47,111 nt of DNA from a virus: positions 1-47,111 of the IMG/VR virus record IMGVR_UViG_3300011269_000007; one strand, written 5' to 3'. The notes beneath the pieces were generated by a model. That model saw nothing but the letters and a program-made list of their open reading frames with translations. It did no database searches and was not told where the DNA came from. Shown here piece after piece: positions 1 through 47,111 of the stretch. Position 1 is the stretch's first letter. The number at the start of each line of letters is the position of its first letter. The translations under genes and the position numbers were made by a program.

Positions 1-199
1 CGAACTAGCGCAGGCATATCTACGCACGGTAGCCATCCACGAGGCCAGCTACGACAAAGCCACGCATCAATATCGGATGTCGTGGGAAGAGGCAGCCGAG
101 CAAGCCTGCGAGGACAAAGACCTGGTTCCGCTGGTCTACGCAATGGCCGCAAGCGGCTACAGCGATTATGCCGACTGGGCCATACAAAACGCAGGATAG
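1..199 (+). CDS. C-terminal end of an unidentified small protein (partial)
   Basis: An open frame enters from the left edge (codons begin at base 2) and stops with TAG at 197-199, leaving 65 residues. It is rich in Ala, Tyr, Asp and Glu, with phrases such as SWEEAAEQACEDKD and ASGYSDYADWAIQ, and reads like a helical soluble protein. I do not recognise the family. It belongs to the rightward early block and is followed by a strong hairpin, so it is probably the last gene of its unit. The N-terminus lies outside the window. Confidence 0.6.
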   Translation, partial: ELAQAYLRTVAIHEASYDKATHQYRMSWEEAAEQACEDKDLVPLVYAMAASGYSDYADWAIQNAG

Positions 200-259
200 G
201 GGGCCGCACTAGGCAATTCCTGTCCCCCTCATTCCGTCTCATTCCGCTCAAGGCCTCAT

Positions 260-289
260 AACCCGGAACTACCCGTGTAGCTCCGGGTT
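260..289 (+). terminator. Strong hairpin after the first gene, terminator-like
   Basis: AACCCGGA (260-267) pairs with TCCGGGTT (282-289). After a single A/C mismatch, CTAC (269-272) pairs with GTAG (277-280) around a CCGT tetraloop. There is no T-run downstream, so a rho-independent role is uncertain. Because it lies within the arms of the 22-bp inverted repeat, it may instead be part of an origin structure. Confidence 0.5.
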
Positions 290-312
290 GTTCCGCGTGT
301 GCTTATGTGTAT

Positions 313-342
313 AGGAGAGAGAGAGGGGGGGGGGAGAAGAGA
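313..342 (+). other. 30-nt pure purine tract with a run of ten G
   Basis: Bases 313-342 are all A or G: a GA-repeat followed by G10 at 325-334 and then more GA. Such tracts can form triplex or G-rich structures. It sits centrally between the 22-bp inverted repeat arms. The exact G count could be affected by sequencing. Confidence 0.6.
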
Positions 343-377
343 CTAGAGAACAAACCGAGAACAGAATTTTTACAATC

Positions 378-390
378 GGGGGTCACCCCC
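378..390 (+). other. Small GC hairpin GGGGG-TCA-CCCCC
   Basis: Five G (378-382) and five C (386-390) are separated by TCA. The hairpin follows an AT-rich stretch (363-374) and lies just before the right arm of the 22-bp repeat. Function unknown. Confidence 0.5.
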
Positions 391-463
391 TCAAATTGGA
401 GAATGAGGCCTTGAGCGGAATGAGGGTGCAATGAAAGGGAATGAGGCGCGACAATTGGTCGCA

Positions 464-492
464 TTGACAAGGGATCGGGGAGCGGTTAGGTT
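464..492 (+). promoter_or_regulatory. Candidate sigma-70 promoter for the early block
   Basis: A perfect -35 TTGACA (464-469) is followed after 17 bp by TAGGTT (487-492), a weak -10 that keeps T1, A2 and the final T. It lies immediately after the structured non-coding region and about 27 bp ahead of the first ATG at 519. Spacing and position are good, but the -10 is poor. Confidence 0.5.
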
Positions 493-518
493 TGGGCCAC
501 AACAAGGGAGAGCAAGCG

Positions 519-680
519 ATGACCAAAATCCAGAAGCTACAGGCCAAGATTAAATCGGTTCGGGCAAGGGCAACAATTCAAACCCTAACGAACTCAACGA
601 GGCAAGAGATGAGTTCAGGGTCGAGAGGAGCACGAAAGCACAAGCAAGCGCTAAGGCTGATCGGGAAGCGAAGCGGATAG
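519..680 (+). CDS. Small basic coiled-coil protein, apparently frameshifted
   Basis: ATG 519 follows AGGGAGAGC, a reasonable ribosome binding site. The first ~20 residues (MTKIQKLQAKIKSVRAR) look like a Lys/Gln helix. After that this frame turns into Ser/Arg-rich text typical of an out-of-frame reading and stops at 680. The -1 frame over 554-763 instead gives a Glu/Lys/Ala coiled coil. The real product is probably the N-terminus of this frame joined to the other by an indel or frameshift. Family unknown. Confidence 0.4.
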   Translation: MTKIQKLQAKIKSVRARATIQTLTNSTRQEMSSGSRGARKHKQALRLIGKRSG

Positions 681-763
681 CCAAGGCCATCGAGGCAAAG
701 GCGAAGCTGGAAGCAGTCATAGCCAAAGGGTCACAATCAAAGGAACAAGTGTTAGAGCTCTAA
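554..763 (+). other. Alternative-frame continuation of the 519 gene (coiled coil)
   Basis: The frame open from 554 to TAA 761-763 encodes a helical stretch (for example EAKRIAKAIEAKAKLEAV). Its composition matches real coiled coils better than the overlapping frame does. It has no ATG, GTG or TTG start after its upstream TAA (551-553), so it could only be expressed by frameshifting from the gene beginning at 519 or after correction of an indel. It ends just before the hairpin GGCCGAAGGCC at 765-775. Confidence 0.45.
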
Positions 764-867
764 TGGCCGAAGGCCCTATCAATGCCTCGAACGCTATCAA
801 TGCCTCGTTGTAACAATTCGTGATTGGGCCAAGGCCTACAACAGGTGAGTTAGAGAAAGGAAAGCGA

Positions 868-1029
868 ATGCACCATCAGAGAAATCGTGGAGAGCTAGCG
901 ACGAAGCTGGATGAAATCCTCGAAAAGCCAAGCGTTGAGGAGTGGTGCCAAGCGATCAGGGATTACATCGCCCAATGCGAGGAGGATCGAGAGGCTCGAA
1001 CCGGAGCTCGGCGATTGATCGGTTTCTGA
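868..1029 (+). CDS. Unknown 53-aa acidic helical protein
   Basis: I chose ATG 868 because AGGAAAG lies 5-10 nt upstream; an in-frame GTG at 820 lacks a good ribosome site. The protein is helical (LATKLDEILEKPSVEEW then AIRDYIAQCEEDREA) with no recognised domain. It stands alone between the frameshifted gene and the inverted repeat at 1039-1095. Probably a small early host-interaction protein, which is inference only. Confidence 0.5.
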   Translation: MHHQRNRGELATKLDEILEKPSVEEWCQAIRDYIAQCEEDREARTGARRLIGF

Positions 1030-1038
1030 CGCAAGCCC

Positions 1039-1095
1039 AAAGGCCGAAGGCCCTACCTATGGCTTAAACCATCTAGGGTTTATTCTTCGGCCTTT
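1039..1095 (+). terminator. 11-bp inverted repeat, terminator-like
   Basis: AAAGGCCGAAG (1039-1049) is perfectly complementary to CTTCGGCCTTT (1085-1095). The left arm contains the short hairpin GGCCGAAGGCC (1042-1052), which also occurs at 765-775 and 1934-1944, each time just after a stop codon or terminator. The repeat follows the stop at 1029 and precedes the zinc-ribbon gene. Confidence 0.5.
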
Positions 1096-1150
1096 GATCG
1101 TGCGTCAAGCGAGCACGGCCCCTATGCAAGGGGAAGAAGGAGGACTAGCA

Positions 1151-1327
1151 ATGGCTTGGTACCGAACTTGTCAGGAATGTGGATGCGTCCATAGTGGCCC
1201 TTGGAAAGAGCCGCAGGGCGAGATGACTAACTCCTACCGTAATGCCAAGTGCAAGGGGTGCGGTAGCGAAGCCTTGGACTATGGCTCTGGTCGAGACCCA
1301 AGGCAACCAGAAGACTACACCGAGTAA
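1151..1327 (+). CDS. Small zinc-ribbon protein (58 aa)
   Basis: ATG 1151 follows a strong AGGAGG (1139-1144) with good spacing. The sequence has two Cys pairs, CQECGC near residues 7-12 and CKGCG near 35-39, the arrangement of a four-Cys zinc ribbon. The tail is acidic (RQPEDYTE). Its partner (nucleic acid or protein) cannot be told from sequence. It opens a run of small coupled genes; no specific family is recognised. Confidence 0.6.
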   Translation: MAWYRTCQECGCVHSGPWKEPQGEMTNSYRNAKCKGCGSEALDYGSGRDPRQPEDYTE

Positions 1328-1349
1328 GGACAAAGCAAGGAGCAAAGCG

Positions 1350-1448
1350 ATGACAGACCATGACTTGGAGATAGTCCTAGAGCAAGCCGAGGGCGACTGG
1401 GAAGACGATCCGATCTTCGCCCTATTCGATCAGGAGGACCAAACATGA
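1350..1448 (+). CDS. Very small acidic protein (32 aa)
   Basis: ATG 1350 lies 8 nt after AAGGAG. The product is strongly acidic (DHDLEIVLEQAEGDWEDD) and has no recognised domain. Its TGA shares bases with the next ATG (ATGA at 1445-1448), implying translational coupling. The frame stays open upstream to 1242, but that part overlaps the zinc-ribbon gene and lacks a ribosome site. Highly acidic small phage proteins sometimes mimic DNA, which is speculation here. Confidence 0.5.
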   Translation: MTDHDLEIVLEQAEGDWEDDPIFALFDQEDQT

Positions 1449-1711
1449 ACGACAAGCTCCGCCGAATTCTCCCAGACCAAACCAAACCGAGCTACCAAGA
1501 GCTAATCGAGCAGAACCAACGCTTGATCGAAGCTCTTGAGGCCAAGCGCAAGGTCTCGATGAAGATCACCCAAGACGGGCTAAAGCTCTCGGTTTATCAC
1601 GGCCATGGCCGCTTCCCGGTCACCCTTTACCGCGAGCAATGGGAGGCGGTCCTAGACGCAAGCGAGGCCATCACGGCCGCTATTCAATCCCTGCCCCGCA
1701 AGGGCGAGTGA
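1445..1711 (+). CDS. Unknown 88-aa protein
   Basis: It starts in an ATGA overlap with the preceding acidic gene, whose AGGAGG at 1432-1437 serves as the ribosome site. Residues 15-38 form a Glu/Gln/Leu helix (QELIEQNQRLIEALEAK). They are followed by a beta-rich segment (MKITQDGLKLSVYHGHGRFPVTLY) and a C-terminal helix. The pattern suggests a small helix-plus-sheet domain. No family recognised. Confidence 0.6.
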   Translation: MNDKLRRILPDQTKPSYQELIEQNQRLIEALEAKRKVSMKITQDGLKLSVYHGHGRFPVTLYREQWEAVLDASEAITAAIQSLPRKGE

Positions 1712-1724
1712 AAGGGTCAATCAC

Positions 1725-1874
1725 ATGAATAGATTAGCTGAAATAACCAAAGCGTTTGATGATGGGGAGTTTGATGCCAGCGTTTACCTCGAAAATGTAA
1801 TCGCAGTTCTGCATGACGCTTTTGATAAACGCGACATGCAGTTTGTTGCGCAACTTGCCGATAAGCTGCGCTAG
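1725..1874 (+). CDS. Unknown 49-aa protein
   Basis: ATG 1725 follows AAAGGG at a usable distance and the frame ends with TAG 1872-1874, directly before a strong terminator hairpin. The peptide is helical and acidic (AEITKAFDDGEFD, then VAQLADKLR). It is the last gene of its unit. No family recognised. Confidence 0.5.
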   Translation: MNRLAEITKAFDDGEFDASVYLENVIAVLHDAFDKRDMQFVAQLADKLR

Positions 1875-1878
1875 CTAT

Positions 1879-1914
1879 GGGAAGGCCCTATCATCATAGA
1901 GTTAGGGCCTTCCC
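1879..1914 (+). terminator. Strong 12-bp hairpin terminator
   Basis: GGGAAGGCCCTA (1879-1890) pairs perfectly with TAGGGCCTTCCC (1903-1914) around a 12-nt loop. It begins 5 bases after the stop of the preceding gene. Only TT follows the stem, so it may be rho-assisted or a processing site. A further GGCCGAAGGCC hairpin lies at 1934-1944. Confidence 0.65.
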
Positions 1915-1992
1915 TTAACGGAGGTTAATCAAGGGCCGAAGGCCCCTTCCTCTGCCAAAGACTAACATCGTGAAGCTGGAAAGGAAAGCACA

Positions 1993-2136
1993 ATGACCCT
2001 GATAATCTACGCGGTCGATTGGGAAATCCCCGACCGGATAGCGGAAGATGATCCTCTCCCAGAAGGGGTCACCGATTGCTATTGGATGGTGCCAGAGGAG
2101 GTTCATTACCGAGAGTGTTTGACCCATGACCGATGA
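1993..2136 (+). CDS. Unknown 47-aa protein
   Basis: ATG 1993 follows AAGGAAAG. The 47-residue product is acidic and Trp/Tyr-containing (YAVDWEIPDRIAEDD, then CYWMVPEEVHYREC). Its 3' end overlaps the start of the ribbon-helix-helix gene at 2126, so the two are likely co-translated. No family recognised; it could be a partner of the downstream regulator. Confidence 0.5.
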   Translation: MTLIIYAVDWEIPDRIAEDDPLPEGVTDCYWMVPEEVHYRECLTHDR

Positions 2137-2281
2137 TTGGCGGATCAACACTCGCCTTCCAGACGATCTTTGGCGCTTGCTTTACGAAGCCGCGAAACGG
2201 AACGAGAGGAGCATCAACAGAGAGATAATCTATCGACTAAGGCTTAGCTTTAACCAGGAGAACGTAACATGCAAGGATTAA
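2126..2281 (+). CDS. Arc-like ribbon-helix-helix DNA-binding protein (51 aa)
   Basis: ATG 2126 overlaps the end of the previous gene. The sequence fits the Arc/MetJ fold: an N-terminal strand RINTRLP, then helix A (DDLWRLLYEAAKRNERS), then NREIIYRLRLS as helix B. This matches the R-x-P-x2-L...A...RS-x-N-x-EI pattern of Arc-type phage repressors, which bind operators as dimers of dimers. It probably regulates early transcription. Candidate operators (repeated TGTGCC/GGCAC) lie 230 bp downstream at 2514-2540. The next gene starts inside its 3' end. Confidence 0.8.
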   Translation: MTDDWRINTRLPDDLWRLLYEAAKRNERSINREIIYRLRLSFNQENVTCKD

Positions 2282-2511
2282 TCTGGGTCCACGAAAGCAA
2301 TACCCAAGGCCTCCTTGACGCGGTGACATCCCTTGAATTAGCAAAGGCAAGCGTGGCATTCTCTTGGCACGCGATAAGAGAAAAGACAATAGAAACCGAA
2401 GAGGTATCTAGCACGAAGGTAATCTTCACAGTTAAAGCCGAGCATGGGAATGTGATTGGCACTTGCACCTTTAAGCTTGCCTACCTATACGACACCATAA
2501 CCCATCTCTAG
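2269..2511 (+). CDS. Unknown 80-aa beta-rich protein
   Basis: ATG 2269 follows AGGAG, which lies inside the ribbon-helix-helix gene; the two overlap by 13 bp. The second half alternates polar and hydrophobic residues (TKVIFTVKAEHGNVIGTCTFKL), suggesting a small sheet domain. No family recognised. It is the last gene before the TGTGCC repeat region. Confidence 0.6.
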   Translation: MQGLIWVHESNTQGLLDAVTSLELAKASVAFSWHAIREKTIETEEVSSTKVIFTVKAEHGNVIGTCTFKLAYLYDTITHL

Positions 2512-2513
2512 CT

Positions 2514-2540
2514 TGTGCCTCTTTGTGCCACTTTGGCACC
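2514..2540 (+). promoter_or_regulatory. Operator-like TGTGCC repeats
   Basis: TGTGCC occurs at 2514-2519 and again 10 bp later at 2524-2529, and the inverted GGCACC lies at 2535-2540. A further TGTGC is at 2560. Helical phasing plus dyad symmetry (GTGCC-ACTTT-GGCAC) in the gap between 2511 and 2607 suggests a protein binding site, possibly for the ribbon-helix-helix protein just upstream. Regulation is inferred. Confidence 0.4.
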
Positions 2541-2606
2541 TTGTTGCCCTGCCCCTTTTGTGCTACATTGCGCAAATGGCAGGGCAATCCAACGAGAGGG
2601 GCTGTG

Positions 2607-3041
2607 ATGAAAGCAACAACATTCGGCTTAGGTCCATTCCATCCGGCGATCAGATGGTACAATAATCTATGGGTGGCAGAGGCAGAGTATAAAACAAAGG
2701 ATGAAGCTAAGGATGAAGCTTTGGCCCTTGTAGGAGCGCTAAACAAAAGGACTGAGGAGTGTTTAGCAAAGCTTGGATACGACCCTGCCCTGCCAAGGAT
2801 GGGATGCTTTAAAATAATCGAAGTCCAACATAGACAAGGGCTAGCTTGGGCAATCCAGGATGAAGCCTCTGGTAAATTCTGGTTGTGGTGCTACAAGCAC
2901 AAAACCTTCGCTGAATTAATGAGTCACCAGGTTAACCATAAAAATGCGGCCAATATGACAGAAGCCAATAAGCAGCACTTTGCTTGGAGAAAAAATCAAG
3001 ACGAACTGGAGTTCTCTGAACAAGCCTCACTTGAGGAGTAA
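2607..3041 (+). CDS. Unknown 144-aa protein
   Basis: I chose ATG 2607 (GAGAGGGG upstream) over an in-frame TTG at 2523 that would lie inside the operator-like repeats. The protein has aromatic-rich segments (PAIRWYNNLWVAEAEY; SGKFWLWCYKHKTF) separated by helices, and an acidic C-terminus (DELEFSEQASLEE). It is probably a compact alpha/beta domain with no recognised family. It is followed by a hairpin at 3061-3080. Confidence 0.55.
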   Translation: MKATTFGLGPFHPAIRWYNNLWVAEAEYKTKDEAKDEALALVGALNKRTEECLAKLGYDPALPRMGCFKIIEVQHRQGLAWAIQDEASGKFWLWCYKHKTFAELMSHQVNHKNAANMTEANKQHFAWRKNQDELEFSEQASLEE

Positions 3042-3060
3042 TGGAAGAATTGTATCGACC

Positions 3061-3080
3061 CTGCCCTTTCCGGAGGGCAG
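3061..3080 (+). terminator. 7-bp hairpin between genes
   Basis: CTGCCCT (3061-3067) pairs with AGGGCAG (3074-3080) around a TTCCGG loop, 20 bases after the previous stop. There is no T-run. It may attenuate read-through or protect the following mRNA. Confidence 0.45.
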
Positions 3081-3115
3081 AACGATGCAATTCCGCATCA
3101 CTAACGGAGTTTTCA

Positions 3116-3748
3116 ATGTCTATCTACCCAATTCCAATCACTAAGATCAAGGGAAAGACTATCAACATCGACACCGGCGAAGACACCCTCCCAGAGGGGA
3201 TGTTCAAGGCCCTCCTGATGCTCGGGGCCAAGACCGTTCTCAACCGGGCAATGCCCAAATCCATCGACTATCCGACCGATGCGGAGTATGAAGCTGCGGT
3301 CTTCGCTAAGGTAGAGAAGAACCTCTCAGACCTTTACTCTGGCCAAACCCGCTTCCCTGGCCTTAGCGCAAGCAAGGGTGGCAAGGCCAAGGGCGGAGCA
3401 GCGATGACCGAGGCCCTCCGCTTGGCCAAGCTCGATGTCAGGGCCGGGATGAAGGATAAGGGGATCAAGGTCTCACTTGTCTCTGCAGGCGATATCACCA
3501 AGGCCGCTCGGGCTTACGTCGAGGCGGACGAAGAGTATTACATGACCATGGCCCGGGATAATCTCGCCAAGTCCGCCAAGCCCTCGCCCAAGGCCGCAGG
3601 AATTGACCTTATCTCGATGCTTCCGGTCAACGAGAAGAAGGCAAAGGCCGTTGTGGAAAAGAAATCCTCAACCAAGGCCCAGGCCAAAGGCAAGGTTGCC
3701 AAGCCTCTAGCAAAGAAAGGAACAAAGCCAACTCACGTTAACGCCTAA
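3116..3748 (+). CDS. Unknown protein with a Lys/Ala-rich histone-like tail (210 aa)
   Basis: ATG 3116 is preceded by ACGGAG 7 nt upstream. An upstream in-frame ATG at 3041 is less likely because it would span the hairpin at 3061-3080. Residues 1-150 form a folded region (IPITKIKGKTINIDTGED at the start). The last ~50 residues are dominated by Lys, Ala and Pro (AKPLAKKGTKPTHVNA at the end), like H1/HU-type DNA-compacting tails. A standard intrinsic terminator follows, giving it a defined 3' end. Nucleic-acid binding is inferred from charge only; family unknown. Confidence 0.65.
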   Translation: MSIYPIPITKIKGKTINIDTGEDTLPEGMFKALLMLGAKTVLNRAMPKSIDYPTDAEYEAAVFAKVEKNLSDLYSGQTRFPGLSASKGGKAKGGAAMTEALRLAKLDVRAGMKDKGIKVSLVSAGDITKAARAYVEADEEYYMTMARDNLAKSAKPSPKAAGIDLISMLPVNEKKAKAVVEKKSSTKAQAKGKVAKPLAKKGTKPTHVNA

Positions 3749-3768
3749 TCCCAGACCTGGGATCACCT

Positions 3769-3794
3769 GAGGGGGAGCAATCCCCCTCCTTTTT
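3769..3794 (+). terminator. Rho-independent terminator
   Basis: GAGGGGGA (3769-3776), tetraloop GCAA, TCCCCCTC (3781-3788), then C and TTTTT (3790-3794). This is a textbook intrinsic terminator. A smaller stem, TCCCAG/CTGGGA, lies just before it (3749-3762). Confidence 0.9.
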
Positions 3795-3806
3795 GGAGCA
3801 ACGCCA

Positions 3807-4718
3807 ATGAATGCCCCATACAGGGGAAAGCTAACCTGGGACCCTAAACAATCCGACTGGAGAGACTCAATGACCCTAGACCACTCAACCCAAGCTCCAA
3901 TCAATCCCGACCCCTTCGAGCCCAAAGCCCTACCTGCCCCATTCAATCTAGAGGACACTAGCATGGTGCGTGAGTTCGCAGCCCGCATATCCAACATGAT
4001 CGTTGATGCCTCACAAGTGGCAGTGGATGTCAAGGCCCTTCGAACCGAAATGGACTCACTCCGCGATGCTCTTGCGGTGGCGAATGAGCAAGCTCGGCGA
4101 GCGATTGAGGAGCGAGACCAAGCCCGAGCCGGCGAAGCGACCGCAATCAAGCAACGAGAAATGGCCGATAAAGCCTACGAAACCGTTAACGCCCAACGGA
4201 TCGATGCCGAGAACTCCTTAACCCAAGTCAGGTCTGCTCTTAACGAAGCCGAGCGTGACCTTGATCTAGCCAAAGCCGACCTGGACTTTCGTGCTAGTGA
4301 GCTCGATCGCCTTAATAATCTTCTCTCTATAGCCGATCGAGAGCGCGAGGAATGGCGAAGCAAGTGGGACCACGAGCGAGATCGGGCAGACCTTGCAGAG
4401 CTAGAGCGAAACGAGCGGATCGATGAACTGGAGCAAACCAACGTGCGACTTCGTCACCTAGCCGAAGCTAATGATAGCTTTGCCCACGAAATCGATCGTC
4501 ACCGCTCGACCTTTCTCGAGACCGCTTCTCATATCTCATTCTTGGAGACCAAACTCGAAGCCTCAAATATGGAGGCCGGGGTTCTCCGAGAGCAGATCGC
4601 AATCCTCGAAACAGCTAATCAAAACGTGCACCGCAACAACCACGAAATGCTAGAACAGATCACAGCCGCCCGGCGAGTACTCAACCACCACCACGACGCA
4701 CTCAAGGTTCTAGACTAA
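3807..4718 (+). CDS. Long coiled-coil protein (303 aa)
   Basis: ATG 3807 has GGAG 8 nt upstream. After an ~60-residue Pro-rich N-terminal part, nearly the whole protein is heptad-like Glu/Ala/Arg/Leu helix (for example SALNEAERDLDLAKADLDF and ERNERIDELEQTNVRLRHL). There is no membrane segment and no enzymatic motif. Such rods commonly act as scaffolds or adaptors that bind host proteins. It is a monocistronic unit bounded by an intrinsic terminator at 3769-3794 and a double terminator at 4736-4793, so expression may be independently tuned. No specific family recognised. Confidence 0.7.
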   Translation: MNAPYRGKLTWDPKQSDWRDSMTLDHSTQAPINPDPFEPKALPAPFNLEDTSMVREFAARISNMIVDASQVAVDVKALRTEMDSLRDALAVANEQARRAIEERDQARAGEATAIKQREMADKAYETVNAQRIDAENSLTQVRSALNEAERDLDLAKADLDFRASELDRLNNLLSIADREREEWRSKWDHERDRADLAELERNERIDELEQTNVRLRHLAEANDSFAHEIDRHRSTFLETASHISFLETKLEASNMEAGVLREQIAILETANQNVHRNNHEMLEQITAARRVLNHHHDALKVLD

Positions 4719-4735
4719 ATTCCCCAACTACACTC

Positions 4736-4763
4736 ATTGGAGGGGCGCAAATGCCCCTCCAAT
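4736..4763 (+). terminator. Perfect 11-bp hairpin terminator
   Basis: ATTGGAGGGGC (4736-4746) and GCCCCTCCAAT (4753-4763) pair perfectly around GCAAAT, 17 bp after the stop of the coiled-coil gene. No T-run follows directly, but a second T-run hairpin is only 5 bp downstream. Confidence 0.75.
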
Positions 4764-4768
4764 CCCCT

Positions 4769-4793
4769 AAGTCCCCTTGAGTGAGGACTTTTT
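4769..4793 (+). terminator. Second terminator hairpin with T-run
   Basis: AAGTCC (4769-4774) pairs with GGACTT (4785-4790) and a run of five T ends at 4793. It abuts the -35 box at 4796, so termination and re-initiation are directly juxtaposed. Confidence 0.65.
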
Positions 4794-4795
4794 GC

Positions 4796-4824
4796 TTGAC
4801 AAATGGACAAAAGTGTGGTATAAT
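4796..4824 (+). promoter_or_regulatory. Consensus sigma-70 promoter
   Basis: TTGACA (4796-4801), an exact 17-bp spacer, then TATAAT (4819-4824): a full consensus match in both boxes with optimal spacing. Transcription should start near 4831 and read the rightward gene run into replication. It follows a double terminator, so the downstream unit is isolated. It indicates use of the host housekeeping sigma factor. Confidence 0.9.
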
Positions 4825-4846
4825 GCTGGCACAATGGAGGATCAAC

Positions 4847-4939
4847 TTGTCTGATCGAACCCTTCTCCCATTCACCCTTTTCTGCGCCCTCTGGTCGATC
4901 GCTTGCCTTGTGGGGGCGATTTGGTTTCAACTAGGATAA
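4847..4939 (+). CDS. 30-aa single-pass membrane peptide, TTG start
   Basis: TTG 4847 lies six bases after GGAGG (4836-4840) and only ~16 nt from the predicted transcript start. The peptide is almost entirely hydrophobic from residue 5 to the end (PFTLFCALWSIACLVGAIWF), one transmembrane helix with a short N-terminal SDR. It is the first gene from the consensus promoter, so it should be made early and abundantly. Function unknown; such peptides can modify host membrane proteins or block superinfection. Confidence 0.55.
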   Translation: MSDRTLLPFTLFCALWSIACLVGAIWFQLG

Positions 4940-4945
4940 AGCCCA

Positions 4946-5104
4946 ATGAAAACAACCGAAATCCTTGCAGCATTCTTCTTCAACCACCTAGATCGGGGCC
5001 TTGATTTCGTGGCGGATTGGTATTTCGAGGAGTGGCCTGATAACAGTGAAGAGGACTTTAAAAACTTCATCAAAGAGGCAAGAAAGGAGATGGCTAAACC
5101 ATGA
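4946..5104 (+). CDS. Unknown 52-aa acidic protein
   Basis: ATG 4946 follows the membrane peptide by 6 bp, and its TGA (5102-5104) overlaps the next ATG. The peptide is acidic and aromatic (DRGLDFVADWYFEEWPDNSEED) with a basic C-terminal end. No family recognised. Close packing with its neighbours supports translation as part of the 4.8-kb promoter unit. Confidence 0.55.
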   Translation: MKTTEILAAFFFNHLDRGLDFVADWYFEEWPDNSEEDFKNFIKEARKEMAKP

Positions 5105-5421
5105 TGGACAAACCTCTTCCCGACTTCCTTAAACCAAAAGAGATCGAACCCGCGCAAAATGGCGCTGATCTCTATGGTCGCAGAATGGATGAACCTGCGT
5201 CGATCGAGGATCACTCCTTTGAGCCCGATCTCGTTGAACTCGCAGCCCAAGCCCAAGACCCACTTCGATCAATCGCAGCCCAGATCCGAGCTTTGCCCGC
5301 CGAGCTCCTCTGGAAGCTCTGCGATCACATGGAAAAACCCGAGATGGCCAAGACCATGGTTCAATGGGCGATCTCTTATCTCGATGGAACCGAGATGCCG
5401 AAGGAGGGAAGGAGGGGCTAA
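5101..5421 (+). CDS. Unknown 106-aa protein
   Basis: Tandem ATGs at 5101 and 5104 overlap the previous stop; AAGGAG lies just upstream. The protein is acidic and helical (DLVELAAQAQDPLRSIAAQ; ALPAELLWKLCDHMEKPEM). It ends in GRRG because AGG and GGAAGG-type codons near the stop double as ribosome-binding sequence for the next gene. No family recognised. Confidence 0.6.
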   Translation: MMDKPLPDFLKPKEIEPAQNGADLYGRRMDEPASIEDHSFEPDLVELAAQAQDPLRSIAAQIRALPAELLWKLCDHMEKPEMAKTMVQWAISYLDGTEMPKEGRRG

Positions 5422-5424
5422 ACC

Positions 5425-5613
5425 ATGAAGAGAGATAGAAGAATCGAACGCGAGATAGACCGAAATCGAATGGCAGCAAAGAATCCAAAACTGCGACTAA
5501 ATCAAAAGGCAACCACTCCAGCAAGCTCACTCACAATGCATATAGCAAAGCAGAACAAGCGAGCCAATAAGCCCACTCTTCCAAAGCTAAAATTTATGGA
5601 TGACTGGCCTTGA
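5425..5613 (+). CDS. Unknown 62-aa very basic protein
   Basis: ATG 5425 lies just after the previous stop, with GGAGGGGC upstream. The sequence is dominated by Arg and Lys (MKRDRRIEREIDRNRM; KQNKRANKPTLPKLKF), consistent with nucleic-acid binding, and has no recognised fold. Its TGA overlaps the TTG start of the next gene (5610). Confidence 0.5.
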   Translation: MKRDRRIEREIDRNRMAAKNPKLRLNQKATTPASSLTMHIAKQNKRANKPTLPKLKFMDDWP

Positions 5614-5909
5614 TCTCCTTCTCCGAATCCCTCCGCAAAGCCCACGACCATGGGTGGTATATCTACCAAGCATGGGAGAACCAATCCCCCAAGCAATGGC
5701 CTTGGGGAGTGACCCTCCGCGAAGCCACCGGAGGCCCGAGGCGTCAGATAGCCCACGGCTCAGGCGAAACCTTGGCCCTAGCGATAGAGAATGCGATTGA
5801 GAAAGGTGAAGCGATCCTGGAAAAGGAAATCTCTAGCTCCAAGGAACCTGCGTTCGATCTAATCGCGGCTCTCGGGATCAAGCCCAAGGCCTTGGTGAGG
5901 AGGGGATAA
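5610..5909 (+). CDS. Unknown 99-aa protein ending in the LVRRG signature
   Basis: The best start is TTG 5610, which shares bases with the previous stop (TTGA). The N-terminal half is Trp-rich (HDHGWYIYQAWENQSPKQWPWG), followed by LALAIENAIEKGEAILEK. The C-terminus FDLIAALGIKPKALVRRG resembles that of the 68-aa product at 10438-10644 (IDLMKALNIG...FVRRG). The final codons GTG AGG AGG GGA TAA carry the ribosome site for the next ATG. No family recognised. Confidence 0.6.
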   Translation: MISFSESLRKAHDHGWYIYQAWENQSPKQWPWGVTLREATGGPRRQIAHGSGETLALAIENAIEKGEAILEKEISSSKEPAFDLIAALGIKPKALVRRG

Positions 5910-6292
5910 TGACCAGCAAGGCCGAAATCGAAGTGGCAGCCCAAGCTCTTTGGGTCGACGCTAGTAAGGATCGCTTTGGCAAATGGCCGACGGTCACTGG
6001 CGAGTTCAAGGACGCTTGGCGAAAGAGCGCCAAAGCCGCCCTCGAAGCTGCCGAACGCAGCCGATGGCAGCCAATAGAGACTGCGCCAAGGGACGGAACG
6101 ATCATCGATGTTTGGCTTGGCGATTCAGATGCGAGTGACGTTAAATTCTACTGCACACCTGGAACGCGTCGTTCCTGTGGTTGGTTTTGGAAAGATGGTA
6201 AATTTCGCCCATCGATGGGGCTTAGTACCATAACGACATTCATTGTCCCCACCCACTGGCAACACCTTCCACCACCTCCGGAGAGCAAATGA
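5909..6292 (+). CDS. DUF551-like protein (127 aa)
   Basis: ATG 5909 overlaps the previous TAA and uses the embedded AGGAGG. The C-terminal half has the pattern W-x-PIETAPRDGTIIDVW (from about residue 50), then DGKF, then PTHWQHLPPPP. This is the hallmark arrangement of DUF551-type phage and prophage proteins; their function is unknown. The N-terminal 45 residues are a helical extension (KAEIEVAAQALW; AWRKSAKAALEAAERS). It overlaps the Tat-signal gene by 4 bp (ATGA). Confidence 0.7.
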   Translation: MTSKAEIEVAAQALWVDASKDRFGKWPTVTGEFKDAWRKSAKAALEAAERSRWQPIETAPRDGTIIDVWLGDSDASDVKFYCTPGTRRSCGWFWKDGKFRPSMGLSTITTFIVPTHWQHLPPPPESK

Positions 6293-6642
6293 GTGATGCG
6301 TTGATGACGGAAACCTCCCGCCGATCATTCCTCAAAGGCTTTGCCTCCGCTCTAGTAGCCACAGGTGCTTTACCGGTTGTTGCAAAGCTTAGCCCTGTTC
6401 GTCTGGCCTATGATGAATGGATCATGGCCATTGGCCCAGTCTATGATGCTTATCTCAACGATATTATTGTTTATGGCATCGGTGCGATGCAAACCATTTC
6501 CGCCTACCCTTACATTCGCCGAGTCTCTCCGCAAGAGATCGTTCAAGACGACCAAAGATTCGCGACGATCCGTGGTGAGTGCGACTCCCAGTACGGGGAG
6601 AGCTTGGTTTGCATTCCAACGGAGAAAGGGAAGAGACTATGA
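6289..6642 (+). CDS. Small protein with a twin-arginine (Tat) signal (117 aa)
   Basis: ATG 6289 overlaps the previous stop (ATGA). Residues 10-17 read SRRSFLKG, an exact S/T-R-R-x-F-L-K Tat motif, followed by a hydrophobic stretch FASALVATGALPVVA and a possible cleavage after VVA. The mature ~85 residues contain aromatic and acidic patches with two Cys (GECDSQYGESLVCIP) and no known domain. A Tat signal implies export of a folded protein to the periplasm. It sits among cytoplasmic early genes, which is unusual. Function unknown. Confidence 0.7.
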   Translation: MSDALMTETSRRSFLKGFASALVATGALPVVAKLSPVRLAYDEWIMAIGPVYDAYLNDIIVYGIGAMQTISAYPYIRRVSPQEIVQDDQRFATIRGECDSQYGESLVCIPTEKGKRL

Positions 6643-6857
6643 AGTACGAGACAATCGGTGGCCAAGTCACTCGCGGAGAGACTTTCGCCAAGATGATCCA
6701 CAATCTTCGCGAGGCCCAAGAATGTGCAGCGGTCCTTTCCCATCTCTCAGGGCTTAACAATGAAAAGCTAAACTCCCAGGGCTGGCTCGCGACCTCCGAG
6801 ATGCTGAAGAAGACCGCGATTAATGTGACCAAGTTCGCCCAAAAAGGTTTCCAATGA
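6639..6857 (+). CDS. Unknown 72-aa helical protein
   Basis: ATG 6639 lies in an ATGA overlap with the Tat-signal gene. The protein is mostly helical (AKMIHNLREAQECAAVLSHL; MLKKTAINVTKFAQKGF). No family recognised. A 44-bp gap with no convincing gene separates it from the helicase. Confidence 0.6.
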   Translation: MKYETIGGQVTRGETFAKMIHNLREAQECAAVLSHLSGLNNEKLNSQGWLATSEMLKKTAINVTKFAQKGFQ

Positions 6858-6901
6858 TGAAACGATTCCTCCCAGCAAACATAAGATAGAGGTTGAACTA
6901 G

Positions 6902-8317
6902 ATGACTCCAACCGATGAGCAATGCGAAATCCTTTCCCTCGCCAACTCCACCTCAAACCTCCAAATCATAGCCTACGCCGGAACAGGCAAAACCTCAACC
7001 TTAGAGCTCCTCGCCAGGGCCTGCTCAACCAAACCCAAGCTATGCCTCGCATTTAATAAACGAATCGCCGAGGAGATGGCAAAGCGATTTCCTGACACAA
7101 CTGATTGCCGAACCTTCAACTCCTTAGGTCACCGAATCTGGTCAAAGACAATTCCCAAACGGGTGACGCTTGACACTAAGAAAACCTCTAACTTGTTCAA
7201 GGAAGTGGCGAAAGCCTATTCAAAGAATGACCAAAATAACCTTTGGGAGAACTATTTTGAGATCACTTCGGCGGTTGGTTTGGCGAAGTCGGTGGGCTAT
7301 GTGCCTAAGATGGCCTTCACTTCTGCTAGACGGTTATGCAATGGCGAATTCTTCAACACACTCGAAGACCGTCTTAGCCCAATGCTACAGACTGTTGTTG
7401 ATCAGATACTTATTTGGTCGATAAAGACTGGCTACGAAGGCAACCTCGACTTCAACGATCAAATCTACCTACCGGCCTTGTTTGGCGGAACATTCCCAAG
7501 GTTCCCAGTAGTAATGGTGGATGAGGCCCAAGACCTTTCGCCGACTAATCATGCAATGATCGAGAAGCTCTGCAAGCATTCGAGGCTAATCAGTGTCGGA
7601 GACCCTTATCAATCAATATATGGATTTCGTGGTGCTAAGATCGGTGGGATGCAAGCACAAGCTCTGGCATTTGATTGTCTACAGCGAACTTTATCTATCT
7701 CCTTCCGTTGCCAATCCGAGATCGTTAAATCCGTCCACTGGCGAGTACCAGATTTCCGCTGGCAAACCAAGGGAGGAAGGGTTGAAAGACTCGACAAACT
7801 GGAGCCAGCTTCCATTGTCGATGGCGCAGCTATCATCTCTCGTAACAACGCACCCCTTTTCGGATGCGCTCTCAATTTGCTCGCTTGCGGAAGGTCTGTG
7901 CGAGTGGCAGGATCAGATATTGGACCAAAATTGGTCGGGATTCTACGCCGATTTGGCGATGAAGGGATATCACGATCCGCAGTTCTCGGGCAAATCGCAG
8001 ATTGGGAAGCCAGGAAAGCCGAGTATTCGTCTTCCGCGAAAGACCTGGCTGAATGTATGCGCCTATTCGCCTCCCACTCCGCCAACTTGGGCCAAGCGAT
8101 TGCTTATGCGGAGTATCTTTTTGCTCAAGAGGGCACTATCACCCTGATCACTGGGCACAAGGCCAAGGGATTGGAGTGGAACACGGTTTATCATCTCGAT
8201 CCTTGGCTGATTCGAGAATCCGAACAAGAGCTGAACCTGCGTTATGTGATCCAGACCAGGGCTAGAGAGTGCTATTTCGAGATCGATAGCAAAGCTATTC
8301 AGTGGAAGAATCAATGA
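6902..8317 (+). CDS. UvrD/Rep-like superfamily 1 DNA helicase (471 aa)
   Basis: All SF1A motifs are visible in order: Q-motif region (TDEQCEIL, residue 4), Walker A AYAGTGKT (~25-32), motif Ia CLAFNKRIAEEM, Walker B VVMVDEAQDLSP (~204), motif III GDPYQSIYGFRGA (~235), motif V GHKAKGLEWNTV (~418) and motif VI YVIQTRARE (~450). At 471 residues it is shorter than cellular UvrD (~720), so it probably lacks much of the 1B/2B accessory domains. It uses ATP to unwind or remodel DNA during replication or recombination. The stop overlaps the next ATG (ATGA). Confidence 0.92.
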   Translation: MTPTDEQCEILSLANSTSNLQIIAYAGTGKTSTLELLARACSTKPKLCLAFNKRIAEEMAKRFPDTTDCRTFNSLGHRIWSKTIPKRVTLDTKKTSNLFKEVAKAYSKNDQNNLWENYFEITSAVGLAKSVGYVPKMAFTSARRLCNGEFFNTLEDRLSPMLQTVVDQILIWSIKTGYEGNLDFNDQIYLPALFGGTFPRFPVVMVDEAQDLSPTNHAMIEKLCKHSRLISVGDPYQSIYGFRGAKIGGMQAQALAFDCLQRTLSISFRCQSEIVKSVHWRVPDFRWQTKGGRVERLDKLEPASIVDGAAIISRNNAPLFGCALNLLACGRSVRVAGSDIGPKLVGILRRFGDEGISRSAVLGQIADWEARKAEYSSSAKDLAECMRLFASHSANLGQAIAYAEYLFAQEGTITLITGHKAKGLEWNTVYHLDPWLIRESEQELNLRYVIQTRARECYFEIDSKAIQWKNQ

Positions 8318-8634
8318 CCAACGCCCGCTCTGCCTTTGGCTCAGTTGAGGTCTCCCTTGAAGGGATCATGTACTACTACGATACCCTTCCAAAAGAGGTT
8401 AGAGAGTTCCTCAAGACGTGCAATGTGAAATGGAATCCCTTGGACATTGCGCAAGCTTTGGTCGATATCCAGAATGCTTTGCATTGCTCCACCGGTTGGG
8501 CAATTAAGCTATTGCTCAATGACCTAGCGGAGCAAGAGCTAGAAGAACACCAATCCGCAATCACCAATCTTGGCGTTGCCCCACAAACCTTCAATCCAAG
8601 GGTGGAGAAATCGTGCGTTCCATCTCCGGTCTAG
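8314..8634 (+). CDS. Unknown 106-aa helical protein
   Basis: ATG 8314 lies in an ATGA overlap with the helicase gene, preferred over GTG 8302. It is mainly helical (YYDTLPKEVREFLKTCNV; DIAQALVDIQNALHC; IKLLLNDLAEQELEEHQ). No known domain. Its last 22 bp overlap the next gene. Coupling to the helicase suggests a shared role in DNA metabolism, which is inference. Confidence 0.6.
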   Translation: MTNARSAFGSVEVSLEGIMYYYDTLPKEVREFLKTCNVKWNPLDIAQALVDIQNALHCSTGWAIKLLLNDLAEQELEEHQSAITNLGVAPQTFNPRVEKSCVPSPV

Positions 8635-8852
8635 TTACTTGGCCTGCACACGAGGACCGGCACATCATTGCGATACGGTCGCCAAACATGGCGACCGCCG
8701 TCTATTCGATCAACAAGATCGGCTGCGCTCACTTGCTAAAGCACGTGGTCACAAATGACGGCGGTGGCTATTACTTGATCTTCAAGGACGACAGCTGGCT
8801 CAAACAGCAGTGGCGCGAGCACTTTCCTCAGGCAGAGATACAAGCCAACTAG
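8613..8852 (+). CDS. Unknown 79-aa protein, GTG start
   Basis: GTG 8613 follows GGTGGAGAAATC (GGAG six bases upstream). Nearly the same leader recurs before the GTG at 9147, supporting this choice. The sequence alternates strands and helices (HIIAIRSPNMATAVYSI; GGGYYLIFKDDSWLKQQW). No family recognised. It overlaps the previous gene by 22 bp. Confidence 0.55.
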   Translation: MRSISGLVTWPAHEDRHIIAIRSPNMATAVYSINKIGCAHLLKHVVTNDGGGYYLIFKDDSWLKQQWREHFPQAEIQAN

Positions 8853-8932
8853 GTTAAGCCGCCCTATGCCAAAGGTAACCCACTAAGTGATTGGTTTCAG
8901 GTCGTGGATACAAAAACAAAGGAGATAGTCGA

Positions 8933-9118
8933 GTGAGCACCGATTACTTTCTCTATTCCCCAAAGCACAAGCGCAGGGCCATGATCGCTTCAATTGGTCT
9001 ATCTGGATTCAAGTATTGGCCCAATGAATATGGCGGGCGAGAATTTGTTGATTGGGCTATCACAAACTTTATCGACGATGTTCGCCTTGTTAGCGAGCAC
9101 CAACTTCCTGATGAATAA
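8933..9118 (+). CDS. Unknown 61-aa protein, GTG start
   Basis: GTG 8933 follows AAAGGAG eight bases upstream; the earlier in-frame TTG 8891 lacks a ribosome site. The protein begins STDYFLYSPKHKRRAM and continues SGFKYWPNEYGGREFVDWAI, compact and aromatic. No family recognised. The 80 bp before it (8853-8932) hold no supportable gene. Confidence 0.5.
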   Translation: MSTDYFLYSPKHKRRAMIASIGLSGFKYWPNEYGGREFVDWAITNFIDDVRLVSEHQLPDE

Positions 9119-9146
9119 ACCTTCAACTCAAAGGTGGAGAGAATCG

Positions 9147-9320
9147 GTGTCAGATCGAGTCGTTGATATCGCCGCCCAGGTTCGGGGCGAAACCGAAAAA
9201 GCCTTACGCCTACATGATGGAGATAAGACCGAGTGGGTTCCAAAAAGGTTCGTCGAAAACAATGGCGACGGAACCTTCGCAATGCCCGAATGGCTTGCGC
9301 AAGAGAAAGGATTTATCTAG
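9147..9320 (+). CDS. Small conserved-looking phage protein (57 aa), GTG start
   Basis: GTG 9147 has GGTGGAGAGAATC upstream, a near-copy of the leader at 8601-8612. An in-frame ATG at 9111 is the alternative start. The C-terminal half reads TEWVPKRFVENNGDGTF then MPEWLAQEKGFI. The WVPK...GTF.MPEWLA.EKG pattern is one I associate with small phage proteins of unknown role. Its TAG overlaps the next GTG (TAGTG). Confidence 0.55.
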   Translation: MSDRVVDIAAQVRGETEKALRLHDGDKTEWVPKRFVENNGDGTFAMPEWLAQEKGFI

Positions 9321-9490
9321 TGGATAAAGGAACCTGCCCACTATGTGGATTTACAGAATGCCAGCGAGACAGTGTAGACATTGGTGTGGAAACTATGTAT
9401 GGTTATTGGTATTGTCCTAGTTGCGGCTGGTCTGAATCTTCAGATTATGATTTGTTAGAAATCGATCCTAGTACACAGCAGGAAACCTGA
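9320..9490 (+). CDS. Zinc-ribbon protein (56 aa), GTG start
   Basis: GTG 9320 overlaps the preceding TAG. Two CxxC pairs, CPLCG (residues 6-10) and CPSCG (~33-37), are separated by ~24 residues with aromatics (MYGYWYCPSCGWSES). This is a classic four-Cys zinc ribbon resembling the Lar/restriction-alleviation type of small phage proteins. That specific assignment is tentative. The tail is acidic. Confidence 0.6.
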   Translation: MDKGTCPLCGFTECQRDSVDIGVETMYGYWYCPSCGWSESSDYDLLEIDPSTQQET

Positions 9491-9526
9491 TAGCGTAGGC
9501 TATTAGAAAATTAAGGAGCTAATCCC

Positions 9527-9916
9527 TTGCCCACCCCAGTCTCTCGCCAAGCCTTCATCGATTGCTACGAACTCCTGGACCGAGCGATCGAATCCACGCG
9601 AGGAATCCAGCGCCTATTCGATGACCATGGCGCTGCGATGAACTTTCGGGTACGGCTACACAAAGCCCGAGCCTACGATCGCCACAACAACCAACTGATC
9701 TACCAACCCGATGATCCGCTCTATGCTCAAACCATCTACGCTCAAATAGTGGTCAGAGAGCCGAGGTTTGATCCAGATCGGGGGAAATGGGTCCTCAAGT
9801 TGGAGAAAGGAGTTGTGGAGGAGATGGATATTGAGGAGATTCCTGGGCCTCGAATTGAAGAGGAGAGCGCTCTGGAGGATATCTTTGATCAAACTCTAAC
9901 CAAGAGGAGAGGATGA
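9527..9916 (+). CDS. Unknown 129-aa protein, TTG start
   Basis: TTG 9527 lies eight bases after AAGGAG (9512-9517). The protein has a helical N-terminus (SRQAFIDCYELLDRAIES), a basic middle (FRVRLHKARAYDRH), a beta-rich core (AQTIYAQIVVREPRF; GKWVLKLEKGVV) and an acidic tail ending TKRRG, whose codons AGG AGA GGA provide the next ribosome site. The stop overlaps the next ATG. No family recognised. Confidence 0.6.
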   Translation: MPTPVSRQAFIDCYELLDRAIESTRGIQRLFDDHGAAMNFRVRLHKARAYDRHNNQLIYQPDDPLYAQTIYAQIVVREPRFDPDRGKWVLKLEKGVVEEMDIEEIPGPRIEEESALEDIFDQTLTKRRG

Positions 9917-10047
9917 TGACATACTTGAGCGTATCATTCTTGATCGTATCATTCTTCTTAACATTTACCTGTATTCTCTTCCTTGTAGGTATGTGTTCTA
10001 TCCTATATAAGCGAATCAAGGCTATAGAAAAATATATTTACAGATAA
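9913..10047 (+). CDS. 44-aa single-pass membrane peptide
   Basis: ATGs at 9913 and 9916 follow GAGGAGAGG. Residues 5-30 form one long hydrophobic helix (SFLIVSFFLTFTCILFLVG) followed by a basic tail (KRIKAIEKYIYR), predicting an N-out/C-in inner-membrane peptide. Its TAA shares A with the next ATG (TAATG). The region is AT-rich relative to its neighbours. Function unknown. Confidence 0.6.
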   Translation: MMTYLSVSFLIVSFFLTFTCILFLVGMCSILYKRIKAIEKYIYR

Positions 10048-10292
10048 TGAATCCCTCCATCCTTGATCTCTGGTCCTCGGCCTTGGATCAGCCCGTTGGG
10101 CTCAAGGTCAAGACCGATGATCCAATAGCCCTCCAGCAAGAGCTTTATAAAACTCGAAGGCTCTCGGGCGATGCAAGGCTTATGGGTTTCTATCTGTCGA
10201 TTAGAGGTGAGGAAGTTTGGATTGTGAGAGGAGCAAACCTGCCTGAGATTAAATCGAATGGTGGCCACAGGCCATTGGAGATGGAGGACTAG
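10047..10292 (+). CDS. Unknown 81-aa protein
   Basis: ATG 10047 overlaps the preceding TAA. The protein has an N-terminal helix (SILDLWSSALDQPVGL), then LQQELYKTRRLSGDARL and a beta segment (MGFYLSIRGEEVWIVR). No family recognised. Tail codons ATGGAGGAC supply the next ribosome site. Confidence 0.6.
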   Translation: MNPSILDLWSSALDQPVGLKVKTDDPIALQQELYKTRRLSGDARLMGFYLSIRGEEVWIVRGANLPEIKSNGGHRPLEMED

Positions 10293-10445
10293 ATGCGCAG
10301 AAAAGAATTTAAAGTTATAATCAATACACCAGACGACATAACCGGCGAACAAATGAGGGCTTACATTGCAGACGCAATCCTGCAATGGGACCCCTTATTC
10401 AGGTCACCAAATACAACGGTTGTTGTGGAGATCTTCCATGAATGA
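10293..10445 (+). CDS. Unknown 50-aa protein
   Basis: ATG 10293 follows GGAGGAC and the previous TAG by one base. The sequence is RRKEFKVIINTPDDITG then AYIADAILQWDPLF and TTVVVEIF, a likely beta-alpha-beta mini-domain. The next gene starts within its last codons (ATG 10438). No family recognised. Confidence 0.55.
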   Translation: MRRKEFKVIINTPDDITGEQMRAYIADAILQWDPLFRSPNTTVVVEIFHE

Positions 10446-10644
10446 CCCAGTTCTTGAAGCCCTAAACCGAGCCGCAGAAGAGGTAACCCCACAAGACATC
10501 GACCAGATAATCGCTTACCTCAGGAAGTCGAAGAAAGACTTCGAATCTGGTGCCAAGCCCAAGAAGGAGGGTGGAATCGATCTCATGAAAGCACTCAACA
10601 TCGGAGTGGCTAAGACAACGCCCGGATTTGTGAGGAGGGGATAA
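10438..10644 (+). CDS. Unknown 68-aa protein with the FVRRG ending
   Basis: ATG 10438 overlaps the previous gene by 8 bp. It is an acidic helix (LEALNRAAEEVTPQDIDQII) followed by a basic linker, then IDLMKALNIG and a terminal FVRRG. The C-terminal module matches that of the 99-aa product at 5610-5909, so the two may share a short interaction motif. The codons GTG AGG AGG GGA TAA embed the ribosome site for the next ATG. Confidence 0.6.
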   Translation: MNDPVLEALNRAAEEVTPQDIDQIIAYLRKSKKDFESGAKPKKEGGIDLMKALNIGVAKTTPGFVRRG

Positions 10645-10859
10645 TGCAAATCATTACGTCAGACATACAAGATAATGTGTTCCAATTCCCTGATGGCACC
10701 CAGTTCGAAAAAGATATCCCTTTTCATGGATGGATCAGGGTTATCTCAAGCAGTAAAACTTGGTGGTTCAACTCAGCTTTTATTGTTGCTATAATCCCAG
10801 GAGGGTATAATGAAAGCCAGCTTAATACTTTGCCTATTCTTAGCCGGTTGCGTTCATGA
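10644..10859 (+). CDS. Unknown 71-aa protein
   Basis: ATG 10644 overlaps the preceding TAA behind an embedded AGGAGG. It is beta-rich (DIQDNVFQFPDGTQFEKDI; GWIRVISSSKTWWFN) with a hydrophobic patch (SAFIVAIIPG). The lipoprotein gene starts inside its 3' end at 10810. No family recognised. Confidence 0.55.
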   Translation: MQIITSDIQDNVFQFPDGTQFEKDIPFHGWIRVISSSKTWWFNSAFIVAIIPGGYNESQLNTLPILSRLRS

Positions 10860-10989
10860 GTCCTTCGCCCAAATCGCCGATCGAAAATGCCAGTCCTTCG
10901 GTGCTAAGCCGGGGACCGACACTTACGTCAAGTGCCGAGCCCAGATCGACACGAGTCAAGCGATTGGGGTTTATAGTTTAACGCATTGA
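10810..10989 (+). CDS. Small lipoprotein (59 aa)
   Basis: ATG 10810 lies just after GGAGGGTATA, a strong ribosome site inside the previous gene. The N-terminus MKASLILCLFLAGC is a type II signal with lipobox L-A-G-C, so Cys14 should be lipidated. The mature part has a paired-Cys motif (CQSFGAKPGTDTYVKC) that I have seen in small alphaproteobacterial and phage lipoproteins of unknown function. Possible roles are superinfection exclusion or an o-spanin-like part, though no partner i-spanin is adjacent. It belongs to the early block, which favours exclusion over lysis. Confidence 0.75.
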   Translation: MKASLILCLFLAGCVHESFAQIADRKCQSFGAKPGTDTYVKCRAQIDTSQAIGVYSLTH

Positions 10990-10996
10990 GGAACCC

Positions 10997-11218
10997 ATGA
11001 GATCCACCTCAACCTACCGCTCCGCCCGTAGGGCCGCCTGCAAAGACCTTCAATCTATCTGGGATAGGTCTTGGTACCATCCCGACCATACCAAAAAGGA
11101 GGTTCGCTATTGTCCAACCCGAATCAACAAGCTAACTCAATCCTCGATCGCCTACCAACAAAGGAAGATCAGGTATCTAATGTCACAACGCAAGGCCCTG
11201 AGAGGAGTCCGTTCTTAG
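10997..11218 (+). CDS. Possible basic 73-aa protein overlapping the nuclease start
   Basis: ATG 10997 follows GAGGAACCC. The product is strongly basic (Arg, Lys) with a few Cys (TYRSARRAACKDLQSIW; AYQQRKIRYLMSQRK). Its last 109 bp overlap the predicted N-terminal region of the downstream nuclease in another frame. Either this gene or that N-terminal extension is genuine, or both are. No family recognised. Confidence 0.4.
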   Translation: MRSTSTYRSARRAACKDLQSIWDRSWYHPDHTKKEVRYCPTRINKLTQSSIAYQQRKIRYLMSQRKALRGVRS

Positions 11219-12162
11219 AGAGAACCAAGATCCAATTTGCTTGGGACTCGACCTCCCTTGGTGCCTTCAAGAAGTGTCCTCGCTACTACCAATACAAAAT
11301 CCTTGAGGGCTGGCGCAAGCCTAATGATTCAATCCATCTTCGCTGGGGCCAAGAGCTTCACTCCGCCCTCGAAGACTACGCCCGCTCCTTAGCTGTAGGA
11401 GTTCGCCATGACGATGCAGTCCATGACACGATTCGAGCTTTGCTTGAGAGAATCCAAGATTGGGAGCCCGAACCCCAAAGCAAATCTGAGGAACGTAAGA
11501 CTAAAGCGAATCTCATTCGCGCAGTGGTTTGGTATCTCGAACACTATCACCCAGACCCAGCGGAGACGCTCATCTTGGCTAACGGGAAGCCGGCGGTGGA
11601 ATTGAGCTTCGCTTTTGAGTTGGAGTATGGCCCAGGACCATTCAATGGGCTTTTTACCGATGCTAATGGCGAGCCTAGATCGCAACCATATCTCCTCTGC
11701 GGACATCTCGATAAAGTGGTCAAGTTCGGTGGTGACCTCTACGTAATGGATCACAAAACCGCCTCCACCACCCCAGGGGCATACTACTTCAACCAATACG
11801 ATCCTAACAACCAAATGTCCCTCTACACCTTGGCCTCCCAAACCATCATGCGAAGCCCAATCCGTGGAGTCATCATAGATGTTATTCAGGTTGCTGCTGG
11901 CTCTAGCCATTTTACTCGTGGCTTTACTTATCGTACTCCCGATCAGCTTGAAGAATGGCTGGATAACACCAGAGTCTGGCTACGGGACGCAGAAGGCTGT
12001 GCCGAGCAAGGGTTCTGGCCCATGAACGACGCCGCTTGCTCACATTATGGAGGGTGTGAATTTCAGGGAATTTGCTCAAAGAGTCCTGGAGTTAGGGAGA
12101 GGTTCTTAGAGTCAAACTTTGAAAGGAAAGAACCATGGAATCCCTTAGTTCCCAGGGGATAA
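11110..12162 (+). CDS. PD-(D/E)XK nuclease, RecB/Cas4-like (350 aa)
   Basis: TTG 11110 lies seven bases after AAAGGAGG, so I prefer it to the upstream 11071. The fold is clear from SLGAFKKCPRYYQY (start of the domain), WGQELHSALEDYA, CGHLDKVVKF with the catalytic Asp, YVMDHKTA with the D-x-K signature, and the Q-motif-like DPNNQMSLYTLA. Near the C-terminus, CSHYGGCEFQGIC resembles the Cys cluster of Cas4/AddB-type Fe-S nucleases. It likely acts as a single-strand exonuclease in recombination or end-processing with the neighbouring RecA-fold ATPase. Confidence 0.85.
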   Translation: MSNPNQQANSILDRLPTKEDQVSNVTTQGPERSPFLERTKIQFAWDSTSLGAFKKCPRYYQYKILEGWRKPNDSIHLRWGQELHSALEDYARSLAVGVRHDDAVHDTIRALLERIQDWEPEPQSKSEERKTKANLIRAVVWYLEHYHPDPAETLILANGKPAVELSFAFELEYGPGPFNGLFTDANGEPRSQPYLLCGHLDKVVKFGGDLYVMDHKTASTTPGAYYFNQYDPNNQMSLYTLASQTIMRSPIRGVIIDVIQVAAGSSHFTRGFTYRTPDQLEEWLDNTRVWLRDAEGCAEQGFWPMNDAACSHYGGCEFQGICSKSPGVRERFLESNFERKEPWNPLVPRG

Positions 12163-12314
12163 AAGAGAGTTTGCCTGCATTAAGTAATAATGAACTTATC
12201 CTAAAACTCCGTAAAGCAGCCAATATCTGGTTCAAGAACACCGATCTTCTTCTCCTCGAAGAACTTATTCGGAGATACAATCGTGCCCTGCCTCTCAGCT
12301 CACCAATCGAATAA
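12135..12314 (+). CDS. Unknown 59-aa helical protein
   Basis: ATG 12135 follows AAAGGAAAG inside the end of the nuclease gene. The peptide is helical (NELILKLRKAANIWFKN; DLLLLEELIRRYNR) and its 3' end overlaps the ATPase start at 12283. Overlaps on both sides support a translated small gene within the recombination cluster. No family recognised. Confidence 0.55.
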   Translation: MESLSSQGIKESLPALSNNELILKLRKAANIWFKNTDLLLLEELIRRYNRALPLSSPIE

Positions 12315-13068
12315 CTTCGTCAAACTCCTCCTTATCGGCGACGCACAAGCAGGCAAAACCGGTTCCCTTACTTCCCTCGCCAAGGCCGGATACAAGCTTC
12401 GAATCCTTGACTACGATAACAAGCTCGATGTTCTAAAGTATTTTATCCTCCACGAGTGCAAAGAGGCAATCGAGAATGTCGAGTTTATCCCCCTTCGAGA
12501 CAAGCGCAAGTCCTCTCCACTAGGCCCAATCCTTGACGGACAACCCAAAGCCTTCATCGAGGGAATGAAGCTTCTCGATTCCTGGAACGGAAAGCCACAA
12601 GAATGGGGACCAGATTACATCCTAGTGATCGATTCCCTATCCCGCCTCTGCGACGCGTCTTTCGACTTCCATGAGTTCATGGGCAAAGCCAAGGACCCAA
12701 GGCAAACCTTCTATCAAGCCCAACAATCCATCGAGAACGTCCTAGCTGGGCTCACTTCCGCCAGCTTTCAAACCAACATCCTAGTCCTTTGCCACGTAAA
12801 CTACATGGACATGCCTGACGGAACGAAGAAAGGCTTCCCTCAAGGGGTAGGCCAGGCCCTATCCCCAAAGATTCCTCAATACTTCCCTTCCGCAGTTCTC
12901 TACACCAACAAAGGAGGCAAGCGCACAATCCAAACCAACTCCACTCCCTTGATCGACCTCGCAAACCCCGCTCCGTTTGCAATGCAACCAAGCTACCAAA
13001 TCGGAACGGGCCTTGCGGAGTTCTTCAAGGTTCTTCGAGAGCCCCCCAACAACCTGAAAGTGAAATAA
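12283..13068 (+). CDS. RecA-fold ATPase, AAA_24/Sak4-like (261 aa)
   Basis: GTG 12283 lies eight bases after CGGAG. Walker A is GDAQAGKTGSL (~20-30). ILVIDSLSRLCDASF (~112) is the Walker B strand, and FQTNILVLCHVNYMD carries a sensor-like position as in RecA-type cores. The length is typical of phage nucleotide-binding proteins (AAA_24). Some of these (Sak4) act as recombinases or annealing factors alongside a single-strand binding protein. Nuclease, ATPase and DUF669-like gene order matches that picture. Exact activity is inferred. Confidence 0.8.
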   Translation: MPCLSAHQSNNFVKLLLIGDAQAGKTGSLTSLAKAGYKLRILDYDNKLDVLKYFILHECKEAIENVEFIPLRDKRKSSPLGPILDGQPKAFIEGMKLLDSWNGKPQEWGPDYILVIDSLSRLCDASFDFHEFMGKAKDPRQTFYQAQQSIENVLAGLTSASFQTNILVLCHVNYMDMPDGTKKGFPQGVGQALSPKIPQYFPSAVLYTNKGGKRTIQTNSTPLIDLANPAPFAMQPSYQIGTGLAEFFKVLREPPNNLKVK

Positions 13069-13073
13069 CAACC

Positions 13074-13508
13074 ATGGCATCTTTTCAAGATATTCTCGAC
13101 CGGCAATCCTCAGAAATCGAACGCCCCAAGCCCCTACCAACCGGAACCTACGAATGCGTCGTCAAGGGCCTTCCAAGGTTCGACAAATCCTCCAAGAAAC
13201 AAACCAACTTCGTCGAGTTCACCCTTCAACCAACCGGAACCCTTGACGACGTGGATCAAGAGGCTTTGGATGAGATGGGAGGCTTTGCCTCTCGGACCAT
13301 TAAAGCCACATTCTATCTCACCGAAGACGCCGCTTGGCGCTTGAAGAAGTTCCTCGTCGATTGCGGAATCGACGAGTCACAAACCCTACGCCAGATGATC
13401 GATGAAGTTCCAGGCTCAAGCGTACTCGCAACGATCAAGCATCGGGCCAGCGAGGATGGGCAGTCAATCTTTGGAGAGATTGGTGGAACTGCGAAGGTTG
13501 GAGAGTAG
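13074..13508 (+). CDS. DUF669-like, probable single-strand DNA-binding partner (144 aa)
   Basis: ATG 13074 is 5 bp after the ATPase stop. The opening PLPTGTYECVVKGLPRF, the central beta-rich FVEFTLQPTG, and the segment EDAAWRLKKFLVDCGID followed by VPGSSVLATIKHR match the layout of DUF669/SSB-like proteins. These sit next to AAA_24 ATPases in many phages. It probably coats or presents single-stranded DNA. The assignment rests on pattern and neighbourhood. Confidence 0.65.
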   Translation: MASFQDILDRQSSEIERPKPLPTGTYECVVKGLPRFDKSSKKQTNFVEFTLQPTGTLDDVDQEALDEMGGFASRTIKATFYLTEDAAWRLKKFLVDCGIDESQTLRQMIDEVPGSSVLATIKHRASEDGQSIFGEIGGTAKVGE

Positions 13509-13511
13509 CCA

Positions 13512-13592
13512 ATGCCCTGGGAACTAGTCATAATGCTATTGGTCATCGCAATGATGGGATTATTGCCTTGGCTTTTGGCCAAATGGAGGTAG
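13512..13592 (+). CDS. 26-aa membrane peptide
   Basis: ATG 13512 starts 3 bp after the previous stop. The whole peptide is hydrophobic (ELVIMLLVIAMMGLLPWLLA) with a basic KWR end. The last codons TGG AGG TAG include GGAGG for the next gene. It may be a functional micropeptide or mainly a translational relay; both are inference. Confidence 0.45.
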   Translation: MPWELVIMLLVIAMMGLLPWLLAKWR

Positions 13593-13594
13593 AA

Positions 13595-13939
13595 ATGAGA
13601 CTAACTCTTTGCGGCAGTCGCAAGTTCGAGCACCGCTTTCATGAGTGGAGCACGAAGCTGGGTCTAGCTGGCCATGTCGTATACGGCTTAGCTGTATATA
13701 ACTCATTAGAGGAGGGTAATGGCCTTACCGAGGAGCAGAAGACAATCCTCGACCAGATCCACTTCGCTAAGATCGACAACTCAGATGGAATCGTCGTGCT
13801 AAACGAAGATGGCTATTACGGTCAGTCCACAACCAACGAAATCCGTTGGGCTAGGATGAAGGGTAAGCAGGTATATTGGACTATGCCTCACATGAAGAGT
13901 ATGCCCATAACTGATGCTTGGGCTGGGGTATTGGTCTAA
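13595..13939 (+). CDS. Nucleoside 2-deoxyribosyltransferase-like / DUF4406-type protein (114 aa)
   Basis: ATG 13595 is five bases after GGAGG. LCGSRKF at residues 5-11 is the glycine/serine nucleotide-binding loop of this Rossmann-like superfamily. IDNSDGIVVLNEDGYYGQST (~75-95) and TNEIRWARMKGKQVYW match the conserved D-x2-D-G...N...GYYG-x-S...EI-x-A-x3-GK-x-V pattern of deoxyribosyltransferase/SLOG-type proteins. Role may be nucleotide salvage, base modification or signal-nucleotide handling. It ends at a terminator. Confidence 0.7.
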   Translation: MRLTLCGSRKFEHRFHEWSTKLGLAGHVVYGLAVYNSLEEGNGLTEEQKTILDQIHFAKIDNSDGIVVLNEDGYYGQSTTNEIRWARMKGKQVYWTMPHMKSMPITDAWAGVLV

Positions 13940-13946
13940 AGAAATC

Positions 13947-13973
13947 AGGGAGGGGCCTTCGCCTCTCCCTTTT
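13947..13973 (+). terminator. Rho-independent terminator
   Basis: AGGGAGGGGC (13947-13956), loop CTTC, GCCTCTCCCT (13961-13970) with one G-T pair, and a TTTT run through 13973. It separates the recombination genes from the polymerase cluster. Confidence 0.85.
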
Positions 13974-13987
13974 CGTTTGGGGAAGAG

Positions 13988-15007
13988 ATGACCAACATTG
14001 TCTTAGTTGGAGAAAGTTATGGCGAAGAAGAAGAACGAACCCGAATCCCATTCTCCGGATCAGCTGGATACGAACTTACAAAAATGCTGGGCGAAGCTGG
14101 CATTCATCGAGCGGACACTTACATCACCAATGTGTTCAATCTCCGCCCCAAAGGAAACAAAATCGAAACTCTATGCGGGACTAAATCGCAAGCTATCCCT
14201 GGCTATCCGGCTCTTGGAAAAGGACTTTACATCCGGGCAGAGTTTGCCAGAGAACTTGAGAGATTGAGCAATGAACTTATCGAAGTTAATCCCAACCTCG
14301 TTGTTGCGTTGGGCAATACTGCATTATGGGCGCTTACTGGCCGAACGACAATATCCAAGTTTCGAGGAACTACAACTTTGTCAACTCATTGTGCGACCGG
14401 GTTCAAGTGTTTACCGACCTACCATCCTGCTGCAATACTACGCCAATGGGACTTGCGACCCATATCAGTCATTGACCTTGTAAAGGCCAAGCGCGAATCC
14501 GCTTTCCCCGAAATCCGCCGCCCGTTCCGTGAGGTCTGGATCGAGCCAACTTTGGAGGATATTTATGAGTTCCACAAGCGATACATCGAGGGCTGTCGAA
14601 TCCTTAGCGTTGATATTGAAACGGCAGGACGAGGAATTACGTGCATTGGATTTGCTCCTAGCCCAAGACGTGCAATTGTTATCCCATTCTTTGACCCCAA
14701 AAAGCTTGGAAAAAATTATTGGCCAACTCATGAGCTTGAAAGAAGTGTGTGGAACTATATTGCAAACACTTGCAGTAATCCGCAATTGCCAAAGTTATTC
14801 CAAAATGGACTCTACGACATCACCTTCCTCTACCGCGGATACGGAATCAGAGTAGCGAATGCGAGGGAGGATACCATGCTTTTGCATTACTCCCTTCAAC
14901 CAGAGAGCCTCAAGGGATTGGGATTTTTGGGGAGTGTATACACCGAGGAAGGCTCATGGAAAGAGATGCGGGCTAGAGGTAAGAAAACGATAAAGCGAGA
15001 CGATTAA
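13988..15007 (+). CDS. Uracil-DNA glycosylase domain fused to the first part of a 3'-5' exonuclease (339 aa)
   Basis: ATG 13988 follows GGGGAAGAG. Residues 1-170 form a family-4/SPO1-type UDG-like domain: VGESYGEEEE at the N-terminal active-site loop, PFSGSAGYELTKML, VVALGNTALWALTG and YHPAAILRQW. From ~205 a DnaQ-type exonuclease begins: Exo I in ILSVDIETAG (D-x-E) and Exo II in FQNGLYDITFLYR (N-x3-D). The gene stops after Exo II; Exo III lies in the polymerase ORF at 15205. Together the two ORFs resemble the UDG-exo-pol layout of SPO1-like polymerases, split in two. Confidence 0.85.
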   Translation: MTNIVLVGESYGEEEERTRIPFSGSAGYELTKMLGEAGIHRADTYITNVFNLRPKGNKIETLCGTKSQAIPGYPALGKGLYIRAEFARELERLSNELIEVNPNLVVALGNTALWALTGRTTISKFRGTTTLSTHCATGFKCLPTYHPAAILRQWDLRPISVIDLVKAKRESAFPEIRRPFREVWIEPTLEDIYEFHKRYIEGCRILSVDIETAGRGITCIGFAPSPRRAIVIPFFDPKKLGKNYWPTHELERSVWNYIANTCSNPQLPKLFQNGLYDITFLYRGYGIRVANAREDTMLLHYSLQPESLKGLGFLGSVYTEEGSWKEMRARGKKTIKRDD

Positions 15008-15008
15008 T

Positions 15009-15227
15009 ATGGGATTCACACCAGAAGCTACCTATAAAGGCCGGTTTATAACCGAGATGAACCAACACGAACTAATTGAAGCACTTCATGATCAGATCTT
15101 AGAAGCGCGATTCATGATGCAATTCATTAACCTAAAGTCCTGGCATGAGGCCTTGCAGGAGCGGGCTGAGAAGGAGATGGGCCTAGATCAGGCATGGGTT
15201 GATAATGAAAATCATACAAACAAATAA
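15009..15227 (+). CDS. 72-aa helical protein inserted between the two polymerase halves
   Basis: ATG 15009 begins right after the exonuclease stop (TAATATG), and the frame overlaps the polymerase start by 23 bp. It is helical: ITEMNQHELIEALHDQILEA and SWHEALQERAEKEMGLDQAW. It has no endonuclease motif (no HNH, GIY-YIG or LAGLIDADG), so it is not an obvious homing gene. It lies exactly in the loop between Exo II and Exo III of the split exonuclease. It might bridge the two halves or be a simple insertion. Family unknown. Confidence 0.65.
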   Translation: MGFTPEATYKGRFITEMNQHELIEALHDQILEARFMMQFINLKSWHEALQERAEKEMGLDQAWVDNENHTNK

Positions 15228-16692
15228 GGTAAGCCCTGATAGGCTGAAACCCTGGGAAAGAGAGCAAGTATACAATGGCCTCGATTGCACCATCACCGCC
15301 GAGCTCCTCGACATCTTGTCGCCACAACTGGACAGCTACACTGCTAAAACATACGCCTTCTCTAAGGCACTACAAGGTCCAGTGCTCGAAATGCGGCTAC
15401 GAGGAGTATTGGTGGACCGACAACGTAAGTCGGAAGTGGTGGAACAATACTATGATCTCCTCGACCGACTCGAAGGAAACCTAGTTCGAATCGTTCACGA
15501 AGGGGTTGGGCAGTTCGGATTCAATTGGCGAAGCAATAACCATCTAAGGGAGCTATTCTATGATCGTCTTGGAATTCCAACTATCCGCAAGCGAGGCGCA
15601 AACAATCCAACCGTCGACCGCAACGCTCTTGAGAAAATGGAACAATACCTTGTTGCACGTCCCATTATTAATCATATTAAAACAATGCGTGATATTGCTA
15701 AAAAGATTAGCGTTCTCAAAACCGACATTGACCCTGACGGTCGTATTAGAACCTCGTACAATATTGGAGGAACAAATACTGGAAGACTTTCTTCCTCTCT
15801 TAGCGAGTTCGGGACTGGGGGAAATTTGCAAAATATCGAAGATGCCCTCCGCTCAGTCCTAATCGCTGACCCAGGGATGAAGATGGGGTATTTCGATGCA
15901 GAGCAAGGCGAGAGCAGAGTAGTTGGAGGAATAGAATATGTACTGTTTCATGACAGCCGTTATCTCGATGCCTGCGAGTCAGGAGATCTCCATACAACAG
16001 TGGCGAAGCTCGTATGGCCCAAACTCCTTTGGACAGGAGATCCTAGACTTGATAAGGCTCTGGCCGAACAACCATATTACCGCCATTATTCACGACGGTT
16101 CATGTGTAAGAAGATTGGTCATGGAACCAACTATGCCGGCAAGCCCAGAACCCTTGCTAGTCAAGCTAAAGTAGACGTGGAGTTGATTGAAGAGTTCCAA
16201 CCAATCTACTTCAAAGCCTTTCCCTCCCACTTAAGGTGGCATGCATGGGTAGAGAGTAAGCTCCTTAAAGATGGATTTCTTATTAATCTAACTGGGCGAA
16301 AGCGCCAATTCTGGGGTAGGCGAAACGATCCAGAGACCGTAAGAGAGGCAATTGCCTTTGACCCCCAAGGCTCCCTTGCTGATATTGTTAACCAAGGAAT
16401 GCTCCAGGTTTGGAAGGAAAGAGATTGCCAGCTCTTGATGCAAATCCACGACGCAATAGTTGTCCAGTACCCGGAGGAAAGGGAGGACGAGATTGTATCA
16501 AAGATCATTAAGCAATTGAATTATCCCGTTCAGATTGGGAATCGCGAGCTTATCATTCCCTACGGATGCAAAACTGGATGGAACTTTGGAGAAGCAAGTG
16601 ACACGAATCCCTCAGGGCTCAAATCCTATTCTGAACAAGACAAACGGAAGCGCCCAGAGGAAGTGCCGCTCTTGGATCGAGTCCTTCGTTGA
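15205..16692 (+). CDS. Family A DNA polymerase, carrying the Exo III motif (495 aa)
   Basis: ATG 15205 (an alternative TTG at 15199) overlaps the 72-aa gene. Near residue 25, QVYNGLDCTITAEL is the missing Exo III motif (Y-x3-D). Polymerase motif A is GYFDAEQGESRVVGG (~230), motif B is RRFMCKKIGHGTNYAG (~305) and motif C is LMQIHDAIVVQYP (~415). Motif C has Ala where E. coli Pol I has Glu (HDE), while the catalytic Asp is kept. It replicates the phage genome, presumably in complex with the UDG/exo subunit encoded just upstream. Confidence 0.92.
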   Translation: MKIIQTNKVSPDRLKPWEREQVYNGLDCTITAELLDILSPQLDSYTAKTYAFSKALQGPVLEMRLRGVLVDRQRKSEVVEQYYDLLDRLEGNLVRIVHEGVGQFGFNWRSNNHLRELFYDRLGIPTIRKRGANNPTVDRNALEKMEQYLVARPIINHIKTMRDIAKKISVLKTDIDPDGRIRTSYNIGGTNTGRLSSSLSEFGTGGNLQNIEDALRSVLIADPGMKMGYFDAEQGESRVVGGIEYVLFHDSRYLDACESGDLHTTVAKLVWPKLLWTGDPRLDKALAEQPYYRHYSRRFMCKKIGHGTNYAGKPRTLASQAKVDVELIEEFQPIYFKAFPSHLRWHAWVESKLLKDGFLINLTGRKRQFWGRRNDPETVREAIAFDPQGSLADIVNQGMLQVWKERDCQLLMQIHDAIVVQYPEEREDEIVSKIIKQLNYPVQIGNRELIIPYGCKTGWNFGEASDTNPSGLKSYSEQDKRKRPEEVPLLDRVLR

Positions 16693-17818
16693 GTGGACAG
16701 ACAACATCGAGACATCGGAGATCTATCGCACATGGGCAGGGATAGTGACAATAGCGAGTGTGCTAGAGCAGCGCTGCTTTATGGTGACAAGTTCACCGTT
16801 GTTTCCCAATCTCTATGTCTTTCTTGTGGGACCACCTGGGATTGGAAAGTCAAACACCATAAAGGCTGCTGGACGTTTCTTGCGGAAGCTACCAGAGTTC
16901 AAGATTGCCCCAACGAGTACAACTGGCGCATCGCTCGTAGATGCCCTCGCTGCCGCGAACAAGAGAATAATCCTCCATCCCGAGCCGCCGATTGAGTACA
17001 ACTCAATGCTTCTTCTCCCGGATGAACTAGGAGCCTTACTCAATGACTATGACAATGCACTTGTTGCAAATCTTACTACTTTCTACGACGTTACAGTTCC
17101 TTACAGCCAAACTAGAAGAGGAGCGGGAATTAATATCTCTATTCCTAATCCTCAGCTTTCCATCTTGGCTGGAGACACTACCTCCCATCTCCATGATCTA
17201 CTCCCTAGTGGAGCTTGGGATCAAGGCTTTATGTCCAGAACAATCATGATCTTTGCTGACGATCGACCATTCCAGGAGGACCTGTTCAATATCCCAGTGA
17301 AGGACTCAAGCAACGATCTAATGCACGACCTCACTGCCATCTACGCCCTCAAGGGCCAGTTCGAGATCGATGAAGAGTATCGAAATCAGATCAATGCTTG
17401 GAGATCTGGGGGGCTTCGCCCAGTCCCAAACCATCCCAAGCTCCAACACTACAACTCTAGGCGCTTGGCTCACGTGTTGAAGCTATCTATGGTCTCTTCG
17501 GCTGATCGGGGAGACACTTTAAGGATCACTATTCAGGATTTCAACCGGGCTTTCGCTTGGCTGACCCAAGCCGAGAGCCAAATGCCTTACATCTTTGCCG
17601 CGAGGGTTAACCTCGATTCAAGAGCAATGGACGAAATTGCCCACTTCATTAGGGAAAAGGATGAACCAAATGAAACCAAAGTTGTTCGGTTCGCCTGCGA
17701 ACGACTCCCTGTTCATGCGGTTAGCAAAACGTTGGATTTGATGATGAGTTCGGGAATGATTAAGGTGAGTAAGGTTGATAGGCAAGGGCTGCGATACTTT
17801 AAGGCCCTTTTGGCCTAA
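16598..17818 (+). CDS. DUF3987-like replicative helicase / ATPase (406 aa)
   Basis: No ATG precedes the conserved opening FVEWTDNIETSEIYRTWAG. GTG 16598 has TTGGAG six bases upstream and is my choice, overlapping the polymerase by 95 bp; TTG 16535 is an alternative. Walker A is VGPPGIGKSNT and the Walker B region is SMLLLPDELGALL. The polar stretch ILAGDTTSHLHDLL and the later Arg-containing GFMSRTIMIF fit DUF3987-type phage and plasmid helicases. It ends convergently with the leftward block. A separate primase is not visible. Confidence 0.75.
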   Translation: MTRIPQGSNPILNKTNGSAQRKCRSWIESFVEWTDNIETSEIYRTWAGIVTIASVLEQRCFMVTSSPLFPNLYVFLVGPPGIGKSNTIKAAGRFLRKLPEFKIAPTSTTGASLVDALAAANKRIILHPEPPIEYNSMLLLPDELGALLNDYDNALVANLTTFYDVTVPYSQTRRGAGINISIPNPQLSILAGDTTSHLHDLLPSGAWDQGFMSRTIMIFADDRPFQEDLFNIPVKDSSNDLMHDLTAIYALKGQFEIDEEYRNQINAWRSGGLRPVPNHPKLQHYNSRRLAHVLKLSMVSSADRGDTLRITIQDFNRAFAWLTQAESQMPYIFAARVNLDSRAMDEIAHFIREKDEPNETKVVRFACERLPVHAVSKTLDLMMSSGMIKVSKVDRQGLRYFKALLA

Positions 17819-18059
17819 CCCAAGATTTGATTTCGTTCACGGAGTTATGAATTTCGTCCACCTTAGTTTCGAGTCGAATAATCTTCTCGCCTTGTGGAAC
17901 CATCAATATCATTTGCTTTTCTAGCTGCTCAACACGATTATTAAACCCTCCAACCCAATAGGCAAAGATTACAATCTGAATCGTCATGGCTGTAATCAGA
18001 GCTATAGGAACCCTCTTATCAAGATGCCAACGATTATTGTATTCTCGGTGATCACTCAT
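17799..18059 (-). CDS. Small membrane protein with a coiled-coil tail, possible holin/spanin-like (86 aa)
   Basis: ATG 18059 overlaps the stop of the 1777-aa gene (ATGA). A short polar N-terminus and basic LDKRVP precede one membrane helix, IALITAMTIQIVIFAYWVGG. A heptad-rich coiled coil follows (RVEQLEKQMILMVPQGEKI; RLETKVDEIHNSVNEI). N-in topology plus a periplasmic coil is the layout of i-spanins and some holin-associated proteins, but no overlapping o-spanin is seen. It is the last gene of the late block. Confidence 0.6.
   Translation of the reverse strand: MSDHREYNNRWHLDKRVPIALITAMTIQIVIFAYWVGGFNNRVEQLEKQMILMVPQGEKIIRLETKVDEIHNSVNEIKSWVRPKGP
17802..17816. terminator. Small hairpin at the convergent gene ends
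   Basis: AGGCC (17802-17806) and GGCCT (17812-17816) flank CTTTT; one mismatch further out extends the stem to about seven pairs. It overlaps the stop codons of both converging genes (17818 and 17799) and could act in both directions. Weak stem, so low confidence. Confidence 0.3.
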
Positions 18060-21000
18060 TGCCTCCTTCGCTTTCCTGGTAGAGCCCGCTCAATCAAATC
18101 CGGACCAGATTTAGCCTGCTCATCTCCCTTGCTCAGCCCTCGCCATAGGGACTTTAGATCTTTGGGCGGTCGCTGCTTCCCTGTTTTGAGGTCATAGAGG
18201 AACTCTGCAAGGTTTCCTATTTGAGCATTAGCAAGGCCAAAAACAGCCCCAATAGCTACCATCGCATGCTTAATGGTCTTCCCTGCATGGGCCTTGTCAA
18301 AGCCAAGGTCTTTCTTGTATAGATCCCGAGCCAAGTCGGTGAATTCCTTCGGCAAGGTGCTTGCAAGCCCAAAGGTCCCATCCTTTGCCTCTAAGGCCGC
18401 GTTGACGAAGTCTCTTACCCCAATCCAAGAGCTAGAAGCTCCACGAATCAATCCCTTAGCAGCTTTCTTGGCCCATGACTCTCTCTCGTCGTTGGTTAGA
18501 GGAGTAACAAGTTCTTCCACAATCGCAGGAAAGATTACATAAGAGAACAAGCCAGCGGCAAGGGATGGGACTTTGCTCATTGCTTCCTCAACCTCCCCCT
18601 TGGTCGCAAGCCCAGCAGCCTCTTTGGCCTTCCACGCCAGCTCGTACTGGCGGTTAGCGATGTGGTTAAAAAATCCATAAAGGCTCGCGGCCCACGGATA
18701 TCTTCGCATAAGCTCCGGACGGTTAGTTATCGCAGAACTTCCATGGGCTCGGCGAACTGCTCGGTCTGCCGCGTAGATGGAATCACCTTCGCTCCTTCCG
18801 GCCTCGATTTGCTTCTTAAACTCAGCGAGCCAAGTTGGTCGCGTGGAAAGCATGTCACCAAATGCCACCGGAGCCGTTCCAGCGTGGAGAATGGTATCTC
18901 TCCATGATCGAGCATCTAAGACTTTCTCTTGAGCTCCAGAGACCTGCTCAACAAAGTTCTGGGACCTTCGCTGAATCTCCTCGCTCTTATCATAAGCAAA
19001 CTCCCAATTGGTTTGGGTATCAGAGAAGTCCCGTCGGAACAGGCTTTGAACCGCTTCACTAAACTCCCTTGGCCCAACCTCTGTAAAGGAGTTCATCGCT
19101 GCTGAAAGAGTGTGCTTTTCAATGGTTCTAGGATTGAATCCAACCAGAGTCCCAACCACATTCTGTCTAAAGAACTCCGACCACTTAGACCAAGTAGCAT
19201 CCGCAGTGGACTTCCCGTTAGAGGAGTTTGCCACGTCCTTGAGCCAAGGGATTAGAGTATCGCCATATTCCTTCCCCTGGAACTTGGTCACAGCGTTGAT
19301 GAAGTCACGATCGTAGAACACCTTACTTGCGTTCATCACCGCATCCCTAAACGCTATGTCGTGAATCTCCTGCATTAACCTTCCAGGGATCGCATCGAGA
19401 TCAAGGCTAATCGGCGCGGTATGATCGGTTCGGTCCTTAGTGTAGCCCTTAGCCGTGCCAGCTCGGACATAGACATCGTGAAATAAGGGCTCACCCATAC
19501 TCTTCTTCTCAAGGCCAGAGGAGAAGGTTGGGTCTTTGATAATGGGCCAATACCATCCTGGATACTGGCCATGAGGCGAATCAATTGGAAGTATTGGAAT
19601 GCTCTCAGGGGCTACCCCAGACCTTTGCCTTGCAGCCGTATCAGATAGCACTTTGAGATTCTTAAAGATGTCTCCATAAGCCTGTGCCCAATTCCAGTCC
19701 TTTTTAGTCGCATAGCGATCAAGCCAATCCATTACCTGCTCTGGCTTAATCCCATATCCATCCGCTAATCGCTTGAGGTTACCCTCATTCCCCGCGTTAA
19801 GTAAAACCACTCGAAGGCTCTGCCTAGTCATAGCCTTTGGAGTAGCGTTGTCCCAATCCATTGCTCCAGCATCTTCTGGGGTGGGCTTATAGGCAGATAT
19901 AGGATCGCGAAAGATTGTATTCGGGATTACCTCTTTGAGGTTGACCTTGTCATGGAGTTTATCCACCATCTCCTTCGCCACGCTCTTGGCGAGCTTATCT
20001 CGGTAATTTGCTGCTTCAAACATTGGGCGCCCAATAATGTTGTTAAATAACCCAAAAGCAGCCCCTTTATCCCACCGGTTGAGGAGACTCTCAACCTGCA
20101 AGGTCCCAGCGAGGAAGGTTCGGCCAAGCTTTATAACCGGTGCTCCAAATTGCTTTGCCCTCTCTTCTGGGGTAGCTTTTTCCCCAAGCTCAGAGAGTTG
20201 CTGCACTGCCTTAGCGATAAACTCTTTCTTATCCATCCGCTCGCCAGTGACTCCAATCTTCTTCTCATCTCTTCCGGCCTTGATCAAACTCTTAACCGCA
20301 TTCATAACCTGACGTGCATCACGAACAGACATATCTTCGAGTGGTTTCTTGAAGGACGAATCGACCAAGAACTCCGGGATCGAGATCTCGTACCCCATAC
20401 CTTCCTTCTTGTCCAGGAAGTCGTATAGTGTCTTGGACTCTTGCGCTGCGATCTCGGTACGAAGATCTTCTTGGTAGCGGGAAACATCTCGGCCAACCCG
20501 AATGAGGATATCGTGGACCCAGTTGGTGTACTCTGGATCGATTCCATCCACCTCGCGCTTGGAAAACGTCTTTGCTTGCTTCTCAAAGGCTTTCTTCTCC
20601 TTCTCGATGGCTCGGGCTTCGCTCGCCATCTGGGCGAGGGTGTACTGTTGCTGCGCGGCTTTGAAGGCTTCAAGGGTATCATCACCAAGAAGGGCTTTCT
20701 CAACTCTCCTTCCGGCCTTGCCGGCTTCGGCCAACAAGCGATCAGACTTTAGCCCACCAAAGCGCTTCTCGTTTAGGAGGTTATGGGCTCCCCAATCCAT
20801 TCGAGATTTGGAAAGCGGGAGCTCTACGCCAAGCTGAGTCCCAAGGGCTAGGGTCTGTTCGTGTAGCATCTCCATCTGGGTCAAGGATAGAGCATGGTCC
20901 TTGGCTTCATCCAAGAGATCGGCGGCAGATGAACCAAGCTTGGCCTGGACTCTATGCTCAACCTCCGCATTGACTAATCGTCTAACAATGTCTCCTCTTT

Positions 21001-23389
21001 GGCCTTCCGCTTCGCGTTCTAGCGCGGCAATAGAGTTAACAAGATCATTTCCAGAACTAAACCCAAACATATTGGCCACGTCGTCAGGGTGAAGGCCTCG
21101 ACTTGAGATCATATCTGGTGGGAGAGTATTGATCTGTTCCTCTGTTAGGTCTTTCTTAGCCAACTTCGGCTTGCGCTCAAGCTTTTGACCAATGTACTTT
21201 CCCTCAGAGAAGAATTGATGCGCTGCGACATCGGATCGAGAAACAATCTCTTCTCTGACCTCTGGGCGAATCTTCTCTGCTTCCGCTTTCCATTCTTCGC
21301 TTGATTCTAGCTTCGCCTGCCTCTCCGCCCGTGCTAGCCGCCAAGCTACATCCTCTTCGTCACGCTTGGCGATTAACTCGTTGTATCGGCGAAGTTCTTT
21401 CTCGGTTCGCCCAAAGGCCTTGGCCGAAGTGAATATGCGATCATCTTTTGGCTTATCCGAAGGGGGCTCGCTACCAGTTGAAGGTGGGACCTTTGGCGGC
21501 TCAATTGGAGGCTCTAGCTTTGCCGCAGCCATTATCTTCTCTGGTGGCTCCAACCCAGCGCCTTTGCGAATGGAGTTGAGGGCAGGATCACTAGGATCTG
21601 GCTTCTCGATGCCAGCCTTGGACTCCCCAAGCTCTTTCAACTCATTAACACTCGCTCCATCCCTTAACGAAATATCATCCTTTAAGGCCTTATAAACCTC
21701 CTTATCAATATTAGCTAGAAAGTCCTTATGCGAAACCTCAACACCTCCTCCAACGGCCTCTTCATTAGCAAGCTTGGTCGCAAGGTTTGGAATCCAGCCC
21801 AAGAGATTGTCCCCAGCCTCTGGGACCTTATCTCCATAGAGCTTTCGGATAGCCTCAACAGAGATTCTAATCGATACATCCGGAGATGGCTCAAGAAACT
21901 CTCTGAACTTCTCCGGACTTCGCTCTTTCAAGGCGGTAGAATCGGCATCCGAAACCGCATCATCCAAGGCTTTCTGGTCGAGCTTGGCTTGTTCCTCCTT
22001 GGCCTTATCAACGATATCACTGATGCCAGCGGGCGGTTCTTCTCCAGCTTCGAGATAAGGGCGAAGAGTCTGAGCCTCTCTTCGAATAGTCTCAAGGGCT
22101 TGATCAATAGATCGAGTCTGCTCGATCATAGTTTGAGAAATGCTTGGAAGTTTATCAATCCATCCAGAGCGAATCATCTCCGCCGCATTAGCACTAGCTT
22201 TAGCAGCAAAGCCCTTTCCCTTAGCAGCCCTTTCAAGCAGGTATTCTAACGCCTGTTGTTTATCACCTCCCATTGAATAGATTGCCTGTCGAGCAATGCG
22301 CTGGGGAGTCTCTGGATCCATCAAACGCTCAGGGGTCAGGGTTTCTAACGGTCCTTTGATAACCCCTTTAGGCAATGCTGCCGCCGCCCCAGCCGCTGCG
22401 GCACTCTTTAGAAAGGAGCGGCGGCTCAAATCAACAGTCTCAGGTTCCTCTGATGAAGCTTCCTTTACAAGCTCTTCCGCAACTAAAGAGGCTCTGCCCT
22501 TTTTGGAAACCTGCCCTACGTCTTCAGCAATTTTAGCCGCTTCTTCACGATTAACATATCTTCCAATAGATGTTAGAAACCCAATATCTTCATTAGAAGG
22601 CTCAGCTTCTACACCAGCATTCCTCAGCTTTTGATAAGCCTCACCATGATTAATACCAGTAAAAATACCATCTTTAGATTTTACAGCAGAACTAACTATG
22701 CGTTCAACTGGTGGCCTTAGCTCTCCAGCCTCTGGCACCTTCGGCCCACCACCCATGAGATGGAACTCAAGCATTCCAGCCATCTCGTTGGCGAATCTTT
22801 CCGCTGATTGATCACTAGCCCCAGTTTGTCTAGCAACTCCCTTAACAGTAGCTTTAGCTCCTTGCAAGATGCCCGCAAACCCTCGCATCCCAACTTCAAT
22901 CGGGACTCCAAGTAAGGTCCAGAGCTGGGAGGAGATTGGGTACTTCTCGCTCAAGGCCTTCATCTCAGGCGATAGAGTCTCTTGCCAATGGCCAAAGCCC
23001 TGAGCGCCAAAGCCCTCGGCAAAGCCCTTAACCCCTTGCTTGAGCGGGGAATCCCCACCAGATTGATGGATCTTCCCCAAGGTCTCAGTGAGTTGATCTA
23101 ACCGCCCAAGGTCGTCGTGGATCAACCCCGCATGGAGGGGATGGGCATTGATGAAGGAAGCTATGGTCGGGTTATCACGAATTAGCCTTGAGGCCAAACC
23201 GGACTTATAATCAGATTCAAACTCGTCTAGGTTCTCGTGGATAGTTGAGGGATCAACCCCAGTAGTCTTGGAGTAGTCAAAGGCCTTTGCAACATCATCT
23301 GGATTCTTATCCAACGATCCATCAAGCTGGGCAGAGGCAGAGTTCTGCCACAGTCTTTGGGCTTGATCGAAGTCGTAGACGTTGGTCAT
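18056..23389 (-). CDS. Very large internal virion / ejection protein (1777 aa), T7 gp16-like position
   Basis: This is the largest gene in the window and the third of an internal-protein set downstream of tail tubular B. The sequence is overwhelmingly helical (Ala, Glu, Lys, Leu) with long charged segments and a Pro-rich linker near 630-660 (PPIEPPKVPPSTGSEPP). I see no transglycosylase motif like that at the N-terminus of T7 gp16; the wall-degrading domain appears to be in the neighbouring 708-aa protein instead. Around residue 321 there is RRSFLKS followed by an Ala-rich stretch, exactly like a Tat signal but internal. Probable role: ejectosome tube or DNA-translocating internal protein. 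Confidence 0.8.
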   Translation of the reverse strand: MTNVYDFDQAQRLWQNSASAQLDGSLDKNPDDVAKAFDYSKTTGVDPSTIHENLDEFESDYKSGLASRLIRDNPTIASFINAHPLHAGLIHDDLGRLDQLTETLGKIHQSGGDSPLKQGVKGFAEGFGAQGFGHWQETLSPEMKALSEKYPISSQLWTLLGVPIEVGMRGFAGILQGAKATVKGVARQTGASDQSAERFANEMAGMLEFHLMGGGPKVPEAGELRPPVERIVSSAVKSKDGIFTGINHGEAYQKLRNAGVEAEPSNEDIGFLTSIGRYVNREEAAKIAEDVGQVSKKGRASLVAEELVKEASSEEPETVDLSRRSFLKSAAAAGAAAALPKGVIKGPLETLTPERLMDPETPQRIARQAIYSMGGDKQQALEYLLERAAKGKGFAAKASANAAEMIRSGWIDKLPSISQTMIEQTRSIDQALETIRREAQTLRPYLEAGEEPPAGISDIVDKAKEEQAKLDQKALDDAVSDADSTALKERSPEKFREFLEPSPDVSIRISVEAIRKLYGDKVPEAGDNLLGWIPNLATKLANEEAVGGGVEVSHKDFLANIDKEVYKALKDDISLRDGASVNELKELGESKAGIEKPDPSDPALNSIRKGAGLEPPEKIMAAAKLEPPIEPPKVPPSTGSEPPSDKPKDDRIFTSAKAFGRTEKELRRYNELIAKRDEEDVAWRLARAERQAKLESSEEWKAEAEKIRPEVREEIVSRSDVAAHQFFSEGKYIGQKLERKPKLAKKDLTEEQINTLPPDMISSRGLHPDDVANMFGFSSGNDLVNSIAALEREAEGQRGDIVRRLVNAEVEHRVQAKLGSSAADLLDEAKDHALSLTQMEMLHEQTLALGTQLGVELPLSKSRMDWGAHNLLNEKRFGGLKSDRLLAEAGKAGRRVEKALLGDDTLEAFKAAQQQYTLAQMASEARAIEKEKKAFEKQAKTFSKREVDGIDPEYTNWVHDILIRVGRDVSRYQEDLRTEIAAQESKTLYDFLDKKEGMGYEISIPEFLVDSSFKKPLEDMSVRDARQVMNAVKSLIKAGRDEKKIGVTGERMDKKEFIAKAVQQLSELGEKATPEERAKQFGAPVIKLGRTFLAGTLQVESLLNRWDKGAAFGLFNNIIGRPMFEAANYRDKLAKSVAKEMVDKLHDKVNLKEVIPNTIFRDPISAYKPTPEDAGAMDWDNATPKAMTRQSLRVVLLNAGNEGNLKRLADGYGIKPEQVMDWLDRYATKKDWNWAQAYGDIFKNLKVLSDTAARQRSGVAPESIPILPIDSPHGQYPGWYWPIIKDPTFSSGLEKKSMGEPLFHDVYVRAGTAKGYTKDRTDHTAPISLDLDAIPGRLMQEIHDIAFRDAVMNASKVFYDRDFINAVTKFQGKEYGDTLIPWLKDVANSSNGKSTADATWSKWSEFFRQNVVGTLVGFNPRTIEKHTLSAAMNSFTEVGPREFSEAVQSLFRRDFSDTQTNWEFAYDKSEEIQRRSQNFVEQVSGAQEKVLDARSWRDTILHAGTAPVAFGDMLSTRPTWLAEFKKQIEAGRSEGDSIYAADRAVRRAHGSSAITNRPELMRRYPWAASLYGFFNHIANRQYELAWKAKEAAGLATKGEVEEAMSKVPSLAAGLFSYVIFPAIVEELVTPLTNDERESWAKKAAKGLIRGASSSWIGVRDFVNAALEAKDGTFGLASTLPKEFTDLARDLYKKDLGFDKAHAGKTIKHAMVAIGAVFGLANAQIGNLAEFLYDLKTGKQRPPKDLKSLWRGLSKGDEQAKSGPDLIERALPGKRRRQ

Positions 23390-25512
23390 GGCTTCTCTTT
23401 GGCCCTGAGCTTGTTATAAGCCTGCCTCGCCGCTTCGCGATCAATATCTTGGTCTGTGACCACAAACCCGGGACTCTTCTTCATCAACTCTGATCGAATT
23501 ACATCTCGCTGCAAGCTTCCCCCAGGCAAGCTCTTTCCTATGTTGAACAAAGGTTCTTGTCCTTGGGTAAACCAGCCCTGAGTAACCATCCCATACATCA
23601 ATCGCTTCCCGATCTTCTGAATCTCATCAAACCCAACAGGCTTCCCTCCATTCCTTTGCTGCTCAGTTTGGAGGGCGTCTTGGAGAGCTCCCTTAAACAA
23701 CCAGAACTGATCCGGGTTGTTCTTTTTATCAATTCCTCGATCCGGATCGTTGATCATTGGCGATAGGATGGTTAAGGCTCGATTGACTTGCGGATCCTTT
23801 TCTGGGTTCTTACGGATTTTCTGCTGAAGAGAGAAGATGGCTTTTCGATCTGAGTCGGAGAGCTTAAGCTTCTCATCCAATGGATCGATCTGGAGGAATT
23901 TATTCGGATCATCATCTGCCATCCCTTGCAAGCGAAACTTGGTCGCAAGATCGGTTTGCTCTTTGAGCGAGTCATTATAGGTTTTGATCCGCCTAGCTAC
24001 AGCTATTTGCTGATCTGGGCGAAGGGCGTCAAAAGCAGCTTTGCTTTTCGCGTTAGCCATAAACTCGTCTATGTTTGCCGCAGGCTTTCCATCCCCCCGA
24101 TCCATAATCCCTTGAGCGGTTAGCTCCATGTTATCAAGATTGGTTTCCCTCGCAACTGATCTAGCCCGATTGAAGTCCGTTTGAATCCGGTTCTTGGTAA
24201 GATCCTCGATGTAAGGATCGTCTTGGAACAAAGGATGATCCCTTACGTATTTGGTTCCTCGATCGATCCTTGATTGCTCTGGCTCCTCCACACGCTTAGG
24301 TGCTGAGCCAACGTCATAGTCTGATGGCAAAGCGAAGTGCCCAGGATCCCAGGACTTGAAGGCTTCGGACTTTGGCTTGAGGGGAATTCCGAGCCTTTGG
24401 GAGGCTTCCTCAACTGCTCGGATGTATGGAGCATAGTCCGCATTGTAGTCCTCCTTTCCGTTAATCACTGGAACGATATCAATGGCCTTCGCAGAAAGGT
24501 GATCACTTTGCAGGGTTTTGGAAACCCCTTGCGCCACCAAGGCTGCTTGCTCATTGGGGGTTCGAACTCCACCCTTCCCCCCGATCGTAAATTGAAGTTC
24601 TGGATGCGCTCTCTGGGCCTCTTGGATTATTCGAGTTAAGGGCTCTTGAACTCCTTCGGCCCTGGAGATGGCTCTTGGGGTCATATATGGAGCCCAACCC
24701 TTGTTCACCGCATCGGAGACGTTCCGTTGAACAACTCCACGAACTCCGTTCTGAATCTTCTGCTCCAGGTGTTCAATATCGGTCGAATGCATAGCATAAC
24801 GACTGGCTTGAAACATAGCTTGGGCTTTAAGCGGATCAGTATGTATGGTGCCTTCAATCTTCGATCGCATTACTCCGCTTCGCTCAAGCGCCTTCTGCTG
24901 AGCGATTTGATCATCACTCCATCCTTGAACTGCTCCACGCTCCTCAACTCTGCGATCAACCTCGGCAAGGGAATCGTTGTAAACCGTATCGTCCTTCGGG
25001 TTCTGCTGAATCGTGTCCTTTAACCCCTCTATCCTCGCCTTCGCCGCTCCATCCACCGCGATCTTGTTCTGGGTCGCTGCATGGCCAGCACCATTGAAGA
25101 TAGATCGTCCCATGATCGAATTCGCATTTCGATCGTACATTCGCCGGGCGAAATCATTAGAAAGCCCATCTCGAATGGACTGACGCTTAGCGTCCAGGTC
25201 GGATTGGTATTGTTCAAACGCTGCGGGAGCGTTCTTGCCTTGAAGGGATGAGAAATTAGCATGAAGGAGCCCAGCCTCCTTTTCATACCGAGTTACCGCT
25301 TCTGTTGATTCGGTCTCGTTTCGAAGTTGTTGGAAGGCAGTGGCACGTTGGAATAGCTCTCCCCCAACCTGGTCCATCGTGGACCCAAGGCCTTTAACTG
25401 CGTTAGCGATCCCAACTCCAAAGGCGTCAGGTGGGGTTTGGATGTTGAGGAGTGGAGCTGGGGCATTGGCTGGGGCTACATCAGGAAGAGGGGCGTACGG
25501 AACTTTGGGCAT
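23386..25512 (-). CDS. Internal virion protein with an M15 peptidase domain (708 aa)
   Basis: ATG 25512 follows the gp14-like gene. Mostly helical, but residues ~285-405 form a zinc peptidase of the M15 (VanY/L-Ala-D-Glu endopeptidase) type: GGVRTPNEQAALVAQG (~310), SDHLSAKAIDIVP (~334, the S-x-H-x6-D zinc ligands) and WDPGHFAL (~390, third His). It should cleave peptide crosslinks of the host wall during DNA entry, as virion-associated lysins do. By position it corresponds to T7 gp15. The stop overlaps the start of the 1777-aa gene by 4 bp. Confidence 0.85.
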   Translation of the reverse strand: MPKVPYAPLPDVAPANAPAPLLNIQTPPDAFGVGIANAVKGLGSTMDQVGGELFQRATAFQQLRNETESTEAVTRYEKEAGLLHANFSSLQGKNAPAAFEQYQSDLDAKRQSIRDGLSNDFARRMYDRNANSIMGRSIFNGAGHAATQNKIAVDGAAKARIEGLKDTIQQNPKDDTVYNDSLAEVDRRVEERGAVQGWSDDQIAQQKALERSGVMRSKIEGTIHTDPLKAQAMFQASRYAMHSTDIEHLEQKIQNGVRGVVQRNVSDAVNKGWAPYMTPRAISRAEGVQEPLTRIIQEAQRAHPELQFTIGGKGGVRTPNEQAALVAQGVSKTLQSDHLSAKAIDIVPVINGKEDYNADYAPYIRAVEEASQRLGIPLKPKSEAFKSWDPGHFALPSDYDVGSAPKRVEEPEQSRIDRGTKYVRDHPLFQDDPYIEDLTKNRIQTDFNRARSVARETNLDNMELTAQGIMDRGDGKPAANIDEFMANAKSKAAFDALRPDQQIAVARRIKTYNDSLKEQTDLATKFRLQGMADDDPNKFLQIDPLDEKLKLSDSDRKAIFSLQQKIRKNPEKDPQVNRALTILSPMINDPDRGIDKKNNPDQFWLFKGALQDALQTEQQRNGGKPVGFDEIQKIGKRLMYGMVTQGWFTQGQEPLFNIGKSLPGGSLQRDVIRSELMKKSPGFVVTDQDIDREAARQAYNKLRAKEKP

Positions 25513-26055
25513 CTAGAATCCTGGAACCCCCATTTGCCCGGCCTGCAACCACTTGCTCGAAACGCTCCCCCCAGCCCCCAAGATCGAACTCGCAGCCCCA
25601 ATGAACCCTTCCGTCTTAGCATTGCTCGCCGCCATCATATCAAGGTTCGATTGAGCGGTCTCCTGCGCTGCGATCACCTCCTGCCCATAAGCCCGCCTAG
25701 CGGCGTTAGAGCGGATCATAGCTTGGTCTTGAACCCCAAGCTCGGCCTCAGAGACTCGAACCTCAAGACTAGAGCCAGAGTTCAGGTCGAGCCCCGATGC
25801 TCCTTGGATAGCTCGGGTTTCCCCAATCTGAGCTCTAGTTTTCATTCCCGATTGCTGGGCCTGAACCTCTCCAAGAGACGTTTCATAATCCGCATTTTGC
25901 TTCGCAATCTTAGCATTCATCGCGGCGATGCCAGCCTGATAAGTATACATCTCAGACTTGGCTTCACCGCCAAAAATTCTTCCTATGGCCTCAGTCATTC
26001 CACCAGCGGCGGAGGAGCCAATAGAAGCCATTGCTAAGCTAGCAGGATCAGCCAT
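25513..26055 (-). CDS. Internal virion protein, T7 gp14-like (180 aa)
   Basis: ATG 26055 overlaps the GNAT-like gene end. The N-terminus is hydrophobic and small-residue rich (ASLAMASIGSSAAGGMTEAIG). A long Ala/Gln helix follows (YQAGIAAMNAKIAKQNADYE; QIGETRAIQGASGLDLNSG), then another Gly/Ala-rich end (IGAASSILGAGG). This is the usual pattern of gp14-type ejection proteins that insert in the outer membrane. Gene order GNAT-like, gp14-like, M15 protein, giant protein supports the call. Confidence 0.8.
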   Translation of the reverse strand: MADPASLAMASIGSSAAGGMTEAIGRIFGGEAKSEMYTYQAGIAAMNAKIAKQNADYETSLGEVQAQQSGMKTRAQIGETRAIQGASGLDLNSGSSLEVRVSEAELGVQDQAMIRSNAARRAYGQEVIAAQETAQSNLDMMAASNAKTEGFIGAASSILGAGGSVSSKWLQAGQMGVPGF

Positions 26056-26437
26056 CTCTAGCTATCCTAAACGAGTTCTCATTAACAAACTCCGCCCCCA
26101 ACCATTCTAGCCATTGCCTAGAGGTAGCATTCACACAATGCCCAAGGAGTTCTCGATAAGGAAGCTCAGCTATGACCCGCCTAGACCAACGAACAAACCG
26201 CAACGGATGGGCCTCACAAATATCGGTGTGGAGCATCCATAGATAGGCCCTATCCGAGAGAATTGTTTCTGGAATCAACCCAACCACACAAGCCTCAACT
26301 CCATCAGCCTTTCCAACAAAGACCACAAGACTTCGTTTAACAAAATCCCGAACAACCTCTTCCCCTTCTGGATGAGAGCTTCGGGCTACCATCGAGGCGA
26401 TATCGAAATCGGATGTTCGAACTACCTCGACCTTCAT
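26048..26437 (-). CDS. GNAT-like protein in the T7 gp13 position (129 aa)
   Basis: The sequence VRTSDFDIASMVARSS at the N-terminus, LVVFVGKADGVEACVVGLIPE, then AYLWMLHTDICEAHPLRFVRW resemble the acetyltransferase-fold proteins found next to tail tubular B in podoviruses (gp13-type). No clear acetyl-CoA loop (Q/R-x2-G-x-G/A) is seen, so catalysis is doubtful. T7 gp13 is needed for virion morphogenesis. The start overlaps a 36-aa basic gene by ATGA. Confidence 0.65.
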   Translation of the reverse strand: MKVEVVRTSDFDIASMVARSSHPEGEEVVRDFVKRSLVVFVGKADGVEACVVGLIPETILSDRAYLWMLHTDICEAHPLRFVRWSRRVIAELPYRELLGHCVNATSRQWLEWLGAEFVNENSFRIARDG

Positions 26438-26544
26438 CGATTCTCCCTCGGAGAACTATGTTTTTCAACCATCGCCTTTCTCCAAGCTCTATACCCAGCG
26501 TGGCGCATTCGCCAAAAGCGTTTGAGTTTATTTAACAGAGTCAC
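26434..26544 (-). CDS. 36-aa basic helical peptide between tail tubular B and the GNAT-like gene
   Basis: GTG 26544 lies inside the end of tail tubular B, with GGAG ten bases upstream, and its TGA overlaps the ATG of the GNAT-like gene (ATGA). The peptide is an amphipathic, highly basic helix (KLKRFWRMRHAGYRAWRKAM). It fills an otherwise unexplained 90-bp gap with an open, coupled frame. An internal ATG (24 aa) is an alternative start. Function unknown; a structural or DNA-contacting role is possible. Confidence 0.5.
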   Translation of the reverse strand: MTLLNKLKRFWRMRHAGYRAWRKAMVEKHSSPRENR

Positions 26545-29107
26545 CAATTACAATCTCCGGCACTACTCCAAGAATCGTCGCGGGTAAGGGATCATCGATC
26601 TGAAAGCAAATCTGCCCCGGTACATCCCAAAGCGGGTCGATCACGAAGTGGACGTTGGCCGTCTGCAATGGAATTGCTTGGTTGAGTTGAACCCCAATGT
26701 TCTGGTCCTTGAGCCCAATTACTGAATTGAAGTTCCGCCCAACCTTAAGCCCGCGAGTATTGGCCAAGATCAGATTCACAGCTCCAATCTTCTTCCTTTT
26801 ACCTATAACCGTCGGCTCCCCAACATCCAATGGCATGGTTTGCGCTTGACATTGATAGCCAAGGCCACCGACCACCTTGGTAGCGGGAGAGGGAAGGGTA
26901 ATTGACCCATCGCCTGCTACTACTTGGCTAGGGCTAACCCCACCATCCGCAAGGATTGAGATTCTTTGGCCGATTAAATAGTCAAAGCCAAAGAATTTCG
27001 TTGCCGGTGTTGCAATGGACCAAGAACCAGAGGCAAAAGGAACTGGAGTGCGATTTGGATCGTTTGGGATAACCTGGGTTATTGGCTGGGTTATAGTTCC
27101 CGTAATCTGGGTAGAAGAGCTAAACCCTGTTATTGTTGCTATTCCTCCCCCAGCACGAAGAACTTGTCCCACACTCGAAGAACTGAACACTCCCACTGAC
27201 GCAGTAAAGGTTGCATTCCCTACAGACGAGCTTACCACTAAGTTGGCGGCTGGGGTGGGGAGACTCGATTGCGTGCCACAATCCACACTCCAAGCATCCT
27301 CTGCACCATAAACAAACTGCCTTTGCTGCTGCCGCTCGATCCATTGAACCGTGTTCCCCCCAACGAATCTGGTCACCACAAAGTAAGCCGCATCAACCTG
27401 CCCCTCCTGCACGCTAGTCACAGATTGGTAAAGGCCAAGGGTGTCATGCCTCGCCCAACCAATCATCTGCTGCTCTTTCATAAAGGTCAGCGAGAGGAGA
27501 ATACCATCATCTCTAACGGACCAGACAACCTTGAATGGCTCTTCGGCGTAGGTCCACTCCCTAATTCCGTGTCCAAAGAAGAGGTGATTGGACTTGATTG
27601 AGATATCGGTCCCAGTGTAGATTGCAACGTAGATGTTGTAGGAAAGGTCCCGTACGATCGAGCCCTTTGCCTGGACATATAGGATATCTTCGTTAACGAC
27701 AATCGGCGGGACATCGCTAGAACCATTATAGGCTTGAGGGGTTATCGTAGCGTTAGCTGGGGTGACTCCGATAGTGGCGTTGGTTCCAGAACCTGCGGAT
27801 AGGGTAAAGGCCGCTCGACCGGTACCGAAGACTAACCCTCCAGGCATCGGGAGCATGTAACGAATTGAGTTTAGCTGAGTCGAAACAATGGTTCCAGTGA
27901 TTTCATCAGAGGCTTGGATTGGGGTTGAGAAGTTGAAGTTGTTAAATTGCCCTGGCTGAGATCCCCAAAAGGTGGCTGGCTGAGAGGTTGAAGAGGCGTA
28001 GTAGGCGCGTTGTTGGAAGAAGACAACAGAGCCTGGGTTGTTGCCATTGGCGAATGGGAGATTGTTGACGACCTCTGGGGTGGTGGTAAAGTCTGGAACT
28101 ATGTTGGAGTCGACGAAGCTGGTTCCAGAGGAGAAGCCGATGAAGCCATAGCTAACACCAGACGGAACAGCCCCTGCAACCGAGAGCTCGGCCTTGTACA
28201 GGTTATAGGTCACCGCTGATGCTACAGAGTTCCAAGTCAGCGAGATAGTCCCGGCTGTAGTGCCAATATTCACAGCCCCATTCACCGCGGCAGCAGCCGA
28301 TGGAAGGCTCTCCTGCCCAGACGCATCAACGGCGGTGACTTCGTACGAATAGTTGGCCGTTCCAGCGGATGAGGCAACGCCAACGAGACCGGTTGGGGCA
28401 TCGATGGTGGTGCCAAAAACAATAGAAGCAAAGGCCCAATTGGTTGGAGCGAGAAAGGACAAGGTTTTTGGCGGGTAGAGCGGGTGGGTTATGAATAGAA
28501 CGCTAACGCTTTGAACGAACTTGATCAATGCGAGGTCAGCCGCAGCATAAGGAGAGCCGATTGTATAAACCCTAGAAGCAGTCCCTCCTCCGGAATAGGC
28601 CGAGAAGTTGGTCGAGTTGATCGGGTTTCCGTTGACATCGAGAAGGGTCACCACCGCGCCAATGGCAGAGCCAACCTGGGCGAATCGGCCATTGATAGCA
28701 AGCATCCCGGCTACGCCAGTGATAAAGATCCAATCCCCAGGGACGAAGTTATTCCCTGGAATGTTGGCGGTGGCGGGGGCTCCATTGGTAATCGAAGTGA
28801 TTCCAAAGGGTGCTTCGAGCACCGGCGCACCATTAGAGATGAACCGGCAATAACGATCACCGAATTCGATCACGTAGGTCGTGGTAACGGATTGAGAGAA
28901 GCCGATCAGACGAACAGCGGTAGAGGACTTAAGGCATTGGATTACGAACTTGGTTCCGGATCGGGTGGAGATCCCTGATCGGTAATCAACGAAGAAGTTT
29001 CTGCAAACCGCAAGGCCAGAATGGTAGGCAGCGAGATCGGTTCTCGCAAATATTGAAGGTGCGAGTTCGCCCGAGCTAAAGCTTGCTTGTATAATGTTCT
29101 CTGAGAT
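26528..29107 (-). CDS. Tail tubular protein B / nozzle, T7 gp12-like (859 aa), apparent ATC start
   Basis: A conventional start exists only at GTG 28873, but the frame stays open upstream to the HNH stop. That upstream stretch encodes the canonical N-terminus of this family (IIQASFSSGELAPSIFARTD, then CRNFFVDYRSGISTRSGTKF). AGGAGG (29118-29113) sits five bases ahead of ATC 29107, where ATG would be expected. The body is beta-rich, with an Fn3-like repeat (YSYEVTAVDASGQESLPSA). It forms the distal tail tube. Either ATC initiates, or a start codon was changed near the HNH insertion. The minimal version is 26528-28873. Confidence 0.8.
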   Translation of the reverse strand: MSENIIQASFSSGELAPSIFARTDLAAYHSGLAVCRNFFVDYRSGISTRSGTKFVIQCLKSSTAVRLIGFSQSVTTTYVIEFGDRYCRFISNGAPVLEAPFGITSITNGAPATANIPGNNFVPGDWIFITGVAGMLAINGRFAQVGSAIGAVVTLLDVNGNPINSTNFSAYSGGGTASRVYTIGSPYAAADLALIKFVQSVSVLFITHPLYPPKTLSFLAPTNWAFASIVFGTTIDAPTGLVGVASSAGTANYSYEVTAVDASGQESLPSAAAAVNGAVNIGTTAGTISLTWNSVASAVTYNLYKAELSVAGAVPSGVSYGFIGFSSGTSFVDSNIVPDFTTTPEVVNNLPFANGNNPGSVVFFQQRAYYASSTSQPATFWGSQPGQFNNFNFSTPIQASDEITGTIVSTQLNSIRYMLPMPGGLVFGTGRAAFTLSAGSGTNATIGVTPANATITPQAYNGSSDVPPIVVNEDILYVQAKGSIVRDLSYNIYVAIYTGTDISIKSNHLFFGHGIREWTYAEEPFKVVWSVRDDGILLSLTFMKEQQMIGWARHDTLGLYQSVTSVQEGQVDAAYFVVTRFVGGNTVQWIERQQQRQFVYGAEDAWSVDCGTQSSLPTPAANLVVSSSVGNATFTASVGVFSSSSVGQVLRAGGGIATITGFSSSTQITGTITQPITQVIPNDPNRTPVPFASGSWSIATPATKFFGFDYLIGQRISILADGGVSPSQVVAGDGSITLPSPATKVVGGLGYQCQAQTMPLDVGEPTVIGKRKKIGAVNLILANTRGLKVGRNFNSVIGLKDQNIGVQLNQAIPLQTANVHFVIDPLWDVPGQICFQIDDPLPATILGVVPEIVIGDSVK

Positions 29108-29116
29108 AGCTCCCTC

Positions 29117-29602
29117 CTATCCTCTTCGAACAAATCGATTAAAGCAAGAGAAGGCCCCAAAATGCTCTCTATGAGCCTTTACAAACTCTCTATGAGCCTC
29201 CTCATACGTGTCAAAAATCCCAAGATAGTGACAATATCCATCAACACGAACCTGTGCTATCCACTTACCCTCGTTGTTCTGGTAAGCCCCTCTCGGCTCG
29301 CGATTGTTATTTGCTCCGTTCTGCGAATCATTCGCTTCGCGCAGGTTGCACAATCGATTGTCGTAAGGATCACCGTTCTTATGATCCATCATCCCATCTG
29401 GAAAATGCCCATAGATATATAACCAGATAAGCCGATGCGCAGCATATTTTGTGCCACCAATATTGATCTTGATACCTTTATCATCAACCGTTCCAGCAGC
29501 ATCCCCAGCTTGAACGTTTCTTCCATTCCCCAAGATCCAATGAAACCAACCGGTCTCTGGATCATATTCAAGAATTTGCTTCAAACCTTCCTGTGTAAGC
29601 AT
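29117..29602 (-). CDS. HNH homing-type endonuclease (161 aa)
   Basis: ATG 29602 (CAGGAG upstream) begins MLTQEGLKQILEYDPETGWF. AAHRLIWLYIYGHFP then MMDHKNGDPYDNRLCNLREA form the H-N-H core (DHKNGDP, N...NLR). The C-terminal GAYQNNEGKWIAQVRVDG with FDTYEEAHREFVKAH is an AP2-like DNA-binding domain, a common partner of phage HNH enzymes. It is free-standing between tail tubular A and B, and its end abuts the damaged start of tail tubular B, indicating recent insertion. It likely promotes its own spread between phages. Confidence 0.88.
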   Translation of the reverse strand: MLTQEGLKQILEYDPETGWFHWILGNGRNVQAGDAAGTVDDKGIKINIGGTKYAAHRLIWLYIYGHFPDGMMDHKNGDPYDNRLCNLREANDSQNGANNNREPRGAYQNNEGKWIAQVRVDGYCHYLGIFDTYEEAHREFVKAHREHFGAFSCFNRFVRRG

Positions 29603-29621
29603 CCCTAAGTTCTCCTGAACT

Positions 29622-30434
29622 CTAGTACGTGGCCAATAAGCCGCCCCAATCGAAGATCCCCATATTCGGGCTCCAAGAGAAGTCCTCTGCAAAATCCACT
29701 CCCCGAGTTCGGATGAAATCCGGCGTCACATCGTTGATGGTCAAACCTTCATTCCCGTCCCCAACCCTAGCCACTTGGATCATATCATTCGCGTCCTTGA
29801 TCCTGAGATTGGCCAAGCCCTTATCGCCGGTTAAGGCAATAGCGAGCTTGGAGGCGAGGTAACTCGCCCAAGCCCCTTGGAGTTGATCATCCATTACGTC
29901 AATGTTGGAGATATCCTTTAGATAAGACAGGATCGCGAACTCCTGGTTGGTCCAAATCACCTTTACGTCTGGACCCCCAACCGCAGGGACACCGTTGAGG
30001 ACTTGATCAAGCCCAACTTGGAACCGTACTGGAGGCCCATTCCAGAACTGTGGAGCACCTCCAGTAACTGCGGTTGTGATGGGAACTCCTCCAGAGAAGC
30101 CCGTAGTGAATTGCGGTACCACGAAAAGGGGCCGAATACAATCCGATGGGTATGCATACTCGTAAATCCATGGCGGTGGGGGTTGGCCCTTGGCCCATTG
30201 CGGGGCTCCTGTGGTTGGATTCTCCGGCGTACCTGGAGCGGCACAAATCAGGGTCAAGGAGTTGTAGTTCCTTGCAGAGTTCCAAGGCGCAAGCCGCAAG
30301 AGCTCCCGCCGGCAGGTGTCGATCCAAATGTTGGTTTGAATAGCCTCATTACTCTGCTCGGTAAGTGAGGCTATCTGAGAGCGCGTACCAATAAGAGCCA
30401 GCGCTCGGTTGGCGATATCGGTCTGGGAGGTCAT
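29622..30434 (-). CDS. Tail tubular protein A / adaptor, T7 gp11-like (270 aa)
   Basis: The N-terminus TSQTDIANRALALIGTRSQI with WIDTCRRELLRLAPWNSARN is the typical opening of gp11/gp4-type head-tail adaptors. An insert rich in Pro (WAKGQPPPPWIYEYAYPSDC) and the C-terminal helices (AWASYLASKLAIALTGDKGL) also fit. It connects the portal ring to the nozzle. The start overlaps the stop of the upstream 87-aa gene by one base. Confidence 0.85.
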   Translation of the reverse strand: MTSQTDIANRALALIGTRSQIASLTEQSNEAIQTNIWIDTCRRELLRLAPWNSARNYNSLTLICAAPGTPENPTTGAPQWAKGQPPPPWIYEYAYPSDCIRPLFVVPQFTTGFSGGVPITTAVTGGAPQFWNGPPVRFQVGLDQVLNGVPAVGGPDVKVIWTNQEFAILSYLKDISNIDVMDDQLQGAWASYLASKLAIALTGDKGLANLRIKDANDMIQVARVGDGNEGLTINDVTPDFIRTRGVDFAEDFSWSPNMGIFDWGGLLATY

Positions 30435-30697
30435 TAGTACCGACCTTGAACCACGCAGCGATGGCCAATGGTGGTATAGGTCCCACCACCATCACCAAAG
30501 ACGTTCCGAGATTCCTGAGAGCCACGATTGCCGAGGTTCGTTCCTCCCAGGCCAACTGGCGAAGTGTCCATAACCCCGATCGGCCCCACCGGCGGAGCGT
30601 ATCCCATCACATCCCGTCGCCCCAGGTCTCCGCCCCCAGAAGGGCCTTGGTCTATTCGACGCTCAGGGCCAAACTCGCGAAGAAAATCCCTTCCCAT
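30434..30697 (-). CDS. Gly-rich small protein (87 aa), FGPER family
   Basis: It begins GRDFLREFGPERRIDQG and continues Gly/Pro/Arg-rich (GGGDLGRRDVMGYAPPVG). The N-terminus parallels the neighbouring 89-aa product (AKDILSGYGPERSSGGG), so the two are probably paralogues. Low-complexity composition and a place between fibre and adaptor genes suggest a minor virion component. Starts and stops overlap on both sides. Confidence 0.55.
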   Translation of the reverse strand: MGRDFLREFGPERRIDQGPSGGGDLGRRDVMGYAPPVGPIGVMDTSPVGLGGTNLGNRGSQESRNVFGDGGGTYTTIGHRCVVQGRY

Positions 30698-30966
30698 CAG
30701 TGCCTCCCTTGCACAGACTTGATTATCCCTCCAAGCCCAGGTGAGCCGGAGCTTTGGCTCTTGAGCGAAGCTTGCCCTTGGCTACCACAATAGTCAAAGT
30801 TCTTCCCATGGATGCTGGGAGATTTTGGATCGCCAATATTCCTTGGCCCACAAGGCGAGCGATAGTTATTCACATCGACCTTATCGTCCATGTCAATCCC
30901 ACCATCAGCATCGCCACCACCAGAGCTTCGCTCAGGGCCATAGCCAGAGAGAATATCTTTTGCCAT
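30697..30966 (-). CDS. Gly/Ser-rich small protein (89 aa), FGPER family
   Basis: It opens AKDILSGYGPERSSGGGDAD, like the 87-aa protein downstream, then becomes Gly/Ser/Pro-rich with two Cys. It starts one base after the stop of a 46-aa gene. Probable minor structural or unstructured accessory protein; no known domain. Confidence 0.55.
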   Translation of the reverse strand: MAKDILSGYGPERSSGGGDADGGIDMDDKVDVNNYRSPCGPRNIGDPKSPSIHGKNFDYCGSQGQASLKSQSSGSPGLGGIIKSVQGRH

Positions 30967-30967
30967 T

Positions 30968-31108
30968 TCACTCTTCCTCCTCGTGCTTCGCCGTTGGATC
31001 CATCGCCTCTAGCTCAGCTGCAGCTGCGTCGACCAATGGCTTAAGCTTGGGATGACCAATGGCCTTTTCGATAACCATCAAAAGTGTTAGTGCATGATTC
31101 CAGTCCAT
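30968..31108 (-). CDS. 46-aa acidic helical protein
   Basis: ATG 31108 is preceded by AAGGAGAGCAAA, a strong ribosome site. The peptide is helical (HALTLLMVIEKAIGHPKLK; LVDAAAAELEAMDPTA) and ends KHEEEE. It lies exactly between two small virion-region genes. No family recognised. Confidence 0.6.
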   Translation of the reverse strand: MDWNHALTLLMVIEKAIGHPKLKPLVDAAAAELEAMDPTAKHEEEE

Positions 31109-31120
31109 TTTGCTCTCCTT

Positions 31121-31375
31121 CTATTGACCCAAGAGGGTCTTCACTTGTGGACGATTCGGTCTTCTGCCAAGAATCGTGTCTTGACCTCCCATAAATGCTG
31201 ATCGTGTTGATTGAGGAACGTTAGCCCAGCCTTGCTCAAACCCCTTCTCTCCCCCAGGAACAAATCCAGACAGCTCTTGCATTATAGCTAAAGATCCACC
31301 CCCAAACCCGGGGTTACCACCAGACTGGATGAGACCCAGTGGAGTATTCTTTGGCACAGCTCCAGGAGTAGCCAT
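31121..31375 (-). CDS. Gly-rich small protein ending in KTLLGQ (84 aa)
   Basis: ATG 31375 shares bases with the previous TGA (TGATG). The sequence is Gly/Pro/Gln-rich (GLIQSGGNPGFGGGSLAIMQ) and finishes QVKTLLGQ. A second protein at 44633-44830 also finishes KTLLGQ, so the C-terminal hexapeptide may be a shared docking tag for a common partner. No known domain. Confidence 0.55.
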   Translation of the reverse strand: MATPGAVPKNTPLGLIQSGGNPGFGGGSLAIMQELSGFVPGGEKGFEQGWANVPQSTRSAFMGGQDTILGRRPNRPQVKTLLGQ

Positions 31376-31647
31376 CAATAGCTGCCTTGTGACCCAGCTT
31401 TCTTAATCGGGGAACCCGGCTGTCCCCCATCACGATTGGCCCCAGGGCCTTGGTCAAGGCCGTCGGTTGGGCCGATTGGAGCTCGAAAGCCTTCCCCATC
31501 TCGGAACCGCTCAGCGGCTTTGGGATCGATTGCGCTACCGAGTTGGTTTGGGAAGTGCTGATTCACTGCATAAGGGCGGGGCTCTCGGTGGAAGCCTTCT
31601 TGGATGTTTCGATCAGGGCGCCCTTGCTTCATCATGATTTTAGTCAT
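31375..31647 (-). CDS. Small polar protein (90 aa)
   Basis: It starts at 31647, overlapping the LAGLIDADG gene's stop by 4 bp. Composition is Arg/Gly/Asp/Pro-rich (PDRNIQEGFHREPRPYA; DGLDQGPGANRDGGQPG) with little predicted secondary structure. It belongs to the run of low-complexity genes between the fibre and the adaptor. No family recognised. Confidence 0.5.
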   Translation of the reverse strand: MTKIMMKQGRPDRNIQEGFHREPRPYAVNQHFPNQLGSAIDPKAAERFRDGEGFRAPIGPTDGLDQGPGANRDGGQPGSPIKKAGSQGSY

Positions 31648-32021
31648 GGGGATTCTCCTTTCTGTAGCATCTTCATAAGATCAACTACGTTAACCTTTTC
31701 TGGCCTAAAGCCATTAAGACATTGCCAAATCTTTTGGCGCCTTCTATAACTCATATGAGTTACAACTAAACGCATGATAGTTCTCGCACGTTCTCCATAA
31801 ACTCTTACGGAGAAAACCTCTTGACCGCTCTTTCTGGGTATTGATAAGACATTAATAGAAATACCTAGAACCCTCTCGTAAATGGAAGCTATCTTATAAA
31901 TTGTATCCTCATCAGTCATATTAACTTCTACTACGTGGCTTGTGTAAAGGGCAAAATGTCCCTCACCTTCAAGTAGTCCGACCAGCCAACCGAGTTCAAA
32001 ATCTGAGAGTGGATTATTCAT
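31644..32021 (-). CDS. LAGLIDADG homing endonuclease (125 aa)
   Basis: Residues ~9-22 read ELGWLVGLLEGEGHFAL, the LAGLIDADG helix (W-L-x-G-L-x-E-G-E-G-x-F) with its catalytic acidic residue. A single motif in 125 residues implies a homodimer. The remainder (ISINVLSIPRKSGQEVFSV; AKTIM-like RARTIMRLVVTHMSYRRRQ) fits the alpha-beta DNA-binding saddle. It overlaps both neighbours by a few bases and is not inside an intron that I can see. This makes a second selfish-element candidate in the tail region. Confidence 0.82.
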   Translation of the reverse strand: MNNPLSDFELGWLVGLLEGEGHFALYTSHVVEVNMTDEDTIYKIASIYERVLGISINVLSIPRKSGQEVFSVRVYGERARTIMRLVVTHMSYRRRQKIWQCLNGFRPEKVNVVDLMKMLQKGESP

Positions 32022-32403
32022 TGGATTTTGGCTTATCCAGTTGTCTCGTGTGGTCCCACCGATTTAAAGGATCTTTAGCCATTTCCCGACGAACCTTTTC
32101 GAAGGTTCCACCATCAGTATGAGCTTCGGTCAAAAGCTGACGAAATCGGTCGTCACAGCGTTCCATTTCCCTCTTAATGTGCGGTGGGGGTTCATGACCA
32201 AGTTCGACATACATATTGTTCATATCATGTACGTCGTGGGCGTACATAATGAACCTCCGCATCTTCTCCGAGACCTCGGACTCGGCATCTCGCATGTAGG
32301 AGATAACCTCTGTCAGCATTTTCCGAATCGAGGTTAGCTCCTCCGAACACCGGCGGATGTAGACGGAGTCGGGATGTAGAGGCTTTTCGAATTCTTCGGT
32401 CAT
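32014..32403 (-). CDS. Unknown 129-aa helical acidic protein
   Basis: ATG 32403 overlaps the fibre gene's stop by one base. The protein is charged and helical (RRCSEELTSIRKMLTEVISY; DAESEVSEKMRRFIMYAHD), with several Met and His residues and a polar C-terminus. Its position after the tail fibre suggests a chaperone or assembly role, which is an inference from synteny. No family recognised. Confidence 0.55.
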   Translation of the reverse strand: MTEEFEKPLHPDSVYIRRCSEELTSIRKMLTEVISYMRDAESEVSEKMRRFIMYAHDVHDMNNMYVELGHEPPPHIKREMERCDDRFRQLLTEAHTDGGTFEKVRREMAKDPLNRWDHTRQLDKPKSNE

Positions 32404-34295
32404 TAAACCATAATCTCTCTTGCAAGCATTTGAGCATTAGGACCAAAGGTAAGAGTGTTGCCCCCAGTGATATTCCCTTGCACCGCATAGGTCACGTTCC
32501 CGACTTGATTAGGAAGATCATAACCGAACAGTGCTCCAGTGCAACCGAAGGTATAGGCCCCAGATGCAACGCCAGTGATTCCGCCAAATAGACCACCGAC
32601 ATCCCCAAATAGGTTTGCGTTGGCAACCGTTCCACGAGATAGAGACAGCTGCCCAGTTTGGTTTGATGGAATGCTACCACCAGAGGACACTTGGCCACAA
32701 GCCTCGACCCGAATTAGATTAGCTGCCGATTGGATACCAATAATCGCAGTTTGGTTAGGCAAAGCCACAAACGTCGAGCTGGTTGTCGAACCAGAAGCAG
32801 AGATCTTAGTAGGAGCTTCCTGAACCGTATCCCCCGGCCGCTTAATCCCAGGCCCAAAGAGCTGCACTAGTGATAAACCTGTAGTCCAAGCCCCACCACC
32901 CTGAACACCTTCAAAATAACCAAGGATCCTAAAGCTCTTAGGTGGTGCAATCGAACCATTAGTGTACCAAGTCTGGGCTTGGGTTGCCCCAGCTGAGATA
33001 GCTACTCCAGGCGACTGGGCGGCCTCATTCCAAGACTGAACATTGGTTCCTGAAAGAGAGTTATAAACACCAAGAACAGGCGTTCCAGCATTGTCGAAAA
33101 GCCCAACCCAAATTCTGAAAGCCTGACCACTAACAGTGCCAAGGCTAGCTCCACTAGGTATGGTCAATGATAACGGAACTGTTATAGCACGAGGAGTCGC
33201 ATTACCATTGAAGGAATGGACAACAGTTATAGGAGAAGCAGGAGAAGGATCATTGCCATTCGCGTCCTTAATATTAATCAAAGCACTGCCGCTACCGGCA
33301 GAAGCATTCAGCTGGAGATTAAGTGGGGCATTAAACCCTTGAAGAACACTTGGCCGGATGTACCAAGTACCCGATCCAGCGGCATCGGTGGAGACGAAGA
33401 CTCTTGATCCAGGCGGAATAACTAGAGAAGCGCCAGTGCCTGCGCCAGAGAAAGCGTCGGCAGCGTTAATGATAAAGGTTATTGCGCCAGTTAAGGCATA
33501 TACCCAAAAGCCAAACCCGTTGAACAGAGTTGAGGCTTTGGGAAGGGTATAGTTGAGGGCTCCTGTGGCTGCTCGGATGTTTTGGTGAAACGATGAAGTT
33601 ACGGTTTGGTTGGTTGAATCCGCAACCGTATTGAAGAATGTCTGAATCGCATTTGCGCCATTATCTTGAAGCCCAAGGCCAATGGTCTCCGTTGCGATCG
33701 AACCAAGGCCAAAGGCGCTTCGACCAGCAGCAAGGGTTGCGGCATTGACCACCGGTTGCATCGCAGAGGACACGGTTCCAGCTGGAAGGGATGAGACCGC
33801 AATTGGGTTACCAGAGGCATCGAAGCCAAGGACCTGGTTAGCCCTAGCAGCTACCGCAGGGAGCGGATTCGGGGGTGGGTCGGACACCGCAACAGTTAGC
33901 TCTCGATTCCCAATCTCCGCGGTTTGCTGAACGGTCATCATTAGGTAGTCGAGCGCAGCCTCTTCCACTGGTTGGTAAAGCGTTCCCTGGTTTGCTAGGG
34001 AAGTGGATTGAACCAGTGGAAGAGTTCGAAGAATGGTCAGGCTAGTATTGATAGGGATCGGTACGCCTAGCGGGTTGTAGGTGACCGATCCCCCGGCACC
34101 TGTGGGGTTGGTGCCTGTTGGAGCATTCAACGAAAGGGTATAGGAGCTAGCAGCTAGAAGGGTGACGTTGCCCAGGACATCGGTGAAGAATACCTGGATA
34201 TCAGCCGCGGCTACGCCCGGAAAGGTGAACGGGAATACGGTTGTGGCGCCATTCCCCTGATAGATGATTTTATTGAGAGAAGTGGAGACGGTCAT
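32403..34295 (-). CDS. Tail fibre with T7-type N-terminal domain (630 aa)
   Basis: Residues ~1-140 match the T7 gp17 N-terminal attachment domain: LNKIIYQGNGATTVFPFTFP, then DVLGNVTLLAASSYTLSL and LYQPVEEAALDYLMMTVQQ. A linker (DPPPNPLPAVAARANQVLG) leads to a beta-rich shaft and a C-terminal receptor-binding region containing paired Cys. It has no signal peptide, unlike the adjacent tailspike-like gene. Expected to bind the host surface as a trimer. Confidence 0.88.
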   Translation of the reverse strand: MTVSTSLNKIIYQGNGATTVFPFTFPGVAAADIQVFFTDVLGNVTLLAASSYTLSLNAPTGTNPTGAGGSVTYNPLGVPIPINTSLTILRTLPLVQSTSLANQGTLYQPVEEAALDYLMMTVQQTAEIGNRELTVAVSDPPPNPLPAVAARANQVLGFDASGNPIAVSSLPAGTVSSAMQPVVNAATLAAGRSAFGLGSIATETIGLGLQDNGANAIQTFFNTVADSTNQTVTSSFHQNIRAATGALNYTLPKASTLFNGFGFWVYALTGAITFIINAADAFSGAGTGASLVIPPGSRVFVSTDAAGSGTWYIRPSVLQGFNAPLNLQLNASAGSGSALINIKDANGNDPSPASPITVVHSFNGNATPRAITVPLSLTIPSGASLGTVSGQAFRIWVGLFDNAGTPVLGVYNSLSGTNVQSWNEAAQSPGVAISAGATQAQTWYTNGSIAPPKSFRILGYFEGVQGGGAWTTGLSLVQLFGPGIKRPGDTVQEAPTKISASGSTTSSTFVALPNQTAIIGIQSAANLIRVEACGQVSSGGSIPSNQTGQLSLSRGTVANANLFGDVGGLFGGITGVASGAYTFGCTGALFGYDLPNQVGNVTYAVQGNITGGNTLTFGPNAQMLAREIMV

Positions 34296-34300
34296 AAATT

Positions 34301-35845
34301 TTATATACCCACACAGATAAAACTACCAAACCATCCCGCTGTACTAGGAAAGACAATAACTAAAGCAGTCGTTGTCGTGCTCAACAAAGTCACTGCACCA
34401 TTGACACCATTTGCAGTGCAAAACGGCGCGGTTGTGTAGGTCTTTGCGAAAGTCACCGTGCAGGTCGTGGCCGCTGCCGTCTGTCCATTTATCAGGCCAG
34501 CATTGTCCGTCCCAGTCACGCCAGCCGAGCCGGCACCATTGCACCCTGCCGTGAGCGTTGGCGCCGTGCCAGAATAGCCAAGATGCCCATTAGTGGTTGA
34601 TATCTGTGTGCTTGGATTATTACCACCCTGTGAAAGATTGATATTATGCGCTCCATAAACCGCCAAATTGACTACGCTCGGAGCAGTCGAGCCATTCTGC
34701 TCTTGGAGTCCATTGACGATATTTGCCTTGGCACCCGCCCCTGGCGTTCCATTATTAACAAAAGTTAGAGTAGGTGCGCCGGTATCTACTGAGTTAATAA
34801 TATTTCCGGAGGGAAATCCTGAATTAACAGTATAGTCATAGAGAATTGCACCTGGTGTTCCACCGCTTTTAATTACCCTCAAATTATTGAATATGTTACC
34901 ATCGCTGACCTGAAAGCTAACCGCCATATTTGTTCCGCCAACGAGGATGGTCGTTCCGACGAACACATTGTAATCGGTGTCGCTGGTGCCGTCCGAGGCT
35001 CCCGTAAGGACGATGCCAAAGTTTCCCGATGCTCCAGGAACAACGACGGTCGTGTTGGTCCAAATATTCTGCCAGCTGTCGACATTATTGACGCCTGTAT
35101 AGCCCCCAATGGGATTTGAAGTTGATCCGATGCCTTGCAGGCAATTGACAATGACAAGGTTTCGACTATCGCCATTCTGTGCGGAAGTGGGAGCTATACA
35201 CTGCGTCGCCGTGCTGGCGCCATCGAGGTACAAGTTTTGGATGCCCCATCCGGACAGTGGCCCCTTGATGGAGATCATGGGAGAGGCACCACCGGCCCAT
35301 GTCAGTTTCGGACCAGTGACCGTGGTAAACGGAAACACAGCCGAGCCGGTTCCGGGGTTGGCAATACCCTGGAGGATGACCCCTGATCGAGTAGAAACTG
35401 CCGAAGTCGTGCCGTTTCCGATCGTCAGAGTTGACGAAATCTTGCAGTTCGCGACGGGGAAAAGCACGATACCCCCGTTGGCCGGCAGCGAATTGATGGT
35501 GGCTTGAATTGCCGTCGTGTCGTCGGTCGTTCCATCGCACTTGGCGCCAAAGGCCGGGTCGGTGACGGAGACCGAAACGGTAAGCAGCGACTTGGTCTGC
35601 GCCACGGTCAGATCAATCGGCGGCGCACCTACAGCGGTGTTGTTGCCCTTGAAGGTAAAGGCTGGCATTTGGGCAAGATTGGAATTGCCAACCACTCCAA
35701 ACCCAAGACCTCCACCATTAACAAATCCAGTGCTAGCAATCCGATTAGTGTTGTCTCCAATCGGTGCAGTCGTGGTGGTAGTGGCAAACTGGGCTTGCGC
35801 CACACTCGATGAAAGTAGAAGTGCAAGAAGAAGCTTTTTCATCAT
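34301..35845 (-). CDS. Secreted tailspike-like beta-helix protein (514 aa)
   Basis: Tandem ATGs at 35845 and 35842 begin a clear Sec signal (MMKKLLLALLLSSSVAQA, cut before Q). After ~70 residues the pattern DPAFGAKCDGTTDDTTAIQA, then NGGIVLFPVANCKI is the pectate-lyase-3/tailspike beta-helix opening. The last ~85 residues form a Cys-containing C-terminal module (LTAGCNG...GTDNAG...CTVTFAKTY...FICVG) shared with the 141-aa product at 38118-38543. Likely a polysaccharide-binding or degrading protein. The signal peptide suggests periplasmic routing, which is odd for a virion part. Confidence 0.75.
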   Translation of the reverse strand: MMKKLLLALLLSSSVAQAQFATTTTTAPIGDNTNRIASTGFVNGGGLGFGVVGNSNLAQMPAFTFKGNNTAVGAPPIDLTVAQTKSLLTVSVSVTDPAFGAKCDGTTDDTTAIQATINSLPANGGIVLFPVANCKISSTLTIGNGTTSAVSTRSGVILQGIANPGTGSAVFPFTTVTGPKLTWAGGASPMISIKGPLSGWGIQNLYLDGASTATQCIAPTSAQNGDSRNLVIVNCLQGIGSTSNPIGGYTGVNNVDSWQNIWTNTTVVVPGASGNFGIVLTGASDGTSDTDYNVFVGTTILVGGTNMAVSFQVSDGNIFNNLRVIKSGGTPGAILYDYTVNSGFPSGNIINSVDTGAPTLTFVNNGTPGAGAKANIVNGLQEQNGSTAPSVVNLAVYGAHNINLSQGGNNPSTQISTTNGHLGYSGTAPTLTAGCNGAGSAGVTGTDNAGLINGQTAAATTCTVTFAKTYTTAPFCTANGVNGAVTLLSTTTTALVIVFPSTAGWFGSFICVGI

Positions 35846-36171
35846 CCCACCGGAAGGCTGAAGAGATAACCTTGGGGAAGATTCCCCGCCGCATAGAGAT
35901 ACTCAATCACGGTTACATTGGCCCCCGCAGCGGAGCCAATCCCATTCCAGGCCGTGAGACATTGGTCGCCAAAGACATCGTACTTTTCCCCTGGAAGGAG
36001 CGCCAGGCCAGACCCCACGACTGCGGCAGCCGGAGCTTGGGTCAGATAGATGCTCTGTTGGCCAACAATGTTCGGATTGTGGAAGGTCAGCTTACGCCTC
36101 TGGGACGATTGAGCTGTTGCGCCAATTACCTGAGTGGAAGCGGCGCCAACAAGCGTTGTGGTTAATGGCAT
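35842..36171 (-). CDS. Probable small virion protein (109 aa)
   Basis: ATG 36171 overlaps the 18-aa peptide's TGA (TGATG). The protein is beta-rich (RRKLTFHNPNIVGQQSIYLT; GEKYDVFGDQCLTAWNGIG), resembling small decoration or minor structural proteins. It lacks a signal peptide although it lies between signal-bearing genes. Its own stop couples to the tailspike-like gene (TGATG). Confidence 0.55.
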   Translation of the reverse strand: MPLTTTLVGAASTQVIGATAQSSQRRKLTFHNPNIVGQQSIYLTQAPAAAVVGSGLALLPGEKYDVFGDQCLTAWNGIGSAAGANVTVIEYLYAAGNLPQGYLFSLPVG

Positions 36172-36227
36172 CAGTAAGGCCTTGGAGGTTTGGGAGGTTT
36201 GGGTTTAGGTTTGGGTTTCTTGGCCAT
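36171..36227 (-). CDS. 18-aa Lys/Pro peptide flanked by TGATG junctions
   Basis: ATG 36227 overlaps the preceding TGA, and its own TGA overlaps the next ATG, so it is locked between two TGATG junctions. The product is almost only Lys and Pro after MA (MAKKPKPKPKPPKPPRPY), a cationic polyproline helix. GGAGAG lies just upstream. It is too ordered to be an accidental spacer, yet it could be only a translation relay. No precedent recognised. Confidence 0.5.
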   Translation of the reverse strand: MAKKPKPKPKPPKPPRPY

Positions 36228-36766
36228 CACGCTCTCCTAGAGGATAGCGCAGCAATCAGCTTCGCATTCTCTTGCGCCATCATGGTCATCGCTTCCATCA
36301 GCTTATCGAGCTTTCCGTCATCCTTGGGCACCGAAGCCTTAGATGCCACTGCTGCAACTTGCATCTGCAAGCTTTCAAGGAGATTGTCCGAAAAGGTTCC
36401 AGGAAGGCCCTCGATCGGATGGATCCACTTGGGCGATTCTTTATCTGAGATGGCCTTTGCTTCGGTGTCTAAGGGAAGCATCCCAGGAGTCGGTGGGCCA
36501 ACGAAGATGATATCCCGTCCTTGGCCCTTGCCCTCATAGCAAACCACAATCCCAAACGAATCTAGGACCGTGAAGCCTTGTTCGGCTTGGAACGGACCAG
36601 ACTTCTGGGAATAGTTCCAATCCGCTTCGTCCCGTGGATCGAGGAAGGCTGGGACTGGCAAGGTCATGGATTTCTGTTTCCCAGAAGTTCGATCGGTCTC
36701 TTTGTATTCCCAGCGAGTACCGGGTACATTGAGGTAGTGAGGTTCGGTTAAGAGCCATCTTGCCAT
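36227..36766 (-). CDS. Unknown 179-aa late protein
   Basis: It opens ARWLLTEPHYLNVPGTRWEY and has a beta-rich middle (GFTVLDSFGIVVCYEGKGQG), with RDIIFVGPPTPGMLPLDTEA suggestive of a small-molecule or structural loop. The C-terminus is a coiled-coil helix (KLMEAMTMMAQENAKLIAAL). It lacks a signal peptide and sits between two signal-bearing genes. Likely structural or assembly-related; no family recognised. Confidence 0.6.
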   Translation of the reverse strand: MARWLLTEPHYLNVPGTRWEYKETDRTSGKQKSMTLPVPAFLDPRDEADWNYSQKSGPFQAEQGFTVLDSFGIVVCYEGKGQGRDIIFVGPPTPGMLPLDTEAKAISDKESPKWIHPIEGLPGTFSDNLLESLQMQVAAVASKASVPKDDGKLDKLMEAMTMMAQENAKLIAALSSRRA

Positions 36767-36768
36767 AG

Positions 36769-37065
36769 TCAGCCTCCAATCCAGTTAGTACCATTGCAGA
36801 ACACCAACGCATTCACGGCTCCCCCACCGGCGATGATGGCGCCAAGAGCTGGAAGGAGTGCGTCGGTTACGAAGTAGATTTGGCCCTTAATGGCCGCATT
36901 GCAAGCAGGAAGGGCACCCACAGTGCTTGATAAGGCCACAGCTCCAGTCACCCCACCGCTGCCGCCCATGGTCATCGGGAGTGGTATTGGAATTGTTTGG
37001 CGAACATCTTGCGCCACCGCAAAGCCGCCAATAGCAAGCGTGAGGACTATTGCAAGATACTTCAT
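36769..37065 (-). CDS. Secreted 98-aa protein with Sec signal
   Basis: ATG 37065 lies in an ATGA overlap with the 191-aa gene. The signal peptide MKYLAIVLTLAIGGFAVA is cut before Q. The mature part is small (PMTMGGSGGVTGAVALS; LPACNAAIKGQIYFVTD; VFCNGTNWIGG), with two Cys that could form a disulfide in the periplasm. The ending CNGTNW resembles C-termini of tail fibre or collar-type proteins. One of four tandem exported proteins. Confidence 0.7.
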   Translation of the reverse strand: MKYLAIVLTLAIGGFAVAQDVRQTIPIPLPMTMGGSGGVTGAVALSSTVGALPACNAAIKGQIYFVTDALLPALGAIIAGGGAVNALVFCNGTNWIGG

Positions 37066-37637
37066 TGCTGATACCCCCATACATTGATAAAAGTCGAAGT
37101 ATTTCCTGCTAGACCAGGAACAGTTACCACAATGGTCGAGTTCACGGCATTTGCAGCCACGCACACTGGAAAGGTGTAGCTAACCAATGCGTTCTGATTA
37201 GTTACACCTGTAGCAAAGACATAACCACCACTCAAGGTAAAGGTATTGCCATTAGCAAGAGTACCAACCGTTGGAGATACAGCAGCTCCAGTAGTAGATC
37301 CGAGGCCAGATATATTAAAGCCACAAATATAGGTCAGCTTGCCTGCTGCCGCCGGAAGGGTAGCAGTGGCTGTGGTGGTATCTGCGCCTGAGAAGGTGGC
37401 GGTGATCGAGGTCTGGGCAGCAAATGTACCAGAACCAGGTGTGGTAATGATTCGTCCAACGGAATCGATCTGGACGTAGCCAGTCTTCCCGTTGGTAATA
37501 GTTGGAAGAGTGGTGTTGAACACCCCTCCCATATTGAAGGTAGAGGTTGGATTGGGCTGGTCGTATTGCTGGGCCAGGGCCCCCGAGCAAAGGGCAAGGC
37601 CAATCCCAACTAGGAGAGCGTTCTTGAGTTTCATCAT
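37062..37637 (-). CDS. Secreted 191-aa beta-rich protein with Sec signal
   Basis: The start is one of two adjacent ATGs (37637, 37634), overlapping the preceding TGA. The signal peptide KLKNALLVGIGLALCSGALA is cut before QQ. The mature part is Thr/Gly/Val-rich beta (YICGFNISGLGSTTGAAVSP; VNSTIVVTVPGLAGNTSTF), with Cys pairs. YICGF...PVC...GYQ recalls small rhizobial phage virion proteins, although an assignment is not certain. Secretion is clear from sequence; destination and partner are unknown. Confidence 0.7.
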   Translation of the reverse strand: MMKLKNALLVGIGLALCSGALAQQYDQPNPTSTFNMGGVFNTTLPTITNGKTGYVQIDSVGRIITTPGSGTFAAQTSITATFSGADTTTATATLPAAAGKLTYICGFNISGLGSTTGAAVSPTVGTLANGNTFTLSGGYVFATGVTNQNALVSYTFPVCVAANAVNSTIVVTVPGLAGNTSTFINVWGYQQ

Positions 37638-38113
37638 CGCATTCTGTACCAAGAGTTAGTCGCTTGTACATAGCGCCACTCAACACTGCCCCCAGCAGCA
37701 AGAGCACTACCAATTGTCGCTCCATTTACAATGGTAGAGCCATCAGTCACAGCCACAGATGCCGCAGTATTGAACGCACCACCAGAGCCATTAACCCATT
37801 CAAAGATCTCCCCATCCCACGGTGTGGCCGGGAGATTCACCACCATAGCAGCGCCTGCCGCAGCGGTCGAGATCAACGTTGCGGCATTCAAGTTGGTCAA
37901 GGTCGATAACGTTCCAGTGGTCAGAGCGGTGGTAACTACCCCTTGAGCATTCCGCATCTGGCCGGTCGGAATGTAAAGGCCAGTTCCACCAATTCCAACC
38001 TGGGCAAGGATGACCTCGGAGCCGGATAGGGTTCGGGAAGTTAGTTGCTGAGCCAAGCCAGCAACCACCCCAAAGAGGAGAGCCGCAGCTCCCCCCAACA
38101 GATACCTTTTCAT
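37634..38113 (-). CDS. Secreted 159-aa protein with Sec signal
   Basis: ATG 38113 follows GGGAGATAGGGCT, which includes the upstream stop. The signal peptide KRYLLGGAAALLFGVVAGLA is cut before QQ. The mature protein is Thr/Ala/Gly-rich beta (VTTALTTGTLSTLTNLNAA; GEIFEWVNGSGGAFNTAASV), ending RYVQATNSWYRMR. It resembles a small fibre or decoration subunit. Its stop overlaps the next start (TGATGATG). Confidence 0.7.
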   Translation of the reverse strand: MKRYLLGGAAALLFGVVAGLAQQLTSRTLSGSEVILAQVGIGGTGLYIPTGQMRNAQGVVTTALTTGTLSTLTNLNAATLISTAAAGAAMVVNLPATPWDGEIFEWVNGSGGAFNTAASVAVTDGSTIVNGATIGSALAAGGSVEWRYVQATNSWYRMR

Positions 38114-38117
38114 AGCC

Positions 38118-38543
38118 CTATCTCCCAACACAGATGTAGTTCAAGAGGTTATTGGAAGCCGAGGTCTGAACCGTTGTGATTGCCGTAGCCGTAACAGTCC
38201 AGTTCTGCGCTGCAAGCGGAGTGCCTTGCCAGTTCAACACGCAGTTGGGCACACCCGAATAGGCAGTTGCGAAGGTGATCACGCAACCAGTTGAGGTGGT
38301 GCCCATCGTAACAGTACCAGCAAAGTCCGTTCCCACAATCGATGGGGTGGTTCCACAGGCGGTTAGGACTGGAGAAGCACCACCATTACCAACCGAGGAG
38401 TGGAGGTGCTTACCGGTGAAGTCGTACCCAAGAGGACCGGTACCATCCTGAGAGAGCTGGACCGAGCGATTAACCTGGGCCAGAGCAAGCCCAGAGAGAA
38501 GGCCAAAGAATAGGCCGCCAACAATCCAACGATTGATCTTCAT
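38118..38543 (-). CDS. Secreted 141-aa protein with the Cys-rich C-terminal spike module
   Basis: ATG 38543 follows AGGGAGGAAGCA. The signal peptide NRWIVGGLFFGLLSGLALA is cut before QV. From about residue 55, LTACGTTPSIVGTDFAG, CVITFATAYSGVPNC and LLNYICVG align with the C-terminal module of the 514-aa tailspike-like protein. The module is therefore present both alone and fused. Four conserved Cys positions suit disulfides formed in the periplasm. Confidence 0.75.
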   Translation of the reverse strand: MKINRWIVGGLFFGLLSGLALAQVNRSVQLSQDGTGPLGYDFTGKHLHSSVGNGGASPVLTACGTTPSIVGTDFAGTVTMGTTSTGCVITFATAYSGVPNCVLNWQGTPLAAQNWTVTATAITTVQTSASNNLLNYICVGR

Positions 38544-38554
38544 TGCTTCCCTCC

Positions 38555-39097
38555 TCAGTTCGGGATCGTAACCCCAGCGGGGTAGCCGCCAAGGATCGAG
38601 TTGTTCAAGGCGTTGTAGATCTGATCGAACCGATCCAGCACAATGAAGGCCTTGATTGCTCCAGCGGTGAAGGTCCCAACCGAGGTATAGAGCAATCGGC
38701 TAAACCTTGGCAAGACTACGCCAGCCGGAGGTCGAGGGAAGTCCATGTCGAAGAGTCGGACTCCAAGTAGGAGCTGAGCGGTGGTGTAGACTGGGGAAGT
38801 CCACCAGTTTACAAAGGTTCCCTCACCTCCAGAGCCGTTATCGGGAGCGCCTTGAAGGATCAATTGGACACTGGTGCCACCAGCGAAGGCGGTGGTGACC
38901 TCGACCAAGAACTTGAGGGCGGGGTCATCGCCGATGCCCATATCTCGGAAGGGCTGGTTGGTTGGAGAGGTCGAGGAGACCGGGAGGCCAGAGATTCCCC
39001 AATCGATATCGTTCGAGAAGGGGAAATTGGTCTGGGCAGCGGTGATTAGATCACCGAAGGTGGGGTTGGTGAAGGACAAAAGGCCATCGATAATCAT
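38555..39097 (-). CDS. Capsid cement protein, Bbp16-like (180 aa)
   Basis: ATG 39097 has GGAG eight bases upstream and directly follows the major capsid gene. The sequence SSTSPTNQPFRDMGIGDDPA, LKFLVEVTTAFAGGTSVQLI and LGVRLFDMDFPRPPAGVVLP matches the Bbp16-type capsid cement family of BPP-1-like podoviruses. It stabilises the capsid shell at local symmetry axes. High expression is expected. Confidence 0.75.
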   Translation of the reverse strand: MIIDGLLSFTNPTFGDLITAAQTNFPFSNDIDWGISGLPVSSTSPTNQPFRDMGIGDDPALKFLVEVTTAFAGGTSVQLILQGAPDNGSGGEGTFVNWWTSPVYTTAQLLLGVRLFDMDFPRPPAGVVLPRFSRLLYTSVGTFTAGAIKAFIVLDRFDQIYNALNNSILGGYPAGVTIPN

Positions 39098-39118
39098 GAT
39101 CTTGCTCCTTTCTCTAGC

Positions 39119-40162
39119 TCAGGTTACCCTGGCCTCGTTATTCAAAACTGCGTCGCACGTCCTAATAGGGATTCCCCTAAAAGTCGTGATAGGCTTACCG
39201 TCAAACTCTTCTATGCGAAGCAGAACGTTCGTCTTATTCATGGCCTGGAGGTCAAGATAGGTCCGAATCACCCTGTTGCAGTAGATCACCGTCCGACCCA
39301 TATTCGCTCGAACTTGGGGAGTGTCAGAGGTCTGGATCGTGGTTGCAGAGGCCGGAGCGGTTGGGAGCCTGTAGAGCGCCCGAACCAAGAGATTGATCAG
39401 GTTCGCCGCAGACACCCCGGTTAGTTGGGTGATGTCGATATTGCAGATCCGAGAAACGTAGCGCCAATCCCGAAGAACGTATCCAATCTCCCACTTGAAG
39501 TGGTCTCGATAGGCTTGGTAGGTGTTGCCCGCGGCGTCGAGCACAGGCCACTCACCCATATCCCGGTGTTGGAGACCAGTGATCTTACCCTTCGGAAAGG
39601 TCACATGAGCAGTATCCGCTCCCCACACATGGATCCAGATCGAGGTGTTGGTTGAAGCAGTCCCTTGGCTATCGAGAACGTTATTAGCGGTCTGGGAGGC
39701 AGAGGTGGAGACGGTTGGGTATCGAGGAGCGAAGCCGGTGAACCGTTCTGGATTGACCCCTTGATTTCCATAGATCATTGTCGAAGCGACCTGCTGGCTC
39801 ATCCCCTCAAGAAAAGCCATCACTTCCGAGAGCCGAAACTCTTGGGTATTGCCGTTAAGGTCGGCGATATCTTTGTCGATCACTGCATAGGTTTCAAGAT
39901 TCCCACAGGTGTCAACGATCTGAGCGGTGGTGGATTTAGCGTTCGGGACGCCTTGGTTAAGCAGGCGCCAAGTGGCCTGAGGAAGGCCAGTTCGAACGGT
40001 GGTTTTATGACCTGTGGGAAGGTTACCCTGAACCACAAGCATGTCTTCAAGGATCTCATTGGTTTGAGACAAGAGCTCGATGATGGTAGCGATCTTATAA
40101 CCATCGTCAAGTCTCTTGGCCCAATCCGCATAGGTGATTGCGGTTGTGCCTATAATGGCCAT
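39119..40162 (-). CDS. Major capsid protein (347 aa)
   Basis: It follows a scaffold-like gene and precedes the cement gene, the canonical order. Characteristic parts are TTIRTGL-like HKTTVRTGLPQATWRLLNQG, AVIDKDIADLNGNTQEFRLS, MSQQVASTMIYGNQGVNPER and the C-terminal FRGIPIRTCDAVLN, typical of this podovirus HK97-fold capsid group (no separate protease needed). About 347 residues is the usual size. The start overlaps the scaffold stop by one base. Confidence 0.9.
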   Translation of the reverse strand: MAIIGTTAITYADWAKRLDDGYKIATIIELLSQTNEILEDMLVVQGNLPTGHKTTVRTGLPQATWRLLNQGVPNAKSTTAQIVDTCGNLETYAVIDKDIADLNGNTQEFRLSEVMAFLEGMSQQVASTMIYGNQGVNPERFTGFAPRYPTVSTSASQTANNVLDSQGTASTNTSIWIHVWGADTAHVTFPKGKITGLQHRDMGEWPVLDAAGNTYQAYRDHFKWEIGYVLRDWRYVSRICNIDITQLTGVSAANLINLLVRALYRLPTAPASATTIQTSDTPQVRANMGRTVIYCNRVIRTYLDLQAMNKTNVLLRIEEFDGKPITTFRGIPIRTCDAVLNNEARVT

Positions 40163-40842
40163 TAGCTATCTCCAGAGTTTGAAGGTAGGTTGGGATACAC
40201 AGCGGCAGCGGCAGATCGCGGAGCATTCTTTGCCCCGGTTGGGCCGCCTTGTGCGTACGAAGTTCCCTCTGTGAGTTTGCTGGCCAAGGCGTATAGAACA
40301 CGAACAAAGGCGGGGTTATCCCCAGCGCCGGTCGTGTTCATTGCATCCTTGAAGTCGGCGACTAACTTAGGGTTTTGCAAACCGTCCAGAGCACGGTTCA
40401 CGGTTACAGGTACTTTGCCGTCTGGGGCAAGCTCCTTTCCAAGAGTTGGATCGGATTTGAGTTCTTCGCGCCAATTCTCCCGGGTCTTGGTCCAAGAACT
40501 AATCGAATCGCTGCTAAGCTTGGCGACCTGTTTGCCATAGAAATCGACTAGCTTTTGGGCCCCTTCCTGGGAGAGGCCAAGTTCTTTGAAGATTGGCGCA
40601 GCCTCTTCAATGGCTTTTGGGTCGAGGGTTAGGCCTTCTGGGGCGGTGAAGTCAGCATACTTCTCCGGGACTACAGGCGCCTTAGCCTTATCAGCGTTTA
40701 GCTGGTCCTCGGTCTTGGTTCCATCGCCAAGAGCCTGAGAGAGAGTGGATTCAGCCTTCTGGCTCTGACCCTGCTCCAATCCACTGGTCTCCGTCCCAGT
40801 TCCGCTCGTCGTCTCGGTTCCAGTCGTCTGTTCTTCGGCCAT
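40162..40842 (-). CDS. Scaffolding protein (226 aa)
   Basis: ATG 40842 shares bases with the TGA of the 34-aa gene (TGATG), preferred over the in-frame GTG at 40845. The protein is acidic, with a disordered Thr/Gly/Glu-rich N-terminus (EEQTTGTETTSGTGTETSG) and helical segments (AAPIFKELGLSQEGAQKLVD; SSWTKTRENWREELKSD) as in T7 gp9-like scaffolds. Location immediately upstream of the capsid supports the role of guiding procapsid assembly. Confidence 0.82.
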   Translation of the reverse strand: MAEEQTTGTETTSGTGTETSGLEQGQSQKAESTLSQALGDGTKTEDQLNADKAKAPVVPEKYADFTAPEGLTLDPKAIEEAAPIFKELGLSQEGAQKLVDFYGKQVAKLSSDSISSWTKTRENWREELKSDPTLGKELAPDGKVPVTVNRALDGLQNPKLVADFKDAMNTTGAGDNPAFVRVLYALASKLTEGTSYAQGGPTGAKNAPRSAAAAVYPNLPSNSGDS

Positions 40843-40946
40843 CACTTAGTCCCCATTAAGCTCTTAATATCAATACCCAATTCAGCAAAAGTCTTTGGCC
40901 TTGGCGCCTTATGCCTATTAAGAGCCTGCCAGACCCTAGCTTCCAT
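40842..40946 (-). CDS. 34-aa peptide between the Bbp19-like and scaffold genes
   Basis: ATG 40946 lies inside the end of the Bbp19-like gene with GGAGGAAG upstream; its TGA overlaps the scaffold ATG (TGATG). The peptide is EARVWQALNRHKAPRPKTFA then ELGIDIKSLMGTK, mainly helical and basic. Overlap at both ends supports translation. No family recognised. Confidence 0.6.
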   Translation of the reverse strand: MEARVWQALNRHKAPRPKTFAELGIDIKSLMGTK

Positions 40947-41283
40947 CTTCTTCCTCCTCTAACTCCAAAACATTAACTCCTAATGATTGCTCCCCCATCA
41001 TTCGGATATATTGTTCGGGGCAAGCCCGCATGAGTTCGGTTAACAGCATTAATCCAACAGTTCTTCGGCCCTCATTAAAGGCTCCACTAAGGGCCTCCCC
41101 AGTAAAGGTTGAGTGGAAGATTTGACAAATCTCGAGCTTACCTCGCATCCATGCCCTGCCCCCAGGCGTTGACATAATCCCTTGAACAACAGCATTCTCC
41201 TCAGCCTCCTGGACCTTTGCAGCCTTCGCTTGGCGCTTGGCCTCACGCTTCTCTTCTGGAGAGAGTTCATACTCATCTTTCAT
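40936..41283 (-). CDS. Bbp19-like protein (115 aa)
   Basis: The central sequence GIMSTPGGRAWMRGKLEICQ, FTGEALSGAFNEGRRTVGLM and RACPEQYIRMMGEQ fits the Bbp19-type phage domain (STP-x-GR...F-x-EG-RR-x-VGL...P-x-xYIRMM). It precedes the scaffold as in BPP-1-like phages. Both ends are highly charged (EEKREAKRQAKAAKVQEAEE; ELEEEEDG). Role unknown, possibly assembly-related. The start lacks a strong ribosome site, and a 7-bp inverted repeat (41288-41294/41318-41324) lies just upstream. Confidence 0.75.
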   Translation of the reverse strand: MKDEYELSPEEKREAKRQAKAAKVQEAEENAVVQGIMSTPGGRAWMRGKLEICQIFHSTFTGEALSGAFNEGRRTVGLMLLTELMRACPEQYIRMMGEQSLGVNVLELEEEEDGS

Positions 41284-41287
41284 TGGT

Positions 41288-41324
41288 GGGGACGATCCCT
41301 AGGGAGGAGGCAGAGACCGTCCCC
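41288..41324 (-). promoter_or_regulatory. 7-bp inverted repeat ahead of the Bbp19-like gene
   Basis: GGGGACG (41288-41294) and CGTCCCC (41318-41324) bracket 23 bases in the 80-bp gap between the 61-aa and Bbp19-like genes. Its closeness to the Bbp19-like ATG (41283), which has no obvious ribosome site, suggests a folded leader. Function inferred. Confidence 0.35.
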
Positions 41325-41363
41325 TTTCCTGACACCGGGGCTGGCGGGCTTGGTGGCAGGAAC

Positions 41364-41549
41364 TCACGCAAGTTTCCTCCGCTTGATCTCCGCAGCGAAT
41401 CGTTCCCGCTCCCGCTCTGCCCTTTCCATCGCAGGACCCCACTGGGAGATTTGACGAACGGCGAAGTCCCAACGAGAGTGCTCGCGAAGTAGCTGCTCGT
41501 CGGTCAGGGAGGAAGGATCGTTGGTGTTGGCGGCTCGGACTACGGTCAT
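41364..41549 (-). CDS. Unknown 61-aa helical protein after the portal
   Basis: ATG 41549 overlaps the portal stop (TAATG). The sequence is a charged helix (LTDEQLLREHSRWDFAVRQI; MERAERERERFAAEIKRRK). Coupling with the portal gene suggests a portal or assembly partner. No family recognised. Confidence 0.65.
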   Translation of the reverse strand: MTVVRAANTNDPSSLTDEQLLREHSRWDFAVRQISQWGPAMERAERERERFAAEIKRRKLA

Positions 41550-43333
41550 TAGGCGGCCTTCCCCATCATAGAATCTAGCGCAGATTGCCCACCGCCCAAC
41601 TGAGTTTGGGATAGAGTCTGAGCACCTGCGGCTAGCTTCTGGGCAGTGTCGGCTTGCTGAGCGACCTGGGCTTGTTGCTGCTGTTGGGCTCTTTGGGTCC
41701 TGATCTTTGCGACCTGATCAGGAGTGCGAATCAATCGGGGATCGTTGTTCATCAGGTTGGAATAGCGAGCCAAGGCGTAGTCAATATCGAGGTTATCCAC
41801 TACCGCTGGATCTATACCAGCAAGGGACCCGGCAATCTGCAAGAGCCTATCAATGCCAGCTGTTTTAGCTGCTTGCTGTGCCAGGGAGAGCATCGAAACG
41901 TATTGAATCGAGAGCTCCGCCCCGCTAATGTTAGCTGGAGCGGGGGGCAAAATTCCAGCCCTGGACATGATGGAAAAAGTTCTATCGATCGCTGGAGCCA
42001 AGAGCTCAAGCTGCAATCGCTCAAGGACTGGCCCAAGCATGATAAGGGATTCGGCTCGTCGAGCATTGACTTCCTCCGCGGTAACATTGGACCGGGTTTG
42101 ATACTGGGAAATGGTTTGAAAGAGATCGTTGAAGAATATTTGTTTGATCCGCTGACGAACCAGTTCTAGGTTCTCGGTCATCGGACCCAGTTCGATTTTG
42201 TGGTTGTAGATCGATTGCATTCCAGGGTTCGAGGAGCTCATTAGCCCAGCGACGTAGGTTATCCCACCGGGGATCAGGGAAGCTGGTTGGTTCTTGAGTT
42301 GGATATCGGCTTGGAGGGGAGGATTAACTTGTTTATCTATCCCTTGGGCTTGGCGTCGAACTTGGAGTTGGAGTTGTTTACAATCAGGAAGGGCATCCAT
42401 GGCAGGAGATCGACCATAGGCGTCATTAGCCACAGTATCCCACCTTGCTGTAATGCAGGGATTTTCATAAAACCCCCTTTTGTCGAGTAAGCCAGGAGAG
42501 AAACTACTTCCCCCTTGTGGGGAGGCTGACCCTCCCCACTCCCAATAGACCTCGCGATATTTGAACTGGGATGGAACTCCGAACTCTCTGGAGTTGAAAT
42601 TGGGTTCGATTCCATGAGCAACCACTATCTCCCGGGTCAATCCAGCAGAGGAACCCCGCTTGCTTTCCTTATATTGGGCGGCAATGTTTGGAGAAACATT
42701 CTCGATTCCCCACCTCTCAACGGCTTGGGCCACGGTGTAGGTGAACTCACGATAGAATACATCCACCATGTTGAGTTGAGAGTTGACATCGCAATAGTAC
42801 TCGCCGAAGCAAGGGTTGATGCAGTTGATGATATGATTGAAGTCTTCATAGATGATCATCGAGGCAGTACCGAAGATCACCAAATCGAAATAGAAAATCG
42901 CAAGGGATTGGTAGAAGTTGGATTCTTGAAAGACCTGCATCATCATCTGCTCGACTTGGAAGAGCCAGATGGCAATGGGGTTGGTCTGGGTTGAGTCAAT
43001 CCTTCCCAACCTCAAACGGAACCATGGGGTGGTAGGGTTGGTTATTCCATACATCATTCCCGCAGCGAGATTCCTGGCCGCAAGCGTGGAGGTCGAGTCG
43101 AGGATATGTTGATTGATTGGGGATCCCCGGCCCATTTGATTGGGGGTAATCAGCCACTTATAACGGCGAGGAAGGAAGAAATCTGCAAGCTCCCTAGCGT
43201 GGGTCCACCACGAATAGCGATTGATTCTAAGGCCAATCATTCGACTCTCGGAGTGGCGACGAAGGGCAAGGTCTTGCGCTGAGGGAATCCGAGATCCCAT
43301 CGCTTTGGCGAGGTCTTGCTCAGAAAGGGCCAT
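41549..43333 (-). CDS. Portal / head-to-tail connector protein (594 aa)
   Basis: The size and N-terminal sequence match the podovirus head-tail connector family (T7 gp8-like): WWTHARELADFFLPRRYKWL, NQHILDSTSTLAARNLAAGM, then MYGITNPTTPWFRLRL. A basic/aromatic central domain (DVNSQLNMVDVFYREFTYTV) and a C-terminal Gln-rich helix (QQQQQAQVAQQADTA) follow. A dodecameric ring at the capsid vertex is expected. It is separated from the terminase by a 3.4-kb accessory island. Confidence 0.92.
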   Translation of the reverse strand: MALSEQDLAKAMGSRIPSAQDLALRRHSESRMIGLRINRYSWWTHARELADFFLPRRYKWLITPNQMGRGSPINQHILDSTSTLAARNLAAGMMYGITNPTTPWFRLRLGRIDSTQTNPIAIWLFQVEQMMMQVFQESNFYQSLAIFYFDLVIFGTASMIIYEDFNHIINCINPCFGEYYCDVNSQLNMVDVFYREFTYTVAQAVERWGIENVSPNIAAQYKESKRGSSAGLTREIVVAHGIEPNFNSREFGVPSQFKYREVYWEWGGSASPQGGSSFSPGLLDKRGFYENPCITARWDTVANDAYGRSPAMDALPDCKQLQLQVRRQAQGIDKQVNPPLQADIQLKNQPASLIPGGITYVAGLMSSSNPGMQSIYNHKIELGPMTENLELVRQRIKQIFFNDLFQTISQYQTRSNVTAEEVNARRAESLIMLGPVLERLQLELLAPAIDRTFSIMSRAGILPPAPANISGAELSIQYVSMLSLAQQAAKTAGIDRLLQIAGSLAGIDPAVVDNLDIDYALARYSNLMNNDPRLIRTPDQVAKIRTQRAQQQQQAQVAQQADTAQKLAAGAQTLSQTQLGGGQSALDSMMGKAA

Positions 43334-43335
43334 CG

Positions 43336-43695
43336 CTAACGCCTTGCTAACCTTCTTCGCGCCACGTCATCAAAACCTGCATCCTTTGATAGTTGGCCTT
43401 GTGGTATCGGAGTTGCTTTAGGTAAAGAACCACCCCTTCTTAAGGCATCTTTGATACCCTCTACACCAACGGTGTCGTATTGTTGCAAAACTCCCTCATA
43501 CCTACCACGACGATCTTCAACGTTGCCTTGCAGATTCGGATCTAGGCCCTCAGAGAAGTTGAGGTTCTGCCCACGAAATCTGGCGTCGAAGCTGCCAACC
43601 TCCTTCATGGTGGCAAGGGCCATCCATTTATCGACCTCAGAAGGGGTTGAGCCCTCCATGGGAACAACGTTGGAACTAGGCACCTTCAAAGGCAT
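43336..43695 (-). CDS. Unknown 119-aa protein upstream of the portal
   Basis: ATG 43695 overlaps a TGA (TGATG). It has an acidic/polar sequence (TPSEVDKWMALATMKEVGSF; LDPNLQGNVEDRRGRYEGVL) and a basic C-terminus (DDVARRRLARR). The portal begins 3 bp after its stop. No family recognised. Confidence 0.6.
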   Translation of the reverse strand: MPLKVPSSNVVPMEGSTPSEVDKWMALATMKEVGSFDARFRGQNLNFSEGLDPNLQGNVEDRRGRYEGVLQQYDTVGVEGIKDALRRGGSLPKATPIPQGQLSKDAGFDDVARRRLARR

Positions 43696-43859
43696 CAGGC
43701 TTGTCCCACTGGCTGACTAATCAAAGCCTGTTGCAGACTACCAATTATAGCTGCGCGCTTGTCCAAGGTTTGCGAATCGTCTTCAATCCGATTAAGAGCA
43801 GCCTCAAGCAAGCGCCTAAGCTCTGCATTCTCTTGGCGCAAGCGCTCAAGCTCCCCCAT
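43695..43859 (-). CDS. 54-aa coiled-coil protein
   Basis: ATG 43859 overlaps the endolysin stop (TGATG), and its own TGA overlaps the next ATG (TGATG). The sequence is a regular heptad helix (LERLRQENAELRRLLEAALN), then RAAIIGSLQQALISQPVG. It could be a lysis accessory or a chaperone. It is too short for easy family assignment. Confidence 0.65.
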   Translation of the reverse strand: MGELERLRQENAELRRLLEAALNRIEDDSQTLDKRAAIIGSLQQALISQPVGQA

Positions 43860-44437
43860 CAATCCCACCCATCATCAATGGTTTCATCTAGCTTGACCAT
43901 CGCCCGAAGGAGTCCAGCGCAACCTAATTGGTGATCCCCAGCATCCGGATCGAAGTGGCCATCAGCAATATACTTGCCTTTAATGTATTGGTTGGTTCCG
44001 GCCCAGAGATAGGGCGAGGCCATATGATGGATTAACTGATAGCCAAGACCGTTGTACTCCTCCAGCATTGTTAGAGAGCCACCAATCGACCAATTAGTGT
44101 TCTTGGCAGTAAAGGGAGGGCAATTAACCAAGGCATCAATCGCTGCGTCTTCCCAAGAGCCAAACGGACCTCGGCTACGAGGGACGTGGATTGAAGGTTT
44201 GTCCCAAGGATCGCCTTGAGCTAGATTAGCTCGCCAAGACTGAGAGCTTTCCCTTTCGTGGATAACGGCAATGATGGCCCAAGGTACACGCGTTCGAGCG
44301 GTCACGGATCGATAGCGGGACTTGGCTTCGAGAAGTTTGCGCGCAACGTGTTCAAAGGCGAGCTCGAAGTCGTGCTTGAGAACCATTCGATTCCAACGGC
44401 CCAGATTGGCGGTCCTAAGCGGGATTAGATCTACCAT
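43859..44437 (-). CDS. Endolysin, lysozyme-like (192 aa)
   Basis: The pattern VPWAIIAVIHERESSQSW (with the likely catalytic Glu in HERES), then SRGPFGSWEDAAIDALVN, SLTMLEEYNGLGYQ and ASPYLWAGTNQYIKGKYIAD is the typical lysozyme-like peptidoglycan domain of Rhizobiales and Caulobacter phages. It cleaves the cell-wall glycan at the end of infection. No signal peptide is seen, so a holin should release it; a holin-like gene is at 46112-46327. Confidence 0.87.
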   Translation of the reverse strand: MVDLIPLRTANLGRWNRMVLKHDFELAFEHVARKLLEAKSRYRSVTARTRVPWAIIAVIHERESSQSWRANLAQGDPWDKPSIHVPRSRGPFGSWEDAAIDALVNCPPFTAKNTNWSIGGSLTMLEEYNGLGYQLIHHMASPYLWAGTNQYIKGKYIADGHFDPDAGDHQLGCAGLLRAMVKLDETIDDGWD

Positions 44438-44613
44438 ACAGTTCCACCAAGGGGGCTCAAATAGCCACGAGAATGATCTGGAAGCAAAGGCTCGGATTTA
44501 GTCAGCTTTGGTTGAGGGCCTTCGGCTAATCGCTTGTGCCACTCAACGGTGGAGGCAAGGCCTTCGTTGTAGATGCGAAGGGCTTGTTCTTCGAAGTTGA
44601 TACTTTCACTCAT
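44431..44613 (-). CDS. Unknown 60-aa protein before the endolysin
   Basis: ATG 44613; its end overlaps the endolysin start by 7 bp. The first part is helical (NFEEQALRIYNEGLASTVEW), followed by a Pro/Gly-rich tail. No family recognised; co-expression with the endolysin is likely. Confidence 0.55.
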   Translation of the reverse strand: MSESINFEEQALRIYNEGLASTVEWHKRLAEGPQPKLTKSEPLLPDHSRGYLSPLGGTVW

Positions 44614-44632
44614 TGTCGATCACCCTCTCTAG

Positions 44633-44830
44633 CTATTGCCCCAAAAGAGTCTTGTTTCCGGTATTGGTCGGATTTCCACCCCCAAGGATGGTGGCCCCAA
44701 AGCCTTGGCTTGCCCCAGCCATCTGTCGTTGGCGATCTCCTGCCCCTTTGGTGGCTTGAGAGCCAAACATGGGTGGGTTGGGTGGTGGAGGTGGGGCTAC
44801 GGGTTGAGGAACGTTCACGCTGGGAGACAT
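44633..44830 (-). CDS. Pro/Gly-rich small protein ending in KTLLGQ (65 aa)
   Basis: The protein is low-complexity (PQPVAPPPPPNPPMFG; GASQGFGATILGGG), with the C-terminal hexapeptide KTLLGQ shared with the 84-aa product at 31121-31375. Both also have a central Gly/Gln-rich TIL(G) segment. The shared ending suggests a common partner binding two separate small proteins. No known domain. Confidence 0.55.
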   Translation of the reverse strand: MSPSVNVPQPVAPPPPPNPPMFGSQATKGAGDRQRQMAGASQGFGATILGGGNPTNTGNKTLLGQ

Positions 44831-44833
44831 GAA

Positions 44834-44929
44834 TCACCTAAAAAGGTTTGGCTCAACCAGATCGACGAAGGCGGGCTCCCAGTAGTTATTTCTACCGTTT
44901 AAAGGTGCCATTAAAGTACCAGAGCCCAT
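44834..44929 (-). CDS. Possible 31-aa peptide
   Basis: ATG 44929 lies four bases after the TAG of the preceding gene, with only a weak site (TAGGG). It encodes GTLMAPLNGRNNYWEPAFVD and a hydrophobic-basic end. It fills an otherwise empty 100-bp gap. Could be a genuine small gene or chance; low support. Confidence 0.3.
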   Translation of the reverse strand: MGSGTLMAPLNGRNNYWEPAFVDLVEPNLFR

Positions 44930-44933
44930 AACC

Positions 44934-45164
44934 CTAGGCGACCTCTTCTTTGCGGATTTCAAGCTCCTCCAAGCGATCGCCAAGAAAAGCCCGAACGTTG
45001 ATCAAGAGCTCGGCCATCACTAGGTCATAAGCCCCTGTAGGATATCCAGAACACCCATCACAATCCTTTGAATGTTCTTTCATCACCTTCGCCACCACCC
45101 GACCGACATCCGAGAGATGAAAGTCAAAAAGCTGATGGGAAAGGGCTTCGCCTATTGCTGCCAT
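44934..45164 (-). CDS. Unknown 76-aa protein with a CxxC pair
   Basis: ATG 45164 follows AGGAGGTTCTT. It has an amphipathic helix (DVGRVVAKVMKEHSKDCDGC) with a CDGC motif and an acidic end (LEELEIRKEEVA). Possibly metal-binding or redox-active, but one Cys pair is not enough to define it. It lies between the outer-membrane barrel and the low-complexity gene. No family recognised. Confidence 0.55.
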   Translation of the reverse strand: MAAIGEALSHQLFDFHLSDVGRVVAKVMKEHSKDCDGCSGYPTGAYDLVMAELLINVRAFLGDRLEELEIRKEEVA

Positions 45165-45173
45165 AAGAACCTC

Positions 45174-45890
45174 CTAGAACTTGTAGCTCAGACCACCTCG
45201 AATGAGGCTTACATTGTCATCAGCGTGAAAGATCATATTAGCCGACACCCCAATTGGCATCAACTTGCCACTAAAGCTCCCATTGATATCGTTTAGGAAG
45301 TAATGAAGATACTCCACCCGAGCCAGTAAGCTAGGAGTAAGAGCGATCTCAATTCCACCGCCAAGTACGGCACCACCAAGAGTTGGTTTGAAGTTGACCT
45401 GACTTCCGTCCGTCCCTGTAACGGTGAAGTCAGCACTTCCCCACCCATAACCACCGGTGCCATAGGCCAAAACATTCGGCACGAGTATGTAGCCGAGTCT
45501 TCCGCGAAACGACGCGAGCCAACGGTTCTTGGAATTGACGTTACCGATGAACCCCGGGTTCTGTTGTGTTCCATCGAGCGTCGCGATATCGCCATCACCC
45601 TCAACGCCGAACACGAATCCTGAGCCTGGAAGGTGCCACATATAGCCGGCATGGAGACCGCCAACGAACCCCTGCGGCGAGGTTGCAAAGTCCGTCCCAA
45701 TGTTGTGGAGAAAGTTAGTTGTCTGACCGGATCCAGCTCCTCGTTCGAAGCCATAACCACCATTGATGCCGACGTAGAAACCATTCCATGGGTCGCCATA
45801 ACCCAGCGGAGCCGGAGGGGCTTTGGTGTAGAGATCAGCTCCAATGGCCGGGGTCACAAGCAGGGTCGAAAGCAAGAGAATCTTTTTCAT
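45174..45890 (-). CDS. Outer-membrane beta-barrel protein, Hyphomicrobiales porin-like (238 aa)
   Basis: ATG 45890 has AAAGGA eight bases upstream. The signal peptide MKKILLLSTLLVTPAIGA is cut before DLYTKAPPAP, the classic opening of rhizobial Omp25/Omp31-type barrels. YVGINGGYGFERGAG, LASFRGRLGYILVPNVLAYG, IALTPSLLARVEYLHYF and the final SLIRGGLSYKF (terminal Phe for BAM recognition) complete an eight-stranded-like barrel. A phage-borne outer-membrane protein may block superinfection or alter host permeability. Its placement in the lysis-side island is unusual. Confidence 0.88.
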   Translation of the reverse strand: MKKILLLSTLLVTPAIGADLYTKAPPAPLGYGDPWNGFYVGINGGYGFERGAGSGQTTNFLHNIGTDFATSPQGFVGGLHAGYMWHLPGSGFVFGVEGDGDIATLDGTQQNPGFIGNVNSKNRWLASFRGRLGYILVPNVLAYGTGGYGWGSADFTVTGTDGSQVNFKPTLGGAVLGGGIEIALTPSLLARVEYLHYFLNDINGSFSGKLMPIGVSANMIFHADDNVSLIRGGLSYKF

Positions 45891-45903
45891 TGGGTGATTC
45901 CTT

Positions 45904-46101
45904 TCAGGCAGTTGCGGCCTTAACGGCCCACATAGCAGCGTCCTCGTAATGGGTTTGGGCCAGAGATGCCAAACGAGGGTCTTTGGCCTTGAGCTCTTCG
46001 CAAAGGTCGATCAACTCAGCGGACTTTTGTTTGATCAGATGAACCAAAGGGCTGGCAGGCACATTGAATGAGATTCGAACTCGTTCTTCACCAATAGTCA
46101 T
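45904..46101 (-). CDS. acb2: Acb2-like anti-CBASS protein (65 aa)
   Basis: ATG 46101 follows AAGGAGGAAGA, a strong site. The C-terminal hairpin-helix KQKSAELIDLCEELKAKDPR plus LAQTHYEDAAMWAVKAATA matches the Acb2/Tad1-domain signature, in which the last helix carries an (E)-A-x-MWA-x-(K/R)-A motif also seen in T4 Vs.4. Members form hexamers that bind cyclic di- and trinucleotides and so starve CBASS effectors. At 65 residues it is a minimal form. It would counter a cyclic-oligonucleotide defence in the host. Gene name assigned by motif only. Confidence 0.75.
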   Translation of the reverse strand: MTIGEERVRISFNVPASPLVHLIKQKSAELIDLCEELKAKDPRLASLAQTHYEDAAMWAVKAATA

Positions 46102-46111
46102 TTCTTCCTCC

Positions 46112-46327
46112 TTAAACAGGTTTGGCCGGAGCCGGGGTTGGGGCGTTGGTGACATTACGATCCTTGGCGAATAGGCCAATGGCTCCGGCGGAGATAAGAC
46201 CGATATCAGTAAGCAAAGTGTCTCCATTCCATTGACCGGTTTGGGCCATTCCAGCAAGCTGGCCCAAGGCGGAGAGAATGGGCAAGAGCCCAGCGAGGGT
46301 GGTTTTCCAGGATGGCATTCCGAACAT
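46112..46327 (-). CDS. Holin-like two-helix membrane protein (71 aa)
   Basis: ATG 46327 is eight bases after AGGAGG. Two hydrophobic segments, TTLAGLLPILSALGQLAGMA (~10-29) and TDIGLISAGAIGLFA (~40-54), are separated by a short polar loop and followed by KDRNVTN and a Pro/Ala tail. The WKTTLAG...GLFAKDRNVTN layout is one I recall from small phage proteins annotated as holins. It probably times lysis together with the endolysin at 43859-44437. Confidence 0.65.
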   Translation of the reverse strand: MFGMPSWKTTLAGLLPILSALGQLAGMAQTGQWNGDTLLTDIGLISAGAIGLFAKDRNVTNAPTPAPAKPV

Positions 46328-46482
46328 TTTAGGGTCCTCCTCTGAAACTGGTTGGGCAGGAACTAGGATCATCGGCTTGTGCCTAGCCTAGCCTACCCTT
46401 GCAGAGAAAACGAACAACGTGATCGCTCGCGCTACTCGCGTTCTGTTGAGCCCGATTTCCCCAGGGCAGCGATGGGTGGGAA

Positions 46483-46531
46483 GTGCAGATGCGATCCCAG
46501 GCGTCAAGCGCTCAATTGGGGGCATCTGCAC
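46483..46531. repeat. Perfect 10-bp inverted repeat around a gene end
   Basis: GTGCAGATGC (46483-46492) and GCATCTGCAC (46522-46531) are exact reverse complements separated by 29 bases. They surround the stop codon (46512-46514) of the 79-aa gene. The inner bases CCC...GGG can extend pairing. The 46332-46511 gap before the holin-like gene is otherwise empty on the coding strand. It may be a terminator, an RNA-processing structure or an operator. Confidence 0.6.
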
Positions 46532-46751
46532 TCTCCTTCTCGGCGGCGGGCCTGCTCAATGGTTGTCCGGGTCCGAGAATTCTTTGAAGCGTTCGTCGAG
46601 CAACATAGCGAGAGCGGCCAGAGGATACCTCAACAGCAGCGCTTTCGCGACAGAGAAGGCCAATCACCACCCCTTTGGGGTCGAGAAGCCAAATGCCCTT
46701 TGGCAGAGGTCGAGGCTCGATAAGCTTTCCCTTGACCGTGAGGCCCTTCAT
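46512..46751 (-). CDS. Unknown 79-aa protein overlapping the terminase end
   Basis: ATG 46751 lies in an ATGA overlap with the terminase stop. Its N-terminal half is beta-like (KGLTVKGKLIEPRPLPKGIW; LLDPKGVVIGLLCRESA), with a basic middle (SSGRSRYVARRTLQRILG). Size and position downstream of TerL do not match a small terminase. No family recognised. Confidence 0.55.
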   Translation of the reverse strand: MKGLTVKGKLIEPRPLPKGIWLLDPKGVVIGLLCRESAAVEVSSGRSRYVARRTLQRILGPGQPLSRPAAEKESADAPN

Positions 46752-47111
46752 GCTACCTCCATCGGGTGATAATCCCCTTTGGTCAGGATTTGATAAGGAT
46801 CATATTCCGATACCACATCATCCCTCGCGACCCATGGCTCCCCAAACCGGATGGGCTTGGGCTCGATTGGATAGGCGAAGGTACAGGCAAGGGCATCGAT
46901 ATCATCTGGGCTCTCCCGGCCCTCCCTCATCATGACCTCTTTCGAGGTTAGAATGATCTCGTCCCGATTGTTGAGTGTGTAGGTGATGGAAGCGAGTTGC
47001 TTCTTGAGATCTGGATCAGGCGGGAGGGCCCCACCCTTGAGCCAAGCTCGAAGGGATCCATACATCTCGGCCCTCTTGTTGGCGTAGCGTTCACCTTGGG
47101 TATTGGATTCG
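46748..47111 (-). CDS. terL: Terminase large subunit, C-terminal part (runs off the right edge)
   Basis: The frame is open from the right edge (…SNTQGERYANKRAEMYGSLR) and ends at TGA 46748. The segment RYANKRAEMYGSLRAWL and RESPDDIDALACTFAYP, with its DDxxDAL acidic cluster, is the end of the RNase H-like nuclease domain of terminase large subunits. It cuts and packages the genome into the capsid. The ATPase domain lies beyond the window. The stop overlaps the next ATG by ATGA. Confidence 0.85.
   Translation of the reverse strand, partial: ESNTQGERYANKRAEMYGSLRAWLKGGALPPDPDLKKQLASITYTLNNRDEIILTSKEVMMREGRESPDDIDALACTFAYPIEPKPIRFGEPWVARDDVVSEYDPYQILTKGDYHPMEVA

Follow-up and report, generated by a model that had tools for sequence, protein, structure and literature searches.

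A phage-encoded outer-membrane β-barrel and its linkage to lysis genes in uncultured phages

The virus record analyzed here, a stretch of 47,111 bp that we call the window (G000, classed as linear), carries a gene for an outer-membrane β-barrel protein next to holin-like and endolysin genes, and such barrel genes recur beside endolysins in other uncultured phages. Phage-borne barrels are already known; their linkage to a lysis module appears to be new, and no earlier description of a lysis-module barrel was found in the literature among open-licence PMC papers (one lead, PMC8705779, had no bearing on such barrels). Our preferred, though tentative, reading, to which we give somewhat less than an even chance, is that the barrel may belong to the lysis module as a late part placed in the outer membrane, perhaps substituting for the o-spanin.

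On the minus strand of the window, the genes run in the order terminase large subunit (terL) end, holin-like, Acb2-like, barrel, 76-, 65-, and 60-aa proteins, endolysin, 57- and 119-aa proteins, and portal. The features discussed below are the following.

46748–47110, minus strand: terminase large subunit, C-terminal part, cut by the record end
46112–46327, minus strand: holin-like small hydrophobic protein, assigned from hydrophobicity and position, with no family match
45904–46101, minus strand: Acb2-like anti-defence gene (Acb2_Tad1_hairpin; PF24729, E = 2.8e-13), ATG at 46101, directly upstream of the barrel
45174–45890, minus strand: outer-membrane β-barrel gene, OMP_b-brl family, host Omp25/31-like type, 238 aa, eight strands predicted
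44934–45164, minus strand: 76-aa protein downstream of the barrel, among the compared loci only in the window and its sister L001/G001
44633–44830, minus strand: 65-aa protein (phrog_831) conserved in relatives, where it lies between terL and portal
44431–44613, minus strand: 60-aa protein conserved in close relatives, likewise between terL and portal
43859–44437, minus strand: 192-aa endolysin, homologs of which carry PG_binding_1
43695–43868, minus strand: 57-aa ORF following the endolysin, coiled-coil-like, with a GTG start codon and lacking an obvious transmembrane (TM) segment
41549–43333, minus strand: portal/head-to-tail connector (PF12236, E = 2e-130), the bait for relatives
17799–18059, minus strand: 86-aa protein with an N-terminal TM segment and a coiled coil, a layout like that of i-spanins; in G003, the homolog comes directly downstream of the barrel

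The barrel ORF, whose coordinates include the stop codon, starts with ATG immediately behind an AAAGGA ribosome-binding motif and lies 13 nt past the Acb2-like gene and 9 nt ahead of the next gene on the same strand; no promoter or terminator signals above chance flank it. Its product begins with MKKILLLSTLLVTPAIGAD, which resembles a Sec signal, ends in ...SYKF with a terminal Phe, and matches the Pfam profile OMP_b-brl (PF13505) with an E value of 3.4e-13 (50.6 bits versus a cut-off of 28.7), which bears out the first-pass annotation's description of a full-length barrel with signal peptide and terminal Phe. The OmpA_membrane profile also matches (21.6 bits versus a cut-off of 21). The Pfam porin profile does not match, Ail_Lom is absent among the Pfam matches with E ≤ 1, and a PHROG search with the protein returned no matches. 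AlphaFold2, run on a 14-sequence alignment, predicted a barrel with eight strands at moderate confidence (pLDDT 72, pTM 0.66); the model from the single sequence (pLDDT 31) was unusable. A Foldseek search of the PDB with the former returned the OmpA transmembrane domain, Ail, OmpX, NspA, and OmpW; a weak fold match is a Pap31 entry filed under a Bartonella phage. The predicted fold is thus that of a small, eight-stranded barrel of the OmpA/OmpX type and no diffusion porin. Porins of the Lc/NmpC family have 16 strands, and the earlier label "porin" was dropped, as a barrel of the predicted type would not be wide enough to serve as a general diffusion porin.

Of the two neighbors that had been named in placing the barrel between an Acb2-like gene and an endolysin, the former is confirmed by its PF24729 match; no Pfam or PHROG model of its own covers the latter, but five of its homologs carry a C-terminal PG_binding_1 domain. 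Homologs with PG_binding_1 occur in other barrel phages. The holin-like protein would comprise about 72 residues from an ATG preceded by a ribosome-binding site or 86 from an upstream ATG; all holin calls in this work are based on size, hydrophobicity, and position, with no family match for any. In the sister record (L001/G001; 39,656 bp), the Acb2-like gene is missing: the blastn matches that stop at window position 45910 and resume at 46115 adjoin at L001 position 6095, and the holin-like gene directly precedes the barrel. The sister barrel differs by six nucleotide changes, five of them synonymous and one changing an amino acid, which, small as these numbers are, suggests purifying selection.

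A search based on the portal, which is of BPP-1/epsilon15 type, yielded 80 related loci. Scanning 49 records with Pfam revealed barrels in G001 and G003 and, as a weak match, in G026; a custom-built profile added one in G004. Since PF13505 misses the G004 barrel and most of the phage-clan barrels described below, Pfam-only counts were not used. The G003, G004, and G026 barrels lie between a large virion protein and a convergent primase gene, in an end-of-late lysis locus which in the barrel-less G009, G027, G040, G041, and G044 holds apparent lysis genes (an M15 peptidase in G027, confirmed by Pfam and PHROG; the others read from sequence). G026 has the row endolysin, holin-like gene, 59-aa protein, barrel, and G003 the row holin-like gene, Acb2, Tad2, barrel, in which the Acb2-like and Tad2-like anti-defence genes (L088 2094–2602; Tad2 E = 6e-24) are adjacent. 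The window and G001 have the endolysin, holin-like, and barrel genes grouped between terL and portal, and the TM+coiled-coil gene stands apart at the end-of-late site; in the window, about 26 kb separate it from the barrel, so that it did not move along with the latter. A family of secreted or lipobox-bearing proteins of about 115 residues occurs in the lysis locus of barrel-less relatives (G009 46828–47175, G040 25830–26189, G041 28428–28763, and G044 30550–30918) and is a possible alternative outer-membrane lysis factor; a complementary distribution of this family and the barrel was considered and rejected as not significant (Fisher P = 0.19).

To survey barrels more widely, two motif scans of IMG/VR were performed blind to gene neighborhood, with longer stretches fetched around short ones; IMG/VR records are possibly fragments, and gene calls in the fetched contigs were mechanical. 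The scans gave 30 contig stretches, 29 of which hold an in-frame barrel. The set defined by the motif AxAADLPxKAP comprised 19 loci, or 17 independent ones after two pairs above 80% identity had been collapsed. An endolysin gene lies on the same strand within 3 kb upstream of the barrel in 9 of these 17, compared with 22 of 510 control genes (4.3%; P = 9e-9), and on either side and strand in 10 of 17, compared with 10.4% (P = 1.4e-6); the control genes come from eight genomes of the window's own group rather than from a random phage sample, so that the P values are indicative. The linked endolysins are of the window type and of GH24-like, GH108, and GH19 kinds; endolysin profiles fused on iteration, and the calls were verified by pairwise BLAST, Pfam, and PHROG. 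The usual order is endolysin, holin-like gene, a gene for about 60 residues, barrel, and TM+coiled-coil gene, a short gene of the last kind being found within 1.4 kb downstream of the barrel in 9 of 27 loci (2.6% of control windows). Two of these barrel-adjacent proteins gave weak matches to Rz-like spanin profiles. Crude topology calls for the coiled-coil proteins were mixed, and the positive-charge rule was set aside since it miscalls lambda Rz. Some surveyed barrels have no endolysin nearby, and some lie amid structural genes (L149/L101, L096). A second small helical ORF of about 56–125 residues also recurs beside the barrel (L150, L173, L174/L135, L175, G026, and others).

The barrels differ in origin. 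At E ≤ 1e-12, 201 of 397 Rhizobiales genomes contain a homolog of the window barrel, with a best identity of 44%; the L168-type barrel (a 155-residue part as query) has weak matches in 46 of the 397, and the L169-type barrel has none in the same set. Trees of 54 and 49 sequences, calculated from a divergent alignment in which G004 forms a long branch, grouped 22 phage barrels into a clan made up of phage sequences only (support 99–100/99), which was unchanged after adding hosts picked with a phage-clan query. The window barrel, that of Agrobacterium phage Rivra, and L160 instead fall among host Rhizobiales Omp25/31-like proteins, with which the window barrel shares the signal peptide, an AD...KAP-type start, the predicted eight-stranded barrel, and the terminal Phe; unlike them, it is phage-borne, lies in a lysis module, and is at most 44% identical to the sampled hosts. 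Pfam, host searches, and trees thus agree with the initial assignment to a phage-encoded member of this host superfamily. Its tree position together with the low best identity marks the window barrel as an old recruit, and on sequence grounds we regard it as a separate, not recent recruitment into a niche filled by phage-clan barrels in relatives. The phylogeny proposed to find the donor delivered the group and no named donor. Judged from the barrel's relatives only, the window phage, a soil phage, probably infects rhizobia-like bacteria.

None of three phage-clan barrels used as queries had a match among cultured phages, and the only cultured-phage match to the window barrel is Rivra gp27. 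This, too, is a host-type barrel near a lysozyme gene, but it is 31% identical to the window barrel, stands alone on the strand opposite to the lysozyme, and belongs to a phage with an integrase. No integrase was found in the window record or 11 relatives, and the virulent life style that had been proposed for the window phage is therefore plausible; a direct terminal repeat was not found in the record.

Our lipobox detector, validated by its finding lambda Rz1, Bor, e15 (epsilon15) Rz1, and DLP12 RzoD, revealed no spanin-like (Rz1-type) lipoprotein in the barrel modules; the few other matches it gave in these modules fall in antisense or overlapping frames, in the barrel ORFs, or in ORFs outside the lysis genes. 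In the window, neither the barrel nor its module contains a lipobox, so that the barrel is not an o-spanin of the lipoprotein kind, and no Rz family had a Pfam match above cut-off in 35 records. Barrel-less relatives likewise mostly lack lipobox proteins, and the absence is thus not specific to barrel phages. The only lipobox ORF in the window encodes a lipoprotein-like protein of 59 residues in the early region (10810–10989, plus strand). Both the window barrel and its candidate partner (17799–18059) are devoid of cysteines; two-component spanins mostly contain them. Kongari 2018 (PMC6139136) noted that an outer-membrane protein could act as o-spanin and that spanins are unidentifiable in about 13% of phages (91 of 677), including Rhizobium phage 16-3. 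Two phages without spanins, 16-3 (searched over the first 50 of its 60 kb) and BPP-1, gave no barrel in profile searches; Bbp1 of the latter was considered and rejected, as it is not a barrel.

Co-directional linkage to several unrelated endolysins and the presence of different barrel types in one phage group point to a job at the lysis stage, and recurrence in unrelated soil phages suggests that the barrel is no stray host gene but aids the release or protection of progeny. In the proposed mechanism, the barrel would be made late, together with holin and endolysin. After Sec export and BAM-dependent folding into the outer membrane of the host, it would act when infection ends, at the stage of release that concerns this membrane. 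In the favored version, it would replace the missing Rz1-type lipoprotein as outer-membrane anchor, cooperating directly or loosely with the inner-membrane coiled-coil protein 17799–18059; alternatively, many inserted copies may simply weaken the outer membrane. As in Rz/Rz1 two-component spanins, the place is the lysis module and many barrel loci have a small TM+coiled-coil neighbor, but the outer-membrane part would here be a barrel and no lipoprotein, and the partnership is putative. The full generalization, that integral barrels paired with small inner-membrane coiled-coil proteins stand in for Rz1-type lipoproteins widely in uncultured Rhizobiales soil phages and arose at least twice, from barrels of the phage clan and of host type, we consider rather unlikely. 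Against a lysis role speaks the presence of Acb2 and Tad2 in such modules, which means that the site also gathers anti-defence genes, as do the barrels with no endolysin nearby. The spanin version in particular is weakened by the distance between barrel and coiled-coil gene in the window, by the lack of cysteines in both products, and by the scarcity of lipobox proteins in barrel-less relatives as well.

The Acb2 and Tad2 neighbors also strengthen a close rival, which we judge to be possible but to rank behind the lysis role: a late barrel may cover, displace, or mimic the host receptor, keeping competitors out and progeny from sticking to debris. It would then be one of the accessory genes that accumulate around lysis genes, like lambda bor and PA-2 Lc/NmpC. 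The host type of the window barrel would suit such receptor masking, as would the Rivra barrel, which stands alone close to the lysozyme gene but on the opposite strand, and the position of nmpC (prophage DLP12) and bor (lambda) adjoining lysis genes. The PA-2 Lc precedent invoked in the first-pass annotation, traced here via nmpC, holds insofar as both are phage-encoded outer-membrane barrels beside lysis genes; it fails in orientation, as the precedents are divergently oriented (Lc/NmpC in temperate phages or prophages), whereas the present barrels are mostly co-directional and operon-like, the window barrel being co-directional with eight predicted strands. Lambda Lom/Ail and Bor are likewise phage-encoded outer-membrane proteins, and Ail is a fold match to the window barrel, but the latter lacks an Ail_Lom Pfam match, and Bor, a lipoprotein, is encoded on the opposite strand. 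The lack of above-chance promoter or terminator signals around the window barrel and the filling of one niche by distinct barrel clans also disfavor masking.

That the barrel alters what the infected cell takes up or how it withstands envelope stress, and hence permeability or host fitness, is improbable. The weak fold match to the Bartonella phage Pap31 entry would fit it, Pap31/HbpA being a heme-binding outer-membrane protein (PMC3483173). However, eight-stranded barrels are not general diffusion channels, a benefit to a lysogen is unlikely given that no integrase was found, and linkage to endolysins is not predicted. Carriage of the barrel in the virion or in accompanying membrane fragments, which the same Pap31 entry and the barrels among structural genes (L149/L101, L096) might hint at, is very improbable in view of the signal peptide and barrel targeting and the usual position in a holin/endolysin neighborhood. 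Least credible and disfavored is a functionless host passenger or assembly contamination: the sequence is host-like, but the gene is intact in two distinct phage records, with five of six changes synonymous, a ribosome-binding site, and tight spacing.

For the question of how phages lacking a recognizable spanin breach the outer membrane of Gram-negative hosts, and how many do so, the recurrent endolysin/holin/barrel/coiled-coil module of uncultured phages, the phage-only barrel clan, and the one phage with a recruited host-type barrel supply candidates. Should the barrels mask receptors, they would instead constitute a large unrecognized set of exclusion proteins.

Two further observations concern other parts of these genomes. 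Four proteins among the structural genes of the window (34301–35845, 37062–38543) begin with Sec signal-like sequences, and comparable cases are found in L096, L150, and L176. Finally, there are two homing-endonuclease-like ORFs with an LEGEG motif, one in the window (31644–32021) and one in L001 (5480–5870), at sites that differ between the sisters.
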